64,000 nt of DNA from Actinocatenispora thailandica. Its GTDB lineage: Bacteria > Actinomycetota > Actinomycetes > Mycobacteriales > Micromonosporaceae. The position numbers and the translations under genes are program-made. Positions 1 to 64,000 of the stretch are shown here, in pieces. Positions within the stretch are counted from its first letter, which is position 1. Every line of letters starts with the position of its first letter. The DNA lies in contig NZ_AP023355.1 in the NCBI RefSeq assembly GCF_016865425.1, positions 4,090,198 to 4,154,197 of the forward strand, read 5' to 3'. The notes under the pieces were generated by a model. The model saw only the letters and a list, made by a program, of their open reading frames with translations, did not search any database and was not told the origin of the DNA.

Positions 1-2
1 GG

Positions 3-962
3 CGGCTGCTGACGGTGGTGTTCGCGGTCGCCGCGGTGGTGACCGCGGCGCTGAGCCTGGACGCCACCGTGGTGCTGCTGACCCCGGTGGTGTTCCGCAC
101 CGCCGCGCTGCTGTCGGTGCGCGCCCGGCCGCACGTGTACGCGTGCACCCACCTGGCCAACTCCGCGTCGCTGCTGCTGCCGGTGTCGAACCTGACCAAC
201 CTGCTCGCGTTCGCCGCGTCGGGCCTGGGTTTCGTGTCGTTCACCGGGCTGATGGCGGTGCCGTGGCTGGCCGTGATCGCGGTGGAGTACCTGGTGTTCC
301 GCCGGTTCTTCGCCGCCGACCTGGGCACCCCGACGCACCCGGTGGCGCCGCTGCCGGTCGGCGCGCCGCCGGTGTTCGCGCTGACCGTACTGGCCGCGAC
401 GCTGGCCGGGTTCGCGGTGGCGGAGCCGTTCGGGATCGCGCCGGCCTGGGTCGCCGCGGCCGGCGCGGCCGTGCTCGCCGCCCGCCGGGTACGCCGGCCC
501 GCGGCACTGCTGCCCCTGGTCCGGGCGGCGAACCCGGGCTTCCTCGCGTTCGTGTTCGGCCTCGGCGTGGTGGTGCTCGCGGTACGCCGGGCCGGTCTCG
601 CCGCCCTGGTCGATGCGTTGGTACCCGGCGGTACCGGGCTGGTCGCGCTGCTCGCCGTCGCGGTGCTCGCCGCGGTGCTGGCCAACCTGGTCAACAACCT
701 GCCGGCCACCCTGGTGCTGGTGCCGGTCGTGGCGACACGACCCGGCCTGGTGCTCGCGGTGCTGCTCGGCGTCAACATCGGCCCGAACCTGACCTACGTC
801 GGGTCGCTCGCGACCCTGCTGTGGCGCCGGATCGTGCACGCGCACGATGCCCGGCCGGCCGCGGGCGAGTTCCTCCGGCTCGGCGTGTCGACCGTGCCGG
901 CGGGCCTCGTCGTCGCGACCGTCGCGCTATGGTGCGGGCTGCGGCTGACCGGAATCGGGTGA
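3..962 (+). CDS. ArsB/SLC13-type membrane permease, 5' end outside window
   Basis: Integral membrane transporter of the ArsB/SLC13 (ion transporter) superfamily, which exports arsenite or exchanges anions or sodium. The reading frame is open from base 3, so the true start lies to the left; the GTG at 15 is internal. Seen in the sequence: the family repeat LDATVVLLTPVVF near the visible N-terminus, then a run of hydrophobic helices, and a second half with LANLVNNLPATLVLVPVV followed by NIGPNLTYVGSLATLLW, which matches the ArsB C-terminal signature (GSLATLLW). About 320 residues are present, against about 420 for a whole ArsB. The stop lies 4 bases before the next gene, so the two are probably cotranscribed. 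Arsenite as substrate is not proven: no arsR or arsC is visible on this side. Confidence 0.8.
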   Translation, partial: RLLTVVFAVAAVVTAALSLDATVVLLTPVVFRTAALLSVRARPHVYACTHLANSASLLLPVSNLTNLLAFAASGLGFVSFTGLMAVPWLAVIAVEYLVFRRFFAADLGTPTHPVAPLPVGAPPVFALTVLAATLAGFAVAEPFGIAPAWVAAAGAAVLAARRVRRPAALLPLVRAANPGFLAFVFGLGVVVLAVRRAGLAALVDALVPGGTGLVALLAVAVLAAVLANLVNNLPATLVLVPVVATRPGLVLAVLLGVNIGPNLTYVGSLATLLWRRIVHAHDARPAAGEFLRLGVSTVPAGLVVATVALWCGLRLTGIG

Positions 963-966
963 TTCG

Positions 967-1578
967 ATGCGCATCGTGGCCTGGCTGCTGCCCGGCACCT
1001 GGGAGTCGGTGGTCGACGCGGCGGGCACCGCCGCCAACGGCGACGACGACGTGGTCCTGCTCGCCACGTCCGACGACCGGCTGGTGGAACTCGCCGGCGG
1101 CGCGGACGAGGCGCTGCTCGGCCGGGGTGGCCCCGATCCGCTCGATCGGTTCGGCGCCGAACAGGACCGCGCGGCGGAGCTGCTGCTCGACGCGGCGGCG
1201 GCCCGGCTGGGCCGCCGCGCCGACCGGCAGGCCCGCCGTTCCGGGCATCCGGAACGCGACGTGGTCGCCGCCTGCGACCGGGCCGGGCTGCTGGTGCTGG
1301 CCCGGGACGGCGACCACACCCGCCTGGGCCCTCCCAGCATCGCGCCGCCGACCCGGTTCGTCCTGGACCACGCACCCTGCCGGGTGCTGCTGGTCTGGCC
1401 GGACGAGCCGCCCGACCTCGGCACGCTGCCGCCCGCTCCCCCGCACCCGCCCGCGGCACCGCGGCCGCCGCACCCGCCGGCGCCACCCCGGCCGGCACGC
1501 CCACCGGCGCCACCGAAACCACCACGCCCACCGGCCCCGCCACCTCCACCGGCGCCGCCACGTCCACCGGCGCCGTGA
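967..1578 (+). CDS. UspA-like protein with long proline-rich tail
   Basis: A 203-residue soluble protein that looks like a divergent universal stress protein. The first 150 residues alternate strands and helices: MRIVAWLLPGTWESVVDAA at the start, a middle helix, a VVAACDRAGLLVLARDGDH segment and FVLDHAPCRVLLVWP at the end. The last of these is the typical UspA closing strand (the DHAPCPVLVVP type). I do not see a clean G-x2-G-x9-G(S/T) ATP loop, so ATP binding is uncertain. Residues from about 154 to the end are almost only Pro, Ala, Arg and His, a disordered polyproline tail. ATG start 4 bases after the permease stop, so it is probably the second gene of that operon. A hairpin lies just downstream (GTCCTGT at 1619-1625, ACAGGAC at 1642-1648). 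Confidence 0.6.
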   Translation: MRIVAWLLPGTWESVVDAAGTAANGDDDVVLLATSDDRLVELAGGADEALLGRGGPDPLDRFGAEQDRAAELLLDAAAARLGRRADRQARRSGHPERDVVAACDRAGLLVLARDGDHTRLGPPSIAPPTRFVLDHAPCRVLLVWPDEPPDLGTLPPAPPHPPAAPRPPHPPAPPRPARPPAPPKPPRPPAPPPPPAPPRPPAP

Positions 1579-1696
1579 CGCAACCTGCCGGTACCGGTCG
1601 GGGCTACCTGCCCTGACGGTCCTGTCCGCGGCAACTCCCGAACAGGACAGACGCATCACTTGGTGCACGTTCGACACCGGTCGGTAATATCTCTCC

Positions 1697-2323
1697 ATGG
1701 GAGACACCACATCCGGGACATCCGACAGCTCGGATGGCGGCGACCTGAAGCACCTCGGTGCCCTGGTCACCGTCATCGGCGGCGTGGTCTCGGTGCTGGT
1801 CGGCATCAACGCCCTCACCGGGTGGAACCCGCTGCGCTCGGTGTTGGCCGGGGCCAGCCCGTCGGCGACGCCCAGCACCACCTGGAGCCCGGTCGACGAC
1901 CACCCGAGCCGGGACACCGGGTACGTGCCACCCGCCGATCCGGTCGAGCCGGCCGACTCGCCGAGCCCGGACGAACCCGAGGACAGCCCGACGCCGAGCC
2001 CCAGCCCGGCCGAGGCCGCCCCGCTGTTCACGGTGTACTCGGAGGACTGGGGCGGCCGGTGCGATCCCGGCTGCCCGATGCGGGCCGTGTTCCAGAACCG
2101 CGGCGGCGCGGCCGGTACCGCGACCGCCACCTTCTATGTACTGCCCTTTGACGATCGCCAGCACTACCTGGCCTACTGCTCGGTGGTACTGCCGCGGACC
2201 GCGCACGGCGACCAGGCCGGCGCCGGCTGCACCGCGTACACCGCGACGCTCGGGCAGTGGTTCCGGGCCAACCCGGGCGGGCGGGTCGCGATGCAGGTCA
2301 GCGTGCACAACCCGGCGTCGTAG
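1697..2323 (+). CDS. Membrane-anchored protein with extracytoplasmic domain, unknown function
   Basis: Unrecognised 208-residue protein. Residues 1-17 are polar. Residues about 19-42 form one hydrophobic helix (LGALVTVIGGVVSVLVGINAL). Residues about 55-108 are a Pro/Ser/Asp/Glu-rich spacer, and about 110-208 form a compact domain with Cys residues (GRCDPGCPM, AYCSVV, AGCTAY) that could pair in an oxidising compartment. The likely topology is a short cytoplasmic tail, one membrane pass and an exported C-terminal domain. The upstream bases read TAATAT (1685-1690), six bases, then ATG, with no Shine-Dalgarno sequence: a strong candidate for a leaderless transcript. No enzyme motif is visible. 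Confidence 0.65.
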   Translation: MGDTTSGTSDSSDGGDLKHLGALVTVIGGVVSVLVGINALTGWNPLRSVLAGASPSATPSTTWSPVDDHPSRDTGYVPPADPVEPADSPSPDEPEDSPTPSPSPAEAAPLFTVYSEDWGGRCDPGCPMRAVFQNRGGAAGTATATFYVLPFDDRQHYLAYCSVVLPRTAHGDQAGAGCTAYTATLGQWFRANPGGRVAMQVSVHNPAS

Positions 2324-2357
2324 ACCGGCCCGCGCGCGGGCGCGGTACGGTGCCGGG

Positions 2358-2906
2358 ATGGGTGAGCGAAGGGCGGCGCCGCGGCGCGATGCGTTGCGGG
2401 AGCCGAGCACGGCGGTCGACGACCCGGGCGAGTTGCTTGCCGGGTTCCTCGACGGATACCGGGAAGCCTTGGCGCGCAAGCTGGACGGGCTGTCCGACGA
2501 GCAGCTCGTGGTCAGCCGGGTGCCGTCCGGCTGGTCACCGCTCGGGTTGGTCTGGCACCTGACCAACGTGGAACGCCGCTGGCTGCGCTGGGGCTTCGCC
2601 GGCGAGCGGCTCGACGACGTGTGGGCCGACGCCGACCCGGACAGCACCGACGTGCCGTGGCGGGTGCCGGCCGGGGCGACCGCGGCAAGCCTGCTGGCCG
2701 GGCACCGGGCCGAGGTCGAGCGGTGCCGGGCGGCGGTGGCCGGCCACGACATCACCGAGCGCGGCGCCGAGACCGGCCGGTTCGCCGACGACGAACCGAC
2801 CCCGACGCTCGGCTGGATCTACTGCCACCTCATCCAGGAGTACGCCCGGCACCTCGGCCACCTCGACATCACCCGGGAGCTCGCCGACGGGCACACCGGC
2901 GAGTGA
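2358..2906 (+). CDS. DinB-superfamily DUF664 protein (possible thiol transferase)
   Basis: A 182-residue protein of the DinB/YfiT four-helix superfamily, DUF664 branch; members bind a metal through three His residues and several use mycothiol or bacillithiol. Seen: WSPLGLVWHLTNVERRW (first His region) and WIYCHLIQEYARHLGHLDI (other His residues), followed by the typical ending ITRELADGHTGE. The ATG at 2358 was chosen because the family N-terminus (helix with LLAGFLDGYREAL) follows it. TACGGT at 2346-2351 lies six bases before it, the leaderless arrangement seen elsewhere here. The longer open frame upstream overlaps the previous gene and is a shadow. Substrate unknown. Confidence 0.8.
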   Translation: MGERRAAPRRDALREPSTAVDDPGELLAGFLDGYREALARKLDGLSDEQLVVSRVPSGWSPLGLVWHLTNVERRWLRWGFAGERLDDVWADADPDSTDVPWRVPAGATAASLLAGHRAEVERCRAAVAGHDITERGAETGRFADDEPTPTLGWIYCHLIQEYARHLGHLDITRELADGHTGE

Positions 2907-2978
2907 CCCCACCGCCGGTTCGCCCGCGATCCGGCTGCGGCGCAGGCAGAACGGCGCGCCGGCCGGTTCGGGCGTGGC

Positions 2979-3752
2979 TCAGCGGCCGGTGAAGGTGGCG
3001 GTGCGTTTCGCGACGAAGGCGGCGATGCCCTCGCGGCCGTCGGCCGAGGCGTACAGCCGGGCCAGCGCCGCCTGCTCGGCGGTGAGCGCGGCGTCGAGGT
3101 CCTGCCGGATACCGTCGTCGATCACCCGCTTCGCCTCCCGCACCGCGAGCGGTGCGCCGGCGGCGAGCTGGCCGGCGAACTGCGCCGCGGTGGTGGCGAG
3201 CTGGTCCGCCGGGACCAGCCGGGTCAGCAGGCCTCGCCGGTCCGCCTCGTCGGGATGCAGGGTGCGGCCGGTGAGCACCAGCTCCTTGGTCAGCCGGGTA
3301 CCCAGCGCGCGGGCCAACCGCTGGGTACCGCCACCACCCGGGATCAGGCCGAGCTTCACCTCCGGCAGCGCGAACCGGGCCCGCTCGGAGGCGACGATGA
3401 AGTCGCAGCACAGCGCGACCTCGAAGCCGCCACCGAAGGCGTACCCGTTGACCGCGGCGACGGTGGGCTGTGGCAGCGCGGCGAGCTCGTCGAACACCGA
3501 CCGGGACAGCCGCTGGTAGGCGTCGAACTCGGCGGCGCTGGCCCCGTCGTACTCGCCGATGTCGGCGCCGGCGATGAAGCCGCGACCGGTGCCGGTCAGG
3601 ACCACCGCCCGCACCGTGCCGTCGGCCCGGACCGCGCGCAGCCGCTCCCCCAGCTCGGCGACCATGGCCGCGGACAGCGCGCCGAGCGCCTCCTCGCGGT
3701 CGATCCGGATCGTCAGTACCGCGCCGTCGCGTTCGATCACCAGGTTGCTCAT
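2979..3752 (-). CDS. Enoyl-CoA hydratase/isomerase family protein
   Basis: A 257-residue crotonase-fold enzyme that would hydrate or isomerise an acyl-CoA in the cytoplasm. Both oxyanion-hole segments are visible (GRGFIAGADIGEY and NGYAFGGGFEVALCCDF). So are the two catalytic glutamates of true hydratases: Glu in GGGFEVALCCD and Glu in FALPEVKLGLIPGGGGTQRL. The C-terminal helix ends in FVAKRTATFTGR. It is the last gene of the minus-strand operon that starts at 10763. Its ATG overlaps the stop of the CoA-transferase gene by four bases (ATGA, 3749-3752), so translation is probably coupled. Together with the ligase, MaoC and CoA-transferase genes it fits a beta-oxidation-like pathway for an imported carboxylic acid. 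Confidence 0.9.
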   Translation of the reverse strand: MSNLVIERDGAVLTIRIDREEALGALSAAMVAELGERLRAVRADGTVRAVVLTGTGRGFIAGADIGEYDGASAAEFDAYQRLSRSVFDELAALPQPTVAAVNGYAFGGGFEVALCCDFIVASERARFALPEVKLGLIPGGGGTQRLARALGTRLTKELVLTGRTLHPDEADRRGLLTRLVPADQLATTAAQFAGQLAAGAPLAVREAKRVIDDGIRQDLDAALTAEQAALARLYASADGREGIAAFVAKRTATFTGR

Positions 3753-4945
3753 CCGACCGCTCCCTGCGCCCGCAGCGTGGCCAGCTCGTCGTCGGTGAGC
3801 ACCTCGGCGAGGACCTCGTCGGTGTGCTGGCCGGCGATCGGCGGCGGCATCCGCAGCTGCCAGGGCGTGCCGGACAGCCGTACCGGGCAGCCGATCAGCT
3901 CCAGCCGCCCGTGGCTCGGGTGGTCGACCGTGACGATCAGGTCGTGCTCCTGCTCGCGCAGCTCGTCGACCGCCTCGGCGGTGGTACGCACCCGGGCGCA
4001 CCAGATGCCCGCCCCGAGCAGCGTGGCGACCAGCTCGTCGGCCGGCCGGCGTGCGGTGGCCGCCTCCAGCGCGGTCTTGACCGCGTCCCGGTCGGCCCAC
4101 GCGTCGGCGTCGTCGAGGCCGGCCACGCCGAGCAGCTCGGCCACCTTCGGTACCGGCGCCATCGCGATCGCGACGTGGCCGTCGGCGGCGGCGTACACCC
4201 CGAACGGGGCGGACAGCCACGCCTGGCCGACGCCGGCGGCGGAGCGGTGCCACTGCTGCCGCTGGTTGACCAGCGCGGAGATCTCCTGGCACTGCAACGC
4301 GATCGCGGTCGAGTACAGGTCGACCTCCACCCGCTGCCCGATCCCGTGCCGTTCCCGCGCCACCAGCGCGGCGAGGATGCCGTTGGACAGGGTCAGCGCG
4401 GTCGAGGCGTCCACGATGGACGTACCGGCCGGGGTCGGCGGGTCGCCGGCCCGGCCGCCGGCCGCGGCGAGCCCGGACATGGCCTGGATCAACAGGTCCT
4501 GGCCGGGCCGCCCCTCCCTGGCGAAAACGGTGTCCTGACCCCACCCGGAGCCGGAGCAGTAGATGATGTCCGGTTTCACCGCGCGCAGGTCGTCGTAGCC
4601 CAGGCCGAGCCGGTCCAGCACGCCGGGCCGGAAGTTCTCCACCACCACGTCGCAGGTCGCGGCCAGCCGCAGCAGCGCGTCCCGGCCGGCCGGCGACTTG
4701 AGGTCGACGGCGACCGACCGCTTGTTGCGGTTCATCGCGAGGAACGCGGCGGAGTCGGCGGCGCCGGTGTCGCCGGCCGGCCGTACCAGCTCACCCATCA
4801 TCTCCAGTCGCCGCTCCCACTCGCCGTCCCGGCGCTCGACCTTGATCACGTCGGCGCCGAGGTCGGCGAGCAGCTGGGTGGCGTACGGGCCGAGCATCAT
4901 CTGGGTGAAGTCCAGGATGCGAAGGCCGTCCAGGGCTGCGGGCAT
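3749..4945 (-). CDS. Class III CoA-transferase (CaiB/BaiF family)
   Basis: A 398-residue family III CoA-transferase, which moves CoA between carboxylic acids (carnitine, formyl, succinyl or aryl acids in known members). Seen: N-terminal LDGLRILDFTQMMLGPYATQLL, LGADVIKVER, the NRNKRSVAVDLK loop, VVENFRPGVLDRLGLGYD, YCSGSGWGQ and the catalytic-Asp segment RPGQDLLIQAMSGL. All are family hallmarks in the usual order and the length is normal. The ATG at 4945 follows a good ribosome site (AGGAAGGGG, about 8 bases upstream). It sits 14 bases after the MFS stop and overlaps the hydratase start by four bases. It would activate the imported acid by CoA exchange, alongside the ATP-dependent ligase in the same operon; the acid itself cannot be read from sequence. 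Confidence 0.92.
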   Translation of the reverse strand: MPAALDGLRILDFTQMMLGPYATQLLADLGADVIKVERRDGEWERRLEMMGELVRPAGDTGAADSAAFLAMNRNKRSVAVDLKSPAGRDALLRLAATCDVVVENFRPGVLDRLGLGYDDLRAVKPDIIYCSGSGWGQDTVFAREGRPGQDLLIQAMSGLAAAGGRAGDPPTPAGTSIVDASTALTLSNGILAALVARERHGIGQRVEVDLYSTAIALQCQEISALVNQRQQWHRSAAGVGQAWLSAPFGVYAAADGHVAIAMAPVPKVAELLGVAGLDDADAWADRDAVKTALEAATARRPADELVATLLGAGIWCARVRTTAEAVDELREQEHDLIVTVDHPSHGRLELIGCPVRLSGTPWQLRMPPPIAGQHTDEVLAEVLTDDELATLRAQGAVG

Positions 4946-4959
4946 CGGTCGTCCCCTTC

Positions 4960-6297
4960 CTACGATGCCGCCGCGGCGGCGGGTTCGGTGCTCGGCACGT
5001 GCTTGCGGCGGTCCCGGCCGAGCACGGCGAGCAGGACGGCCGGTACCGCGACCACGATCGCGGACACCACGAACGACAGCTCCCAGGAGCCGGTGGCGTC
5101 CACCACGTAGCCCAGCACGATCGGCGCGATGATGCCGGCGATGTTCGCGATGAAGTGCACGAACCCGGAGACCGAGCCGAACCGCCGGAACGGGATCACC
5201 GGCCCGATGATGGCGAAGAACTGCGCCCCGACGATGTACAGGACGAACACGGTGACGGCCATCAGCGCGACCGCGCCGTACGCGGAGTGCACGATGCCGA
5301 CCGGCCCGAACGCGCACGCCACCAGCAGCAGGCCGACCACCGTGGTCCACTTGCGGGAGTTGAACAGTCCGATCCGGCGCCCCAGCGCGTCGGTGAACAC
5401 GCCGCCGAGCGCCAGCCCGACGAAACCGCACAGCCACGGGATCGAGCCGGTCACCGCGATCTGCGACAGGTCGAGGTGGTGCGCCTCGTGCAGGAAGTCC
5501 GGGAACCAGGTGAGGAACGTGAACAGCACCCAGGAGTAGCCGAAGTAGGTCAGCGCGGTGGCGAGTACCAGCGGCATCCGCAGGTAGCCGAGCAGGCTCC
5601 GCTCCGGCTCGTCGGAGGCGGTCAGCGCCTGTTCGTGGGCGGCGGCGTCGGTCCGCATCTCCTCGACCTCGGCCGGCCGTACCCACGGGTGCGCCTCCGG
5701 GCGGTCCCGGACCACGACCCACCAGCCGACCAGGAACAGCACCCCGATCGCGCCGAGGATGACGAACGGTGCGCGCCAGTTGCCGTCGAACGCCTCGATC
5801 AGCGCCACCACGATCGGGGTACCGACCGCGCCGCCGAGCGGGGTGGACGCCTGGGACAGGCCCAGCGAGGTGCCGAGCCTGCGCTGCGGGAACCAGTTCG
5901 ACATGGTCTTCGCGGTCACCGATGCCTGCGGCCCCTCGCCGAACCCGAACAGGAACCGGATCACCATGAAACTGACGAAGCCGAAGCCGGCCGCGGTCAG
6001 CGCGGTGAACAGCGACCACCAGCCGACCGCGAGCGCCATCACCTTGCGCGGGCCGAACCTGTCGGAGGTGGCGCCGCCGATGAAGCAGAACGGCGCGTAG
6101 CCGAGCGAGAACACCGCGGCGATCCAGCCCCAGGTGCCCTTGCTGAAGCCGTACTCGGCGATGATCAGCGGTGCGGCGACCCCGATCGCCGCCCGGTCGG
6201 CGTAGTTGAGCCCCAGCACCAGGAAGTTCATGCTCAGTACCGCCCAGCGGTACCGGAACCGGGTGCCGTCGGCGGTTGCCGGAGTCGCGGCGCTCAT
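4960..6297 (-). CDS. MFS transporter, anion:cation symporter-like
   Basis: A 445-residue, twelve-helix major facilitator transporter. The first helix reads FLVLGLNYADRAAIGVAAP, the R/D-x-x-N-type start typical of the anion:cation symporter family (hexuronate, phthalate and tartrate carriers). The loop 2-3 signature is GGATSDRFGPRKVMALA, with a matching GGVFTDALGRRIGLF between helices 8 and 9. ATG at 6297 was chosen over a start 18 codons upstream because it has a strong ribosome site (GGAGGAA, 6 bases away) and the upstream extension is polar and family-atypical. The C-terminus is a short charged plus poly-Ala tail. In this operon it most likely imports the organic anion that the CoA-transferase and ligase activate. 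Confidence 0.9.
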   Translation of the reverse strand: MSAATPATADGTRFRYRWAVLSMNFLVLGLNYADRAAIGVAAPLIIAEYGFSKGTWGWIAAVFSLGYAPFCFIGGATSDRFGPRKVMALAVGWWSLFTALTAAGFGFVSFMVIRFLFGFGEGPQASVTAKTMSNWFPQRRLGTSLGLSQASTPLGGAVGTPIVVALIEAFDGNWRAPFVILGAIGVLFLVGWWVVVRDRPEAHPWVRPAEVEEMRTDAAAHEQALTASDEPERSLLGYLRMPLVLATALTYFGYSWVLFTFLTWFPDFLHEAHHLDLSQIAVTGSIPWLCGFVGLALGGVFTDALGRRIGLFNSRKWTTVVGLLLVACAFGPVGIVHSAYGAVALMAVTVFVLYIVGAQFFAIIGPVIPFRRFGSVSGFVHFIANIAGIIAPIVLGYVVDATGSWELSFVVSAIVVAVPAVLLAVLGRDRRKHVPSTEPAAAAAS

Positions 6298-6405
6298 GGC
6301 CGTTCCTCCTTCGCCGGAACGCGCCGGAGGCACGTACCCGCGGGACACCACTGCTCGACTCGCTGACGCTCGTTCATGACGGCACCTTTCGGTGAGGGGA
6401 GGGGG

Positions 6406-8034
6406 TCACTGGCCGACGTGCCGCTCGTGCCGGGCCCAGGCCGCGGCGCGCAGCGCGCGGCGGGCGACCTTGCCGGTACTGGAGGTGGGCAGCGAGTCGG
6501 CGATCTCGACCTGCAACGGTTTCTTGTAGCTGGCCAGCCGGTCCCGGCAGGCCTGGACGACGTCCGCTGTGGACAGTGCGGCGCCGGCGGCCGGTACCAC
6601 CAGCGCCGCCACGGCCTCGCCCCACCGCTCGTGCGATACCCCGAAGACGACGACGTCGGCGACCTCGGGCAGTTCGGCGATGGCACGCTCCACTTCGGAC
6701 GGGTAGACGGTGAAGCCGCCGGACACGATCACGTCGGAGATCCGGTCGACCAGGTACAGGTAGCCGTCGGCGTCGATGCGGCCGACATCGCCGGTGCGGA
6801 ACCAGCCGCCCGGCGTGCGCGCCGCCGCGGTCGCCTCCGGCCGGGCCCAGTAGCCGGGCAGCACGCAGTCTCCCCGCAGCCACACCTCGCCGATCGGCTC
6901 CGAACTGGCGGCACCGTCCACATCGGACCCACCGGTGGCGGTGGCGGGTCCGGCCCCGCCCTGGCCGACGGAGCCGGTTGCGGCCGCCTCGGGCGGTTGC
7001 CCGTCGGCGGGCACGATGCGGATCTCCACCTCGGGGGTGGGGCGGCCGGCGGCGGCGAGCCGGGGCCCGCCCGCCGCGTGGTCGCGGGCGTCCAGCACGG
7101 TGACCGGGGCGAGCGCCTCGCTCAGGCCGTAGCACTGGTAGAGCACCGTACCGAACACCTGCTGGGCGCGGGCCGCGGCGGGCGCCGAGATGCCCGACCC
7201 GCCGTACGGGATCGCGCGCAGGCAGCCGAGATCGTCGCGCCCGGCGGCCGCCTCGGTGAGCGACTTGAGCATCGTCGGCACGCTCGGCAGTACCGTCGCG
7301 CCGTGGCGTGCCACGGTGTCCAGCACCGCACCGGGGTCGAACCGGCGCACCGGTACCGCGGCGCCGCCGCGCAGCGTGACCGCGGTGCCCACCGAGCCGC
7401 CGAAGTGGCTCATCGGCGCCGCGTGCACCGCCACGTCACCGGGTCCCAGCGGCGGCAGCGCGGCCCAGAACCCGCGCAGCATCGCCACCCAGCCACGCTG
7501 GCTGACCATCGCGCCCTTCGGCCGCCCGGTGGAGCCGGACGTGTACATCAGCGCGGCCAGGTCGTCGGCGCCGGGCAGCGGCCGGTCCGGCCAGCGGTCC
7601 GGCACGCCCGGCTCGGCCAGCGCGGCGGCCTCGGCCGCCGGGAGCACGACGGTACGAGCCGTCGCCTCGTCCCGGTGCAGCAGGTCACGCACCGCGGGAG
7701 CGGCGGCCGGCTCGCAGACGACCAGCGCGGCGGCGCAGTCGGCGGCGATGCCGGCGATCTCGCGCGGATGCAGCCGCTCCGACACCGCCACCCGGACCAG
7801 CCCGGAACCGAACAGGGCATGCTCGCAGAGCATCAACTCCGCGCAGTTGGCGAGCGCGAGCAGCACCCGGTCGCCGGCGCGCAGCCCGCGCCGGTCCAGC
7901 CGGTACGCGATGCGACGGGCGGCGGCGCCGAGCGCGGCGAAGTCGAGCCCGCCGGACGCGCCGAGCACCGCGGGCGCCGACGGGTACCGTTCGTGCGCCC
8001 GCCGGGTCAGTACCGCCAGGGTGGTGTCGGTCAT
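6406..8034 (-). CDS. AMP-dependent acyl-CoA ligase
   Basis: A 542-residue ANL-superfamily acyl-CoA synthetase: acid + ATP + CoA to acyl-CoA + AMP + PPi. Seen in order: P-loop-like LMYTSGSTGRPKGAMVSQRG, YQCYGLSEALAPV, the Asp motif WFRTGDVGRIDADGYLYLVD, hinge RISDVIVSGGFTVYPSEVE, and the catalytic lysine near the end in PTSSTGKVARRALR. Between about residues 350 and 385 there is a Gly/Ala/Ser-rich insertion just before GEVWLRGD that most relatives lack. The ATG at 8034 overlaps the stop of the upstream solute-binding-protein gene (ATGA, 8031-8034), which decides the start. A gap of 108 bases separates it from the MFS gene; I see no strong hairpin there. Confidence 0.9.
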   Translation of the reverse strand: MTDTTLAVLTRRAHERYPSAPAVLGASGGLDFAALGAAARRIAYRLDRRGLRAGDRVLLALANCAELMLCEHALFGSGLVRVAVSERLHPREIAGIAADCAAALVVCEPAAAPAVRDLLHRDEATARTVVLPAAEAAALAEPGVPDRWPDRPLPGADDLAALMYTSGSTGRPKGAMVSQRGWVAMLRGFWAALPPLGPGDVAVHAAPMSHFGGSVGTAVTLRGGAAVPVRRFDPGAVLDTVARHGATVLPSVPTMLKSLTEAAAGRDDLGCLRAIPYGGSGISAPAAARAQQVFGTVLYQCYGLSEALAPVTVLDARDHAAGGPRLAAAGRPTPEVEIRIVPADGQPPEAAATGSVGQGGAGPATATGGSDVDGAASSEPIGEVWLRGDCVLPGYWARPEATAAARTPGGWFRTGDVGRIDADGYLYLVDRISDVIVSGGFTVYPSEVERAIAELPEVADVVVFGVSHERWGEAVAALVVPAAGAALSTADVVQACRDRLASYKKPLQVEIADSLPTSSTGKVARRALRAAAWARHERHVGQ

Positions 8035-9170
8035 CGTCGTTGCCACCGTTCGGCGATGCTGCCGAGGATCTCGCGATCGCCGTCACCACGCCGGATCCCG
8101 GCATGCAGCGCCTCGCCGGCGGCCCGCTGGAACGCCGGGTAGCCGGCGTCCCGGCCACGCAGGAACGAGCGGTCCAGGGTGGCCAGCGTGGCGGCGAAGA
8201 AGTCGCTGCTGGCCGCGTTGACCGCCGGGTCGGTCCACGCGGCGCGGTGGCCGGGCTGCCCGCCGGCGGTGGCGTACCCGCCGGACTGGAAAGCCGGATC
8301 GACCACCGCGGCGGCGAACCGCAGCGCCGGGTCCGGGTCCGCGCAGTGCGCCGAGACGGCCAGCCCGACGCCGCCGAGCATGGTGCCGACCGGTGCTCCG
8401 GTCGCGCTGGGCGCGTCGGCGAACCGGACCAGCTGCCGGTCGGCGGCCGGCCGGGCGTAGCTGACGTAGCCGAAGGCCAGCGGTGCGTACCCGATCCGGT
8501 CACCGGTGGCCATCGTGTCCAGCACCTGGATCGGGTCGCTGGACAGCGACGCCGGGTCGACCACGGCGAGCACGGCGCGCAGCTGGCCGAGCGCGGCGGC
8601 GGCCACGTCCGGTTCGATCCCGCCGGCCGGCCACCAGCTCGGCCGCGAGTCCGGGCCGGTGGCGGTGACCGGTCCGGCCAGCGAGGCGCGCTGGTGGCAC
8701 AGCGACAGGAAGCTGGACCACAGGTGGGTGGGGTTGGCCGGCATCAGGCCGGCGACCGCGCCGCCGCGCAGCAGCTCCAGCGCCTCGTCCCAGCGGGTCG
8801 GCGGCGCCGGCAGCAGATCCGGCCGGTACGCGCTGACCTGCGCGGCGGCGTCCATCGGCAGCGCCCACTGCCGGCCCTGCCAGGTGTAGCTGGCGAAGCT
8901 TGGCCCGACGCTGCCGGCCCGCTGCGCGTCGAGCACCTCGGCCGGCAGCACACCGTCCAGCGGCAGGAACGCCCCGGTGGCGGCGGCCTGGCCCATGAAC
9001 GGGTGGTCGACGGCGATCAGGTCGTACTTCGCGGCGAGATCGGCGACCGGCACGTCCTCGAACTCGCGCAGCGACCGCGCCTCCCAGCGGATCGGCACGC
9101 CGAACCGCTCGGTCGCCGCGAGCAGCGGCGCGAGGCCGCGTCGATGGTTCCAGGTCATGCCGCGCAACAC
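8031..9170 (-). CDS. Solute-binding-protein fold without signal peptide
   Basis: A 379-residue protein that looks like the substrate-binding component of an ABC sugar importer (family 1), but with no signal sequence, lipobox or Tat motif. The protein begins directly with LRGMTWNHRRGLAPLLAA. Fold cues: FEDVPVADLAAKYDLIAVDHPFMG, WQGRQWALPMDAAAQVSAYRPDLL, PTRWDEALELL, and the C-terminal FRAAAGEAL-like helix. The GTG at 9170 is used because it starts 2 bases after the LacI stop and gives the N-terminus seen in homologues as I remember them; ATG 9158 is the alternative. No ABC permease or ATPase gene is nearby, so it probably does not serve an importer. It may act as a cytoplasmic binding or sensor protein, or as an enzyme of the acyl-CoA pathway. 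Function unknown. Confidence 0.72.
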   Translation of the reverse strand: MLRGMTWNHRRGLAPLLAATERFGVPIRWEARSLREFEDVPVADLAAKYDLIAVDHPFMGQAAATGAFLPLDGVLPAEVLDAQRAGSVGPSFASYTWQGRQWALPMDAAAQVSAYRPDLLPAPPTRWDEALELLRGGAVAGLMPANPTHLWSSFLSLCHQRASLAGPVTATGPDSRPSWWPAGGIEPDVAAAALGQLRAVLAVVDPASLSSDPIQVLDTMATGDRIGYAPLAFGYVSYARPAADRQLVRFADAPSATGAPVGTMLGGVGLAVSAHCADPDPALRFAAAVVDPAFQSGGYATAGGQPGHRAAWTDPAVNAASSDFFAATLATLDRSFLRGRDAGYPAFQRAAGEALHAGIRRGDGDREILGSIAERWQRR

Positions 9171-9172
9171 GG

Positions 9173-10225
9173 TCAGCGCATCCCTTCCGGTCGGGTGGTG
9201 GAGCCTCGGACGAGCAGTTCCGGCGGCGGCTCGGCGAGCACCACGCCGGCCGGGCCGGCGCCGCCGGATCCGCGGCCGGCGTGGCCGGTGTCGCCGGCGA
9301 GCAGCAGCCGCACCGCCTCGGCACCGAGCCGGTCCAGCGGGAGCCGGACCGTGGTCAGCGGTGGCGCGCCGTGCGCGACGAACCAGGCATCGTGCACGGC
9401 GATGATCGACAGTTGCTCGGGTACCCGGATGCCGGCTTCCCGGGCCGCGGCGAGCGCGCCGACCGCGACCACCACGTTCGCCACGAACACGGCGCTCGGC
9501 CGCGGGTCGGTGCCGAGCAGCTCGGCCATCGCCGCGTGGCCGGCCGGCGCGTCCCACTCCCGTTCGACCGTCCACTCCGGCCGGATCGGCAGGTCGTGCG
9601 CGCGCAGCGTCGCGAGGTACCCGGCGTGCCGGCGTTCGGTGAGGTCGGCGCCGGGCCGGCCGCCGACGTACCCGATGTCGCGGTGCCCCAGGCCGACCAG
9701 GTGCTCGACCGCGAGCCGGGCCGCGGCCTCGTCGTCGAGCCGCAGCGCCGGTACGCCGGCCCGGGGACGGCTGTTGACCAGCACGGTGGGCAGCTGCCGG
9801 GCGGCGCGGGCGACCAGCTCGTCGTCGTAGCTCTCGCCGCTGCCCTGCCACATCAGCCCGTCGATCCGGCCGGTACCGACCAGCTGGGCGAACGCGTCCG
9901 CGTTGGCGGCGAGTTCCGGGGCATCGGACAGCAGCAGTACCTGGCCGGCGGCGGTCGCGGCGGCCTGCGCGCCGCGGATGATCTCGGCGTGGATCGGGTT
10001 GGACACCTCGTGCACGACCAGGCCCAGCGCACCGGCCCGGGACAGCCGCAGCGCCCGCGCCGCGCCGTGCGGCTGGTACCCGAGCTCGGCGGCGACCTCG
10101 TGCACCCGCTGCTGGGTCTCCGGGCGGGCCCGCACCGTCGGGTCGCCGGACAGGATGCGCGACACCAGCGACACCGACACCTCGGCCCGCTTGGCCACGT
10201 CGGACAGGCTCGGCCGGTTCCTCAT
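9173..10225 (-). CDS. LacI-family transcriptional regulator of the acyl-CoA operon
   Basis: A 350-residue LacI/GalR repressor. The helix-turn-helix is at residues about 6-30 (PSLSDVAKRAEVSVSLVSRIL), followed by the hinge helix ...AARALRLSRAGALGLVV and a periplasmic-binding-like effector domain (DGLMWQGS, GHRDIGYVGG, AVFVANVVVAVGAL, PPLTTVRLPLDRLG). ATG 10225 has a strong ribosome site (GGAGGAAG) and removes 24 non-family residues that a longer frame would add. It is the second gene of the operon that begins at the MaoC gene, so it probably represses its own operon. Candidate operators are the CGTTTTACCTGA repeats at the 10812-10841 promoter. The inducer is probably the transported acid or a CoA-pathway intermediate. 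Confidence 0.92.
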   Translation of the reverse strand: MRNRPSLSDVAKRAEVSVSLVSRILSGDPTVRARPETQQRVHEVAAELGYQPHGAARALRLSRAGALGLVVHEVSNPIHAEIIRGAQAAATAAGQVLLLSDAPELAANADAFAQLVGTGRIDGLMWQGSGESYDDELVARAARQLPTVLVNSRPRAGVPALRLDDEAAARLAVEHLVGLGHRDIGYVGGRPGADLTERRHAGYLATLRAHDLPIRPEWTVEREWDAPAGHAAMAELLGTDPRPSAVFVANVVVAVGALAAAREAGIRVPEQLSIIAVHDAWFVAHGAPPLTTVRLPLDRLGAEAVRLLLAGDTGHAGRGSGGAGPAGVVLAEPPPELLVRGSTTRPEGMR

Positions 10226-10301
10226 CGGCCTTCCTCCTTCGTCGCAAGCCAGCTGAGACGCCCGGACGGGCAGCATTCCCGGCTCGCCCGCTCGCACCCG
10301 G

Positions 10302-10763
10302 TCATCCGGCGTCTCCTGCCGGTCGCCGCCGCACCAGGTAGATGTGGGTGAGGACGAGCACCACCGCGCCGTGCTGGTTGGTCACGGTGACGAGCTCGTC
10401 GACGAAGCCGGCGTCGGTGCGGCTGCGGTGCTCGCGCAGCCCGGTGACGCGGGCCTCGGCGTGGATGGTGTCGCCGATGAACACCGGCGCGACGAACCGG
10501 ATCCGGTCGTACCCGTAGCTGACCGAGGCCGGGTTGATGTCGGTGGCGGTCATTCCGACCGCCACCGACAGGATCAGCGTGCCGTGCGCGATGCGCTGGC
10601 CGAACTCCTGCTCGGCGCACCACTGCGCGTCGACGTGGTGCGGGAACCAGTCGCCGGTCTGCCCGGCGTGCAGCACGATGTCCGATTCGGTGATGGTCCG
10701 GCCGGTGCTGAGCCGTCGATCGTCGACGGCATGGTCCTCGAAGTACCGCGTGACTGTCTGCAC
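10302..10763 (-). CDS. MaoC-family hot-dog acyl dehydratase
   Basis: A 153-residue single hot-dog domain of the MaoC type, an R-specific enoyl-CoA hydratase or dehydratase. Seen: RTITESDIVLHAGQTGDWFPHHVD, with the catalytic Asp/His pair of the MaoC hydratase motif (D-x4-H region), then RIAHGTLILSVAVGM, FVAPVFIGDTIHAEARV and the closing strand VLTHIYLV. The GTG at 10763 (MQTVTRYFEDH) gives the normal N-terminus, with a G-rich ribosome site (GGTGGGGATGG) upstream. It is the first gene of the minus-strand operon, 76 bases before lacI. It probably hydrates an enoyl-CoA intermediate in parallel with, or stereochemically opposite to, the crotonase at the other end of the operon. Confidence 0.88.
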   Translation of the reverse strand: MQTVTRYFEDHAVDDRRLSTGRTITESDIVLHAGQTGDWFPHHVDAQWCAEQEFGQRIAHGTLILSVAVGMTATDINPASVSYGYDRIRFVAPVFIGDTIHAEARVTGLREHRSRTDAGFVDELVTVTNQHGAVVLVLTHIYLVRRRPAGDAG

Positions 10764-10786
10764 GACGCCATCCCCACCGGGTGAAC

Positions 10787-10841
10787 AAACGTTTTACCTG
10801 ATTGGTTCATCGTTTTACCTGACCGCAACCAGGCCGGTCAA
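10787..10841 (-). promoter_or_regulatory. Promoter and paired operator-like repeats of the maoC-lacI operon
   Basis: On the minus strand, TTGACC (10841-10836) and TAAAAC (10817-10812) are separated by 18 bases, a good -35/-10 pair. That puts transcription start near 10805, about 40 bases before the MaoC GTG. The 12-mer CGTTTTACCTGA occurs twice on the plus strand, at 10790-10801 and 10811-10822. The copies are exactly 21 bases apart, two helical turns; one covers the -10 box and the other lies just downstream of the start site. The first copy contains the self-complementary AAACGTTT (10787-10794), a LacI-family half-site style. Binding by the LacI protein of this operon is inference. Confidence 0.6.
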
Positions 10842-10955
10842 GCCTCCGTACGGGGGTACCCCGCGGCGGGCTCGTGCCCATCGCCGCGTGCAGCGCCCCG
10901 GCAGCCCGCACCGCGAGACGCCTCGCGCGTCACACCCCGGCGCTACGGTCGGGGC

Positions 10956-11174
10956 ATGTGCCGAAGCATCAAGACCCTGCGCCCGCCGTACGCGACCGAG
11001 GTCACCGACGCCGACGTGCGGGCCGCAGCCCTGCAGTACGTGCGGAAGATCAGCGGCTTCCGCGCCCCGGCCGCGCACAACCAGGAGGCGTTCGACCGGG
11101 CGGTCGCCGAGATCGCGCACGCCACCCAGCACCTGCTCGACGACCTGCAGGTCCGCGGGCAAGCCGCGTCCTGA
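10956..11174 (+). CDS. DUF2277 family protein
   Basis: A 72-residue conserved protein of unknown function. The start MCRSIKTLRPPYATEVTDAD and the segment AAALQYVRKISGFRAP match the DUF2277 family, which is widespread in actinobacteria and short like this one. It ends in an amphipathic helix (AVAEIAHATQHLLDDLQV). TACGGT at 10944-10949 stands six bases before the ATG and no Shine-Dalgarno sequence is seen, so a leaderless mRNA is likely. It is divergent from the MaoC operon and followed by a minisatellite. Confidence 0.85.
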   Translation: MCRSIKTLRPPYATEVTDADVRAAALQYVRKISGFRAPAAHNQEAFDRAVAEIAHATQHLLDDLQVRGQAAS

Positions 11175-11263
11175 GCCAGCCCCGGCGACCGCGACGTCGC
11201 GCCGGGCTGCCACCGCGATCCAGGAGTCGCCGTCGCCGCGTCACGCGCGAGTCGCCGGCACGG

Positions 11264-11440
11264 TTCCTCGATCGACGACAACGCGGGCACGAGTCCGCGA
11301 TCGCGGGCGCACGAGGCACGAGGCACGAGTCCGCGATCGAGCGCGCACGAGGCACGAGGCACGAGGCAGCGATCGAGCGCGCACGAGGCACGCGTTCACG
11401 ATCGAAGGCACACGAGGCACGCGTCCACGATCGACGCGGG
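11264..11440. repeat. Degenerate minisatellite, about 30-36 bp units
   Basis: About five imperfect units between the DUF2277 gene and marR. Each has one to three GGCACGA heptamers followed by a CGATCG palindrome (for example at 11328-11333 and 11370-11375), and the unit length varies with the number of GGCACGA steps. The palindrome-containing part is better conserved than the rest. Because it ends at the 3' side of two genes (DUF2277 on plus, marR on minus), it could help terminate transcription, or simply be a slippage product. No reading frame in it looks coding. Confidence 0.8.
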
Positions 11441-11465
11441 CTGGGGTCGGGGCGCGGCCGGCTGG

Positions 11466-11915
11466 TCAGTCGGTGCCGGCGAGCCGCTCTCGCGGGAGGT
11501 CGGCGAGGGTTCGCAGGGAGCGCAGCAGCGCCCGCCGGTCGGCCGGCGCCAGCGCTGCGAGCAGACGCTCCTCGTTGGCCTGGATCGCGGCACTGACGGT
11601 TTCGCGCAGGTGACGGCCGGCGGCGGTCAGCGACAGAAGCCGCACCCTCCGGTCGGCCGGGTCGGGCTCGCGCCGGATGAGACCGCGCTGCTGCAACTCG
11701 TCGAGCACGCCGATGATCCGGGTGCGGTCGGCGCCGATCGCGTCGGCGAGTGCGGCCTGGGTCCGGGTCGGCGTGGCGCTCAGGTGACTGAGCACCACGT
11801 AGGCCCACATCGTGAGCCCGTGCGCGGCGAGGATCGGCTGTTCGGCCGCCATCAGGGATCTGCCGAGCGGCACGATCATCGCGGCCAGGTCGGGTCGGTT
11901 CGCGGGCTCGGCCAT
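11466..11915 (-). CDS. MarR-family transcriptional regulator
   Basis: A 149-residue winged-helix regulator. Dimerisation helix at the start (ANRPDLAAMIVPLGRSLM), DNA-reading helix in TRTQAALADAIGADRTRIIGVLDELQQRGLI, and the wing in RREPDPADRRVRLLSLTAAGRHL, all typical of MarR. Divergent from the gene at 11967; the shared 50-bp region carries a long inverted repeat overlapping the promoter, so MarR probably controls both. On its own strand TAGATT (11927-11922) lies six bases before ATG 11915, so this gene too may be leaderless. The ligand is unknown; a thiol-reactive or aromatic compound would fit a mycothiol-enzyme neighbour. Confidence 0.92.
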   Translation of the reverse strand: MAEPANRPDLAAMIVPLGRSLMAAEQPILAAHGLTMWAYVVLSHLSATPTRTQAALADAIGADRTRIIGVLDELQQRGLIRREPDPADRRVRLLSLTAAGRHLRETVSAAIQANEERLLAALAPADRRALLRSLRTLADLPRERLAGTD

Positions 11916-11931
11916 ACCGGGAATCTACGCC

Positions 11932-11981
11932 TTGACAAATCATATGCACTCGCAGATCATAGGCACATGCATATCGATTTG
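11932..11981 (+). promoter_or_regulatory. Leaderless promoter with MarR operator-like inverted repeat
   Basis: TTGACA (11932-11937), 17 bases, then GATCAT (11955-11960), then six bases to the ATG at 11967, which would be the first base of the transcript. An inverted repeat spans it: CAAATCATATGCA (11936-11948) against TGCATATCGATTTG (11968-11981), identical but for one inserted base. It covers the -35 edge and the first codons. ATCAT(A)xGCAC also repeats directly at 11939 and 11956 (17 bases apart). MarR binding here is inferred from the layout. Confidence 0.7.
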
Positions 11982-12581
11982 CTCGTGGAGCTGGACAGCC
12001 GCGCGGTGCGGGCCAGCTCCGACCTCGTCCGCCGAGTGACCCCCGCCGACCTGCCCCGGCCCACCCCGTGCGGCGACTGGGATCTGGCCGCGCTGCTGGC
12101 GCACATGACCGGGCAGCACCGCGGCTTCGCCGCTGCCGCCGCCGGCGATGGCGACGACCTCGCAGCGTGGCGACCGGTGCGCGCGACCGATCCGGTCGCC
12201 GCCCACCTGGCCGCCGCCGAACAGGTGCTCGCCGCGTTCGCCGCGCCCGACCTCGACGGCCGGAGGTTCGCCCTGCCCGAGATCGCGCGGGCGCCGGACT
12301 TCCCCGCCGCCCAGGCGGTCGGCTTCCACCTGGTCGACTACGTCGTGCACGGCTGGGACGTCGCCACCGCGCTCGACGTCGACGCCCCGCCACTGGACGG
12401 CGCGGTGCTCGCCGCCGCCCTGCACATCGCCCGAGCGGTACCCGACGGGGCCGAACGGCGCGCTCCCGGCGCCGCGTTCGCCCCGGCCCGCCCGATACCC
12501 ACCGCGGTGGCCCCGCTCGACGAGATCCTGCTGCTCCTCGGCCGCCAGCCCAGGATCGCGACCCAGCCACCCCGGCGCTGA
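11967..12581 (+). CDS. TIGR03086-type mycothiol-dependent enzyme relative (DinB/maleylpyruvate isomerase fold)
   Basis: A 204-residue protein of the TIGR03086/maleylpyruvate-isomerase group. Seen: N-terminal LDSRAVRASSDLVRRVTPADLPRPTPCGDWDLAALLAHMTGQHRGF, with the CxxWxxxxLLxH metal-site pattern of these enzymes, and later VGFHLVDYVVHGWDVATAL, with the other two His residues. Such proteins bind a metal and often mycothiol, but the reaction of this subgroup is unknown. The ATG at 11967 was chosen because the family start follows it and the promoter places transcription start there; longer frames run through the operator and marR. Controlled with marR, which suggests an inducible detoxification role. 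Confidence 0.85.
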   Translation: MHIDLLVELDSRAVRASSDLVRRVTPADLPRPTPCGDWDLAALLAHMTGQHRGFAAAAAGDGDDLAAWRPVRATDPVAAHLAAAEQVLAAFAAPDLDGRRFALPEIARAPDFPAAQAVGFHLVDYVVHGWDVATALDVDAPPLDGAVLAAALHIARAVPDGAERRAPGAAFAPARPIPTAVAPLDEILLLLGRQPRIATQPPRR

Positions 12582-12670
12582 CCTCCGGGCGCGGCACAGC
12601 CCGGCCCGGCGCTTGGCCATCCCGCGCCGCTCGGCGACCCGGCCCGCGAACCGGCGCCGCTCAGGGACCG

Positions 12671-12704
12671 GGCCCCCGGGCCACCCGATCGAGGCCCGGG
12701 GGCC
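12671..12704. terminator. GC hairpin between TIGR03086 gene and lactate permease gene
   Basis: A perfect 12-bp inverted repeat, GGCCCCCGGGCC (12671-12682) and GGCCCGGGGGCC (12693-12704), with a ten-base loop and no T-run. It lies between two convergent genes, so it can work for both strands. The rest of the 292-bp gap (12582-12873) is GC-rich with short CCGATCGAG-type echoes and no plausible gene. Confidence 0.6.
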
Positions 12705-12873
12705 GCCACGGGCACCGGTCGAGGACCCGGGACCGGCAGGTGCGCCGATCGAGCACCCGGGTCCACGCCCGGCATCGCATCGTCGGCCACGACGTCACGA
12801 CCGACCGACCGACCGCACGGGCGCCCCGCCGTGGCGGGCCGGGCGAGGCGAGCCCGAGATCGACGACGTGCTG

Positions 12874-14490
12874 TCACAGCCGCATGGTGTCCGGGAAGAC
12901 GAAGTAGTAGAGCAGGCCGACGAGTACCAGCCAGGCCAGGATCACCAGCGTCCAGCCCAGGTTGTACCGGATGACCTCCCCCTCGTTGCGGACGAACCTG
13001 GTGGTGGACACGCCGACGCTCGCGGTCTGCGGCGCGACCGGCTTGCCGACCTCGGCACCGACCGAGTTCAGCGACGGGAACAGCAGCGGCGGCGCGCCGA
13101 GGATGCGGGCCACGGACAGCTGGAAGGCGCCGAAGACGGCGTTGGACGAGGTGTTCGAGCCGGACAGGGCGACCGCGATCCAGCCCAGCAGCGGTGCGAC
13201 GATGATGAACGCGACGCCGAGCTTGGCGAACCCGTTCGCCATCGAGCTGGCCATCCCGGCGAAGTTGAACACGTACGCCAGGCCGAACACCAACGGCCCC
13301 ACCAGCAACGCGCCCCACATCTGGTGGAACGTGTCGACGAACACGGTACGGATCTGCGCCGGCCGGGGCCGCAGCACCGCCGCGACGATCAGCGCCGCGA
13401 CCAGGATCGCGGTGCCGGCGATCGCCGGCGCGAACGACCAGTTCACCGAGATCGGCTGGTGGTCCAGCGAACCGACCGCCGTGACGGACGGCTTGAACGG
13501 CACCCACTTGGGCAGCGGCGACCACGGCCCGGTCCACGCCACCACCACCACGATCAGGATTCCGAACGGGATCAGCCCGCGCACCGCGCTGCGCAGCCCG
13601 GGCCCGCGCGAGTCCACAGTGGAGGGTGTCAGCTCCACGCCACCGTAGCCGAGGGTCCGCTTCGGCCGCCAGAACCTCAGCAGTACCAGCAGCGCGACGA
13701 AGCAGACCAGCGACCCGGTGATGTCCGGCAGGTACGGGCCGACCCACTGGGACACCGGGAACTGGCCGGCAATGTAGGCCAGCGAGCCGACCACCGCCAG
13801 CGGCCAGCCGTCCCGGAACCCGCGCCGGCCGGCCACCAGATAGATCAGGATCCACGGCGGCAGCAGCGCCAGTACCGCGACGATCTTGCCGATCGAGGCG
13901 GACAGCTCCAGCAGCGGCAGCCCGGTGACCGCGGCCAGGCCGACGATCGGGGCGCCGAGGGCGCCGAACGAGACCGGTGCGTTGTTCGCGATCGCGGCGA
14001 CCCGGATCGCGGCCAGGTCGGCCACGCCCAGCCCGATCAGGATCGGCGCCACCACCGCCCACGGGTAGCCGAAGCCGACCAGCCCCTCCATCAGCGCGCC
14101 GAACGCCCAGGCGAGCAGGATCGTCTGCACCCGGATGTCGGCGGTGGCCTGGTGCACCAGCCAGTCCTTGAACGCGTCGAACGCGCCGGTGACCCGCATC
14201 GTGTTGTAGATGATCACGCCCCAGAACACGATCCAGTCGACCGCCCAGACACCGCTCGCGGCGCCCAGGCCGTACGCGGCGAACGTGTCACCCACCGGCG
14301 CGTGCCAGCAGAAGATGGCGAGCAGCACGGTGACCGCGGAACCGACCAGTACCGCGCGCCAGGCCGACATCCGGACCACGGCGAGCAGCACCAGCAGCAC
14401 CGCGACCGGCACCAGGGCGATCAACGTACTTCCCAGGACCCCGGCCAGCGGGGTCAGCGGTTGGTGGAAGGACTGTGCAAGAGCGTCCAT
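12874..14490 (-). CDS. lldP: L-lactate permease (LctP/LldP family)
   Basis: A 538-residue polytopic membrane protein that takes up lactate (and usually glycolate) with protons. Seen: FGALMEGLVGFGYPWAVVAPIL and ALSGSNTSSNAVFGAFQ, two signature loops of the LctP family, plus APQTASVGVSTTRFVRNEGEVIR near the C-terminus and a final helix. About a dozen hydrophobic helices are visible and the length matches the family. The ATG at 14490 has a ribosome site (GGGAGAAG) 6-7 bases away and the expected start MDALAQSFHQPLTPLAG; upstream codons belong to a non-family extension. Divergent from udgX across 172 bases. No lactate dehydrogenase gene is adjacent. Confidence 0.93.
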   Translation of the reverse strand: MDALAQSFHQPLTPLAGVLGSTLIALVPVAVLLVLLAVVRMSAWRAVLVGSAVTVLLAIFCWHAPVGDTFAAYGLGAASGVWAVDWIVFWGVIIYNTMRVTGAFDAFKDWLVHQATADIRVQTILLAWAFGALMEGLVGFGYPWAVVAPILIGLGVADLAAIRVAAIANNAPVSFGALGAPIVGLAAVTGLPLLELSASIGKIVAVLALLPPWILIYLVAGRRGFRDGWPLAVVGSLAYIAGQFPVSQWVGPYLPDITGSLVCFVALLVLLRFWRPKRTLGYGGVELTPSTVDSRGPGLRSAVRGLIPFGILIVVVVAWTGPWSPLPKWVPFKPSVTAVGSLDHQPISVNWSFAPAIAGTAILVAALIVAAVLRPRPAQIRTVFVDTFHQMWGALLVGPLVFGLAYVFNFAGMASSMANGFAKLGVAFIIVAPLLGWIAVALSGSNTSSNAVFGAFQLSVARILGAPPLLFPSLNSVGAEVGKPVAPQTASVGVSTTRFVRNEGEVIRYNLGWTLVILAWLVLVGLLYYFVFPDTMRL

Positions 14491-14662
14491 GGGCTTCTCC
14501 CTGGCCCTCGGGCGTCCCCCGCAGTCGCCGCGAATGAGGATCTTGCCCATCGTGCACCCGAACACGCACCGGGCGAAAGACCCGCACACCGGCTGATTCC
14601 ACTCCCCTACCGGGCGGCCGGTTCCGGTCGCGCCGCCCGGCGATCGGCGCGACGATGGCGGT

Positions 14663-15313
14663 ATGCGCGAACCGGAGAGCGCCGCCGAGTTCGTCCCCGA
14701 GGACGCCGACCTTGCCGCGCTGCGCACCGCGGCCGCCGGCTGCCGCGGTTGCGAGCTGTACCGGGACGCCACCCAGACGGTCTTCGGCGACGGCGCCGCG
14801 GCGGCCCGGGTGATGCTCGTCGGCGAACAGCCGGGCGACAAGGAGGACCGCGCCGGCGAACCGTTCGTCGGTCCCGCCGGCCGGTTGTTGGACCGCGCGC
14901 TCGCCGACGCCGGGCTCGACCGGGAGCGGTGCTACCTGACGAACGCGGTGAAGCACTTCCGGTTCACCCGCGCGCCGGGCAAGCCGCGGCTGCACAAGAA
15001 GCCGTCGGTGGGCCAGATCAACGCGTGCCGCCCGTGGCTGACCGCCGAGTACGCCGCGGTGCGACCGGCCGTGGTGGTGGCGCTCGGCGCGACCGCCGTC
15101 CGGGCGGTGCTCGGCACCCGGTACAAGGTGACCGCCGATCGGGGCCGGCTGCTGCCCTGCCCGCAGGCGGGCGCCGACGCGCAGGCGGTGATCAGTACCC
15201 ACCCGTCGGCGATCCTGCGGGCGCCCGACGACGCGCGCGACGAGGCGCTCGCCGCGCTCGTGTCCGACCTGCGGGCGGTGAACACTGCGATTAACGGCTC
15301 GTCAGCCGGGTAG
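14663..15313 (+). CDS. udgX: UdgX-type uracil-DNA glycosylase
   Basis: A 216-residue iron-sulfur uracil-DNA glycosylase that resembles UdgX, the group that cross-links itself to the abasic site after removing uracil. Seen: cluster cysteines C27 and C30 (GCRGCELY) with two more in RCYLTNAVKHF and NACRPWL; motif A GEQPGDKED at residue 54 (UdgX carries GEQPG where family 4 enzymes have GEAPG); the UdgX-specific loop KPRLHKKP with the attacking His at residue 111 (H109 in the Mycobacterium smegmatis enzyme); and HPSAILR near the end. In the M. smegmatis protein the loop reads KRRIH, so the neighbours differ but the His is kept. GACGAT-N6-ATG upstream may be a leaderless start. Confidence 0.88.
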   Translation: MREPESAAEFVPEDADLAALRTAAAGCRGCELYRDATQTVFGDGAAAARVMLVGEQPGDKEDRAGEPFVGPAGRLLDRALADAGLDRERCYLTNAVKHFRFTRAPGKPRLHKKPSVGQINACRPWLTAEYAAVRPAVVVALGATAVRAVLGTRYKVTADRGRLLPCPQAGADAQAVISTHPSAILRAPDDARDEALAALVSDLRAVNTAINGSSAG

Positions 15314-15335
15314 CGAACCGCTGGGGGTGAGCAGG

Positions 15336-15506
15336 ATGAGCGAGGAGAAGCCGGAGCCGGTGGCACGCACCGGAGCCGACCAGCCGTGGGATCCGGAGGA
15401 CCTGGCCGAGGCCGAGGGCGAGGACCCGACGCCGGAGAACGTCCGCCGGGCCGCCGAGGAACTCGACGAGGAGGGCCCGGCCGCGATCGAGAAGACGGTG
15501 CCCTGA
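15336..15506 (+). CDS. Small acidic protein, unknown
   Basis: A 56-codon frame too short for most gene callers: MSEEKPEPVARTGADQPWDP... ending DEEGPAAIEKTVP. It is strongly acidic (Glu/Asp rich) with a predicted helical end (NVRRAAEELDEEG). It lies 22 bases after udgX and 2 bases before the deaminase start, so the spacing fits an operon. GC-rich codon-position bias is as in its neighbours. A GTG at 15327 would add three residues. I do not recognise a family. Confidence 0.55.
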   Translation: MSEEKPEPVARTGADQPWDPEDLAEAEGEDPTPENVRRAAEELDEEGPAAIEKTVP

Positions 15507-15508
15507 CG

Positions 15509-16270
15509 GTGCCCGACCCGATCGCGGCGCGGTGCCTGCGGCTGGCGTGGCAGGGCTGGTGCGCGGGCACCCTGCCGGTCGGCGCGGTCGTCACCGACGC
15601 GACCGGTACGGTCGTCGCCGCCGAACGTGGCCGGATGTTCGGGTCCGCGCCGGGGGCCGGGCGGCTCGCCGGCTGCGCGATCGCGCACGCGGAGATCAAC
15701 GCGCTGGCGCGGTTGCCCACCGAGGGGCGGCGCCCGGACCACACCCTGCACGTGAGCCTGGAGCCGTGCCTGATGTGCGTCGGCGCGGCCGGCATGACCG
15801 CGCTCGGGCGGCTGCGTTTCCTCGGCGCCGACCCGTACGCCGGGGCGAGCCGGCACTTCCGGCGCACCCCGTACCTGGACGAGCTGCCGCTGCGCGTCGA
15901 CGGGCCGGTGCGCGGCACCGCCGGAGCGCTCGGCAGCGCGCTGCACCTGGCGTACTACCTGCGCACGGCGCCGGAGGCACCGGCCGTCGCGGTGCACCGC
16001 CGGACGATGCCGGAGCTGTTCGACCTGGCGAGGCGGATCATCGAGCTGGACTCGCGCGATCCGGACGCCGCGACCGCGGGCCTGTTCGACCTGTGCACCG
16101 CGCCGGCGCGCCACCGGGCCGGCCAGACCGCCACTGGAGAGCCGGACCCCGGCCCGCGGGCCACCGGAGAGCCGGAGCCCGGCCGGCAGACCACCGGAGA
16201 GCCGGACCCCGGCCGGCGGGCCACCGACGGCGGCCGGGGGTCGGCCGGTGCGGAAGCGGGCCGACGGTGA
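15509..16270 (+). CDS. Cytidine/deoxycytidylate/tRNA-adenosine deaminase-family protein
   Basis: A 253-residue zinc deaminase. Zinc/proton-shuttle motif HAEINALARL (His and catalytic Glu) and PCLMCVGAAGM (two Cys) are both complete, in the order of the CMP/dCMP and TadA deaminase fold. The upstream segment LAWQGWCAGTLPVGAVVTDATGTVVAAE matches nucleoside deaminases. After residue about 155 it departs from TadA and ends in a tail with three ATGEPDPG-like repeats (about residues 207-240). The GTG at 15509 is used since upstream codons in this frame are Arg/Gly-rich shadow of the small acidic gene. Its stop overlaps the GTG of the acetate-kinase gene (GTGA), so the pair is translationally coupled. 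Substrate unknown. Confidence 0.78.
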   Translation: MPDPIAARCLRLAWQGWCAGTLPVGAVVTDATGTVVAAERGRMFGSAPGAGRLAGCAIAHAEINALARLPTEGRRPDHTLHVSLEPCLMCVGAAGMTALGRLRFLGADPYAGASRHFRRTPYLDELPLRVDGPVRGTAGALGSALHLAYYLRTAPEAPAVAVHRRTMPELFDLARRIIELDSRDPDAATAGLFDLCTAPARHRAGQTATGEPDPGPRATGEPEPGRQTTGEPDPGRRATDGGRGSAGAEAGRR

Positions 16271-17361
16271 CCGCGGACGGCGCGGTGCTGGTGGTGGACG
16301 CCGGTTCGGCGAGTCTGCACGTGTCCGTGGTGGACCGGGCCGGCAGCGCGGTGCGCACGCACGACCTGTCGGCGCCGGACGAGCTGACCGAGCTGGTACC
16401 GCGGCTGCCGCCGGTGACCGCCGTCGGGCACCGGCTGGTGCACGGCGGCCCGGAGCTGACCGCGCCGGTCCGGGTGGACGATGCGGTACGGGCCGGGCTG
16501 GACGCGGCGGCCCGGCTCGCGCCGCTGCACATGCCGCCGGCGCTCGCCGCGCTGGACGCGGCCCGTACCGCGCTGCCGGACGTACCGCACGTCGTGTGCC
16601 TGGACACCGCGTTCCACGCCGAACTGCCGGCGGCGGCCCGCAGCTACCCGTTGCCGCACGGCTGGGCCACCCGGTACGGGCTGCGCCGGTACGGGTTCCA
16701 CGGCCTGTCGTACGCGTGGACGCTGCGCCGCGCCGCGGCGCTGCTGCAGCGGCCCGCCGACGATCTGCAGGTCGTGCTGGCACACCTGGGAGGCGGCTGC
16801 TCGGCCTGCGCGGTGCGCGACGGGCACAGCGTCGACACCACGATGGGTTTCACTCCGCTGGAGGGGCTGGCGATGAGCCGGCGCAGCGGGTCGGTCGACC
16901 CGGGAATGCTGCTGTGGCTGCAGACCGAGCACGGCCTGTCGGCCGCCGAGCTGGACGACGCGCTGCAGCACCGCTCCGGCCTGCTCGGGCTGTCCGGCAG
17001 TTCCGACGACACCCGGGACCTGGTTCGCGCCCGTACTCGCGGGGACCGGGCGGCGGAACTGGCGCTCGCGGTGTTCACCCACCGGGTCCGGGCCGGCGTC
17101 GCCGCGATGGCCGCCAGCCTGGACCGGCTCGACGCGGTCGTGTTCACCGGCGAGATAGGTACCGACCAGCCGGAAGTGCGCGCCGAGGTGTCCGCCGGGC
17201 TCCGGGTGCTCGGCCTGCCCCGCACCCTGACCGGCCCGCGCGAGCCGGCCGACCCGACGATCGTGTCGCCGGTCGGCGCGCGGGTGCCGGTCCTGGTGGT
17301 ACCGACCGGCGAGATCCAGCAGATCGCCGCCGAGACCCGCGCCACGCTGGCCCGCCGCTGA
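16267..17361 (+). CDS. Acetate kinase-like enzyme
   Basis: A 364-residue ASKHA-fold kinase (acetate + ATP to acetyl phosphate). Seen: HRLVHGGP (substrate Arg), LDTAFHAELP (catalytic Asp), YGFHGLSY, AHLGGGCSACAV, TMGFTPLEGLAMSRRSGSVDPG (second Arg), FTGEIGTDQPEVR and the C-terminal Glu of PTGEIQQIA. Differences from standard AckA: the first phosphate loop reads VVDAGSASLHV, with Asp where AckA has the magnesium-site Asn (NxGSSS), and FTGEIGTDQ replaces FTAGIGENS. The protein is also some 35 residues shorter. No pta gene is beside it. Start GTG 16267 overlaps the deaminase stop. It may be a true acetate kinase or a relative with another carboxylate. Confidence 0.82.
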   Translation: MTADGAVLVVDAGSASLHVSVVDRAGSAVRTHDLSAPDELTELVPRLPPVTAVGHRLVHGGPELTAPVRVDDAVRAGLDAAARLAPLHMPPALAALDAARTALPDVPHVVCLDTAFHAELPAAARSYPLPHGWATRYGLRRYGFHGLSYAWTLRRAAALLQRPADDLQVVLAHLGGGCSACAVRDGHSVDTTMGFTPLEGLAMSRRSGSVDPGMLLWLQTEHGLSAAELDDALQHRSGLLGLSGSSDDTRDLVRARTRGDRAAELALAVFTHRVRAGVAAMAASLDRLDAVVFTGEIGTDQPEVRAEVSAGLRVLGLPRTLTGPREPADPTIVSPVGARVPVLVVPTGEIQQIAAETRATLARR

Positions 17362-17386
17362 CCGGTCACCGCCGGCAGCCCACCGG

Positions 17387-17803
17387 TCAGAACCGGCGGG
17401 CGTCGTCCTCGGTCCGGTGGCCCAGGGCCGCCCACACCTCCGACACGGTGCGGTACCGGTGGCCCGGCGGCAGCGCCCGCAGCGCCGCCACCGTGGCGTC
17501 GTCGGCCTGGTGCCGGATCGCGGTGGCCGCCAGCCGCTCGGCGTCCGCCGGGAACTCACCCGGATCCAGCAGCCGGGCCAGGTCGCTGCGGCCGGCCACG
17601 TCGTCGCCGTCCATGCCAGGCGGGGTGCCGCCGACACCCTCCGCGGTCGGCATCACCTCCGCCTCCGGCCCGCTGCCGTCCGACGGTTCGACCTCCCGCC
17701 ACGGTTCGGCCCGCGAGCTGTGGCCGGCCTCGACGTACTCGCGGGTCTCGCGGGCGAGCTCGGTGTCCCGATGGCCCGCGTGCTTGCTGTTGCCCAGTTC
17801 CAT
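17387..17803 (-). CDS. DUF2795-like protein
   Basis: A 138-residue soluble protein. The N-terminal half is polar and acidic, with no fold cue. The C-terminal half contains a DUF2795-like helical module (DLARLLDPGEFPADAERLAATAIRHQADDATVAALRALPPGHRYRTVSEVWAAL), a domain of unknown function common in actinobacteria. Clear ribosome site GAGGAG six bases before ATG 17803. Lies 52 bases after the Clp ATPase stop on the same strand, possibly read from the same transcript; convergent with the acetate-kinase gene. Confidence 0.68.
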   Translation of the reverse strand: MELGNSKHAGHRDTELARETREYVEAGHSSRAEPWREVEPSDGSGPEAEVMPTAEGVGGTPPGMDGDDVAGRSDLARLLDPGEFPADAERLAATAIRHQADDATVAALRALPPGHRYRTVSEVWAALGHRTEDDARRF

Positions 17804-17855
17804 GCCAACTCCTCGCTGGTCGCCGGCCGCGGCGGCCCGCCGGCCGCCCGGTACG

Positions 17856-20432
17856 TCAGGAACCGGTCGTCGCCGGTTCGTCCACCCGGATGCTCAGATG
17901 CCCGTCCGTCGCGTCGACGGTCGCCTGCTGGCCGGCGGACAGTTCGCCGGCCAGCAGCATCGCCGACAGCCGGTTCTCGACTTCTCGCTGGATCGTGCGG
18001 CGCATCGGCCGGGCACCGAACGCCGGTTCGTAGCCGTGCTCGGCGAGCCAGTCCACCGCCGCCGGCGTGACAGCCATCGTCACGCCCTGACCGTGTACCC
18101 GACGGGCCGTCTGGTCCAACATCAGCTCGGTGATCTGGCGCAGCTGGTCGGTACCGAGGCGGCGGAAGATGATGATCTCGTCGATCCGGTTCAGGAACTC
18201 GGGCCGGAACGACTCGCGCAGCCGGCGCATCAACCGGTCCCGCAGGCCGGCGTCGACCGGCTCGTCGTGGCCGGCGGCGCCGGACTGCCCGGAGCCGAAA
18301 CCCAGCGCGGCGCCCTGCCCGGAGATCAGGTCCGAGCCGAGGTTGCTGGTCATGATCAGCACGGTGTTCTTGAAGTCGACGGTACGGCCCTGGCCGTCGG
18401 TGAGCCGGCCGTCGTCGAGCACCTGCAGCAGCATGTTGAACACGTCCGGGTGCGCCTTCTCGATCTCGTCGAGCAGCAGCACCGAGTACGGGTGGCGGCG
18501 GACGGCCTCGGTCAGCTGCCCGGCCTCCTCGTACCCGACGTACCCGGGTGGCGCGCCGACCAGCCGGGACACCGTGTGCCGCTCGGAGAACTCGCTCATG
18601 TCCAGCCGCACCATCCGGTCCTCGGAACCGAACAGCGCCTCGGCCAGGGCGCGGGCCAGCTCGGTCTTGCCGACGCCGGTAGGGCCGAGGAACAGGAAGC
18701 TGCCGATCGGCCGGTTCGGGTCGGCGAGGCCGGCCCGGGACCGCCGCACCGCCTCGGCGACGGCCTCGACCGCGTCGTCCTGGCCGACCACCCGGGAGTG
18801 CAGCCGCTGCTCCAGCTTCAGCAGCCGGTCGCGTTCCTCCTCGGTCAGCTCGGCCACCGGGATGCCGGTCGAGCGCGACACCACCTCGGCGATGTCGGCG
18901 GTCGTCACCTCGGGCACCGAGCCACCGGTGGTGCCGCTGGCGCGTACCTCGTCGATCTGCCTCTCCAGCTCGACGATCCGGTCGCGCAGCTGCGTCGCGC
19001 GCTCGTACTCCTCGCCGGCGACGGCCTGGTCCTTGTCCCGGCGCAGCGCGTCCACCTGCTCGGTCAGTTCCCGTACGTCGGTGTCCGGGGCCAGCGCGCG
19101 CAGCCGGACCCGGGCGCCGGCCTGGTCCATCAGGTCGATCGCCTTGTCCGGCAGGAACCGCTCGGTCAGGTACCGGTCGGACAGCTCGGCGGCCGCCACC
19201 AGCGCCTCGTCGGTGAACCGCACCTGGTGGTGCGCCTCGTACCGGTCCCGCAGGCCGCGCAGGATCGCCACCGTGTCGTCGACGCTCGGCTCGGGCACCA
19301 TCACCGGCTGGAACCGGCGGGCCAGCGCCGCGTCCTTCTCGATGTAGCGGCGGAACTCGTCCAGCGTGGTCGCACCGACCACGTGCAGCTCGCCGCGGGC
19401 CAGCGCCGGCTTGAGCATGTTGGAGGCGTCCATGCTGCCGCCGCCCTCGCCGCCGCCACCGGCGCCGACCATCGTGTGCAGCTCGTCGATGAACACGATC
19501 AGCTCGTCGGCGTGCGCCCGGATCTCCTCGATCGCCTGCTTCATCCGCTCCTCGAAGTCACCGCGGTAGCGGGTACCGGCGACCATCGACGACAGGTCCA
19601 GCTGCACCACCCGCCGGCCGGCCAGCACCTTGGGTACGTCGCCGTCGGCGATGCGCTGCGCCAGCCCCTCCACGATGGCGGTCTTGCCGACCCCGGCCTC
19701 GCCCACCAGTACCGGGTTGTTCTTGGTGCGGCGGGACAGCACCTCGACGGTCTGCTCGATCTCCTCGGTGCGGCCGACGACCGGGTCGACCCGGCCGTCC
19801 CGGGCCTCCTCGGTCAGGTCCCGGCCGAACTGGTCCAGGGTCGGGGTGGCCGACCCGCCGCCGCGCGCGCCGGGCTCCATGCCGCGCTCCATGCCGCGTT
19901 CCATCCCGGGCCGCGGGGCCGCGCCGGACGCCAGCTCGGCCGGCCCGATCCGCATGCCGCCGAGCAGCCGGCCGGCCTCCGACTCCGGGTTCGCCGACAG
20001 CGCCAGCAGGACGTGCTCCGGCCCGATGTAGGTGGCGCCCATGCTGCGGGCGATCTGGTGCGAGTCCAGCAGCGCCCGCTTGGTCGCCGGGGTCAGCGAG
20101 TCCGGCCCGCCGGCCGCGCCGGAGCCGGACGGCTGCGCCTCGATCCGCTGCGCGATCGCGTCCGGATCGGCGCCGGCCCGGGACAGCAGCTGCCGGGTCC
20201 GGTCCTGCTGGGTCGCCGCCCACAACAGGTGATCGGTGTCCAGCTCGGCGTCACCGTGCCGCTGCGCCTCCCGGCCGGCCGCGGCGACCATCTCCCGCGT
20301 CTCCGCGCTCATCATCCGGCCGATGTCGATCCGCCGTACCGGCCGGCGCAGTTCACCGCCGCCGAGGAACTGGGACAACAGCTGGCTCAACGGATCCGGT
20401 ACGTCGTTCGGCCCCAGGTAACTGTTCGACAC
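17856..20432 (-). CDS. ClpC-type AAA+ unfoldase
   Basis: An 858-residue Hsp100 protein that unfolds substrates with ATP. Order: two Clp N-repeats (about residues 40-150), a Gly/Met/Arg-rich linker with a [13 protein letters not shown] repeat (about 190), first AAA domain with Walker [14 protein letters not shown] (about 245) and [19 protein letters not shown], a short UVR motif ([20 protein letters not shown], about 475), and a second AAA domain with [16 protein letters not shown] (about 584) and [19 protein letters not shown]. The short UVR middle, not a long ClpB coiled coil, points to ClpC. ALGFGSG at about 710 sits where the ClpP-binding loop would be, so proteolytic partnering is plausible. 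GTG start with ribosome site GGAGGGGGAG. Probably an accessory paralogue, as the main clpC usually lies by other genes. Confidence 0.85.
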
Positions 20433-20684
20433 GTCTCCCCCTCCGCAGGGGCCGGCACCTGCGCACCGGTCGGGCGCCGGCGTGCCACCGCTGGGCCGCG
20501 TCGGGCGGCCCGCGCACACGACGCCTCACCGGCACGGCCGGTACGCCGGCCCGTGACGTCCGGGGCCCGCTCCGGAATCCCGGGGGTTCCGCAACAGGCC
20601 CTCGCTCCGACGCTAGCGGGGTACCCGAGGACGGCGTGGCCATTCGCCCAGCCTGACCGGCGCCGCGCTGCCAGACTTGTCGGA

Positions 20685-22697
20685 GTGGATGCGGAACTGG
20701 CCGAACTGGCGCACGCGGCCGGAGTCGCCACCGAATACCGCGACGATGCCGATCGTCCGGTTGCGGTCGACCCGGCGGTGGTCGTCGCGGTGCTCGCCGA
20801 ACTCGGTCTCGACGCCGCGACACCCCGCGCGATCCAGGCGGCACGCACCGAACTGGCCGGCCGGCAGGCGGCGCCGGTGCCGGCCACGCTGACCGTCGCG
20901 GCCGGCACCGCCTACCCGGTGCCGGACGGTGCCCTGACCGCGCAGGACGGTACCCGGCGGCGGATCACCGATGCGCTGCCGGCCAGCCTGCCGCCCGGCT
21001 GGTACACGCTGCACCACGCCGGCCGCGACTCCACGGTGCTGGTGACGCCGCGCACGCTACCGCCGGTGCCGGCCTGCTGGGGGCTGACCGTGCAGCCCTA
21101 CGCGCTGCACTCGGCCCGTTCCTGGGGCATCGGGGAGTACGCCGACCTGCGCGAGCTGGTCGCCGCGAGCCGCGCCCAGCTGTGCGCGGACGTGCTGGTG
21201 GCCGGGCCGCTGTGCGCGCCGCGGCTGGTACCGCCGGTGCAGCCGTCGCCGTACTCGCCGGCCAGCCGCCGGTTCGCCAACCCGCTGTACCTGCGCATCG
21301 ACGAGCTGCCCGAGTACGCCGCCGCCGACGAGGCGACCCGGCGCCGGGTGGACGCGCTGCGGCCGGCGCCGGCACCGCTGATCGACCACGACGCGGTGTG
21401 GGCGGCCAAGCAGGCCGCGCTGGCGCTGCTCTGGCGGTACCGGCTGCCGACCGCGCCGCCCGATCCGGCGCTGGCGCGGTACGCGACCTGGTGCGCGCTG
21501 GCCGAGCGGCACGGCGCCGACTGGCGCCGGTGGCCACCGCAGCTGCGCCGGCCGGACGACCCGGCGGTGCGCCGCGCCGCGGCCGACCTCGCCGACCGGG
21601 TCGGTTTCCACGCGTGGGTGCAGCGGCGCTGCGCGGACCAGCTGGCCGGCGTCGACGCGGCCGGCTCGACGATGGCGATCGGCGTGCTGCACGACCTGCC
21701 GGTCGGAGTGGACCCGGCCGGCGCGGACGCCTGGGCATTTCAGGACGTGCTCGCCGGCGGCGCGTCGGTCGGCGCACCGCCGGACGCGTTCAGTACCGCC
21801 GGGCAGGACTGGGGCTTCCCGCCGTGGCGGCCGGACCGGCTCGCCGAGGTCGGCTACCTGCCGTACCGGCAGATGCTCGACGCGCTGCTCGGGCACGGCG
21901 GCGGGCTGCGCGTCGACCACGTCGCCGGGCTGTTCCGGCTGTGGTGGATCCCGCGCGGCGGCTCCCCGGCGGACGGCACGTACGTGCGCTACGACGCGCC
22001 GGCGATGCTCGGCGCCCTGACCCTCGCCGCGTACCAGGCGAACGCCGTCGTGGTCGGTGAGGACCTCGGTACCGTCGAGCCGGCGGTGACCGCCGCGCTG
22101 GCGCAGCGCGGGATGCTCGGCTGCGAGGTGCTGTGGTTCGCCCGGGACGCCGCCGGTCGGCCGCTGCCGCCGGAGGCGTGGCCGGAGCGCGCGATGGCGA
22201 GCATCTCCACCCACGACCTGCCGACCGCGGCCGGTTTCCTCACCGGCGAGGCGATCGGGGTACGCGACCGGCTCGGGCTGCTCGCCGATCCGACCGCGGC
22301 CCGGCACGCCGCCGCGGCCGAGCGGCACGAACTGCTGGCCCAACTGGCCCGCCGCGGGCTGCTGGCGCCGCACGCCGACCTGGACGGCACCGTACTGGCG
22401 ATGCACGCGCTGCTGCACCGCACGCCGTGCCGGATCAAGGCGGTCGCGCCCACCGACGTACTCGGCGAGCTGCGGGCGCCGAACCTGCCGGGCACCACCG
22501 ACCAGTACCCGAACTGGCGGATCCCGTTGCCGGCCACGGTGCCCGAGCTGGTCGACGACCTGCGGCTGCGCCGGATCGCCGCACTGCTGCGCCCGCCCAC
22601 CACCACCCCGCTGCCCGACGACGAACCCGCGCCGGACGCCACCGCGGCGTCGCCGGGGCCGGAGCGGGACCAGGGAAACCGAAGCAGGGAGGACTGA
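20685..22697 (+). CDS. malQ: 4-alpha-glucanotransferase
   Basis: A 670-residue GH77 amylomaltase that transfers maltosyl or longer alpha-1,4-glucan segments between chains in glycogen and maltodextrin metabolism. Seen: an N-terminal helical domain before LTVQPYALHSARSWGIGEYADL; SPYSPASRRFANPLYLRID; catalytic nucleophile region GGGLRVDHVAGLFRLWWIP; acid/base Glu in VVVGEDLGTVEP; transition-state Asp in SISTHDLPTAAGFL; and CRIKAVAPTDVLGE...NLPGTTDQYPNW, all in the family order. The GTG at 20685 is the only start close before the family N-terminus; CAGACT seven bases upstream may be a leaderless -10. Divergent from the Clp gene over 252 bases in which I see no clear heat-shock (HAIR) element. 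Confidence 0.93.
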   Translation: MDAELAELAHAAGVATEYRDDADRPVAVDPAVVVAVLAELGLDAATPRAIQAARTELAGRQAAPVPATLTVAAGTAYPVPDGALTAQDGTRRRITDALPASLPPGWYTLHHAGRDSTVLVTPRTLPPVPACWGLTVQPYALHSARSWGIGEYADLRELVAASRAQLCADVLVAGPLCAPRLVPPVQPSPYSPASRRFANPLYLRIDELPEYAAADEATRRRVDALRPAPAPLIDHDAVWAAKQAALALLWRYRLPTAPPDPALARYATWCALAERHGADWRRWPPQLRRPDDPAVRRAAADLADRVGFHAWVQRRCADQLAGVDAAGSTMAIGVLHDLPVGVDPAGADAWAFQDVLAGGASVGAPPDAFSTAGQDWGFPPWRPDRLAEVGYLPYRQMLDALLGHGGGLRVDHVAGLFRLWWIPRGGSPADGTYVRYDAPAMLGALTLAAYQANAVVVGEDLGTVEPAVTAALAQRGMLGCEVLWFARDAAGRPLPPEAWPERAMASISTHDLPTAAGFLTGEAIGVRDRLGLLADPTAARHAAAAERHELLAQLARRGLLAPHADLDGTVLAMHALLHRTPCRIKAVAPTDVLGELRAPNLPGTTDQYPNWRIPLPATVPELVDDLRLRRIAALLRPPTTTPLPDDEPAPDATAASPGPERDQGNRSRED

Positions 22698-22700
22698 CTC

Positions 22701-23432
22701 GTGTACCACGAAACGGCCGGTGCGCTGGCCGACCTCGACCCGTTCGCGTTGTACGACGCCGAGGCGCGGCGGCTGGACGGGCACTTCGCCGGGCTCGCCG
22801 GTGCCGACTGGGACCGGCCGTCGCGCTGCGCCGGCTGGTCGGTCCGGGACGTGCTGGCGCACCTGGCCGGCGAGGAGTTGTACAACCACGCCTGCCTGGA
22901 CGACGACCTGGCCGGCCTCAACCGGCTGCTCACCGAGGCCGGCGTGGACGGGCTGGACGGGTTCAACCAGTGGTCGGTGGACGAACGTCGGGACGTACCG
23001 GTGGATACGGTGCTGTCCGAGTGGCGCGCCGCGAACGGCCGGACCCGCGCCGAGCTGCGGGCCCGCGGGGCCGACGCGCTGCTGCCGACCCAGGCCGGCC
23101 CGTACCCGGTCGGCCTGCAGGCGCTGCACTACGCCTCCGAGCTCGCCACCCACGCCGACGACGTCGGCTACCGGACGCCGCCGACCGAGGAGCCCGACCG
23201 GACCGCCTGGCGGGCCAGGTTCGGCGCGTTCGCGCTGGCCGAGCAGGACCGGCCGGTCCTGGTCCAGGAGGCCGACAACCGCTGGCACGTGGAGGCCGAC
23301 GGCACCGGCGACGCTGCCCCGATCACCGCGCAACTGTCGCCGGCCGAGTTCGTCGAGGCCACCGTGGACCGGCTGCCGGCCGACCATCCGCTGCCGCCCG
23401 CACTGCGCACCGCCCTGGCCTGTCTGGCCTGA
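22701..23432 (+). CDS. Maleylpyruvate isomerase-family protein (mycothiol-dependent type)
   Basis: A 243-residue DinB/MDMPI-fold protein. Seen: EARRLDGHFAGLAGADWDRPSRCAGWSVRDVLAHLAGEE, the CxxWxxxDVLxH pattern of mycothiol-dependent maleylpyruvate isomerases; GLQALHYASELATHADDV with the other metal His residues; and a C-terminal domain (residues about 175-243) as in MDMPI_C. The GTG at 22701 begins 4 bases after the malQ stop, with a ribosome site (GGGAGGA), so it is in the malQ operon, although the functions have no obvious link. Reaction unknown. Confidence 0.85.
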   Translation: MYHETAGALADLDPFALYDAEARRLDGHFAGLAGADWDRPSRCAGWSVRDVLAHLAGEELYNHACLDDDLAGLNRLLTEAGVDGLDGFNQWSVDERRDVPVDTVLSEWRAANGRTRAELRARGADALLPTQAGPYPVGLQALHYASELATHADDVGYRTPPTEEPDRTAWRARFGAFALAEQDRPVLVQEADNRWHVEADGTGDAAPITAQLSPAEFVEATVDRLPADHPLPPALRTALACLA

Positions 23433-23489
23433 CCGGCGGGCCTCGCCGGCCCCGACCGCCCGACCGGCGGGCCTCGCCGGCCCGACCGC
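23431..23489. repeat. Two-copy direct repeat after the malQ operon
   Basis: GACCGGCGGGCCTCGCCGGC-type unit of 28-29 bases at 23431-23459 and 23462-23489, differing by one C. Each unit contains a GCCGGC palindrome. It starts in the stop codon of the upstream gene. No coding value seen. Confidence 0.7.
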
Positions 23490-23560
23490 TTGCCCCGGCC
23501 TCGCCCGGCCAGGTACGGCGGCGAGGTCGGCCGGGCCCGTTCCGGAAACCGGCGGGTTCG

Positions 23561-23609
23561 GGCGGTCGGCGGTCGGCGGTCGGCGGTCGGCGGTCGGCGG
23601 TCGGCGGTC
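23561..23609. repeat. Seven perfect copies of the heptamer GGCGGTC
   Basis: Seven head-to-tail copies with no mismatch, immediately before the stop codon of the minus-strand dehydrogenase gene (stop at 23613). A 7-bp unit shifts frame with each copy, so it is intergenic and prone to slippage. Likely length-polymorphic between strains. Confidence 0.9.
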
Positions 23610-23612
23610 GGG

Positions 23613-24656
23613 TCAGTGTTGCGGGGTGACGACGGCCTTGATCGCGTTCGGGTCCTCCGAGGCGGCCAGCGCGGCATCCACCTGCGCGAGCCCGAAGTGC
23701 CCGGTGACCAGCGCGTCCAGGTCGACCCGGCCGCCCGCCGCCAGCGCGATCGCCAGCGGCCAGGTGTTCGCGTACCGGAAGGTGCCGGTCAGCCGCAGTT
23801 CGCGGTTCTGGATCACCGGCACCGGCAATGGGATCTCGTCGGCGCCCATCCCGACCAGCACCACCGAACCGGCCGGGCGGACCGACCGGATCCCGGCGTC
23901 CACCGCGGGTGCGGCACCGGAACAGTCGATGAACGCGTCGACCGCGTCGGTGGCGGCGAGCACCGTACCGGCCGGCACGGTTCCGGTGGCGCCGAGCCGC
24001 CGGGCCGCATCCAGCCGGGGCGCCGCCACGTCGGTCGCGATCACCTCCGTCGCCCCGAACGCGGCCGCCACCTGGGCGGTCACCAGCCCGATCGGCCCGG
24101 CGCCGGCGATCAGCACCCGGCTACCCGGCCCGACGCCGGCCTTCCGGCAGGACCAGATGCCCACCGACAGCGGCTCCAGCAGGCCGGCCGCGTCGTCCGA
24201 GATCGCCTCCGGTACCGGGTAGGCGAAGTCCGCGGGCACCGCGACGTACTGGCAGAACGCGCCGTCGATCGGCGGCGTGGCGAAGAACCGCACGTCCGGG
24301 CAGAGGTTGTAGCGGCCGTGCCGGCACTGCTCGCAGTGCCGGCACGGGATGCCCGGCTCCAGCGACACCCGCTCGCCCAACCGCTCCGCCGGCACGTCCG
24401 CGCCGAGCCCGACGATCCGGCCGCCGGCCTCGTGCCCCAGCACCAGCGGCGCGCGGACCACGTGGTCGCCGATCCGGCCGTGCCGGTAGTAGTGCACGTC
24501 GGAGCCGCAGACCCCGACCGAGCCGACCTCGACCAGCACCTCGTCGGCGCCGGGTGCCGGCACCGGCCGGTCCTCGACGCCCAGCTCACCCACCCCGTAC
24601 AGCACGCTGACCCGCATCGTGGTCGGCAGCGTCCCCGCAGTACGCACGTCGGTCAT
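23613..24656 (-). CDS. Zinc-dependent sorbitol/xylitol dehydrogenase-like enzyme
   Basis: A 347-residue medium-chain alcohol dehydrogenase of the polyol group, oxidising a sugar alcohol with NAD. Seen: catalytic zinc site VGVCGSDVHYYRHGRIG and LVLGHEAGGRI; the structural-zinc cysteines in CRHCEQCRHGRYNLC; the nucleotide-binding GAGPIGLVTAQVAAAFGATEV followed by an acidic Asp (ATDVAAPRL), which favours NAD over NADP; and NRELRLTGTFRYANTWPLAI, typical of sorbitol dehydrogenases. ATG 24656 with ribosome site GGTGAGGG. It stands alone on its strand, divergent from padR across 138 bases. The exact polyol is not readable. Confidence 0.9.
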   Translation of the reverse strand: MTDVRTAGTLPTTMRVSVLYGVGELGVEDRPVPAPGADEVLVEVGSVGVCGSDVHYYRHGRIGDHVVRAPLVLGHEAGGRIVGLGADVPAERLGERVSLEPGIPCRHCEQCRHGRYNLCPDVRFFATPPIDGAFCQYVAVPADFAYPVPEAISDDAAGLLEPLSVGIWSCRKAGVGPGSRVLIAGAGPIGLVTAQVAAAFGATEVIATDVAAPRLDAARRLGATGTVPAGTVLAATDAVDAFIDCSGAAPAVDAGIRSVRPAGSVVLVGMGADEIPLPVPVIQNRELRLTGTFRYANTWPLAIALAAGGRVDLDALVTGHFGLAQVDAALAASEDPNAIKAVVTPQH

Positions 24657-24794
24657 CGGTCCCTCACCTTCGCCGGTCCTCGTCGCCGGCCCGGATCGCC
24701 ACGGCGCGTCGGGCCCGGTAGAGATTGTGCCGGCTCGTACCGGTCGACGACACTCGGCCGGGTACCGGTCGCGGGGGCTATGTAGGATTCCGGC

Positions 24795-25115
24795 ATGGCC
24801 CAGCCGCGCATCACCACCTCGGTGGCCGCCGTGCTCACCGTGTTCCTCACCGAGCCGGACAGCCCGCGTTACGGGCTGGAGCTGATGCACGCCACCGGTC
24901 AGCCCAGCGGCACCCTCTACCCGATCCTGACCCGCCTGCAACAGGCCGGTTGGGTGGAGGGCGAGTGGGAGCGCGCCGACGCCAGCGAGATGGGCCGGCC
25001 GCCCCGCCGCTATTACCAGCTCACACCCGACGGCGTCGCCGCCGGGCGGGCCGCCCTTGCCACGCTTCGCCGGTCCCTGGGCATCACCGGTGATCCGGCG
25101 ACGGGGCTGGCCTGA
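24795..25115 (+). CDS. PadR-family transcriptional regulator
   Basis: A 106-residue winged-helix protein. SVAAVLTVFLTEPDSPRYGLELMHATGQPSGTLYPILTRLQQAGWVEGEWE is the PadR DNA-binding core, and GRPPRRYYQLTPDGVAAGRAAL is the wing and final helix. TAGGAT (24783-24788) sits six bases before the ATG with no Shine-Dalgarno sequence, so the mRNA may start at the ATG. Its stop overlaps the next start (ATGA, 25112-25115), the usual layout in which a short PadR controls a membrane-protein gene. Here that next gene is broken. Confidence 0.9.
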   Translation: MAQPRITTSVAAVLTVFLTEPDSPRYGLELMHATGQPSGTLYPILTRLQQAGWVEGEWERADASEMGRPPRRYYQLTPDGVAAGRAALATLRRSLGITGDPATGLA

Positions 25116-26210
25116 TGAGCGCCGACGGAGACGACCGACCGGCCACGATCGCGGCGCGCTGGGCCGACCTCGCGTTGCGATTCGCCGCGGGTCGGTTGGC
25201 CGCGGCCGGGCACCCCGATCGGTACCCGGAGTGGCGGGCCGAGCTCGCCGAGCTGTCCGCGGCCGACACCGGCGGTCCCGGGTGCGCCACCGGGTCACCC
25301 GGCGCCGGCTGGTCGCCGTGGTCGGCGGTTGCCTCGTCACCGCGGCCGCGGTCAGCGCCGCCGGCCTGACCTGCTGGCCCAACTGCCAGCAGGGGCGCGG
25401 TGGCTGCCGGCCTGGCTGCCGGCCCTGCTTTTCGCCGACGACCCGTTCCTGTTCGGCCCACGGATGGACTGGCTGGTCTCGCTCGCCGGCGCGGTCGATC
25501 CGTTGCCGCTGCTGCTGCTCGCCGCGACCGCCCTCGGCCTGCCCTACGCCGCGGTCGCGGCGCGGGACGATCGGGCGGGCCGCTCCCCTGCCGTGGCACC
25601 GACGACGCCATCCGGTCACGACCGGTTGTCGTCCAGGATCTTCGCGTGGTTGATGGTGACGGCGACGGGCGGCCTCTGGCTGTTTCTGGCCGGGGTGCTC
25701 GTCGGCGCCGGGTCGAGCGTGCTCGCCGCCACTCTCAGTGATGTGGCCGGGCAACTGGTCAGCCTGCTCGGGCCGACGTTGGGGCTGCTGACGGCGTTGC
25801 TGGCGAGTCCCCGACGCCAGCGTCGCGGGTGGTGGCTGCTCGCCGCCGCAGTGCCGGCCGGGCCGATACTCGTCATGACGGCCCTGGTGCCCAGCATGCT
25901 GATCGACCTGGTCGCACCACCGGACGGCGTCGACTACGCCGACGGCCCGCCGCTGGTGGCCGGTTCGATCCTGCTCGGCTCGCTGCTGGGGCTCGGCATG
26001 TGGGCCTGGCTGCGCCGTCCACTCGGGCCCCGACGGGTTCGAGCACCACGCCCGGCCGGGCCCGCCCCCGCAGGCCACGACATCAACGACCGCTCCCCCA
26101 CTGACCGCGCGGCACCGAACGGCCCCGGTGCTGCCGTGAGCACTCGGTCGACTCCCAGCAGAATCGGCCCTGAGCGAACACCACGGACGACATCACACCG
26201 CGGCCCGTAG
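25115..26210 (+). pseudogene. PadR-linked membrane protein gene with two apparent frameshifts
   Basis: The N-terminal part (from ATG 25115: TIAARWADLALRFAAGRLAAAG, then RYPEWRAELAEL) looks like the cytoplasmic start of the membrane proteins commonly paired with PadR, but this frame ends at 25369 with low-quality sequence. Between about 25280 and 25370 a different frame gives RVTRRRLVAVVGGCLVTAAAVSAAGL, a convincing membrane helix. From about 25375 the third frame continues through four more helices (VDPLPLLLLAATALGLPYAA, IFAWLMVTATGGLWLFLAGV, GWWLLAAAVPAGPILVMTAL, PLVAGSILLGSLLGLGMWAW) to 26210. Two frame changes are needed to join the pieces. Either the gene is decaying or the read has indels. 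A downstream ORF beginning near 25329 might still be translated on its own. Confidence 0.65.
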
Positions 26211-26260
26211 GGTCGAGGCGTCACGCGATCCGGTCAGCGCAGAAGGACAGGTGGTACAGA

Positions 26261-26863
26261 ATGGTCGACCTCGGCACGATGCACGGGCGTTCCGCCGAGC
26301 AGACACCCGGTACCGGCATCGACGGCGAGCTGTTCCAGCGGCTGTTGCGCAACCGGATCATCTTCCTCGGCGACGAGGTCAAGCAGGAGAACGCGAACAT
26401 GATCTGCGGCCAGCTGCTGCTGCTGGACGCGGAGGACTCCGACCGCGACATCCACCTCTACATCAACTCACCGGGTGGTTCGGTGACCGCCGGCATGGCG
26501 GTGTACGACACGATGCAGCTGGTCCGGGCCGACGTGGCGACCTACGCGATGGGCATCGCCGCCTCGATGGCGCAGACCCTGCTGTGCGCCGGCGCGGCGG
26601 GCAAGCGGTTCGCGCTGCCGCACGCCCGGGTGATGATGCACCAGATATCGGGCGGGGTCGGCGGCACCGCCGCCGACGTGGCCATCCAGGCGGAGAACAT
26701 GATGGCGATGAAGCGGGAGAACCAGCAGGTCATCTCCCGGCACACCGGGCAGCCGGTGGAGCGCATCGCCGAGGACGCCGACCGGGACCGCTGGTTCACC
26801 GCCGAGGAGGCCCGGGAGTACGGGATGGTCGACCGCGTTCTCGCCACGATGCCGACTCCGTAA
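26261..26863 (+). CDS. clpP: ClpP-family serine protease subunit
   Basis: A 200-residue ClpP peptidase subunit. Seen: N-terminal LFQRLLRNRIIFLGDEVKQENAN, INSPGGSVTAGMAVYDTM, catalytic Ser102 in GIAASMAQTLL, catalytic His127 in HARVMMHQISGG, and the Asp-containing DRDRWFTAEEAREYGMVD. So the triad is complete; the residue after Ser-Met is Ala where ClpP1 types carry Gly. Ribosome site AGGACAGGTGG. It is a single clpP, not the clpP1-clpP2-clpX block of actinobacteria, so it is probably an accessory paralogue; the ClpC-type gene 6 kb away is a possible partner. A hairpin follows at 26936-26981. Confidence 0.92.
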   Translation: MVDLGTMHGRSAEQTPGTGIDGELFQRLLRNRIIFLGDEVKQENANMICGQLLLLDAEDSDRDIHLYINSPGGSVTAGMAVYDTMQLVRADVATYAMGIAASMAQTLLCAGAAGKRFALPHARVMMHQISGGVGGTAADVAIQAENMMAMKRENQQVISRHTGQPVERIAEDADRDRWFTAEEAREYGMVDRVLATMPTP

Positions 26864-26935
26864 CGCCGCCAACCCCGTGACGCCGCCGACCCCGTGACGT
26901 CGCCGACCCAATGAACCGGCCGACCACCTGACCCT

Positions 26936-26981
26936 GACGCTCCCGGGACGGCCCCGCAACAGGTGCCGGTCCGGGGGCGTC
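26936..26981 (+). terminator. Candidate terminator after clpP
   Basis: GACGCTCCCGGGAC (26936-26949) can pair with GTCCGGGGGCGTC (26969-26981), an imperfect stem of about 12 pairs around a 19-base loop. It lies about 70 bases after the clpP stop, behind three short CGCCGACCCCGTGA-like repeats. No T-run, as usual in this genome. Confidence 0.45.
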
Positions 26982-27428
26982 GGCCCGCCGAGGGTGGCCC
27001 GCCATGCGATTGCCGGGCGACCGTCGCCACTCCGACCGGGGCGCCCGAGTGACGGCGGGGGCCGCCCCGACAGGCTCCCTGCCGGGCCACTCCGCCCACC
27101 AGCCCCACGATCCCTGCGGCGCGACGACCCTCGCGGCCTGCCTGCCGGGCAGCGTCGCCCGCCAGACAACGGCCCGGCCGTATCCGGCCATCGTCATGAA
27201 CCGTGCGACCGGCAACCACCCGCGGCGACCTCCACCTGCGCTCCCGGGTGCGTTCGCCGCCGGCCGGGCCACTCGACGCCCACACACCTGATGCAGCCCG
27301 CCCGCGGTGCGACCCGCTGGCGGCGTCGGTGCGCCCGCACGAGCGACACCGTCCACCCCGGCGGTGGAAGTCGGGGTGAAACGGTACTTATCGGCCAGCG
27401 TTCGGGCGCGACACAGACACACACAACC
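26982..27428. other. Long non-coding gap before the GH2 gene
   Basis: Several open frames cross this stretch on both strands, but none has a ribosome site, a recognisable motif or a sensible third-position GC pattern over its length. It shows short GC-rich inverted repeats (for example around GGCGACCGTCGCC, 27019-27031) and then becomes less GC-rich toward 27400, where the promoter of the beta-galactosidase gene begins. I see no supported gene. Confidence 0.5.
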
Positions 27429-31573
<4,145 letters not shown>

Positions 31574-31580
31574 CGGGTGA

Positions 31581-31615
31581 CCGGGCCGGCCCGCCGCGGT
31601 GGCGGGCCGGCCCGG
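31581..31615. terminator. Perfect 15-bp hairpin between convergent genes
   Basis: 31581-31595 and 31601-31615 are exact reverse complements (15 G/C pairs) around a GCGGT loop, 7 bases after the beta-galactosidase stop and 23 bases before the stop of the minus-strand gene. Very likely a shared bidirectional terminator. Confidence 0.8.
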
Positions 31616-31638
31616 ACACCGCGCGCGGCAGGTGCGCG

Positions 31639-32748
31639 CTACGCGTCCTCCGGCGCGGCGGACTCGTCCGGCTCGGGTGGGGTGTCGTCCGGTTGCGGTG
31701 CCGGCGGCCCCGGAAACCGGTCCCGCAGCGCGTGCCGGACGACGACCTGCAGCGCGGCGGTGACCGGCAGCGCGGCGACCGCGCCGACGATGCCGGCGGC
31801 CGAGCCGCCGATCAGCGCGGCGATGAACGCGGTCAGCGGCGACAGCGCGGTGGCCCGGGCCAGGATCCGCGGCGCCAGCACGTAGTTCTCCAGCTGCTGG
31901 TAGGCGATGAAGAACGCGATCGTGCCGAGCGCCACGCCGATCGAGACGGTCAGCGCCATCGCGGCACCCAGTACCGCGCCGAGGCTGGCGCCGATCTGCG
32001 GCACCAGATCCAGGATCGCGACGCCAAGCGCGATCAGCGCCGGGTAAGGCACGCCGACGATCAGGAAGAACACGTACGCGCTGGCGCCGGCGGCGACGCA
32101 GATGACCAGCTGGCCGGTGATGTACCCGCCGATCTTCGCCAGCGCCTCGTCCAGCACCGCGCTGCGCTCCGCGCTGCCGAGCAGCGCGCCCAGCGTGGCC
32201 ACGATCCGCGGCAGCGCCAGCATGAAGTACACGGTCAGCGCGCCGACGGTCAGCACGCTGAACACCGCGCCGAAGATCTTGCCGATCAGCCCGAAGAGCG
32301 CGCCGACGCCGGAGGACAGCAGCGCCGGCAGCCGGCCCAGCGCGTCGTGGATCGCCTGCTGCACGGCCGGTTCGGACAGGTACCGGCCGAGCCGGGTGTC
32401 CCTGCTGCCGACCTGGTGCGCGATGTCCTGCACCAGGTTCGGTACCGCCTGCACGAACGCGGCGAACTGGCGCGCGGCCGGCACGAACGCCCCCGCCGAC
32501 AGCCCGGTGAGCACCAGGATCAGCCCGATCACCAGGATCGCGACCGCGAAGCCGCGGCGCCGCACCAGCCGCTGCAGCCGCCGGACCAGCGGATCCAGGC
32601 CGGCGGCGAGCAGGAAGCTCAGGAAGATCAGCACCAGGATCGCGCGGGCCTGCACCGCCAGCATCGCCACCCCGACGGTGACCAGGACGATCGCGGTGAT
32701 CGCGGCGTAGCGCCACAGCGGTACCGGCCGGGCCGGTGGCGCCGTCAT
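31639..32748 (-). CDS. AI-2E family (TqsA/PerM-type) membrane protein
   Basis: A 369-residue membrane protein of the AI-2E transporter family, whose members export autoinducer-2 or, in other cases, exchange sodium and protons. Seen: two early helices (YAAITAIVLVTVGVAMLAV, ILVLIFLSFLLAAGLDPLVRRL), the long amphipathic middle region, and the conserved C-terminal block GVPYPALIALGVAILDLVPQIGASLGAVLGA...AYQQLENYVLAPRI. The tail is acidic and Pro-rich (PDDTPPEPDESAAPEDA). It starts 9 bases after the stop of the upstream minus-strand gene, probably one operon. Signalling use is not proven. Confidence 0.9.
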   Translation of the reverse strand: MTAPPARPVPLWRYAAITAIVLVTVGVAMLAVQARAILVLIFLSFLLAAGLDPLVRRLQRLVRRRGFAVAILVIGLILVLTGLSAGAFVPAARQFAAFVQAVPNLVQDIAHQVGSRDTRLGRYLSEPAVQQAIHDALGRLPALLSSGVGALFGLIGKIFGAVFSVLTVGALTVYFMLALPRIVATLGALLGSAERSAVLDEALAKIGGYITGQLVICVAAGASAYVFFLIVGVPYPALIALGVAILDLVPQIGASLGAVLGAAMALTVSIGVALGTIAFFIAYQQLENYVLAPRILARATALSPLTAFIAALIGGSAAGIVGAVAALPVTAALQVVVRHALRDRFPGPPAPQPDDTPPEPDESAAPEDA

Positions 32749-32757
32749 CGCGGAGGG

Positions 32758-33393
32758 TCAGCCGGCCGGCGGGTACGGCTGCCGGTTCGGGTACTGGATG
32801 GCGGTGTGCGCGGTGCCCTGCACCAGCACGGTGATGGCGATGCCGAGGACCAGGTTGGCCGCGGCGGTGGCGCCCTTGACGTCCCAGTGCTGGGTGGTGA
32901 CGAGCGGGATCAGCACCGCGATCACGGTGCACAGCCCACCGATCCAGCCGAAGTAGAAGAACGGCCGCGGGGTGCCGAGCATCAGCAGGTGCATCACCCC
33001 GGTGGCGAGCAGGGCGGCGACCCCGGCGCCGACCGCGTACCCGGCCATGCTGGCCGACACGGCGCCGCCGTCGGTTCGTACGCCCAGCATCGGCAGGTTG
33101 AAGATGCCGTGCACGACCAGGTACGCCACGATCGCCAGGCCGGCCGCGATCAGCGCGCTGACCAGCCCACCGGTCCACAGCCGGGCCGCGTTCACCCGGG
33201 GCTTGGTCGACCGCCGGCTCGATGCCGGTGCGTAGTCGCCGGGCGCCTGCGGCATCGGCGGGCCGTAGTCGTGCCCGGAGCTGCCGGCGCGGCCCCCGGG
33301 CGCGCCGCCGCCCGGACCGGACGCCGGCATCGGCGTGGTCGGGTCCTCCGGCCGCTGTGGCTTGGCCGATCCGTACCAGGTCACGTCGATCAC
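32758..33393 (-). CDS. Four-helix membrane protein, DUF6069-like
   Basis: A 211-residue protein. Residues 1-65 are Pro/Gly/Ser-rich and disordered. Four hydrophobic helices follow: ARLWTGGLVSALIAAGLAIV, GYAVGAGVAALLATGVMHLL, FGWIGGLCTVIAVLIPLV and AANLVLGIAITVLVQGTA. The pattern, with TRPFFYFGW-type loop PRPFFYFGWIGG and a late VLGIAI helix, resembles the small actinobacterial DUF6069 proteins; I am not certain of the family number. GTG start at 33393. Upstream of, and probably cotranscribed with, the AI-2E gene. Confidence 0.65.
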   Translation of the reverse strand: MIDVTWYGSAKPQRPEDPTTPMPASGPGGGAPGGRAGSSGHDYGPPMPQAPGDYAPASSRRSTKPRVNAARLWTGGLVSALIAAGLAIVAYLVVHGIFNLPMLGVRTDGGAVSASMAGYAVGAGVAALLATGVMHLLMLGTPRPFFYFGWIGGLCTVIAVLIPLVTTQHWDVKGATAAANLVLGIAITVLVQGTAHTAIQYPNRQPYPPAG

Positions 33394-33525
33394 CCCCGGT
33401 GTGAGAGACGCCGCGGCGGATGCGCCGCTGGCGTCCGTGGTGGCACCTGTTCAGCATCCTGGAGCGTTTGGTCCCCGCGCAGGCGAACGCGTCGATTCGT
33501 CGAACACGCTGCGTGGTCGGCGCGG

Positions 33526-34182
33526 TCAGGTGAGCAGGAACGCCGCATAGCCGACGGAAACCCAGAAGCCGACCGGGTGGTACGCCCGGATCGGCGTGCG
33601 GCGCAGCGCGTGCAGCCGTACCGACCCGGACCAGCCCGCGGCGTACGAGACGATCAGCGGGATCGCGACACCGAGCGTGCCGACGACGGCCAGCAGCGCC
33701 GCCGCGGCGAGCTGCGTCGGCCAGCCGCCGGGTGTGGCGGCGAGCGCCACCGCCGCGGCGGCGAGGATCAGCAGGTGCAGCGGATCGGTGCACAGCACCC
33801 GGACCGCGAACGGCCCGGCCCGGTTGGTCGGCAGCGCCGCGACGCGCGGCAGCCACGCCGGTGCCCGCCACGCGGTGCGGTACCGGTGCCCGACGAACCC
33901 GTACCCGCGCACCAGCGCGACCGCCACCAGCGCGGTGCCGAGCAGCGCGCAGACCAGCCGGTCGGTGTGCTCGGGCAGCCGTACGCCGGGGGTGGCCAGC
34001 CGCAGCGCCAACCCGGCGGCGAGGCAGCCGGCCAGCACCGTGCACCACCAACAGAGCGTGAACAGCAGTGCGCGGCGACGACCGTCGTCGGCCATGGTCA
34101 GCACGCTCGCCGCGACCGGCGGCAGCGGCGACAGCAGCAGGCCGGGCGCGAACGGCAGTACCGCGAGGATCGCACCACCCAT
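33526..34182 (-). CDS. GAP/Sap family membrane protein (LysE-like fold)
   Basis: A 218-residue, six-helix protein related to the GAP (peptidoglycolipid-addressing) family and the LysE exporters. Seen: first helix AILAVLPFAPGLLLSPLPPVAASVLTM, a charged loop DDGRRRALLFTLCWW, and the paired half starting RAGPFAVRVLCTDPLHLLILAAAAVAL. Members move glycolipids or small molecules to the envelope in mycobacteria. ATG 34182 has ribosome site GGGAGGTGG; an ATG 8 codons upstream is less likely. Divergent from the gene at 34365 across 182 bases that hold a 16-bp palindrome. Confidence 0.72.
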   Translation of the reverse strand: MGGAILAVLPFAPGLLLSPLPPVAASVLTMADDGRRRALLFTLCWWCTVLAGCLAAGLALRLATPGVRLPEHTDRLVCALLGTALVAVALVRGYGFVGHRYRTAWRAPAWLPRVAALPTNRAGPFAVRVLCTDPLHLLILAAAAVALAATPGGWPTQLAAAALLAVVGTLGVAIPLIVSYAAGWSGSVRLHALRRTPIRAYHPVGFWVSVGYAAFLLT

Positions 34183-34308
34183 CGCCACCTCCCGGACGCC
34201 CGGCACCGATCGCCGGTACCGCTCTCTCGACGGTAGGCACCCGGGACGGTCCGGTCACCGGTGGAGCGCACCCGATCGGTTGGCCCGCAACGATTCCCAT
34301 CCGATCGA

Positions 34309-34324
34309 TACCCATCGATGGGTA
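34309..34324. promoter_or_regulatory. Perfect 16-bp palindrome between divergent genes
   Basis: TACCCATCGATGGGTA is its own reverse complement, 41 bases before the ATG at 34365 and 127 bases before the start of the divergent GAP gene. Related CCCATCCGATCGAT sequence precedes it. The size and position fit an operator for a dimeric repressor. No regulator gene is adjacent. Confidence 0.55.
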
Positions 34325-34364
34325 CGCTTCGGGCGACGGCCGGCCGCGGCGAGATGAGGTGGCC

Positions 34365-34784
34365 ATGGCGCAGCTGACGGTGCTCTGGTTCGATCGGCAC
34401 GAGGAGGCGCGCGCGGTGTGGCGGCGACGCCCCCGGCAGGTGGATGCGGCCCTGGTGTGGGTCGATGGCGACCGGCGGGCCCGGATCGAACGCGACGAGC
34501 GGGACGGCATCGACTGGGCGATGGTGGTCGGTGCGCTGTTCGTGCTGCCGGTCTCGTCGCCGCTGCACCCGATCCCCATCCGCCGGCCGCCGCAGCTGGG
34601 GCTCACCGACGCGGTGGTCCGCCGCACCGCCGGCAGCCTGGTGCCGGGGTCGGCGGCGATCGTCGGGCTGGCCGGCGGCGCGAACCGGCTGGTCTGGTTG
34701 GCCGGGCGACACCACGGCCGGCGGCTGTCGGTGCCGCTGAGCACGGTCGAGCGGGACCGGCTCGCGCACCCGTTGCCGGCCTGA
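34365..34784 (+). CDS. Small protein, DUF1269-like, unknown function
   Basis: A 139-residue protein. The opening MAQLTVLWFDRHEEARAVWRR and AALVWVDGDRRARIERDERDGIDWAMVVGALFVLPV recall DUF1269-type proteins (a beta-alpha-beta unit followed by a hydrophobic segment), but the match is loose. A second hydrophobic patch (SLVPGSAAIVGLAGGANRLVWLAG) follows. ATG with ribosome site GAGGTGG. The stop codon falls inside the first unit of a 19-bp tandem repeat, so changes in repeat number would leave the protein untouched but alter its 3' end. Confidence 0.6.
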   Translation: MAQLTVLWFDRHEEARAVWRRRPRQVDAALVWVDGDRRARIERDERDGIDWAMVVGALFVLPVSSPLHPIPIRRPPQLGLTDAVVRRTAGSLVPGSAAIVGLAGGANRLVWLAGRHHGRRLSVPLSTVERDRLAHPLPA

Positions 34785-34853
34785 ACCGGCGTGGCCGGCC
34801 CGAACCGGCGTGGCCGGCCCGAACCGGCGTGGCCGGCCCGAACCGGCGTGGCG
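34782..34853. repeat. 19-bp tandem repeat, nearly four copies
   Basis: Unit CGAACCGGCGTGGCCGGCC at 34801-34819 and 34820-34838, with a first copy at 34782-34800 that differs only by T for the first C (creating the TGA stop of the upstream gene), and a partial fourth copy to 34853. Lies between two convergent genes. Each unit contains GGCCGGCC, a small palindrome. Confidence 0.9.
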
Positions 34854-34879
34854 GTCGGCGCCGGCCGCCACGCACCGGT

Positions 34880-35572
34880 TCACTGGCTGGGACGCTGCTC
34901 CGGCGGTACCTCGCTCGCCGGCCGGGGTTGGTCGGCCGCGGTGTGACTGGTCGGCCGGGTGCCCGCCGCCGGCTGGTTCACCGGCCAGGGCCCCTGCTGC
35001 TGCGCCGGTTCCGGCGCCGGGGTACCGGCCGACAGCGCGGCTCGGACGTCGAAGGCGAGCACGATCTCGGTGATGCCGCGCATCATCGCCCCGATCCCGA
35101 CCCAGGCGACCAGCAGCACCGCACTGCGACCGGTGTAGCCGACCGCCCAGAACGCCAGCGCGATCTCCAGCGCACCGGTGATCAGCCGCAGCCACCACAA
35201 CTCGACCCGTACCGCGAGCGAGTCGATCACGTCGAAGACGCCCTTGAACAGCAGGAACCAGGCGAGGATCCGGGACAGCGCGACGAACGTCGGTCCCGGC
35301 CAGGCGAACGCGGCGACCGCCCCGGCGACGAACAGCACGCCGAGCGCGACGTGCACCCACCGCCAGTGCCGGTGCAACGCGGCGATCAGGAACTCGTTCA
35401 GACCGGCGGCGAGCAGGATCGCGCCGAACAGCACCGCGATCGCGGCCACGCTGGCCAGGCTGAACTGCAGCACGGCCAGCGCCAGCAACGCCCACGCGAT
35501 GCCGGTGACGAGGAACAGCCACCACGGCCCGACCGCCTCCCGGCGCTGCCGGCTACGCTGCATCGTCGTCAC
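34880..35572 (-). CDS. HdeD/DUF308-family membrane protein
   Basis: A 230-residue protein with six helices in three DUF308 pairs. Seen: WLFLVTGIAWALLALAVLQF, AIAVLFGAILLAAGLNEFLIA, HVALGVLFVAGAVAAFAWPGPTF, ILAWFLLFKGVFDVIDSL, LITGALEIALAFWAVGY and LLVAWVGIGAMMRGITEIVLAF. The WPG loop and the GxxxI(T/D)xI repeats are typical of HdeD, linked to acid or general stress resistance. The C-terminal 45 residues are Pro/Gln/Ala-rich and likely disordered. GTG 35572 is preferred to ATG 35563 because the purine-rich ribosome site (GAGGGGG) is better spaced to it. Confidence 0.82.
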   Translation of the reverse strand: MTTMQRSRQRREAVGPWWLFLVTGIAWALLALAVLQFSLASVAAIAVLFGAILLAAGLNEFLIAALHRHWRWVHVALGVLFVAGAVAAFAWPGPTFVALSRILAWFLLFKGVFDVIDSLAVRVELWWLRLITGALEIALAFWAVGYTGRSAVLLVAWVGIGAMMRGITEIVLAFDVRAALSAGTPAPEPAQQQGPWPVNQPAAGTRPTSHTAADQPRPASEVPPEQRPSQ

Positions 35573-35688
35573 GTCGGCCCCCTCCCGTCGGTACGGGCGG
35601 GTGCCGCGCGGTGCCCCGCGTGCACCGCCCGTCTCAGCTGGACGGTATCCCGCAGTCGGTACGCACCAAGGGAAAACGGGGGAACCGG

Positions 35689-36321
35689 TCACCGGGGTGG
35701 GACATCCGGCACCGCCGCGCGGCGCCACCGGCGCAGCCGCAGCGCCACCAGCGCGGTCAGCCCGGCGAACGCGAGCGCGCCGACCGCCAGCGCCCCGCCG
35801 GTACCGAGCAGGCTCGCGACCCGCCGGTAGGACGCGCCGGCGAGGTAGCCGGCGGCGACGAAGCCGGCGCCCCACACCGCACCAGCCGGCGCGCTGAAGG
35901 CCAGGAACCTCCGGTACGGCATGCCGGACAGCCCACCGAGCCGCGGTACCAGGGTGCGCAGCCCGGTCAGGAACCGCGCCGCCACCACCGCGAGCCCGCC
36001 GAACCGCAGGACGAAGGACTCCGCCCGGTCCCAGCGGCCGGCGCCGACCAGCCGGCGCAGCCGGTCCCGCCGGCGCGACCAGCGGCGGCCGGCCAGGTAG
36101 GCCAGCGAGTCGCCGACGGTCGCGCCGGCCACCCCGCAGGCCATCGCCGGCACCAGCGGTACCGCACCGGCGTGCGCGAGGAAGCCGAGCAGCAGCATCG
36201 AGCCGACGCTGGGCAGCACGACGCCGACCAGCAACGCCGGCTCGGCCAGTACCACCAGCGCCGGCACCGCGCACATCAGGTACGGCGGCAGGCTCAGCAC
36301 CCACCGGGTCAGCAGGTGCAC
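35689..36321 (-). CDS. DedA-family membrane protein
   Basis: A 210-residue protein of the DedA/SNARE-associated superfamily, whose members flip or recycle lipid carriers such as undecaprenyl phosphate. Seen: LLTRWVLSLPPYLMCAVPALVVLAEPALLVGVVLPS, GVAGATVGDSLAYLAGRRW and RFLTGLRTLVPRLGGLSGMPYRRFLAFSAPAGAVWG, with the conserved basic and Gly residues of the membrane re-entrant loops. GTG 36321 gives the usual DedA start (MHLLTRWVL); a TTG at 36378 would add 19 polar residues. Separated from the HdeD gene by 116 bases on the same strand. It fits the envelope theme of the region. Confidence 0.85.
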   Translation of the reverse strand: MHLLTRWVLSLPPYLMCAVPALVVLAEPALLVGVVLPSVGSMLLLGFLAHAGAVPLVPAMACGVAGATVGDSLAYLAGRRWSRRRDRLRRLVGAGRWDRAESFVLRFGGLAVVAARFLTGLRTLVPRLGGLSGMPYRRFLAFSAPAGAVWGAGFVAAGYLAGASYRRVASLLGTGGALAVGALAFAGLTALVALRLRRWRRAAVPDVPPR

Positions 36322-36675
36322 GGCGGCGTCCCGAGAGGGCGGGTTCGGACGCGCCGCCGGCGCTCGGCGGGCCGGCAACGCTGCCGCCGGCGGGGTGCGG
36401 TGTGGATCATGGCAGCAGCCTCACCGATCGGACAGCCGGTCCACATCCGGGCAACTCCCCCGGCCGCCCCTGAGACCACCGGTACGGGTATCGGTGCACG
36501 TCAGGGCGGCCAACCCGGACATCACTCAGGGCTACCCGGTGCGGGCAGGCTCGGGGTAGCACCAGGCCAAGATCAGGGGAAGCCAGCATGTCGCCGGGCC
36601 GCCGAAACTGAGAGCGTGTTGAGAGCCGGATGTCCGGTCCCCGTCAACGCTTCGACCTCGCCTTGGAGTCCCCAG

Positions 36676-37881
36676 ATGCCCAGCGCGGCAACGCTGCCTG
36701 CCCTGTCCCGTCCCGGTAACCGGGGCGGCGAGCGCCTCGTCCGGCTGCCGCGGCGCCGCCGGCACGCCACCCCGCCGGTCCCGTGCAGCGGCGCCGACTC
36801 CGGCGCCCGGATCGCCATCGTGTCGGCCGGCATCGGCGGCGGCCACAACGCGTGCGCCGACGAGCTCGGCCGCCGGCTGCGGGCCAGCGGATTCACCGTC
36901 GACACGTACGACTTCATGGACCAGTTCCCGGGACGGTCCGGCGCGCTGCTGCGCCGGCTGTACGCCGGCCAGCTGTCGGTCCTGCCGGCAAGCTGGGGCG
37001 TGCTGTGCACGCTGCTGCGGGCCCGCCCGGTGTGCTGGCTGGTCGCCGTGCTGTGCACGCTGCTGACCGGCCGCGCGCTGCGCCGCCGTACCGCGGGCGC
37101 GGCGGCGGTGCTGTCCACCTACCCGCTCGCCACCCTGGTGCTGGGCCGGCTGCGCCGACACAAGCGGCTCGCCGCACCGGTACTGACCTACCTGACCGAC
37201 GTGTCGGTCCATCCACTGTGGATGGAGCAGGGCTGCGACTGCTACCTCGCGGCACACCGGATCACCGCCGAGCAGATCACCGCGCTCGGCGCCCGGCGGG
37301 TACGCCGGGTCGACGCCGCGGTGCGCAGCCAGTTCCGGGCCGGCCGGCAGCCGGGCCAGGCCGAGGCCCGGCGGCGGCTCGGGCTGCCCGCCACCGGCCG
37401 GCTGGCGCTCGTCGCCGGCGGCGCCTGGGCGGTGGGCGACGTCGCCCGCACCGCGCGGGAGATCGCGGCGACCGGCACGGCGGTACCGGTGGTGGTGTGC
37501 GCGACCAACGAGACGCTGCGGTCCGAACTCGACGCCGAAGGCGTGGGCATTACCCTCGGCTGGGTGGACGAGATGGCCACCCTGATGCGGGCGTGCGATG
37601 CGGTGGTCACCAACGGTGGCGGGATCACGTCGGTGGAAGCCACCGAACTCGGCGTGCCGGTGCTGATCCACCGGCCGCTGCCGGGCCACGGCCGGACGAA
37701 CGCGGAGGCGTTCGACGCCGCCGGCCTCGCACACTGGGTCCGCGACGTCGAGGAGTTGGCGGCGGCGCTGCACGAACCGCGCCGTCCGGAGACCGAGCCG
37801 GTCAAGCCGGACCCGGCGCTGGTGGTGGCGGAAGTCGCGACCGCGGCGGCACCCGCACCGGCCCTGCGGCGGATCGCGTGA
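36676..37881 (+). CDS. MGDG synthase/MurG-like glycosyltransferase (GT28 type)
   Basis: A 401-residue GT-B glycosyltransferase. Seen: ARIAIVSAGIGGGHNACADELGRRL, the glycine-rich acceptor loop of MGDG-synthase-type enzymes (GGGH); LSTYPLATLVLGRL; LTYLTDVSVHPLWMEQGCDCYLAA; a linker with Arg-rich AEARRRLGLP; and donor-domain VAGGAWAVGDVARTA, then VTNGGGITSVEATELGVPVLIHRPLPGHGRTNAEAF, the UDP-sugar binding signature. Such enzymes put a sugar on diacylglycerol or a polyprenyl lipid at the membrane. ATG with a GGAG ribosome site. About 120 bases upstream of a polysaccharide-deacetylase gene on the same strand, so probably one transcript. The lipid product is not known. Confidence 0.85.
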   Translation: MPSAATLPALSRPGNRGGERLVRLPRRRRHATPPVPCSGADSGARIAIVSAGIGGGHNACADELGRRLRASGFTVDTYDFMDQFPGRSGALLRRLYAGQLSVLPASWGVLCTLLRARPVCWLVAVLCTLLTGRALRRRTAGAAAVLSTYPLATLVLGRLRRHKRLAAPVLTYLTDVSVHPLWMEQGCDCYLAAHRITAEQITALGARRVRRVDAAVRSQFRAGRQPGQAEARRRLGLPATGRLALVAGGAWAVGDVARTAREIAATGTAVPVVVCATNETLRSELDAEGVGITLGWVDEMATLMRACDAVVTNGGGITSVEATELGVPVLIHRPLPGHGRTNAEAFDAAGLAHWVRDVEELAAALHEPRRPETEPVKPDPALVVAEVATAAAPAPALRRIA

Positions 37882-37918
37882 GCCGCCGGGGCGCGCGAAG
37901 CGCCGGCGCCGCACGCCG

Positions 37919-37966
37919 CCGCACCATCGGCGTCGGGTGCCACCGCACCGTCGGCGTCGGGTGCCG
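37919..37966. repeat. Two-copy 24-bp direct repeat
   Basis: CCGCACC(A/G)TCGGCGTCGGGTGCC(A/G) at 37919-37942 and 37943-37966, between the glycosyltransferase stop and the deacetylase ribosome site. 22 of 24 positions match. No function evident. Confidence 0.8.
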
Positions 37967-38002
37967 CCGCGGCGGGGGCGCCGCAACGAGGGAGGAGCAC
38001 CG

Positions 38003-38779
38003 ATGAGCGGGCGAAGCGGGCCGGGCGGCCGGGCGCGGCGGCGACTGGCCGGTACGGCGGCGGTCGCGGTCGCCGGGGCGGCCGCGGTGCACGCCGCGCC
38101 GGCGGCGCTGGCGCTGGCCGGGCCGCGGCGGGTGTTCGCCCCGACCCTGGCCGGCACCGGCCGCGCCGACCACGTCGCGCTCACCTTCGACGACGGGCCG
38201 GACCCGACGTCGACCCCCCGCATGCTGCGGCTGCTCGCCGACCGCGGGGTGACGGCGACGTTCTTCCTGGTCGGCGCCAACGTGGCACGGCACCCGCAGC
38301 TCGCCGCCGAGATCGCCGCGGCCGGCCACGAGCTGGCGGTGCACGGGCTGCACCACCGGCTGCTGCTGCGGTACCCACCGCGCCGGGTCGCCGATCACCT
38401 GGCCCGGGCGCACGACCTGGTGGCGACCGCGGCCGGCACCCCGCCCCGCTTCTTCCGCCCGCCGTACGGGGTGCTGAGCAGTGCCGCGTGGGCCGCGGCA
38501 CGCCGACTCGGCATGCGTACCGTGCTGTGGACCACCTGGGGCCGGGACTGGACGGCGCGCGCCACCGGCCCGTCGGTGTACCGGACCGTGGCCAGGGACC
38601 TGCGGGGCGGCGGCACCATCCTGCTGCACGACACCGCGAGCGACACCGCCGCGCCCGAGTCGTGGCGGGCCACCCTCGCCGCGGTACCGACGATCCTCGA
38701 CCTGTGCCGCGACGCCGGGTGGAAGGTGGGTCCGCTGGGCGACCACGGGCTGCCCGACCCGCCCGGCCGGGCCCGGTGA
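38003..38779 (+). CDS. Exported polysaccharide deacetylase (NodB fold)
   Basis: A 258-residue carbohydrate esterase family 4 enzyme. Basic N-terminus (RARRRLAG) then a hydrophobic stretch (TAAVAVAGAAAVHAAPAALALA), so it is exported or membrane-tethered. NodB motifs: MT1 LTFDDGPDP (catalytic base Asp and metal Asp), MT2 HELAVHGLHHRLL (metal His pair in H-x3-H-type spacing), MT3 RFFRPPYGVLS, MT4 region WTTWGRDWTA and MT5 ILLHDTAS (catalytic His). ATG with a strong ribosome site (GGGAGGAG). It would remove N-acetyl groups from a cell-wall or surface glycan; the upstream glycosyltransferase suggests an envelope glycolipid or polymer. Confidence 0.9.
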   Translation: MSGRSGPGGRARRRLAGTAAVAVAGAAAVHAAPAALALAGPRRVFAPTLAGTGRADHVALTFDDGPDPTSTPRMLRLLADRGVTATFFLVGANVARHPQLAAEIAAAGHELAVHGLHHRLLLRYPPRRVADHLARAHDLVATAAGTPPRFFRPPYGVLSSAAWAAARRLGMRTVLWTTWGRDWTARATGPSVYRTVARDLRGGGTILLHDTASDTAAPESWRATLAAVPTILDLCRDAGWKVGPLGDHGLPDPPGRAR

Positions 38780-38812
38780 CCGGCGCCGGACGGTACCGGC
38801 GGGGCACCTGAC

Positions 38813-38945
38813 GGGTCCGCGCCGCCTCCAGGGCCCACGGTCGTGACGAGGTCCGCACCGCCTCCGGGGCCGACGATCTGTGACGGGCCCGCCCACCATC
38901 GCCGGGGCCGCCGTCGGTGACCGGGCCCGCCCACCGGCCCCGCAC
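38813..38945. repeat. Degenerate 36-39-bp tandem repeat
   Basis: About three and a half units that start GG(T/C)CCGC and end GTGAC, for example 18-19-base GTGAC(C)GGGCCCGCCCACC blocks near 38881 and 38920. It lies in the 553-bp gap 38780-39332. The rest of that gap shows short GC palindromes and no frame I would call a gene. Confidence 0.6.
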
Positions 38946-39332
38946 CGGCCGGCCGCGGACCCGGCGTTCCGGGTGCGTCCGTGCTGCGAGCAGCCCAACC
39001 GGATCGGTCACGCCCGGCCGGGGACGTGAAGACAGAGCCCCGGCAAATGCGGTAGAAAGTGGCAAGTACCGGTGCCGGTCGCCCCGCCGACACCGTCCAC
39101 GCGTTGCGAGGTGGTCGCATGCTTGCCCGCCGGCGGTCCGCCGTTGTCGGCCGTGCCGGCAGGTCCCGGCAGCTGCCGACGCCGCCTGGCGCCCTCCACC
39201 GTCACCGCTTAGGACACCCACTGTGATCCGAACCGCTACCCCGAGTGCGAAGCCCGGCAAAAGACGAGCTGGGCAGCGGTCTCGGCGTGGTGCGGGTGCG
39301 CGGCGCACCCATCGATCCGGCACGATGTGTCC

Positions 39333-40700
39333 GTGACGGCAGACCCGGAGGCCGCGCTTTCGGCCCTCCCGTGGCGCCTCGACCCGGAGACGCTCCGCGA
39401 GTCGATCGACGACCGGGAGCCGGTCGATGCTGCCCGCGCCGCGCTCACCAGCCAGCTCGCGCTGCCCGGCAGCGACGCCGCGCGGTCCCGCCAGTACGGG
39501 CTGCGGTCGGTGGCGCACCGGCTGCTCGGCGAACTGGACGCGGCGCTCGACGACGGCAAGCGGGCGGTCGAGGCGGCGGATCTGACCGGCAGCATGCGCC
39601 GCACCGCGATCGCCCGGGCCCGGCTGGCGCACGCGTACCAGGCGGCCGGTCAGCACGCCGCCGCCGACCGGGAGTACGCGCTGGCCGCCTCCGACGACCT
39701 GCCGGACCGGCTGCGTGCGGCGATCCACCTGCAGACCGGTACCTGCTGCTTCGAGCAGGGTCGCAACATCGAGGCGTGCGAGCATTTCGAGAAGGCGCTG
39801 GCGCTGCGGCCGGACGCCGGCTCGGACTTCGTCCAGACGGTGGAGACCGCGCTGGAGGCCGTGCTGATGCACGCCACCCTCCGCGGCTGGGGGCCGTACC
39901 GGCGGACCCGGCCGGAACTGCTCGGTCAGGAGCCGGTCCCGGTGTGCGTACGGGACGCCTCGACCGGCCGGTGGAGCTACCGGGATCCGGCCGGCGAGCA
40001 GGTCATCGGGCCGATCTTCGACGAGGCGAAACCGTTCCACGACGGGAAGGCATGGGTACGGCGGGCCGGCGCGCTCGGCTGGGAGGTCATCGACCAGCGC
40101 GGCGAGTCGCTGTCCCGGCCGCGGCGGCTGCGCGAGGCGGCCCCGTTCAGCGAGGGCCTGTCCTGGGTCCAGCCGACCGACGAGCCGGACAGCTGGCAGG
40201 CCATCACCGTGGACGGCGAGGTCGTGGTGCCGGCCGACGGGTACCTCGATCCGCGGCCGTTCCGGTTCGGGCTGTCGGTGTTGCGCCGCGGCGACGGGGT
40301 GTTCGGCGCGATCGACCGGTACGGCGAGGTCGCGGTCCCGTTCGACTACGACCGGTTCTGCACGGCGACCGCGGACGGCCGGCACATCCTGGGCTTCACC
40401 GCCGAGCGGCTGGCCGTGGTCGACCGGATCGGCCGCCGCGGCGTGCTGGACACCGCCGGCCGGCTGGTGGTACCGGCCTGCTACGCCGACGTGCACATCC
40501 ACCCGGTCGGGTTCCTGATCAAGCTGGACGACTCGGTCTACCCGCACCCCTCGGACGCCGACAAGGTGCCGGGCGAGCCGGGTAGCTGGGGCGCGCTGAA
40601 GCGGGACGGCAGCCTGCTGATCGAGCCGCGGCACGAGACCCGGGAGGGCATCCTGCGCGACATCGACAGCCGGCTACGCGACTCCCGCGCCGTCCTCTGA
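39333..40700 (+). CDS. TPR and WG-repeat protein
   Basis: A 455-residue cytoplasmic protein. Residues about 20-185 are helical tetratricopeptide-like repeats (RTAIARARLAHAYQAAGQHAAADREYALA and CCFEQGRNIEACEHFEKALAL). Residues about 205-435 contain WG-type repeats (WSYRDPAGEQVIGPIFDEAKPFHDGKAWVRR, LGWEVIDQRGE, AITVDGEVVVPADGYLDPRPFRFGLSVLRR, FGAIDRYGEVAVPFDYD, RGVLDTAGRLVVPACYAD), beta-strand repeats of unknown binding role. GTG 39333 is chosen over GTG 39327 because CACGAT (39321-39326) lies exactly six bases before it, matching the leaderless pattern. It may be a scaffold; no enzyme motif. Confidence 0.8.
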   Translation: MTADPEAALSALPWRLDPETLRESIDDREPVDAARAALTSQLALPGSDAARSRQYGLRSVAHRLLGELDAALDDGKRAVEAADLTGSMRRTAIARARLAHAYQAAGQHAAADREYALAASDDLPDRLRAAIHLQTGTCCFEQGRNIEACEHFEKALALRPDAGSDFVQTVETALEAVLMHATLRGWGPYRRTRPELLGQEPVPVCVRDASTGRWSYRDPAGEQVIGPIFDEAKPFHDGKAWVRRAGALGWEVIDQRGESLSRPRRLREAAPFSEGLSWVQPTDEPDSWQAITVDGEVVVPADGYLDPRPFRFGLSVLRRGDGVFGAIDRYGEVAVPFDYDRFCTATADGRHILGFTAERLAVVDRIGRRGVLDTAGRLVVPACYADVHIHPVGFLIKLDDSVYPHPSDADKVPGEPGSWGALKRDGSLLIEPRHETREGILRDIDSRLRDSRAVL

Positions 40701-40756
40701 CCCCCGCCCCCGACCCACCCCGTCCCATCCTCCCCCGGCCCCGCCCGCCCCGCCCG

Positions 40757-40816
40757 GTTGATCATGGCGTTATCTGTTCAGTAAACGCCACCCAACAAGA
40801 CGACACCATGATCAAC
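40757..40816. terminator. Nested inverted repeat between convergent genes
   Basis: Outer arms GTTGATCATGG (40757-40767) and CCATGATCAAC (40806-40816) are perfect reverse complements. Inside, GGCGTT (40766-40771) pairs with AACGCC (40784-40789) around a 12-base loop. The two stems share two bases, so they compete. It sits between the WG-repeat gene and the sulfatase gene, both ending toward it, and is clearly less GC-rich than its surroundings. A terminator or a dispersed GATCATG-type intergenic repeat are both possible. Confidence 0.65.
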
Positions 40817-40829
40817 GGCCGTGCCGGCG

Positions 40830-42152
40830 TCAGAGGGGGGTGGCGCGGCGTTGGCCGGCGGAGCGCGGCGCCGCGGGTTCGATCGTCGCGGCGGCCTCAC
40901 CGGCGGCGGCGAGGCGGGCGAGCAGGCGGTCGCGGAGCTGGTCGGCGACCTCGCGGTGCGACGCCAGGCCGGCCAGATTGGCCAGCTGGTGCGGGTCGGA
41001 GACGTTGTCGTACAGGACGTCCTCGACGTAGCGGGTGGCGGCCGGGTCCTGCCAGCCGTCCGCGTCCGGCGCGGTCACCGCGTACGTGTAGTCCCGGGTC
41101 CGGATCGCCCGGCCCACCTGCGACTCGGAGATCTGCACGTACACCTCCTCGGGCCAGTCGGTGGCGCCGCGCACCGCGTCCCGCACCGATCGGCCGGGCA
41201 GGTCGTCGTGCGGCAGGCCGGCCGCGTCCAGCAGGGTCGGCGCCACGTCCAGCAGGCTGACCAGCTCCGGCCGGCGACCGCCACCGGCGAAGCCGGGACC
41301 GTGGAACGCCAGCGGGATCCGGATCGACGCGTCGTGCGCGGACCGCTTGTACTCGCCGTTGCGGGTCTTGAAGTGGCAGCCGTGGTCGGTGGTGTAGCAG
41401 ACCACGGTGTCGTCGAGCCGGCCGAGGCTGCGCAGCGCGTCCAGCAGCCGGCCGAACCCCTCGTCGACCCGCTTCACCATCCCCCAGTAGCCACCCAGGT
41501 GCTGCTGGGTGGAGCCGCCGAGCGCGGCCAGATCCGGCGGCACCCACCGGTTCTCGTACCGCTCCCGGTAGCCGTCCGGGGCCGGGTAGGCGTCCCGGCT
41601 GTTCTGGTGGTGCGGCTCGATCACCGACACGAACAGCAGGAACGGCCTGTCGTGCGGCCGGGACAGCCAGCGGATCGCGGCATCCACGAAGGCGTCCGAC
41701 CGGTACCCGGGCAGCTCGTGCAGGACCCCGTCACCGTCGTACAGCTTCGCGTCGTAGGCGTCCGACATCAGCTCGACCGCGTCCGCGGCGAACCAGTCCT
41801 GGTACCCGCCGCGCAGTTCCGGCGGCACCGGCTCGTCGTCCATCTCGGCCAGGTGCCACTTGCCGATGTACGCGGTCTGGTACCCGCCGGCGGCGAACCG
41901 GCGGGCGATCGTGTCGGCGTCGGCGGGCAGTGGGATCCCGTTGCGGTACACCCCGGTGTCGGTCGGCCACCGACCGGTCTGCAGGCACGCCCGGGTCGGC
42001 GCGCACACCGGCTGGTTGGTGAACGCGTACTCGCAGAAGGTGCCGCGCTCGGCGAACCGGTCGAGGTTGGGGGTCAGCTGCAGCGGGTTGCCGTGCAGTC
42101 CCATCGTGTCCCACCGCTGCTGGTCGGTCAGGAACACCACGACGTTGGTCAT
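40830..42152 (-). CDS. Type I sulfatase, no signal peptide
   Basis: A 440-residue alkaline-phosphatase-fold sulfatase that hydrolyses a sulfate ester. The formylglycine site is C50 in CAPTRACLQTGR, the Cys-type C-x-P-x-R signature that needs a formylglycine-generating enzyme (none visible here). Metal and active-site cues: FLTDQQRWDTMG (Asp at residue 10), YIGKWHL (Lys-x-His), SVIEPHHQ and YTTDHGCHFKTRNGEYKRSAHD. The protein starts directly with MTNVVVFLTDQQ, so it is cytoplasmic. It follows an ABC sugar importer by 6 bases and is the last gene of that operon. So the sulfated sugar is probably imported intact and desulfated inside. Confidence 0.92.
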   Translation of the reverse strand: MTNVVVFLTDQQRWDTMGLHGNPLQLTPNLDRFAERGTFCEYAFTNQPVCAPTRACLQTGRWPTDTGVYRNGIPLPADADTIARRFAAGGYQTAYIGKWHLAEMDDEPVPPELRGGYQDWFAADAVELMSDAYDAKLYDGDGVLHELPGYRSDAFVDAAIRWLSRPHDRPFLLFVSVIEPHHQNSRDAYPAPDGYRERYENRWVPPDLAALGGSTQQHLGGYWGMVKRVDEGFGRLLDALRSLGRLDDTVVCYTTDHGCHFKTRNGEYKRSAHDASIRIPLAFHGPGFAGGGRRPELVSLLDVAPTLLDAAGLPHDDLPGRSVRDAVRGATDWPEEVYVQISESQVGRAIRTRDYTYAVTAPDADGWQDPAATRYVEDVLYDNVSDPHQLANLAGLASHREVADQLRDRLLARLAAAGEAAATIEPAAPRSAGQRRATPL

Positions 42153-42158
42153 CGAGCC

Positions 42159-43007
42159 TCACTTCAGTCCGGTCAGGGCGACACCGCGGACCAGGTATCG
42201 CTGGGTGAAGAAGAACAGCACCGCGGTCGGTACGAACAGCACCACGGCGCCGGCCGCGGTCAGGTTCCACTGGGTGAAGAACTCCTGGTTGAACATCGTC
42301 AGCCCGACCGGCATCGTGCGCATGTCCGTGGTGGAGGTGGCAAGCAGCGGCCAGAGGAAGTTGTTCCACTGGAACACGAAGGTGAACAGCGCCAGCACCG
42401 CGAGGGCCGGCTTCGCCTGCGGCAGGATGATTCTGAAGAAGATGCGCAGCTCGCCGGCGCCGTCGGCCCGGCCGGCGTCGATCAGCTCGTCCGGCAACGC
42501 GGCGAGGAACTGCCGCATCAGGAAGATGCCGTACGCGTCGCACAGGAACGGCACCACCAACCCCTGGTAGCTGTTGAGCCAGCCCAGCTGCGAGAACAGC
42601 ACGTACACCGGGATCATCCGGACGAAGAACGGCACCATCAGGGTGGCCAGCACCGCGATGAACAGCGTCCGCTTGAACGGGAACGAGAACTTCGCGAACG
42701 CGTACCCGGCGAGCGGGTCGAGGATCAGGTGCGCGACGGTGATGGTGCCGGCCATCACGATGCTGTTGACGAAGAACCGCGCGTAGGGCACCTGGTCGAA
42801 CAGCCGCTGGTAGTTGTCGAAGTGCGGGTGCGCCGGCCACAGCACCGGGTTGCCGGCCAGGATCTCGCCGTCGGACTGCAACGACAGGGAGATCATGTAC
42901 GCCAGCGGGATCACCGTCAGCAGGCACACCACCAGTACCAGCGCGTAGCCGACGCCGCGGGCACCGGGGAACAGCCGGTCGTTGCGGTTGCGCTCAGGAC
43001 TCGCCAC
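42159..43007 (-). CDS. Carbohydrate ABC transporter permease (MalG type)
   Basis: A 282-residue inner-membrane permease of the CUT1 family. Six helices; the cytoplasmic EAA loop DELIDAGRADGAGELRIFFRIILPQAKPAL couples it to the ATPase. The first helix (VGYALVLVVCLLTVIPLAYMISLSLQ) and the C-terminal YLVRGVALTGLK are typical of MalG-like proteins. The GTG at 43007 overlaps the end of the MalF-type gene by 14 bases, so translation is coupled. No ATP-binding subunit is in the operon; such importers often share a multi-sugar MsiK-type ATPase encoded elsewhere. Confidence 0.92.
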   Translation of the reverse strand: MASPERNRNDRLFPGARGVGYALVLVVCLLTVIPLAYMISLSLQSDGEILAGNPVLWPAHPHFDNYQRLFDQVPYARFFVNSIVMAGTITVAHLILDPLAGYAFAKFSFPFKRTLFIAVLATLMVPFFVRMIPVYVLFSQLGWLNSYQGLVVPFLCDAYGIFLMRQFLAALPDELIDAGRADGAGELRIFFRIILPQAKPALAVLALFTFVFQWNNFLWPLLATSTTDMRTMPVGLTMFNQEFFTQWNLTAAGAVVLFVPTAVLFFFTQRYLVRGVALTGLK

Positions 43008-43902
43008 GTTGACCCACCTTGAGCTGGATGAGCGACAGCACCAGGATCACGATCAGCAGCAGGTAGGACAGCGCCGAGGCGTACCCGAAGTCGCGGAAGC
43101 CGAACGCGGTCTTCCACACCTGGTACACGTACAGGTCGCTGGCGTTGTCCGGGCCGCCCTGGGTGACCAGGTAGGGCAGCGCGAACTCCTGCATCGCCGA
43201 GATGACGCCGATCACCGACACGAACAGCGTGGTCGGCGCGAGCAGCGGCAGCGTCACGTGCCGGAACCGGCGCCACACCGACGCGCCGTCCACCTCCGCC
43301 GCCTCGTAGTACAGCCCCGGGATGCCCTGCAGACCGGCCAGGAACAGCACCGTGGTGTAGCCGACCTGCTGCCAGATCGCGATCGCCACCAGGGTGGCCA
43401 GCGGATGCTCGGCCAGCAGGTTCTGGGTGGGCAGGCCGACGCTGTGCAGCGCCCGGTTGAGCACCCCGGTGTCCGGGTCGAGGATGTTGCGCCACAGCAG
43501 ACCGACGATCGCGATCGAGGTCAGGTACGGCACCAGCAGGATGCCGCGGAACACCGACCGGCCACGCATCCGCTGGTTCAGGATGACCGCGAGCACCAGG
43601 CCGAGCACGATCGCGCCGACCACCACACCCAGCCCGTACTGCACGGTCACCCAGAACGCGTGCCGCGCCACCGGATCACCGAACGCCTTGGTGTAGTTGC
43701 CGAACCCGGCGTACACGTCGGCCCGCGGCCCGGTGAACACGCTGGTGTACAGCTCCCGGAACAGCGGGTAGAAGAACAGCAGCGCAAAGAACAGCAGCGC
43801 CGGGGCGAGGAAGGCGAGCGCGGTGCGGGCCTGCCGGCGGCGCATCGGCGCCCGCCGCCGGACCGGTGCCACGGCGGCGGCGCGCTCGACGGTGGCGACC
43901 AC
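42994..43902 (-). CDS. Carbohydrate ABC transporter permease (MalF type)
   Basis: A 302-residue permease partner. A cationic N-terminus (RRRAPMRRRQAR) precedes six helices beginning TALAFLAPALLFFALLFFYPL. EAA loop: LYYEAAEVDGASVWRRFRHVTLPLLAPT. LVTQGGPDNASDLYVYQVWKTAF is the usual MalF-type extracellular and helix-6 segment. GTG start 4 bases after the stop of the binding-protein gene. With 42159-43007 it forms the transmembrane channel. Confidence 0.92.
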   Translation of the reverse strand: MVATVERAAAVAPVRRRAPMRRRQARTALAFLAPALLFFALLFFYPLFRELYTSVFTGPRADVYAGFGNYTKAFGDPVARHAFWVTVQYGLGVVVGAIVLGLVLAVILNQRMRGRSVFRGILLVPYLTSIAIVGLLWRNILDPDTGVLNRALHSVGLPTQNLLAEHPLATLVAIAIWQQVGYTTVLFLAGLQGIPGLYYEAAEVDGASVWRRFRHVTLPLLAPTTLFVSVIGVISAMQEFALPYLVTQGGPDNASDLYVYQVWKTAFGFRDFGYASALSYLLLIVILVLSLIQLKVGQRGES

Positions 43903-43905
43903 GGT

Positions 43906-45237
43906 TCAGCCCCCGACCAGCGTGGTGGCGCGGGACCGGAAGTTGCGCACCGCCTCGGCCGGGTCGCCGTTCTTGACGATCGTCGACTGGTACGCCGAGC
44001 GCAGCGTGTCGTCCAGCTGCGCCGCCTTGCCGGTGGCGTCGATGCCGTTCGGCCAGCTCTGCCCGTACCCGAGGGCCCGCGCCACCGCACCGATCTGCTT
44101 GTCGTCCTGCACCCAGCTCTGCTTCGCCCAGCTCTTGCGCGGCATCGTCACCCCGGTCTCCTTGGTGACCGCGTTCTCCACGCTCAGCGCGGTGAGCCGC
44201 TTGATCAGATCCCAGGCCAGGTCCTTGTGCTTGGCCTTGGCCGGGATGAACACCCCGCTGCCGGCGAAGTTGGTGGCCCGGACCTGGTGCTTGAGCGGCA
44301 GCGCCAGCCCGTAGTCCAGGTCCGGCGCGGTCTTCTTGATCGGGACGAAGTCCCAGGGCCCGCTGAGCATCATCGCGGCACGCTTGGCCACGAACAGCTT
44401 CTCCGGCCCCTCGTAGTCGGCGGTCGCCGACGGCGCCGGCGACACCTTGTACTTGTAGATCAGATCGTGCTGGAAGCGCATCGCCTCGATCGCCTGCGGC
44501 ACCGGTGTCATGACCTTCTTGGTGTCGGGGTCCCAGTAGTGCACGCCGTTCTGCAGCATCCACGGCGACAGGTAGCCCGGGTCGGAGTTGATCGCCACGC
44601 CGTACCGGTCGCCCTTGGTCAGCTTGCGCGCCACCGCGAGGAACTCGTCCCAGTCCGCCGGTGGCTTGTCGATGCCGGCGGCGGCGAACATGGCCTTGTT
44701 GTAGAACAGCAGGTTGCAGGTCAGGTGCAGCGGTACGCCGTAGGTCTTGCCCTGGTAGCGCACGTTGCGCAGCGAGTTGGCCTGCCAGTCGTTCGGGAAG
44801 CCGACCTGCTCGCCGTCCTTGGCGATGTAGTCGTCCAGGGCCAGCGCGTCGCCGGTCGCCGCGTAGGACAGCGGCCAGCCGCTGCCGTCGTCCTCGACCA
44901 GGTCGGCCACCTGCCCGGACTGCATGTCCGCGGCGAGCTTGGTCTGCAGGTCCGGCCACTGGAACTTCTGCCAGTTCACCGTGATGCCGTGGTCGGACTC
45001 GAACTTCTTGATCAGCTTCTCGTACGCGGCGTAGCCGTGCCCGGCGTTCCAGTACAGCGTGAACGTCTTGTCGTCGCTGCCGCCGCCCGCGCTCGGCGCG
45101 TTGCCGCCGCACCCGGCCAGCGCGCCGACACCCAGCGCGGCCGCGGATCCGAACACGCCGCGACGGGTCCATCCGGTACCGGTGGTGCGGGGCCACGGTG
45201 TTGCCGGGTCCGCGGTGCGGTTCTCTCGCTCGACCAT
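43906..45237 (-). CDS. Sugar ABC transporter solute-binding lipoprotein
   Basis: A 443-residue family 1 binding protein. Signal: twin Arg (GWTRRGVFGSAAALGVGALAGCG) with lipobox LAGC, so it is probably exported by Tat and lipid-anchored on Cys43 or near it. Mature part: FTLYWNAGHGYAAYEKLIKKFE, VNWQKFQWPDLQTKLAADMQSG, DLVEDDGSGWP, TYGVPLHLTCNLLFYNKAMFAAAG and a C-terminal lobe with GVFIPAKAKHKDLAWDLIKRL. It captures the operon's sugar; with the sulfatase downstream, a sulfated glycan fragment is the natural guess. The leader has a GGAAGGG/CCCTTCC hairpin (45270-45299) between lacI and this gene that may set the dose of the downstream genes. Confidence 0.93.
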   Translation of the reverse strand: MVERENRTADPATPWPRTTGTGWTRRGVFGSAAALGVGALAGCGGNAPSAGGGSDDKTFTLYWNAGHGYAAYEKLIKKFESDHGITVNWQKFQWPDLQTKLAADMQSGQVADLVEDDGSGWPLSYAATGDALALDDYIAKDGEQVGFPNDWQANSLRNVRYQGKTYGVPLHLTCNLLFYNKAMFAAAGIDKPPADWDEFLAVARKLTKGDRYGVAINSDPGYLSPWMLQNGVHYWDPDTKKVMTPVPQAIEAMRFQHDLIYKYKVSPAPSATADYEGPEKLFVAKRAAMMLSGPWDFVPIKKTAPDLDYGLALPLKHQVRATNFAGSGVFIPAKAKHKDLAWDLIKRLTALSVENAVTKETGVTMPRKSWAKQSWVQDDKQIGAVARALGYGQSWPNGIDATGKAAQLDDTLRSAYQSTIVKNGDPAEAVRNFRSRATTLVGG

Positions 45238-45343
45238 GGTGACTCCTCGTCTGTCTGGAGGTTCCGGCAGGAAGGGCTGTCGGCGCCCAACACCCTTCCG
45301 GTCAGGACCTCTGGTGGGCCGATCCGGCGTCGCCCGACGGCGC

Positions 45344-46408
45344 TCAGGTCGATTCGCGCACGATCAGCTGCCACGGTTGGGGTATCCGGTCGCCCGGCAG
45401 TTCGTTCGGCGCCGCGATGCGCTCGAACAGCCGGGTGACCGGGACGGTGAAGTCGAGCTTCGGCAGCCCGACGGTGGTCAGCGCCGGCCGGATGGCCGAC
45501 CCCTCGGTACCGTTGCCGATGCCGGCGATCGCGAGGTCGCCCGGCACCGAGGCGCCCAGGTCGCGGGCGGCCCAGATGGCGTCGATCGCGCCCCGGTCGG
45601 AGGCGGAGATCAGCGCCGTCGGCGGCCGGTCGGCGCGCAGCAACCGCTGCGTCTCGACGTACGCGCGTTCCCGCACGTCCGCGCCCGGCACCACCAGGCG
45701 CGGGTCCAGCGGTACCCCGGCCGCGGCGAGCGCCGCCGCGACCATCCGGTACTTCAGCGACTGCACCTCGTCGTCCGGCGCGGCGAGTTCCACGTCGTGG
45801 GCGAGGTAGCCGATCCGGGTGTGGCCCCGGCCGAGCAGGTGCCGCACCAGGTCGGTCAGCGCGGCCCGCTGGGCCAGGTCGACCACGTCGAACCCGGCCG
45901 GCTCCAGCGCGTCGTGGAAGACCACCAGCGACAGGCCGCTCGCGGCGAGCCGGCGCAGCTCGTCCGGCTCGATCAGGGTGCCGTTCGCGACGATCGCCCC
46001 GTCCACGTACCGCTCCCGCAGCACCCGCAGCGCCGACGGCTGCGGCCGGGACGCCGCCGCCGGCTCGGTCGGCGGGCTGGACGGCAACGGCAGCGCGATC
46101 ATCGAGTAGCCGGAGGTCGCACCGATCGTCTGCACCTGCTCGGCGAGCCGCTCGACCCACGGGTTGTCCGGCATCCGGTAGACCACGCAGACCAGTTCGG
46201 TGCGCCGCCGCCGCAGCGACCGGCCCGAGTGGTTGAGCCGGTAGCCGAGCTGCTCGACCGCCCGCAGCACCCGGTCCCGGGTCTCCGGGGTCACCGGCGT
46301 GGCACGGTCCCGCCGGCCGCTGAGGATGTACGAGACCGTCGCGGTGGAGACACCGGCCGCGGCGGCCACGTCGCGCTGGGTGGGCGCACGGCCCGCGTTT
46401 TCCGGCAT
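45344..46408 (-). CDS. LacI-family regulator of the sulfosugar operon
   Basis: A 354-residue LacI/GalR repressor. HTH in PTQRDVAAAAGVSTATVSYILSGRRD (residues about 9-34); hinge LRRRRTELVCVVY; effector domain with DGAIVANGTLIEPDELRRLA, GHTRIGYLAHD, PTALISASDRGAIDAIWAAR and PALTTVGLPKLDF. ATG 46408 follows ribosome site GAGGGGG. It heads the operon with the ABC importer and sulfatase genes, so it probably represses them and itself. The promoter lies at 46449-46477 and a TTTCCT-GT-AGGAAA palindrome at 46487-46500 is the best operator candidate. Confidence 0.92.
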   Translation of the reverse strand: MPENAGRAPTQRDVAAAAGVSTATVSYILSGRRDRATPVTPETRDRVLRAVEQLGYRLNHSGRSLRRRRTELVCVVYRMPDNPWVERLAEQVQTIGATSGYSMIALPLPSSPPTEPAAASRPQPSALRVLRERYVDGAIVANGTLIEPDELRRLAASGLSLVVFHDALEPAGFDVVDLAQRAALTDLVRHLLGRGHTRIGYLAHDVELAAPDDEVQSLKYRMVAAALAAAGVPLDPRLVVPGADVRERAYVETQRLLRADRPPTALISASDRGAIDAIWAARDLGASVPGDLAIAGIGNGTEGSAIRPALTTVGLPKLDFTVPVTRLFERIAAPNELPGDRIPQPWQLIVREST

Positions 46409-46448
46409 CGCACCCCCTCGGCCCGTCGGTCCGCGATGGCTGGTTACA

Positions 46449-46500
46449 CGATTACCCACGCGAGGTGGCGAAGTCAATACCATACCTTTCCTGTAGGAAA
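46449..46500 (-). promoter_or_regulatory. lacI operon promoter and upstream palindrome
   Basis: Minus strand: TTGACT (46477-46472), 17 bases, TAATCG (46454-46449); start of transcription expected near 46442, giving a leader of about 35 bases. The palindrome TTTCCT-GT-AGGAAA (46487-46500) lies just upstream of the -35 box and about 52 bases before the plus-strand gene at 46553, so one regulator could affect both directions. LacI binding is inferred. Confidence 0.6.
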
Positions 46501-46552
46501 AGAACCTCCCGCGCGGCGCTCGACCCTTGCCGTGATCGACTAGCCTCCAACC

Positions 46553-48607
46553 GTGACGGTTCGGGCGCTGGCGGTCGATTTCGGGACGTCGAACACGGTT
46601 GCGGTCACCCGGGACTCCGATGGCCGGGCCACCGAGGTGCTGTTCGACGGCTCGCCGCTGCTGCCGTCGGCCGTCTTCGCGGCGCCCGACGGCGAGCTGC
46701 TCACCGGCCGCGACGCGATGCACTCGATGCGGCTCGCGCCCGAGCGGTTCGAGCCGAACCCGAAACTGCGGGTCGACGACGGCACGGTGCTGCTCGGCGA
46801 CACCGAGGTGACGGTCGAGCGACTGTTCGCCGCCGTCCTGCGCCGGGTGGCCGACGAGGCGCACTGGCACGGGCACGGCCCGGTGGTGCTGACACATCCC
46901 GCCGGCTGGGGGCCGCGCCGGCAGGCGGTGCTGGTCGCCGCGGCCGACCGGGCCGGCCTGCCCAACGCCCGGCTCGTCGCCGAACCGGTGGCCGCCGCAC
47001 ACCACCTGACCCGCACCGCCGCCGCGCCCGGCCGCGCCGTCGTCTACGACCTGGGCGCCGGTACCGCCGACGTGTCGGTGGTGGCCGACGGCACGGTGCT
47101 GGCCGCGGAGGGGCTGCCGGACGCCGGTGGGCTCGACGTCGACACCGCGATCGTCGGATACCTGGAGGCCACCTACCGGGATCGCGACCCGGCCGGCTGG
47201 GACCGGCTGCGCCGGCCGGCCACGGCCGCCGATCGCCGGACCTGGCGGCAGCTTGCCGAGGATGTCCGCACCGCCAAGGAGATGCTGTCCCGCACCGCCC
47301 AGACGTTCGTCCACATCCCGCTGCTCGGCATCGACGCACCGCTGGGTCGCGACGAGCTGGAGCGAATCGCCACGCCGTTGCTGCTGCGGACCATCGAGGT
47401 CGCGACCGGCGCCCTCACCGCAGCCGGCGTGCCGATCCCGCCGCCGAGCCCGGTGCTGCTGGTCGGTGGGGCCAGCCGGATGCCGCTGGTGGCCACCCTG
47501 CTGCACCGGCACCTGAAGGTCGCACCGACCCTCGCCGACCGCCCCGACCTCGCCGTGGCCCTCGGCGCTCTCCTCCTCGCCGACTCCGCCGCCACGGCCG
47601 CTCCCGTCCCGGTGGCCGGTCGGCTGCCCGACCCACCACCGGCCAGTCCGGCGGCGCCGTCGACGCCAGCCCCGCCGGCAACTCCGACGCTCGCCACGGC
47701 ACCGGCACCGGCACCGGCCCACGGTGGTGCCGCCGAGGGCACCGAGGTGGCGATGCCGGCGCTGGGCGAGTCGGTCACCGAAGGCACCGTCACCCGATGG
47801 CTCAAGCAGGTCGGCGAGTCCGTCGAGGTGGACGAACCACTGCTGGAAGTGTCCACCGACAAGGTCGACACCGAGATCCCCTCACCGGCCGCCGGCACCG
47901 TCCTGGACATCAAGGTCCAACAGGACCAGACCGCCGGCGTCGGCACCGTGCTGGCGATCGTCGGATCCGGCTCGCCCGCCGCGGCGCGGGCCGGCGCCGG
48001 CGAACCGGCCCCGACCAACGAGCCGGGCGAGACCGCGGGCAGTGCGGACAAGCCCCGCCCGGACCCGGTCACGTACACCAAGAAGCGGCACAAGCAGGCG
48101 ATCGACGCCGGCAGCAAGGGCAGCAGCGTCTCCGTGGTGGTGCTCGTCTTCCTGTGGCTGTTCCCGCTGATCAGCAACCAGCTGGACGAGTACCACGGGG
48201 CGAAGTTCACGCACAACGTCTTCGCCTCGGCGATCATCATGTGCGCGGCGGCGGTGCTGGCCGCGGTGGTGTCCTTCTTCCGGCCGGTCAGCGCGCTCAC
48301 GGTCGGGCCCGACGCGCTGCGGCTGGAACGACGACACATCTCCGGTGCGGTGGTCACCATCACGGTGCCGCGGCACAGCATCGAACGGATCGGCATCAGC
48401 ACCAGCGCGCCGAAGAACAGGCTCGTGGTGTGGTGCCGCGACGGCCACACCCCGGACGGGTTCGCTCGGCTCGACACCCGGCCCGGCGGCGGCTCGCTGC
48501 TGTGCAACCTGAACGACGTGACCAAGGCCGACGACCGGACGGTCGAGATCCACCGGATCGGGTCGGCGATCGAGGCCCTCGCCGGTGCCGCCTACGCGGA
48601 GATCTGA
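46553..48607 (+). CDS. Hsp70-like ATPase fused to a lipoyl domain and a membrane anchor
   Basis: A 684-residue fusion. Residues 1-345 are an Hsp70/DnaK-type actin-fold ATPase: phosphate-1 [11 protein letters not shown], phosphate-2 [15 protein letters not shown] and adenosine motif [11 protein letters not shown]. No substrate-binding domain of DnaK follows. After a Pro/Ala linker, residues about 398-472 are a complete lipoyl domain ([33 protein letters not shown], lipoyl-acceptor Lys437). A basic linker leads to two helices (about 525-541 [13 protein letters not shown] and 555-577 [17 protein letters not shown]). The last 105 residues look like a PH-like domain ([35 protein letters not shown]). 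The lipoyl part is nearly identical in DNA to the second lipoyl domain of sucB. GTG start preceded by TAGCCT-N6 (leaderless pattern). Lipoylation and membrane location are inference. Confidence 0.85.
47726..47970 (+). repeat. 245-bp lipoyl-domain repeat, copy 1 (in the Hsp70 fusion gene)
   Basis: Matches 58916-59160 with two mismatches in 245 bases (47934 C/T and 47937 G/A), same strand, same reading frame, offset 11,190. Identity includes silent positions. Outside the block similarity falls at once (T/C at 47725 and CTC/GGC after 47970). It therefore looks like a recent copy or gene conversion, not ordinary domain conservation. Confidence 0.97.
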
Positions 48608-48746
48608 GCGGCGCCCACCGGCGGCGGGGCCTTGGCGCCCCGGCATCATACGACGGGCATCGAACCAAGCGGGGTGCGGCGCCGCCGCGGATGGGACCGG
48701 TCACGACGGCCCGAGCCGGCGGTACCGCGGCGATAGGGTCGGGTTC

Positions 48747-49745
48747 ATGGAGTTCCGACACCTTGGCCGATCCGGCCTGATCGTTTCCGAGATCTCGTAC
48801 GGCAACTGGCTCACGCACGGCTCCCAGGTCGAGGAGGACGCCGCCCTCGCCTGCGTGCGGGCCGCGCTCGACGAGGGCATCACCACCTTCGACACCGCCG
48901 ACGTCTACGCCGGTACCCGGGCCGAGACGGTGCTCGGCAAGGCGCTCGCCGGTGAGCGCCGGGAGGGGCTGGAGATCTTCACCAAGGTCTACTGGCCCAC
49001 CGGCCCCGGCAAGAACGACCGCGGGCTGTCCCGCAAGCACATCCTGGAGTCGATCGAGGGTTCGCTGCGCCGGCTCGGCACCGACCACGTCGACCTGTAC
49101 CAGGCGCACCGGTACGACTACGACACGCCGCTGGAAGAGACCATGACCGCGTTCGCCGACGTGGTGCGGTCCGGCAAGGCGCTCTACATCGGCGTCTCGG
49201 AGTGGCGGGCCGAGGAGATCCGTGCCGCCGCGAAGCTCGCCGCCGAGCTGCGCATCCCGCTGGTGTCCAACCAGCCGCAGTACAACGCGATCTGGCGGGT
49301 GATCGAGTCCGAGGTGGTGCCGACCTGCGAGGACCTCGGGCTCAGCCAGGTCGTCTTCTCCCCGATCGCGCAGGGCGTGCTGACCGGCAAGTACAAGGTG
49401 GGGCAGCAGCCGCCGGCCGGCTCCCGGGCAACCGACGACAAGGGCGGGAAGAACATGATCTCCCGCTGGATGCGCGACGACGTGCTGTCCCGCGTCGCGC
49501 AGCTGGAGCCGGTCGCGGCCGAGGCCGGGCTCAGCCTGGCCCAGCTCGCGGTCGCCTGGGTGCTGCAGAACCCCAACGTGGCCAGCGCGATCGTCGGCGC
49601 CTCGCGGCCCGAGCAGGTGCGGGACAACGTCAAGGCGGCCGGCGTCACCCTGGACAAGGGCCTGCTCGCCAAGATCGACGAGATCCTCGACCCGGTCATC
49701 GAGCGCGACCCGGCCAAGACCCAGAGCCCGGCGTCCCGGCCCTGA
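48747..49745 (+). CDS. Aldo/keto reductase (Kv-beta/YghZ-like)
   Basis: A 332-residue NADPH-dependent TIM-barrel oxidoreductase. Seen: MEFRHLGRSGLIVSEISYGNW, FDTADVYAGTRAETVLGKAL (catalytic Asp and Tyr), EIFTKVYWP (catalytic Lys), LGTDHVDLYQAHRYD (active-site His position), VSEWRAEEI, NQPQYNAIWR, FSPIAQGVLTGKY and AIVGASRPEQVRDNVKA (cofactor binding). It is most like the potassium-channel beta-subunit and YghZ branch. TAGGGT (48734-48739) lies seven bases before the ATG and there is no Shine-Dalgarno sequence: leaderless candidate. Substrate unknown. Confidence 0.92.
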   Translation: MEFRHLGRSGLIVSEISYGNWLTHGSQVEEDAALACVRAALDEGITTFDTADVYAGTRAETVLGKALAGERREGLEIFTKVYWPTGPGKNDRGLSRKHILESIEGSLRRLGTDHVDLYQAHRYDYDTPLEETMTAFADVVRSGKALYIGVSEWRAEEIRAAAKLAAELRIPLVSNQPQYNAIWRVIESEVVPTCEDLGLSQVVFSPIAQGVLTGKYKVGQQPPAGSRATDDKGGKNMISRWMRDDVLSRVAQLEPVAAEAGLSLAQLAVAWVLQNPNVASAIVGASRPEQVRDNVKAAGVTLDKGLLAKIDEILDPVIERDPAKTQSPASRP

Positions 49746-49768
49746 TCACCAGCCTTACCACCGGCTGA

Positions 49769-49801
49769 CTGCGCCGCCGGGCCGGGAACCCGGCGGCGCA
49801 G
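49769..49801. terminator. 13-bp hairpin between convergent genes
   Basis: CTGCGCCGCCGGG (49769-49781) and CCCGGCGGCGCAG (49789-49801) are perfect complements around a 7-base loop, 24 bases after the aldo/keto reductase stop and 28 before the stop of the small minus-strand gene. Shared terminator for both. Confidence 0.8.
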
Positions 49802-49828
49802 CCGGCGACGAGGCGTCGCCCGGCACCG

Positions 49829-50032
49829 TCAGCTGGCGGTGGTCGGGCGCAGGCTCATCTCGTACTCCAGGCGGTCGTCCTCGACAAGCCGGACCGTGAC
49901 GACGCCCTGCTCGGACAGCTCGCGCCAGCACTGGCCGAGCCACGACTCGGCGTCCGACTGGCTGCCGAAGACCTCACCGGGGCCTTCGGCCGGCTCGCCG
50001 GCCTGGTCCAGGTATCGCCACATCCATGCCAT
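49829..50032 (-). CDS. Small conserved actinobacterial protein, unknown
   Basis: A 67-residue protein: MAWMWRYLDQAGEPAEGPGEVFGSQ..., then SDAESWLGQCWRELSEQGVVTVRLVEDDRLEYEMSL. The compact alpha-beta layout with a Trp-rich start and an acidic LVEDDRLEY strand is one I recall from many actinobacterial genomes, always without assigned function. Ribosome site GAGGAG; a second ATG three codons in (50023) is also possible. Divergent from the cobU-cobT gene. Confidence 0.75.
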   Translation of the reverse strand: MAWMWRYLDQAGEPAEGPGEVFGSQSDAESWLGQCWRELSEQGVVTVRLVEDDRLEYEMSLRPTTAS

Positions 50033-50162
50033 CGGTCACACTCCTCGCCGCTGGACTGCCGCCGGGTTGCCGCCGGAATCTCCGGTAAGAGTACGGTCCC
50101 GCGGCGATGTCGGTGGCGGCCCGGCGCGCGCCGGCAGCCATTCATGGGCCAAGATGTCTCCC

Positions 50163-52118
50163 GTGACGACCGAGCAGCGGGTACTGGTACTGGGCGGGAT
50201 CAGCTCCGGCAAGTCGAGCCTGGCCGAGCGAATGCTGGCGGAAGCACCGGGTGAGCGGCGCTACCTGGCCACCGGCCGGGACAATCCCGACGACCCGGAC
50301 TGGCAGCGCCGGATCGCCGCGCACCGTGAACGCCGCGGCGACGACTGGCTGACCGTCGACTGCTCGACCGGGCCGGACGCCCTGATCGAGGCGCTCGCCG
50401 CCGCACCGGCGGGTGCCGCGGTGCTGGTCGACGACCTGGGCGGGTGGGCCGGCCTGCTGCTGGAGGCGGCCGGCGTGGTCGACGACGAGCCGGCGAAACC
50501 GAAACGCGCCACCAAGCGCACCTCCGCCGCCACCCGCAAACGCGGCGCCGCCAGCGCCCGCACCACCAGCGCGCGCGCCGCCACCGAGCCGCCGACCGGT
50601 GCGGCCGAAGCGGCCGCGGCGGGTGACAGCGCGCCGACGGGTACCGATGCCGCGGGCGCACCGTCCGACGACGCGGCGAGCGAGTCCGGCTCGCCCGCCA
50701 CGGCGGGTGAGCGGGGCGCCGCGCCCGCAGCCGAGCCCGCCGACGGCGCTCCGGCCGGCGCGACCGACGGCGCCGAGCTGCTGGCGACCGCGCCGGCGCG
50801 GCTGGCCGCGGCGGTCGCGGCGAGCCCCGCCGGAACCGTCGTACTGGTCAGCCCCGAGGTCGGGCTGTCGGTGGTGCCGGCGACGCGGTCCGGGCGGCGG
50901 TTCGCCGACCTGCTCGGCGCGATCAACCGGGCGGTGGCCGACGGCAGCGACCGGGTCGCGTTGGTCGTCGCCGGCCGCACCCTCTGGTTGCCCGCCGACG
51001 GCGAGGCGACCGTGCCGGCTGCCGCGGCACCCGCCGTGACCCGGCAGCCGCCGGCCGAGGCGGTGCCGGCGCCGATGGACGCCGCGGAGCCCGTCGACGT
51101 CGGACCGGCCGAACCGGACGACGACATCATCGGTATCCGGCCACCGGACCGCATCGCGATCAACGCCGCCGAGGCGCGGCTGACCGCGCTGGCCAGCGGC
51201 GGAGCCGGCCTCGGCGCGCTGACCGAGCCGGTCGCCTGGGCGCTCGGCGCCGGCGATCTGGCCGGCGAGTGGGAATCGATCCGGGTGCTGCTGGTGGGCG
51301 CCGACCACGACGGCGGCGCCAGGGCCGGCGACCCGCCGGCGGCCAGCGCGATCGAGCGGGTGCAGGCCGGTACCGCGCCGCTCGCCCGCCTCGCCGACCG
51401 CCTCGGCGCCACGGTCGTCGTCGCAGACCTGGCCGAGGCCGGGGGCGCCGCGGCGGTCGAGCCGATGGAGACCGCCGACGTGCTCACCGCCGAGCAGGTC
51501 GACGCCGCGTTCGAGCTGGGCCGCTCGCTCGCCGAGCGGGCCGCGGACGAGGGCGTGCAACTGCTCGTACCGGCGGCGTGCGGCGCCGGCGTGCAGGCGG
51601 TGTCGGCGGCGGTGCTCGCCGCGGCCACCGGCAACGAGCCGGCGAGCCTGATCGGCCGGGTGGTGGGCGAGGCCGGCCGGGTCGACGACGCCGCCTGGAT
51701 CGACCGCTGCGTGGCGGCCCGGGACGCACTGCACCGGGTCCGGCTGCGGTCCCGGGACAGCCGGTCGCTGCTGGCCATGCTCGGCGGGCCGGACCTCGCG
51801 GCGCTGACCGGGCTGATCATCGGCGCGGCGGTCCGGCACCTGCCGGTGTTGGTCGACAACCCGGCGACGGCGACCGCGATGGTGCTGGCGCGCGACATCG
51901 CGCCGAGCTCGCCGTGGTGGTGCCTGATCCCCGACCACGGCCGCGCGCCCGCGGTGCGTACCGTCGCCGACCTGCTCGGCTTCGACACCGTGCTGGACCT
52001 CGGGCTGGGCCTGGGCGACGGCTGCACGGCGCTGACCGCGGTCGGGGTGCTGCAGCCGGCGCTCGCGCTCGCCGCCAGCCTGCGCGGCTCGGACGCCGGC
52101 GAACCGGTACATGCCTGA
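50163..52118 (+). CDS. CobU-CobT fusion (cobalamin nucleotide-loop assembly)
   Basis: A 651-residue fusion. N-terminal CobU-like domain (adenosylcobinamide kinase/guanylyltransferase): P-loop GGISSGKSSL with Lys17, RRYLATGRDNPDDPDWQRRIAAHRERRGDDW, and VLVDDLGGW. It is interrupted at about residues 110-200 by an Ala/Thr/Pro-rich, first basic then acidic insertion, and resumes with VVLVSPEVGLSVVPATRSGRRFADLLGAIN. From about 320 a CobT-like domain (phosphoribosyltransferase for dimethylbenzimidazole) follows. In Salmonella CobT the catalytic glutamates lie in GEMGIGNTT and GEGTGA; here these read PAACGAGVQ (about 469) and GDGCTA (about 617), so both are changed. GTG with CAAGAT seven bases upstream. 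The stop overlaps cobS by 8 bases. Confidence 0.82.
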   Translation: MTTEQRVLVLGGISSGKSSLAERMLAEAPGERRYLATGRDNPDDPDWQRRIAAHRERRGDDWLTVDCSTGPDALIEALAAAPAGAAVLVDDLGGWAGLLLEAAGVVDDEPAKPKRATKRTSAATRKRGAASARTTSARAATEPPTGAAEAAAAGDSAPTGTDAAGAPSDDAASESGSPATAGERGAAPAAEPADGAPAGATDGAELLATAPARLAAAVAASPAGTVVLVSPEVGLSVVPATRSGRRFADLLGAINRAVADGSDRVALVVAGRTLWLPADGEATVPAAAAPAVTRQPPAEAVPAPMDAAEPVDVGPAEPDDDIIGIRPPDRIAINAAEARLTALASGGAGLGALTEPVAWALGAGDLAGEWESIRVLLVGADHDGGARAGDPPAASAIERVQAGTAPLARLADRLGATVVVADLAEAGGAAAVEPMETADVLTAEQVDAAFELGRSLAERAADEGVQLLVPAACGAGVQAVSAAVLAAATGNEPASLIGRVVGEAGRVDDAAWIDRCVAARDALHRVRLRSRDSRSLLAMLGGPDLAALTGLIIGAAVRHLPVLVDNPATATAMVLARDIAPSSPWWCLIPDHGRAPAVRTVADLLGFDTVLDLGLGLGDGCTALTAVGVLQPALALAASLRGSDAGEPVHA

Positions 52119-52938
52119 CCCGATCCAGCACGACCCGGACCCGGCGGCCGGTCGGCCACCGGAGCCGGCCGGCCCGGTCCGCGGCTGGGTCGCCGCGGCG
52201 CGGCTGTCGGTCAGCACGTTCACGGTGCTGCCGGTACCGGTCGGCCGGGTGGACCGGGCGACCGCCCGCGGCGCGATGGTGCTCGCGCCGGCGGTGGGCG
52301 CGGCGATCGGTGCGGTACTGGCCGGGATCGCGGTCCTGTTGCGGTCGGCCGGCGCGCCGCTCGGGGTGCTCGCGGTGGCGGTGGTGCTCGGCGCCGTCCT
52401 GGTGACCCGCGCCCTGCATCTCGACGGGTTGGCCGACACCGTCGATGCGCTCGGCTCCTACACCGACCGGGAGCGGGCGCTTGCCATCATGAAACGCTCC
52501 GACATCGGCCCGTTCGGCGTCGTGGCGCTGGTACTCGCGCTCGCCGCGCAGGTCGCCGCGGTGGTCGCGGTGGGCGCGCGGCCGGCGCTCGCGCTGCTGG
52601 CCACGCTGGTGGTCGCGGCCGGTACCGGCCGGCTCGCGGTGACGCTCGCCTGCCGTCGCGGCGTCCCGGCCGCCCGGCCGGACGGCCTCGGCGCGCTGGT
52701 CGCCGGCACCGTACCGGGATGGCTGGTGGTGGCCGCGGCGGTCCCGCTGGCCGCGATCGGGCTGTTCGCCGACCCGGCCCGGCCGTGGCTCGGACCGGTC
52801 GCGGTGCTGCTGGGCCTGGCCGCCGCGCTGCTGCTGGTCCGGCACGTCACCCGCCGCCTCGGCGGCGTCACCGGCGACGTCCTCGGCGCCTGCGTCGAGC
52901 TGGCCGGCACCTTCACCCTCACCGTCCTCAGCTGCTGA
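52111..52938 (+). CDS. cobS: Adenosylcobinamide-GDP ribazoletransferase
   Basis: A 275-residue polytopic membrane enzyme that joins adenosylcobinamide-GDP to alpha-ribazole (phosphate), the last step of cobalamin assembly. Seen: AAARLSVSTFTVLPVPVG near the start, the catalytic acidic motif RALHLDGLADTVDALGSY (D-G-x-x-D-x-x-D), ALAIMKRSDIGPFGVVAL, and LGGVTGDVLGACVELAGTFTL near the end; all are CobS hallmarks. Overlaps the cobU-cobT stop by 8 bases, so translation is coupled. The rest of the corrin pathway is not in this window; this may be a salvage/late-step pair. Confidence 0.95.
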   Translation: MPDPIQHDPDPAAGRPPEPAGPVRGWVAAARLSVSTFTVLPVPVGRVDRATARGAMVLAPAVGAAIGAVLAGIAVLLRSAGAPLGVLAVAVVLGAVLVTRALHLDGLADTVDALGSYTDRERALAIMKRSDIGPFGVVALVLALAAQVAAVVAVGARPALALLATLVVAAGTGRLAVTLACRRGVPAARPDGLGALVAGTVPGWLVVAAAVPLAAIGLFADPARPWLGPVAVLLGLAAALLLVRHVTRRLGGVTGDVLGACVELAGTFTLTVLSC

Positions 52939-53091
52939 GCGATCGACCGCAGTTGCCGAGCGGTCGAGACCACCGAAGGCACCGAGCCACCGACGCCGCC
53001 GGGCCGCCGCACTGCCGAGCGGTCGAGCCGTCGACACTCGCTGGCCGGTGGGTGTCGACGGCCGGTGGTGGGCCGTCCGGGTGGCGGCGGA

Positions 53092-53448
53092 TCAGTCCGG
53101 TTCGGCGTCGTAGCCGGTGGTCAGGCGGCGCGGCGCGGCGGCCCGCCAGGCCGCGACGACGAGCGCCCGCAGCACGGCCGGCTCGATGCGGGCCAGCTCC
53201 ACCCGGACCCAGCCGAACCGGCCGGTCGTGGGTGCCACCGCGTAGGTGTCGGGGTCGCGGGCCACCAGCGACGCCTGCTCGTCCGGGGTGGACTTGACGG
53301 TGGCGTGCGGCTCGTCCGGTGCGGCGACCGCGAACATCTTGCCGCCGACCTGGAACACCGTCTCGGTGCCCCAGGTACCGACCTCCTCGGCGCCGGGCAG
53401 CCCGAGCGCGATCCGGCGGACCTGCTCGAACGTGGCACCGGCCATCAT
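53092..53448 (-). CDS. MmcQ/YjbR-family protein
   Basis: A 118-residue protein of the CyaY-like-fold MmcQ/YjbR family, sometimes described as DNA-binding. Seen: [84 protein letters not shown]; the GLPGAEE and the AWRxxAPR ending are the family pattern. ATGATG at the start; the first ATG (53448) overlaps the gcvT stop, so it is translated after gcvT. No clear functional link to glycine cleavage. Confidence 0.88.
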
Positions 53449-54548
53449 TTCACCGAGGACGGGACGAACGGCGGTTTGACCACCTTCATCGGCGCCCGCC
53501 GGCCGCGGACGTCCACCTCGACCTCGGCGCCGGCGTCCAGGTTCGCGGCGGTGTCCAGCAGCGCCAGGCCGATGCCACGCTTCAGCGTCGGGGAGAACGT
53601 GCCCGAGGTGACCTCGCCGACCCGCTGCTCCCCCACGTACACCGCCATGCCGGGACGCGGGATGCCCTTGCCGGCGGCCGACAACCCCCACAACCGCCGG
53701 GCCGGGCCGGCCTGCTTCTCGGCGAGCAGCTTGTCCCGGCCCCAGAACGCCGGCTTCTTCCAGCCGACGGCCCAACCGGCGCGCGCCTGTACCGGGCTGA
53801 TCTGCATCGACAGGTCCTGGCCGTGCAGCGGATAGCCCATCTCGGTACGCAGCGTGTCGCGCGCGGCGAGGCCGGCCGGCCTCACCGCGAGGTCGGCTCC
53901 CTCCTCCAGCAGCGCATCCCACACCGCCGCGGCGTAGCGCGCCTCCACGACCAGCTCGTACCCGTGCTCACCGGTGTAGCCGGTGCGGCAGACGACGAGC
54001 GGCCGGCCGCCGATCGTGCCCTGCTCGAAGCTCATGTACCCGTGCCGGGTCGGCGCACCGAGCCGGGCCAGCAGGTCGGCCGACATCGGCCCCTGCACGG
54101 CGATGATCGCGTAGTCGTCGTGCCGGTTGGTGACCTCGATGCCGGCCGGCGCCTCGGCGGCCAGCCGGCGCACCACCTCGGCGGTGTTCGCCGCGTTCGG
54201 GATCAGGAACACGTGGTCGTCGGCGAACCGGTACGCGATCAGGTCGTCGACCACGCCGCCGGTCGCGTCGTCGCAGCACAGCGTGTACTGGGCCTGACCG
54301 GCGGCGATCTTGTCCAGGTCGCCGGCCAGGCACGAGTTGACGAAGTCGACCGCGCCGGCGCCGCGCACCGTCGCCTTGCCCAGGTGGGACACGTCGAACA
54401 CACCGACCGCGTTACGCACCGCGTTGTGCTCGGCGAGCACCCCGCCGCCGGCGTACTCCAGGGGCATCTCCCAGCCACCGAACGCAGCGAACTTCGCACC
54501 GAGCGCCCGGTGCCGGTCGTGCAACGGGGAATGCTTGAGGTCGGTCAT
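53445..54548 (-). CDS. gcvT: Glycine cleavage system T protein (aminomethyltransferase)
   Basis: A 367-residue tetrahydrofolate-dependent aminomethyltransferase that takes the aminomethyl arm from lipoylated GcvH and makes methylene-THF and ammonia. Seen: [42 protein letters not shown], the catalytic-Asp region [66 protein letters not shown] and the C-terminal barrel [25 protein letters not shown] 54548 has TAGGTT seven bases upstream on its strand, a likely leaderless start; an upstream in-frame start adds three residues. gcvH and gcvP are not in view. Its partner chemistry depends on lipoyl protein, as does the sucB system nearby. Confidence 0.95.
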
Positions 54549-54681
54549 GGGTGGCAACCTACCCGCCGGCCGTCGACCTCTAGCATCGACTCCGGTCCGG
54601 CCGCGACGGCGTCACGACGCAGCGCGAACCGGACACCGCCACAACGACGTGGTCACCCTGTGACCGTTACGGAGGCTTCGC

Positions 54682-56172
54682 GTGAGTTCGCTTGCTCTCG
54701 CCGACACCAACCTTGCCAGCCTGCCCGCCGACGCCGTCGTCGTCGGGCTGTACCGGTCGGCCGACGGCGCGCCGACCCTGGCGCCCGGCGCGGCGGAGCT
54801 CGACGCCGCCTTCGACCACCGGCTCGTCGACACGCTGGTACTGCTCGGCGCCACCGGCGCCGTCGGCGAGGTGACCCGGCTGGCCAGCCTGGGTACCGTG
54901 CCGGCGCCGCTGGTCGCCGCGGTCGGCCTGGGCGCCGCCGAGGATGCCGACGACGAGGCGGTACGCCGGGCCGCCGGTGCCGCGGTCCGGGCGCTGGCCG
55001 GTTCGGCGACCGTCGCGCTGGCGCTGCCGGCGCTGCGGCCGGCGGCGGAGGGCGCCGCGCTCGGCGGGTACCGGTTCACCCGCTACCGCGCGGCGACCGA
55101 CACCGACCGCGCGCCGGTGGCGAAGATCCAGCTGGTCGTGCCGGATGCGAAGGACCGGGCGGCGAAAGCGGAGCTGAAGCGGGCCGCGGCGCTGGCCGAC
55201 GCGGCGAGCTTCACCCGAGACTGGGTCAACTCCCCGGGCAACGAGCTGCGGCCACCGGCGTTCGCCGACGCGGTGTCGAAGGCGGCCACCAAGGCCGGCC
55301 TCGCGGTCGAGGTACTCGACGAGAAGGCGCTGCGCAAGGGCGGGTACGGCGGCATCCTCGCGGTCGGCCTCGGCTCCGCGCAGCCGCCGCGACTGGTCCG
55401 CCTGGCGTACTCGCCGCGTGGCAAGGCCGCCGCGAAGGTGGCGCTGGTCGGCAAGGGCATCACGTTCGACACCGGCGGGCTGTCGATCAAGCCGGCCAAG
55501 GGCATGTGGGAGATGAAGAGCGACATGGCCGGCGCCGCCGCGGTCGCCGGCGCCATGCTCGCCATCGCCGCGCTCAAGCCGAAGGTCGAGGTCGTCGCGT
55601 ACCTGCCGATGGCGGAGAACATGCCGTCCGGCTCGGCGTACCGGCCGGGCGATGTCGTCACCATGTACTCGGGGACCAGGGTCGAGGTGCTCAACACCGA
55701 CGCCGAGGGCCGGATGGTGCTGGCCGACGCGATCGCCCGGGCCTGCGAGGAGGGCCCCGACTACCTGTTCGAGACGTCCACCCTCACCGGCGGCCAGGTC
55801 ACGTCGCTGGGCCACCGGATCGCCGGCGTGATGGGCTCCGAGTCGCTGCACGAGCGGGTGCGCGCGGCCGGCGAGCGGGTCGGCGAGCCGATGTGGCCGA
55901 TGCCGCTGCCGGAGGAGATCGCCAAGCTGATGACCTCCGACGTCGCGGACCTGTCGCAGGTCGCGACCGGGATGGACCGCTCCGGTCACATGCTGCAGGG
56001 CGGTTACTTCCTCTCCCGGTTCGTCGCCGACGGCGTCGACTGGGCGCACCTGGACGTGGCCGGCCCCGCCTACCACGAGTCCGAGGAGTACGGCTACCTG
56101 CCGAAGGGCGCCACCGCGGTGCCGTTGCGGACGTTGGTCGAGCTGGTCGTCGACGTCGCCGACAACGGCTGA
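54682..56172 (+). CDS. pepA: Leucyl aminopeptidase (M17)
   Basis: A 496-residue cytosolic metallo-aminopeptidase. The N-terminal domain (residues 1-165) is variable; the catalytic domain has FTRDWVNSPGNELRPPAF, VGKGITFDTGGLSIKPAKGMWEMKSDMAG (metal Lys, Asp residues), LPMAENMPSGSAYRPGDV, NTDAEGRMVLADAI (metal Asp/Glu and active Arg) and TLTGGQVTSLG. All metal ligands of M17 are present and the length is normal. GTG with ribosome site ACGGAGG. Divergent from gcvT over 133 bases. Releases N-terminal residues from peptides. Confidence 0.95.
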   Translation: MSSLALADTNLASLPADAVVVGLYRSADGAPTLAPGAAELDAAFDHRLVDTLVLLGATGAVGEVTRLASLGTVPAPLVAAVGLGAAEDADDEAVRRAAGAAVRALAGSATVALALPALRPAAEGAALGGYRFTRYRAATDTDRAPVAKIQLVVPDAKDRAAKAELKRAAALADAASFTRDWVNSPGNELRPPAFADAVSKAATKAGLAVEVLDEKALRKGGYGGILAVGLGSAQPPRLVRLAYSPRGKAAAKVALVGKGITFDTGGLSIKPAKGMWEMKSDMAGAAAVAGAMLAIAALKPKVEVVAYLPMAENMPSGSAYRPGDVVTMYSGTRVEVLNTDAEGRMVLADAIARACEEGPDYLFETSTLTGGQVTSLGHRIAGVMGSESLHERVRAAGERVGEPMWPMPLPEEIAKLMTSDVADLSQVATGMDRSGHMLQGGYFLSRFVADGVDWAHLDVAGPAYHESEEYGYLPKGATAVPLRTLVELVVDVADNG

Positions 56173-56249
56173 GCGGGGGGCACCGCTTTGCGCTGAGGTG
56201 CTGCCCGAAGCGCTCGTGTCGGCGCTGGGTTCGTTTGTTGGCACCCGCG

Positions 56250-56414
56250 AAAGGCCACCTCTGTTGGTCTTCTCGACCCCTTGTGGGGGAACGTGGGGAG
56301 CAGACTTCGCCCCTCCCCACACCCCCACCCCTCCCCGTCTGCAACGCGACGCGACGCGAGCGTTGCCGTGAGGGGTGGCCGGGCCGCTTCCCTGTACGAA
56401 CAGAGGTGGCCTTT
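56250..56414. repeat. 165-bp structured element bounded by perfect 16-bp inverted repeats
   Basis: AAAGGCCACCTCTGTT (56250-56265) and its exact reverse complement AACAGAGGTGGCCTTT (56399-56414) enclose 133 bases. Inside, GTGGGGAG (56293-56300) pairs with CTCCCCAC (56313-56320), and GCAACGC (56341-56347) with GCGTTGC (56360-56366). The base composition (C-runs, some T) differs from neighbouring genes. It lies between two convergent genes. It could be a miniature transposable element, a structured RNA or an elaborate terminator. I saw no second copy in this window. Confidence 0.7.
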
Positions 56415-56482
56415 ACACCGCCAGCCCACGGCGGCGTACCTCAGCGCGGAGGTACAGGAGGGCATGGAGGTACAGGCCAGGT

Positions 56483-56803
56483 TCAGTGCGAGGCGCGCTG
56501 GCGGGCGTTGTAGTCGCGCATGCGTTGGGGGTAGCCGAGCTTGCCCACGTCGTACACCGGGATGCCGACGCGGCGGCCGAAGGCGAGGGCGGCGGGATGA
56601 GTGAGGCGCCGGCGGGTCCACTCACCGTCGTGCCCGATCAGGATCACCGTCTGCCCGGTCATCAGTGTCGCGGGCTCCAGGTACGCCTCGACACCGGTGC
56701 GACTGGCCACGAACCGCTCCAGGTGCGCCAGGTCCGCCGGGTCCGCGGCCTGCTCCGCCCGTGCTCCGCGACCACGCTGGACGCGCCGCGCGAACAGTCC
56801 CAC
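56483..56803 (-). CDS. Conserved actinobacterial protein, unknown function
   Basis: A 106-residue protein starting VGLFARRVQRG, with a short basic N-terminus, then LAHLERFVASRTGVEAYLEPATLMTGQTVILIGHDGEWTRRRLTHPAALAFGRRVGIPVYDVGKLGYPQRMRDYNARQRA. The GVEAYLEP, GHDGEWTRRR and GYPQRMRDYN blocks are strongly conserved in actinobacteria as I remember them; no function assigned. GTG 56803 with ribosome site GAGGAGGAAG decides the start; the open frame continues upstream only as shadow. Opposite strand to lpd. Confidence 0.85.
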   Translation of the reverse strand: MGLFARRVQRGRGARAEQAADPADLAHLERFVASRTGVEAYLEPATLMTGQTVILIGHDGEWTRRRLTHPAALAFGRRVGIPVYDVGKLGYPQRMRDYNARQRASH

Positions 56804-57024
56804 CGTTCTTCCTCCTCGCCGGTGCCGATCATGGTCGCCGCACAGCGTACGGCCAGCGAACCGTGCGGCGCGCGCCGCACGTCGACAACTCCTCATACCG
56901 GCACGAACAGCGCCATCGGGGCCGGGGTCGCCGAGTATGACGGGTCTCATGAACGGGCGTTCGTGTCCGGGTGCCAAGATGGCCGGGGCACGCAACGGCG
57001 CGGCACGGCGAGGCGGGAGATGAC

Positions 57025-58413
57025 GTGAGCGAGGCAACCGACAGCTATGACGTGGTCGTCCTCGGTGGCGGCAGCGGTGGGTACGCCACCGCGTTGCGCG
57101 CCGGCAGCCTGGGGCTGACCGTCGCGCTCGTCGAGAAGGACAAGGTCGGCGGCACCTGCCTGCATCGGGGTTGCATCCCGACCAAGGCGTTGCTGCATGC
57201 CGGTGAGGTCGCCGACGCCGCCCGCGACGCCGCCCAGTTCGGCGTGCGTGCCAGCCTGGACGGTGTCGACCTGGCCGGCGTCAACAAGTACAAGGACGGC
57301 GTCGTCACCCGGCTGTACAAGGGGTTGCAGTCGACGCTCGCCGCGCGCGGCGGCATCAGCACGATCGAGGGCACCGGTCGACTGGTCGCCCCGGACACCG
57401 TGCAGGTCGGCGACCGGCGCATCACCGGCCGGCACGTGGTCCTCGCGACCGGGTCGTACTCCAAGTCGCTGCCCGGGCTCGCGGTCGACGGCGAGCGGGT
57501 CATCACCTCCGAGCACGCGCTCTCGCTCGACCGGCTGCCGGAACGGGCGGTGATCCTGGGCGGCGGCGTGATCGGCGTCGAGTTCGCCAGCGCCTGGCGC
57601 TCCTTCGGCGTGGACGTGACGATCGTCGAGGCGCTGCCCCGGCTGGTCGCCGCCGAGGACGAGGAGGTGTCCAAGGCGGTCGAGCGCGCGTTCCGCCGCC
57701 GCGGCATCGGCTACGTCACCGGCAGCCCGTTCACCGGGGTGGAGAAGACCGCCGAGGGCGTCCGGGTCGCCGTCGAGGGCGGCAAGACGTTCGACGCCGA
57801 CCTGCTGCTGGTCGCGGTCGGCCGCGGTCCGGTCACCGCCGACCTCGGCTTCGAGCAGCTCGGCCTGGCGATGGACCGCGGGTACGTGACCACCGACGAG
57901 CGGCTGCGCACCAACCTGCCCGGGGTGTACGCGGTGGGCGACATCGTGCCCGGCCTGCAGCTCGCGCACCGAGGCTTCGCGCAGGGCATCTTCGTCGCCG
58001 AGGACATCGCCGGCCTCGACCCACGGCCGATCGACGAGGCCGGCATCCCGCGGGTCACCTACTGCGAGCCGGAGGTCGCCTCGGTCGGCCTGACCGAATC
58101 CGCCGCCCGCGAGCGGTACGGTGCGGACAAGGTGGAGACTCTCACCTACAACCTGGGCGGCAACGGCAAGAGCCAGATCCTCAAGACCCAGGGTTTCGTC
58201 AAGCTGGTCCGGGAAGGTGACGGTCCGGTCGTCGGTATCCACATGGTGGGTTCCCGGGTCGGTGAGCTGATCGGTGAGGCACAGTTGATCTACAACTGGG
58301 AGGCGTTCCCGTCCGACGTCGCTCCGTTCGTCCACATGCACCCGACCCAGAACGAGGCGCTCGGCGAAGCACACATGGCTCTTGCCGGCAAGCCGTTGCA
58401 CGTCCACAGCTGA
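57025..58413 (+). CDS. lpdA: Dihydrolipoyl dehydrogenase (E3)
   Basis: A 462-residue FAD flavoprotein that reoxidises dihydrolipoyl groups with NAD. Seen: FAD site [20 protein letters not shown], redox disulfide [30 protein letters not shown] site [54 protein letters not shown], and the C-terminal His-Glu pair in [14 protein letters not shown]. All are standard and the length is normal. GTG 57025 follows ribosome site GGCGGGAG. Forms an operon with sucB, 73 bases downstream. It would also serve GcvH or any other lipoylated protein in the cell. Confidence 0.97.
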
Positions 58414-58486
58414 CGCCGCCCGGGTCGGTGCCCACGCACCAACCCGGGCACGCGCCAGCCTGAATCGCAAGCGAGGAGTCCTACCC

Positions 58487-60289
58487 ATGCCGACCTCGGT
58501 CACCATGCCGCAGCTCGGAGAAAGCGTCACCGAGGGCACCGTCACCCGGTGGCTCAAGCAGGAGGGCGACCGGGTGGAGGTCGACGAGCCGCTGCTCGAA
58601 GTCTCCACCGACAAGGTCGACACCGAGATCCCGTCGCCGGCCGCCGGGGTGCTGTCCCGCATCGTCGTACCCGAGGACGAGACCGTCGACGTGGGCGCCG
58701 AACTGGCGCAGATCTCCGGCGACGGCGAGTCCGCCCCGACCCAGCAGGCCGCCGAGCCGCCGCAGCCCCCGGCATCCCAGCAGTCCGAGCCTGCCCAGCC
58801 CGAGCCTGCCCAGTCCGAGCCTGCGCAGTCCGAGCCGGCCCCGCAGGCACCGGCGCAGCCCGCCGCCCCGCCGGCGCAGCCGGAGCCGGCGGCCGAGGCG
58901 CCGGCCCCGTCCGGCGGTGCCGCCGAGGGCACCGAGGTGGCGATGCCGGCGCTGGGCGAGTCGGTCACCGAAGGCACCGTCACCCGATGGCTCAAGCAGG
59001 TCGGCGAGTCCGTCGAGGTGGACGAACCACTGCTGGAAGTGTCCACCGACAAGGTCGACACCGAGATCCCCTCACCGGCCGCCGGCACCGTCCTGGACAT
59101 CAAGGTCCAACAGGACCAGACCGTCGACGTCGGCACCGTGCTGGCGATCGTCGGATCCGGGGCGCCGGCCGCGGCGCCGAGCCGGCCCGGCCAGCCCGCA
59201 CCGGCCCCGACGCCCGCACCGACTCCCCCGGCTCCGACTCCGGCGCCCGCGCCGGAGCGGCCCGCGGCGCCGATCGCGCAGCCGGTGCAGCAGACCGCAC
59301 CGGCCGCCGCGCCGCAGGTTGAGCGGCCCGCGCCCACCCAGCAGGCCGGCGGCGACGGGCCGTCCGGCTACGTGACACCGCTGGTGCGCAAGCTCGCCGC
59401 CGAGCACGGCATCGACCTCGGGTCGCTGACCGGCACCGGTGTCGGTGGGCGGATCCGCAAGCAGGACGTGCTGGACGCGGCCGAGGCGAAGAAGCAGGCG
59501 GCCGCGAAGCCGGCCGCACCGGCACCGGCACCGGCAGCGGCGGCGCCCACCGCGGCGCCGAGCCCGCTGCGCGGCCGTACCGAGAAGCTGCCCCGGATGC
59601 GGCAGGTCATCGCCAAGCGGATGGTCGAGTCGCTGCAGACCGCCGCGCAGCTGACCACGGTGATCGAGGTCGATGTGACCCGGATCGCGCAGCTGCGCGC
59701 CCGGGCCAAGAACGAGTTCGCGGCGCGGCACGGCGTCAAGCTGTCGTTCCTGCCGTTCTTCGCGCTGGCCGCGGTCGAGGCGCTGCGGGAGCACCCGAAG
59801 CTGAACGCGTCGATCGACACCGAGCAGAAGACGGTCACCTACCACGACACCGAGAACCTGGCGATCGCGGTGGACACCGACCGTGGGCTGATCGTGCCGG
59901 TGATCCACAACGCCGGTGACCTCAACCTCGCCGGGCTGGCCCGACACATCGCCGACCTGGCCGAGCGCACCCGCGACAACAAGGTCAGCCCGGACGACCT
60001 CGCCGGCGGTACTTTCACGCTGACCAACACCGGCAGCGTCGGCGTCCTGTTCGACACGCCGATCTTCCCCCAGCCGCAGGTGGCCATGCTGGGCACCGGC
60101 GCGGTGGTGAAGCGCGCGGTGGTCGTCGACGACGAGAACCTGGGCGAGATCATCGTGCCGCGCTCGATGGTCTACCTCGCCCTGTCGTACGACCACCGGC
60201 TGGTCGACGGTGCCGACGCGGCCCGCTACCTGGCGACGGTCAAGGAGCGGCTGGAGGCGGGCGACTTCGAGTCCTCGCTCGGCCTGTAA
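58487..60289 (+). CDS. sucB: 2-oxoacid dehydrogenase E2, dihydrolipoamide succinyltransferase type
   Basis: A 600-residue E2 core protein. Lipoyl domain 1 at residues 2-78 (Lys43 in STDKVDTE), a Glu/Pro/Ala linker with [11 protein letters not shown] repeats, lipoyl domain 2 at about 149-225 (Lys189), a second Pro/Ala linker, the peripheral subunit-binding domain at about 295-332 ([31 protein letters not shown]), and the acyltransferase domain from about 365, with [23 protein letters not shown] and the active site [18 protein letters not shown] 58487 has ribosome site GAGGAG. Cotranscribed with lpdA; E1 is not adjacent. In actinobacteria such E2 proteins may serve both pyruvate and 2-oxoglutarate complexes. 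Lipoyl domain 2 shares 245 near-identical bases with the Hsp70 fusion gene. Confidence 0.95.
58916..59160 (+). repeat. 245-bp lipoyl-domain repeat, copy 2 (in sucB)
   Basis: Partner of 47726-47970, two mismatches (59124 T, 59127 A, giving Val-Asp where the other copy has Ala-Gly). The first lipoyl domain of the same gene encodes much the same protein but differs at many silent sites, so the close match to the distant Hsp70 gene is not explained by selection on protein alone. Confidence 0.97.
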
Positions 60290-60301
60290 CGACGATCGAT
60301 C

Positions 60302-60340
60302 CGTCGGGGGCGGTCCGCTGCGCGCGGGTCGCCCCCGACG
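60302..60340 (+). terminator. Terminator hairpin after sucB
   Basis: CGTCGGGGGCG (60302-60312) and CGCCCCCGACG (60330-60340) are perfect complements (11 pairs) around a 17-base loop, 12 bases after the sucB stop. Ends the lpdA-sucB transcript. Confidence 0.75.
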
Positions 60341-60432
60341 TCGTCCGTACCGTCACCCCGCGGTCCGCACACCGGTCGGCTCGTACCGCGAGCGGCGCCG
60401 CCGGCAGGCCGTTCCCCACCGCCAGCCCGGAA

Positions 60433-60508
60433 CGCCGTTCCCGACCGCCGTTCCCGACCGCCGTTCCGACCGCCGTTCCGACCGCCGTTCCGGACCGCCG
60501 TTCCCGAC
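60433..60508. repeat. Six tandem 12-13-bp units, CGCCGTTC(C)(C/G)GAC
   Basis: Units of 12 or 13 bases beginning CGCCGTTC and ending GAC run from 60433 to 60508, between the sucB terminator and the stop of the PhzF-like gene (60538). Unit length differs by one base in places, a slippage signature. No coding value. Confidence 0.85.
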
Positions 60509-60537
60509 GACCCCGCTCGACCGCCGGCCCGACGGCG

Positions 60538-61413
60538 TCAGCGGCGTAGCGAGCCGGTCGCGACGACCAGGCCGGTACCGCTGAGCCGGACCGTGTCGCC
60601 GTCGACCCGCACCGCCAGGCGGCTGGGCCGGCCGACCGCGTGGCCCTGCACGATGACGACCGGCCGCGCCCCGTCGACCAGCCCGTCCCGGACCAGGACG
60701 ACCGCGAGCGGGCCGGCGGCGGTACCGGTCGCCGGGTCCTCGGCGATGCCCATCCGCGGGTTGACGAAGCGCAGGTGCGCGTGCGCGCCGGGCTCGGCGG
60801 GGTCGAGGCTGAACACCGCGCACCCCTCCCCGCCGACCGCGTCGAGCACCGGCAGCAGCAGGTCGGGTGCCGGCCGGATCCGGTCGACGGCGGCCCGGTC
60901 CCGCGCCTGGACCAGCAGGTGCCCGGCGCCGGTGGACACCACCTCGGCGACGCCGTTCGGCGCCAGGTCGGCCGGATCGAGGCCGAGCGCGGCGGCAAGC
61001 GCGGTCCGGTCCGCGGCGGCGCGACCGAACTCGGGCGGCGCCTGGCCGATGGTCACCGTGGCTGGTCCGGTGCCGGACACCGCCACCTCGGTCGGGTAGC
61101 GCCCGGTGCCGATCTGCTGGACGAAGCCGGTCCGCCCGGCGGGCAGCCGTCCTCGCTCGGCGAGCAGCGCCGCGGCGCCGAGCGCGAAGTGGCCGACGCC
61201 GTACACCTCGGCACCGGTCGGGGTGAACGCCCGCAGCCGCCAGTCGGCCCCACCCCCGGCCGCCGCCAGCACGAACGCGGTCTCCGACTGGTTGAACTCG
61301 CGGGCGATGGCGCGCATCGTCGGCTCGTCCGCATCGTCCGCGTCCAGCACCACGGTGGCCGGATTGCCGGTGAACGGCGCCGTCGCGAACACGTCCACGT
61401 ACCCGAATTCCAT
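60538..61413 (-). CDS. PhzF-family isomerase-like protein
   Basis: A 291-residue protein with the two-lobed diaminopimelate-epimerase fold of the PhzF family. Seen: MEFGYVDVFATAPFTGNPATVVLDA, MRAIAREFNQSETAFVL (catalytic Glu as in PhzF E45), WRLRAFTPTGAEVYGVGHFALGAAALL, and the second-lobe counterpart RFVNPRMGIAEDPATGTAAGPLAVVLV. Known PhzF isomerises a phenazine precursor, but most genomic members have unknown substrates; no phenazine genes are here. ATG 61413 begins the family sequence; the upstream frame is low-complexity. Single gene. Confidence 0.88.
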   Translation of the reverse strand: MEFGYVDVFATAPFTGNPATVVLDADDADEPTMRAIAREFNQSETAFVLAAAGGGADWRLRAFTPTGAEVYGVGHFALGAAALLAERGRLPAGRTGFVQQIGTGRYPTEVAVSGTGPATVTIGQAPPEFGRAAADRTALAAALGLDPADLAPNGVAEVVSTGAGHLLVQARDRAAVDRIRPAPDLLLPVLDAVGGEGCAVFSLDPAEPGAHAHLRFVNPRMGIAEDPATGTAAGPLAVVLVRDGLVDGARPVVIVQGHAVGRPSRLAVRVDGDTVRLSGTGLVVATGSLRR

Positions 61414-61622
61414 CCGCCCATGGTCCACCTCACCCGGGCGCCCCGGGCGACCGGGCGGCGCCGCGGCGAGACCGGTTCCCGGTTCGGCGCGCTCCCGCCG
61501 GCCGGGAGCGCTGCCCCGCTCCCGCACGGGCCCGCTTCCGGTCCGGACGGTTTTCGCTCTCCGGCACGCCCGGCCGGGCCCGCTCCCGGCCGAGCCAGCT
61601 GCTGGTCGGGCCTGTTTGAGGC

Positions 61623-61644
61623 CCCGGCCCGGTCCCGGGCCGGG
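61623..61644 (-). terminator. Terminator of the right-end minus-strand operon
   Basis: CCCGGCCCGG (61623-61632) and CCGGGCCGGG (61635-61644) are perfect complements with a two-base gap, 10 bases beyond the stop of the 61655 gene on its strand. The gap 61414-61654 is otherwise GC-rich with short repeats of a CCCGCTCCC kind and no gene. Confidence 0.65.
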
Positions 61645-61654
61645 CGGTTCCCGG

Positions 61655-62116
61655 TCAGGCAGGCTCGCCGAGAGCGGCGAGGCCGGTGCGGGCCAGCCGG
61701 GCGGCGCGCGCGACGTCGGCCGGGCCGGGCCGCCCACCCAGCGCTGCCCCGGCCAGCAACAGGCACCGTTCTGCCTCGCGCCGGGCCGCGCCGCCAGCCG
61801 AAGGCGCGACCGGCCCGGCGTCCGGCGGCGGCCCCGGCACCGCCGACCCGGCGTCCAGCGCCAGGCCCGGCACCACCGACCCGCCGTCCGGGGGCAGGCC
61901 CGGCACCGCCGACCCGCCGTCCGGCGCCAGGCCCGGCACCACCGACCCGCCGTCCGGGGCCGCGTCGAGCGCGGCCTCCAACCGGGCGCACAACGACCTG
62001 GCCCGGTCCAGGCCGGTCGCCACCGCCCGGCGCCGGCGTACCAGGGTGCCGGCGACCGGCGCGGCGGCCAGGGCGGCGAGCACGACCGCGCCGAGCACCC
62101 AGGGCAGCGCGGTCAT
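61655..62116 (-). CDS. Membrane-anchored protein with Pro/Gly/Ser repeat, unknown
   Basis: A 153-residue protein. Residues 1-25 are a signal-anchor helix (LPWVLGAVVLAALAAAPVAGTLV) followed by RRRR, so the bulk is probably cytoplasmic. Residues about 58-108 hold five repeats of the PDGGSVVPGLA type (11-12 residues each). The end is helical (REAERCLLLAGAAL, PADVARAARLARTGLAAL). Its ATG overlaps the stop of the upstream gene (ATGA, 62113-62116). The repeats occupy a linker and may vary in number between strains. Family not recognised with certainty. Confidence 0.7.
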   Translation of the reverse strand: MTALPWVLGAVVLAALAAAPVAGTLVRRRRAVATGLDRARSLCARLEAALDAAPDGGSVVPGLAPDGGSAVPGLPPDGGSVVPGLALDAGSAVPGPPPDAGPVAPSAGGAARREAERCLLLAGAALGGRPGPADVARAARLARTGLAALGEPA

Positions 62117-63150
62117 GCCGCGTCCAGCGCACGGGCGCGCTCGCGCAGCCGGCCGATCCGGTCGGCCAGCTCGTCCAGGTCGGTGTGCCGGTCGGCGTGC
62201 TGGCTGTCGGCCAGCGCGGTCAGGTAGTCCGCGGACAGCCGGCCGAGCCGGTCGGCGGCGACGCCGGCCGCCTCCGGCGACAGCTCGACCATGATCAGCG
62301 CGACCTCGGCCAGCTCGCCGTCGAGTTCGGCGTACCGGGCCCGCCGCCGCGCCCGCCGCACCAGCGCCCGGGCCGCCACCCGTACCGTGCGGCCGAGGCC
62401 GGCACGCACCCCGAACACCCCGGCGACGACCAGCACGACCAGCCCGCCCGCGACCAGGTACCGGTAGGTCGGCACGCTGAACCGGCGCCGGTGGTCGAGC
62501 AGCGAGCCGTCCGCGATGTTCGCGTCGTAGCGCAACACCACCTGGTTGACCTGCGCGGCCACGTCTCCGGTCAGGTAGCCGGTGGCGGTGGAGACGACCG
62601 ACCACTGCACGAAGTCCCAGCCGAACCAGTCGACGGTGAGCGGCAGGTCGTCGCTCTCGCAGCCGTACTCGAACTCCCCGCCGACGAACACCGCCACCAT
62701 CAGCCCGTCGATCCGGTCCACGGCGGCGGCGCACGCCTTGCCCGGGTCCTTCGCCTGCGCCGAACCGGGCTCGAGCACCTCGACGGCGATCGGCCGGACC
62801 CCGATCGCCCGGCGGATCGCGGCCGTGTCGACGTGCCCGGCGCCGGGCTGCACGTACACCACGTGCTGACGCAGCGTGTCCACCACCGACCGGTACGGCG
62901 AGACGAGCAGCGTCAGGTCCGACCAGGTGGCGACGAGGATGCTGACGATCAGACCGATCCCCACCACGATCGGCCACCGGGGCCGGCGTGGCCCGGACGC
63001 ACCGGCGGACTCGCGGGCGCGCTGGGCGGCCGACCGTTGCACCGCGCGACGCCGGATCTTGCGGAGGCGACGCTCGGCGCGGGTGGGTCGCGGGGTCGAC
63101 CAGGCGGCCTGCCGGACGGCGCCCGGCTGGTCGGCGCGGCGGCGGCTCAT
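62113..63150 (-). CDS. Two-helix membrane protein with extracytoplasmic domain, unknown
   Basis: A 345-residue protein. Residues 1-57 are strongly basic (RRLRKIRRRAVQRSAAQRARE). First helix about 60-83 (WPIVVGIGLIVSILVATW); an outside domain about 84-240 with the phrases QHVVYVQPGAGHVDTAAIRRAIG, VRPIAVEVLEPG and DGLMVAVFVGGEFEYGCES; second helix about 245-268 (YLVAGGLVVLVVAGVFGV); and a cytoplasmic helical tail ending LADRIGRLRERARAL. No enzyme motif is visible. Start ATG 63150 overlaps the stop of the previous gene by four bases, and its own stop overlaps the next start, so the three proteins are made together. Confidence 0.72.
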   Translation of the reverse strand: MSRRRADQPGAVRQAAWSTPRPTRAERRLRKIRRRAVQRSAAQRARESAGASGPRRPRWPIVVGIGLIVSILVATWSDLTLLVSPYRSVVDTLRQHVVYVQPGAGHVDTAAIRRAIGVRPIAVEVLEPGSAQAKDPGKACAAAVDRIDGLMVAVFVGGEFEYGCESDDLPLTVDWFGWDFVQWSVVSTATGYLTGDVAAQVNQVVLRYDANIADGSLLDHRRRFSVPTYRYLVAGGLVVLVVAGVFGVRAGLGRTVRVAARALVRRARRRARYAELDGELAEVALIMVELSPEAAGVAADRLGRLSADYLTALADSQHADRHTDLDELADRIGRLRERARALDAA

Positions 63151-64000
63151 GACGGTTCCGTGTCGTCGGCCGGTACCGCCGGCACGGACGCCGCTGCCGC
63201 CACCCGGGCGAGCTGGTCGTCGGCGTCGTCCAGGGCAGCGGTGGCGGTCGCGGCGTCGCCGCCGGCGGCCACCAGATCCCGCGCTGTCCGGTACCGCTCG
63301 GCGGCGCGGGCGAGCAGGTCGTCGCCGTCGACGTACCGGGAGAGCTGGACGAGCCGGGCGCCCGTGCCGGCGACGCGGGCCTGCAGCCCGGCCCGGCGGG
63401 CGGTCTCGGCGCGGCGGCGGTCCCGGCGGCGGGCGACCAGCCGCCAGCGCACCGCCAGGGTGCCGGCCAGCAGCACCCCGACGGCCGCGGCGAAGATCCA
63501 CGGCAGCCAGGTCAGCACGATCGGCAGCGGGTCCGCGGCCCGGTCGGGGTGTTCGACCACGGCGGCGTTGGCCCGCGCCTTCCCGTAGTACTCGGCCACG
63601 AGCAGGCCGATGTTGGCGGCGGGTGGGCCCCACTTGGCGGTCTGCTCGAAGTACTGCCCGTAGTAGCCGTACACGGCCGCGCTCTGCAGCCGCGGGTCCG
63701 GCCCGGCGAGGTCGGTCCACTGGCCCCGGACGACGACGATCAGATCGCCGGGGAACCGCGCGGCGAGCTGCCGGGCGAGGTTGTCGGGTGCGCCGGGCGG
63801 CAGCGTGGCGAGCCGCACCGCCGGGCCGTCGGCGATGTCGTCCCAGCGTGCGGTCGCGGTCACCGTGGGCAGCCCCGGCGCGGTGTAGACCCGGTGCGCC
63901 GACAGCCCGGCGGCGACGGTGTCGACCAGTGTCGACGGCGCGTCCGGCAGCCGCGACGGACCGTCACCGTTGCGCGACTTGCCGTCGATGCCGGTGAGCA
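63147..64000 (-). CDS. Membrane protein, 5' end outside window, unknown
   Basis: The frame is open to the right edge, so the N-terminus is missing; the GTG at 63863 is internal. The visible part (284 codons) begins LTGIDGKSRNGDGPSRLPDAP and has an extracytoplasmic-type domain with DNLARQLAARFPGDLIVVVRGQWTDLAGPD and AAVYGYYGQYFEQTAKWGPPAANIGLLVAEYYGKAR, one helix (IVLTWLPWIFAAAVGVLLAGTLAV) and a basic then helical cytoplasmic tail (LLARAAERYRTARDLVAAGGDA). The domain layout (exported domain, helix, helical tail) mirrors the second half of the next gene, suggesting that the two are distant paralogues or partners. Function unknown. Confidence 0.72.
   Translation of the reverse strand, partial: LTGIDGKSRNGDGPSRLPDAPSTLVDTVAAGLSAHRVYTAPGLPTVTATARWDDIADGPAVRLATLPPGAPDNLARQLAARFPGDLIVVVRGQWTDLAGPDPRLQSAAVYGYYGQYFEQTAKWGPPAANIGLLVAEYYGKARANAAVVEHPDRAADPLPIVLTWLPWIFAAAVGVLLAGTLAVRWRLVARRRDRRRAETARRAGLQARVAGTGARLVQLSRYVDGDDLLARAAERYRTARDLVAAGGDAATATAALDDADDQLARVAAAASVPAVPADDTEPS

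What the first reader, a model, noticed from the sequence alone, without database searches (positions are those of the whole stretch)
46553..48607. Hsp70-type ATPase fused to a lipoyl domain, two membrane helices and a PH-like domain
The protein has all three Hsp70 nucleotide motifs but lacks the DnaK substrate-binding domain. In its place it carries an intact lipoyl domain with acceptor Lys437 inside STDKVDTE, then a membrane hairpin and a PH-like domain. I know of no described Hsp70 with a lipoyl arm. A lipoylated, membrane-tethered chaperone-like ATPase could couple ATP hydrolysis to the redox state of lipoate, or dock to E3 (lpdA) or the E2 complex at the membrane.
Basis: partly seen in the sequence, partly recalled or inferred. 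Interest (0 to 1): 0.92.

Follow-up and report, generated by a model that had tools for sequence, protein, structure and literature searches.

The report
Hsp70-like protein with captured lipoyl domain
In one actinobacterium, a membrane-anchored Hsp70-type ATPase gene carries a near-perfect copy of a lipoyl domain taken recently from the nearby E2 gene of a 2-oxoacid dehydrogenase complex: a domain fusion apparently caught soon after it arose, whose function is untested.

Summary
ORF 46553-48607 (+, 684 aa) has an Hsp70 ATPase domain without a substrate-binding domain, an intact lipoyl domain (LD, acceptor Lys437) and two predicted membrane helices; the PH-like tail is only suggested. The new result is the LD's origin. 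A 245-bp block (47726-47970) matches the second LD of the E2 gene (58382-60289), 11,190 bp downstream on the same strand, at 243 of 245 bases. The 74-codon LD core has 0 synonymous differences from its own E2, against 15 synonymous codons between that E2 and each of two sister species, so the copy postdates the species split. The gene is absent from the same site in the three other genus genomes searched. None of 118 other Hsp70-type ORF rows carries an LD. The gene belongs to an actinobacterial family of NBD, Pro/Ala linker and variable, mostly membrane, tail; the LD landed in that linker. Best reading: a young in-frame domain capture that probably makes a membrane-tethered extra lipoyl acceptor for AceE/OdhA/Lpd (OdhA here has no LD of its own). 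Lipoylation and function are untested. A neutral insertion is an equally strong rival; an assembly artefact is disfavoured, not excluded.

The parts
46553..48607 (+). whole gene, 684 aa: Hsp70-type NBD - Pro/Ala linker - lipoyl domain - linker - membrane hairpin - beta-rich tail
46553..47587 (+). Hsp70-type nucleotide-binding domain (residues 1-345), catalytic residues kept, no substrate-binding domain follows
47588..47737 (+). Pro/Ala-rich linker 1
47726..47970 (+). 245-bp block, 243/245 identical to E2 LD2 DNA at 58916-59160; mismatches at 47934 and 47937
47738..47962 (+). lipoyl domain (residues 396-470), acceptor Lys437 codon 47861-47863
47963..48088 (+). linker 2
48125..48280 (+). predicted membrane hairpin, helices 525-546 and 554-576
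48293..48604 (+). beta-rich C-terminal domain, PH-like only by weak model
46486..48642 (.). stretch without counterpart at the same site in G001 and G003 (40 and 69 bases there)
58931..59152 (+). second lipoyl domain of the E2 gene (58382-60289): source of the copied block
56971..58413 (+). lpdA (E3, dihydrolipoyl dehydrogenase), candidate partner, beside E2

Best explanation
SHOWN: a lineage-specific member of the actinobacterial family of Hsp70-type ATPases without a substrate-binding domain (NBD, Pro/Ala linker, variable mostly membrane tail) carries, in frame and in its linker, a copy of about 245 bp of the second lipoyl domain of the E2 gene 11 kb away. The copy was made, or last overwritten, after this species split from its closest sequenced relatives. 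INFERRED: the copying was ectopic recombination or gene conversion, helped by GC-rich Pro/Ala-coding linkers on both sides. INFERRED: with two membrane helices, the NBD, LD and tail all face the cytosol, and LipB/LipA octanoylate and lipoylate Lys437 because the domain is almost letter for letter E2's own. INFERRED, less certain: the protein then works as a membrane-tethered extra lipoyl arm. AceE and OdhA acylate it and Lpd reoxidises it, so it recruits part of the PDH/ODH machinery to the membrane or competes with E2 for it, while the ATPase domain acts on whatever the membrane tail binds. Step-wise confidence: recent copy from E2 0.85; lipoylated if expressed 0.6; a selected role as lipoyl carrier or tether 0.25. 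The 0.4 below is for the chain up to a lipoylated, membrane-tethered arm that meets these partners; the neutral rival overlaps with it and is not exclusive.
For: DNA copy of 243/245 bases at a distance of 11,190 bp; 0 synonymous codon differences to own E2 LD2, against 15 between this E2 and each of G001 and G003. At both mismatches the four E2 LD2s of the genus agree and the fusion differs. Gene absent from the same site in G001 and G003; another ORF, sulfatase-like by eye, sits there in G002. 0 of 118 other Hsp70-type rows have an LD, no LD match in the 80 named loci in any frame, and none of the LD matches in the four genus genomes falls on another Hsp70-type match. A sister protein (L081, G003) has a related NBD, a linker and two membrane helices but no LD. 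Both linkers are Pro/Ala-rich, with a 20-bp exact GCACCG-type match. lipB is present 15 kb beyond the window end. OdhA in this genome has E2o and E1 domains but no LD. [quoted passage not shown]
Against: No expression, proteomic or biochemical data. The LD fusion was seen in one genome only. Both changes since the copy are amino-acid changes (TVDVG to TAGVG) and none is synonymous, so purifying selection on the LD is not shown. The protein has no E3-binding and no acyltransferase domain, so docking to the complex would rest on the LD alone. The LD was not modelled as folded: that alignment held no LD rows and pLDDT there was under 50. No promoter-like or terminator-like site was found by the simple scan.
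Confidence: 0.4

Rival explanations
1. Neutral passenger: the lipoyl domain copy is a recent accident in a tolerant linker. The protein keeps its old role (whatever the NBD and membrane tail do), and the LD, lipoylated or not, has no selected function.
For: The copy is young and seen in one genome. It sits in a low-complexity linker. The two changes since copying are both amino-acid changes, one at a Val that the seven other LD sequences compared all keep. Tails in this family are highly variable anyway.
Against: The reading frame is intact on both sides and the acceptor Lys region is unchanged. Even an accidental LD is likely to be modified and bound by E1/E3 (inference), which would rarely be without effect.
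Confidence: 0.4
2. Assembly or library artefact: a chimeric join placed E2 sequence into the Hsp70 gene.
For: The copy is almost exact, lies near its source on the same strand, and is flanked by GC-rich low-complexity sequence. Reads were not available. No second genome of this species was seen.
Against: At the two internal mismatches all four E2 LD2s of the genus agree and only the fusion differs, which argues for a second real copy. The frame is kept entering and leaving the block. The E2 gene itself is intact and collinear with the sisters. The genome is a single 7.4-Mb contig.
Confidence: 0.1
3. Redox-coupled chaperone: the dihydrolipoyl arm reports or changes the thiol state of clients or of the NBD and is coupled to ATP hydrolysis.
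For: An Hsp70 NBD with catalytic residues and an intact LD sit in one chain, with lpdA nearby.
Against: No substrate-binding domain, and the LD is a recent graft onto an older NBD.
Confidence: 0.05
4. Older fusion kept fresh by gene conversion: the gene has had an LD for long and is periodically overwritten from the E2 gene.
For: Similarity continues beyond the 245-bp block at lower identity (297/318 overall, 9 gap positions). The gene itself is an old paralogue (end branch 0.46).
Against: No homologue with an LD in the other genus genomes or in the 80 named loci. The similar flanks are low-complexity Pro/Ala code.
Confidence: 0.1

Closest known systems
Actinobacterial Hsp70 family proteins without substrate-binding domain
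   Same: NBD 44-68% identical, Pro/Ala linker, variable and mostly membrane tail. PMC7159879 (passages) mentions gene neighbourhoods, mainly of actinobacteria and firmicutes, in which a subset has a second gene with only the HSP70 domain and no peptide-binding domain.
   Different: None of the 118 rows compared has a lipoyl domain.
Actinobacterial E2 (NCBIfam SucB_Actino; by inference AceF/E2p of the PDH/ODH supercomplex)
   Same: Lipoyl domain with 72 of 74 core residues identical to LD2; Pro/Ala linkers.
   Different: No E3-binding domain and no acyltransferase domain; an ATPase and a membrane hairpin instead. The fusion scores 145 bits on SucB_Actino, below its cut-off of 423.
LbpA, a lipoate-binding protein outside the 2-oxoacid dehydrogenases (PMC6067878, passages)
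   Same: Lipoyl-type domain used outside the classical complexes.
   Different: LbpA is a single-domain GcvH-like protein of sulfur oxidation with its own ligase; here an E2-type LD is grafted onto an Hsp70-type ATPase.
Canonical DnaK/Hsp70
   Same: ATPase fold and catalytic residues.
   Different: No substrate-binding domain.

Membership tests
Hsp70 (DnaK) chaperone | Actin-fold ATPase with phosphate motifs and catalytic D/K/E/D/T | tested here: met
Hsp70 (DnaK) chaperone | Substrate-binding domain after the NBD | tested here: not met
   Pfam HSP70 match ends at profile position 373 of 599
Hsp70 (DnaK) chaperone | ATP-dependent client binding | not testable with these tools
   needs protein
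Actinobacterial SBD-less Hsp70-type family (NBD, linker, variable tail) | NBD of this clade, Pro/Ala linker, membrane or other tail | tested here: met
   in an 11-row clade of genus paralogues, SH-aLRT 100, quick search; tails listed
E2-type lipoyl domain | Profile match with acceptor Lys in a DK turn | tested here: met
   72 of 74 residues of own LD2. That DK marks the acceptor is recalled knowledge.
E2-type lipoyl domain | Lipoylated in the cell | not testable with these tools
   needs mass spectrometry; lipB present; lipA not searched
2-oxoacid dehydrogenase E2 | E3-binding domain and acyltransferase domain | tested here: not met
   no Pfam match in this protein, both present in the E2 at 58382-60289
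PH domain | PH fold after the hairpin | tested here: inconclusive
   no Pfam match over cut-off; weak model and weak Foldseek trend; sister tail not significantly similar
Anti-phage defence protein (PADLOC) | match to a PADLOC model | tested here: not met
   0 families at E 0.01

The most novel reading that the evidence does not exclude
A membrane-anchored, ATPase-controlled second lipoyl carrier has just been born in an actinobacterium: lipoylated at Lys437, it supplies or diverts lipoyl arms in trans to OdhA and AceE and places part of central carbon metabolism at the membrane under control of an Hsp70-type ATP switch.
Probability: 0.12. Interest if true: 0.85.

Novelty: new variant of a known kind. 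Interest (0 to 1): 0.5.

Why it matters
It is a domain capture close to its origin: donor, recipient, copy length and order of events can be read from the sequence, and a sister protein without the insert (L081) stands in for the 'before' state. If the domain is lipoylated it adds a second lipoyl carrier in a phylum where E2p was reported as the only lipoylated protein in two species, M. tuberculosis and C. glutamicum, and where OdhA needs lipoyl in trans (PMC10415282, passages). That is directly testable by mass spectrometry. It also suggests (inference) that Pro/Ala linkers of this Hsp70-type family are joints where tails and domains are exchanged.

Tried and rejected
Whole-family searches with the full protein or NBD+LD gave no usable answer (n 400 asked, n 100). 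It is not a full census.

Tail relatives: the 183-aa tail matched 10 of 353 other family genomes, only at E 0.001-0.01. A first look read all loci on the + strand, so minus-strand ones were shown in the wrong frame; read correctly the ORFs look unrelated or like non-coding antisense frames by eye, and they were not followed further. No relative in genome contigs (52 stretches matched a pattern, none confirmed; this reaches close relatives only). Homology of the window tail with the sister L081 tail was tested and not supported: BLASTP best E 0.35; 92, 125 and 243 of 1000 shuffles reach the score under three settings, and in a 200-shuffle control 5 of the other 105 tails gave a higher z than L081. 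Searching the family with the L081 tail gave G003 itself plus two weak matches at E 6e-4 and 7e-4.

A defence role was considered: no PADLOC match. Neighbour genes of related loci (16 loci listed, proteins printed for 8): no partner common to all; 3 of the 7 loci of the nearest clade (L081, L083, L086) have an FAD_binding_3 gene beside them, which the window gene does not. The promoter/terminator scan found nothing. The PH label is left open. A combined NBD+LD alignment misaligned the NBD end and was replaced by A4 with no LD rows, which is why the LD has no structural model. The NBD tree left out 7 of the 121 rows (two copies of the window gene, five partial or duplicate rows) and used the quick method.

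Full report
What is there. The ORF at 46553-48607 (+) encodes 684 aa. Pfam finds HSP70 (1.3e-28, residues 85-344) and Biotin_lipoyl (1.3e-20, 398-469). The HSP70 match stops at position 373 of 599, so the substrate-binding domain is missing. Five ATPase residues (D9, K71, E144, D166, T171) align with the same letters in the genome's own DnaK and are kept in 42 or 43 of the 43 rows of alignment A4. The AlphaFold2 NBD has pLDDT mostly above 90 and matches DnaK structures. The acceptor lysine is residue 437. Two hydrophobic helices follow, then a beta-rich domain whose PH identity is not established. GC at the third codon position is 0.74-1.00 in all segments, so the whole chain looks coding.

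A known kind of protein with a new part. The genome holds eight other genes with this NBD at 45-56% identity, apart from DnaK. All three other genus genomes also have several. Plasmid homologues in 15 records are annotated 'Hsp70 family protein'. A published survey notes gene neighbourhoods, mainly actinobacterial and firmicute, some with a protein having only the HSP70 domain without its peptide-binding domain (PMC7159879, passages).

In the NBD tree (114 rows, quick search) the window protein falls in an 11-row clade of genus paralogues (SH-aLRT 100), next to G002C4, G003_438 and G002C29 in an open group of four (support 90), with an end branch of 0.46. The gene is thus not a recent duplicate of any sampled paralogue. 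Of the 121 Hsp70-type ORF rows, three are the window gene itself. None of the other 118 (86 from the 80 named loci, 32 from genus genomes) carries a lipoyl domain at blastp E 0.001. Six of the 118 are cut by a locus end and a few are the same gene fetched twice. A tblastn of the LD against all 80 named loci gave no match in any frame. In the four genus genomes all LD-type matches lie away from the Hsp70-type matches, apart from the window gene. The nearest 'before' state is L081 in G003: a related NBD (64-65%), a long Pro/Ala-rich linker, two membrane helices and an end that looks similar in layout, but no LD. Sequence similarity of the two tails is not significant (92 of 1000 shuffles reach the score).

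Where the lipoyl domain came from. The block 47726-47970 is identical at 243 of 245 bases to 58916-59160, the second lipoyl domain of the E2 gene, 11,190 bp downstream on the same strand. NCBIfam names that E2 SucB_Actino, well over the cut-off (814 bits). I take it to be AceF/E2p by inference, because OdhA in this genome carries its own E2o domain. Over the 74-codon core the fusion differs from its own E2 LD2 by two amino-acid codons and no synonymous codon. This E2's LD2 differs from LD2 of sister genomes G001 and G003 by 15 synonymous codons each. The copy was therefore made, or last overwritten, after these species parted. Both changes (TVDVG to TAGVG) are on the fusion side, since at both bases the LD2s of G000, G001, G002 and G003 agree.

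The locus. G001 and G003 align at about 86-93% on both sides, and their sequence runs from the LacI-type regulator straight to the aldo/keto reductase gene: 40 and 69 bases lie where the window has about 2.1 kb. In G002 another ORF, sulfatase-like by eye, sits there. The repeat scan lists no inverted repeat pair at the two ends of the inserted stretch; mobile elements were not searched otherwise. G001 is very likely Actinocatenispora comari, because its contig of 191,189 bp equals record NZ_BOPO01000150.1.

How it most likely works. Two membrane helices put the NBD, LD and tail on the same, cytosolic, side; this is inference. lipB is present 15 kb beyond the window end. The LD is nearly E2's own, so modification of Lys437 is likely if the protein is made; this too is inference. 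In this genome OdhA has E2o and E1 domains but no lipoyl domain. [quoted passage not shown] tuberculosis and C. [quoted passage not shown] A second, membrane-tethered lipoyl arm could therefore recruit or divert part of this machinery. That is my preferred functional reading at about 0.25. A neutral passenger domain in a tolerant linker is at least as likely (0.4). An assembly artefact is put at 0.1: the two derived differences, the kept frame and the intact E2 locus speak against it, but reads were not available.

Novelty. A literature search for Hsp70 with lipoyl domain and fusion listed six papers, seen as listing and abstract beginnings only, none of them on such a protein by title. Further searches on SBD-less or actinobacterial Hsp70-like proteins (0 papers; 37: 4; 49: 30, of which 20 listed; 88: 111, of which 10 listed) gave no description in what I saw, which was listings plus passages of PMC7159879 and PMC8195603. 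I rate it a new variant of a known kind: a known Hsp70-type family with a freshly captured lipoyl domain.

Noticed in passing
L081:4218-5876, L083:3740-4951, L086:4566-5762: An FAD_binding_3 (monooxygenase-type) gene lies beside the Hsp70-type gene in 3 of the 7 loci of the nearest NBD clade (L080-L086), in different orientations. Not seen beside the window gene.
   Followed up: partly
window 50142-52118 (+): One ORF carries CobU (adenosylcobinamide kinase, two matched stretches) and a DBI_PRT (CobT-type) phosphoribosyltransferase domain in one chain, with cobS directly after it.
   Followed up: no
window 53445-60289 and G000:C1:4169607: Lipoate-related genes lie close together: gcvT, lpdA, E2 and, 15 kb beyond the window end, lipB.
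   Followed up: partly
L002, L053, L057: One Hsp70-type paralogue in each of G000, G001 and G003 has a tail of 373 aa with no predicted membrane helix; it lies beside another aldo/keto reductase gene.
   Followed up: no
L113, L116, L134, L144, L146, L150: These loci (two Dactylosporangium, four Pseudonocardiaceae) hold two Hsp70-type NBD ORFs within the same fetched stretch.
   Followed up: no
window 34785-34878 (-): ARAGORN reports a tRNA-like match with a four-base anticodon and unknown type.
   Followed up: no
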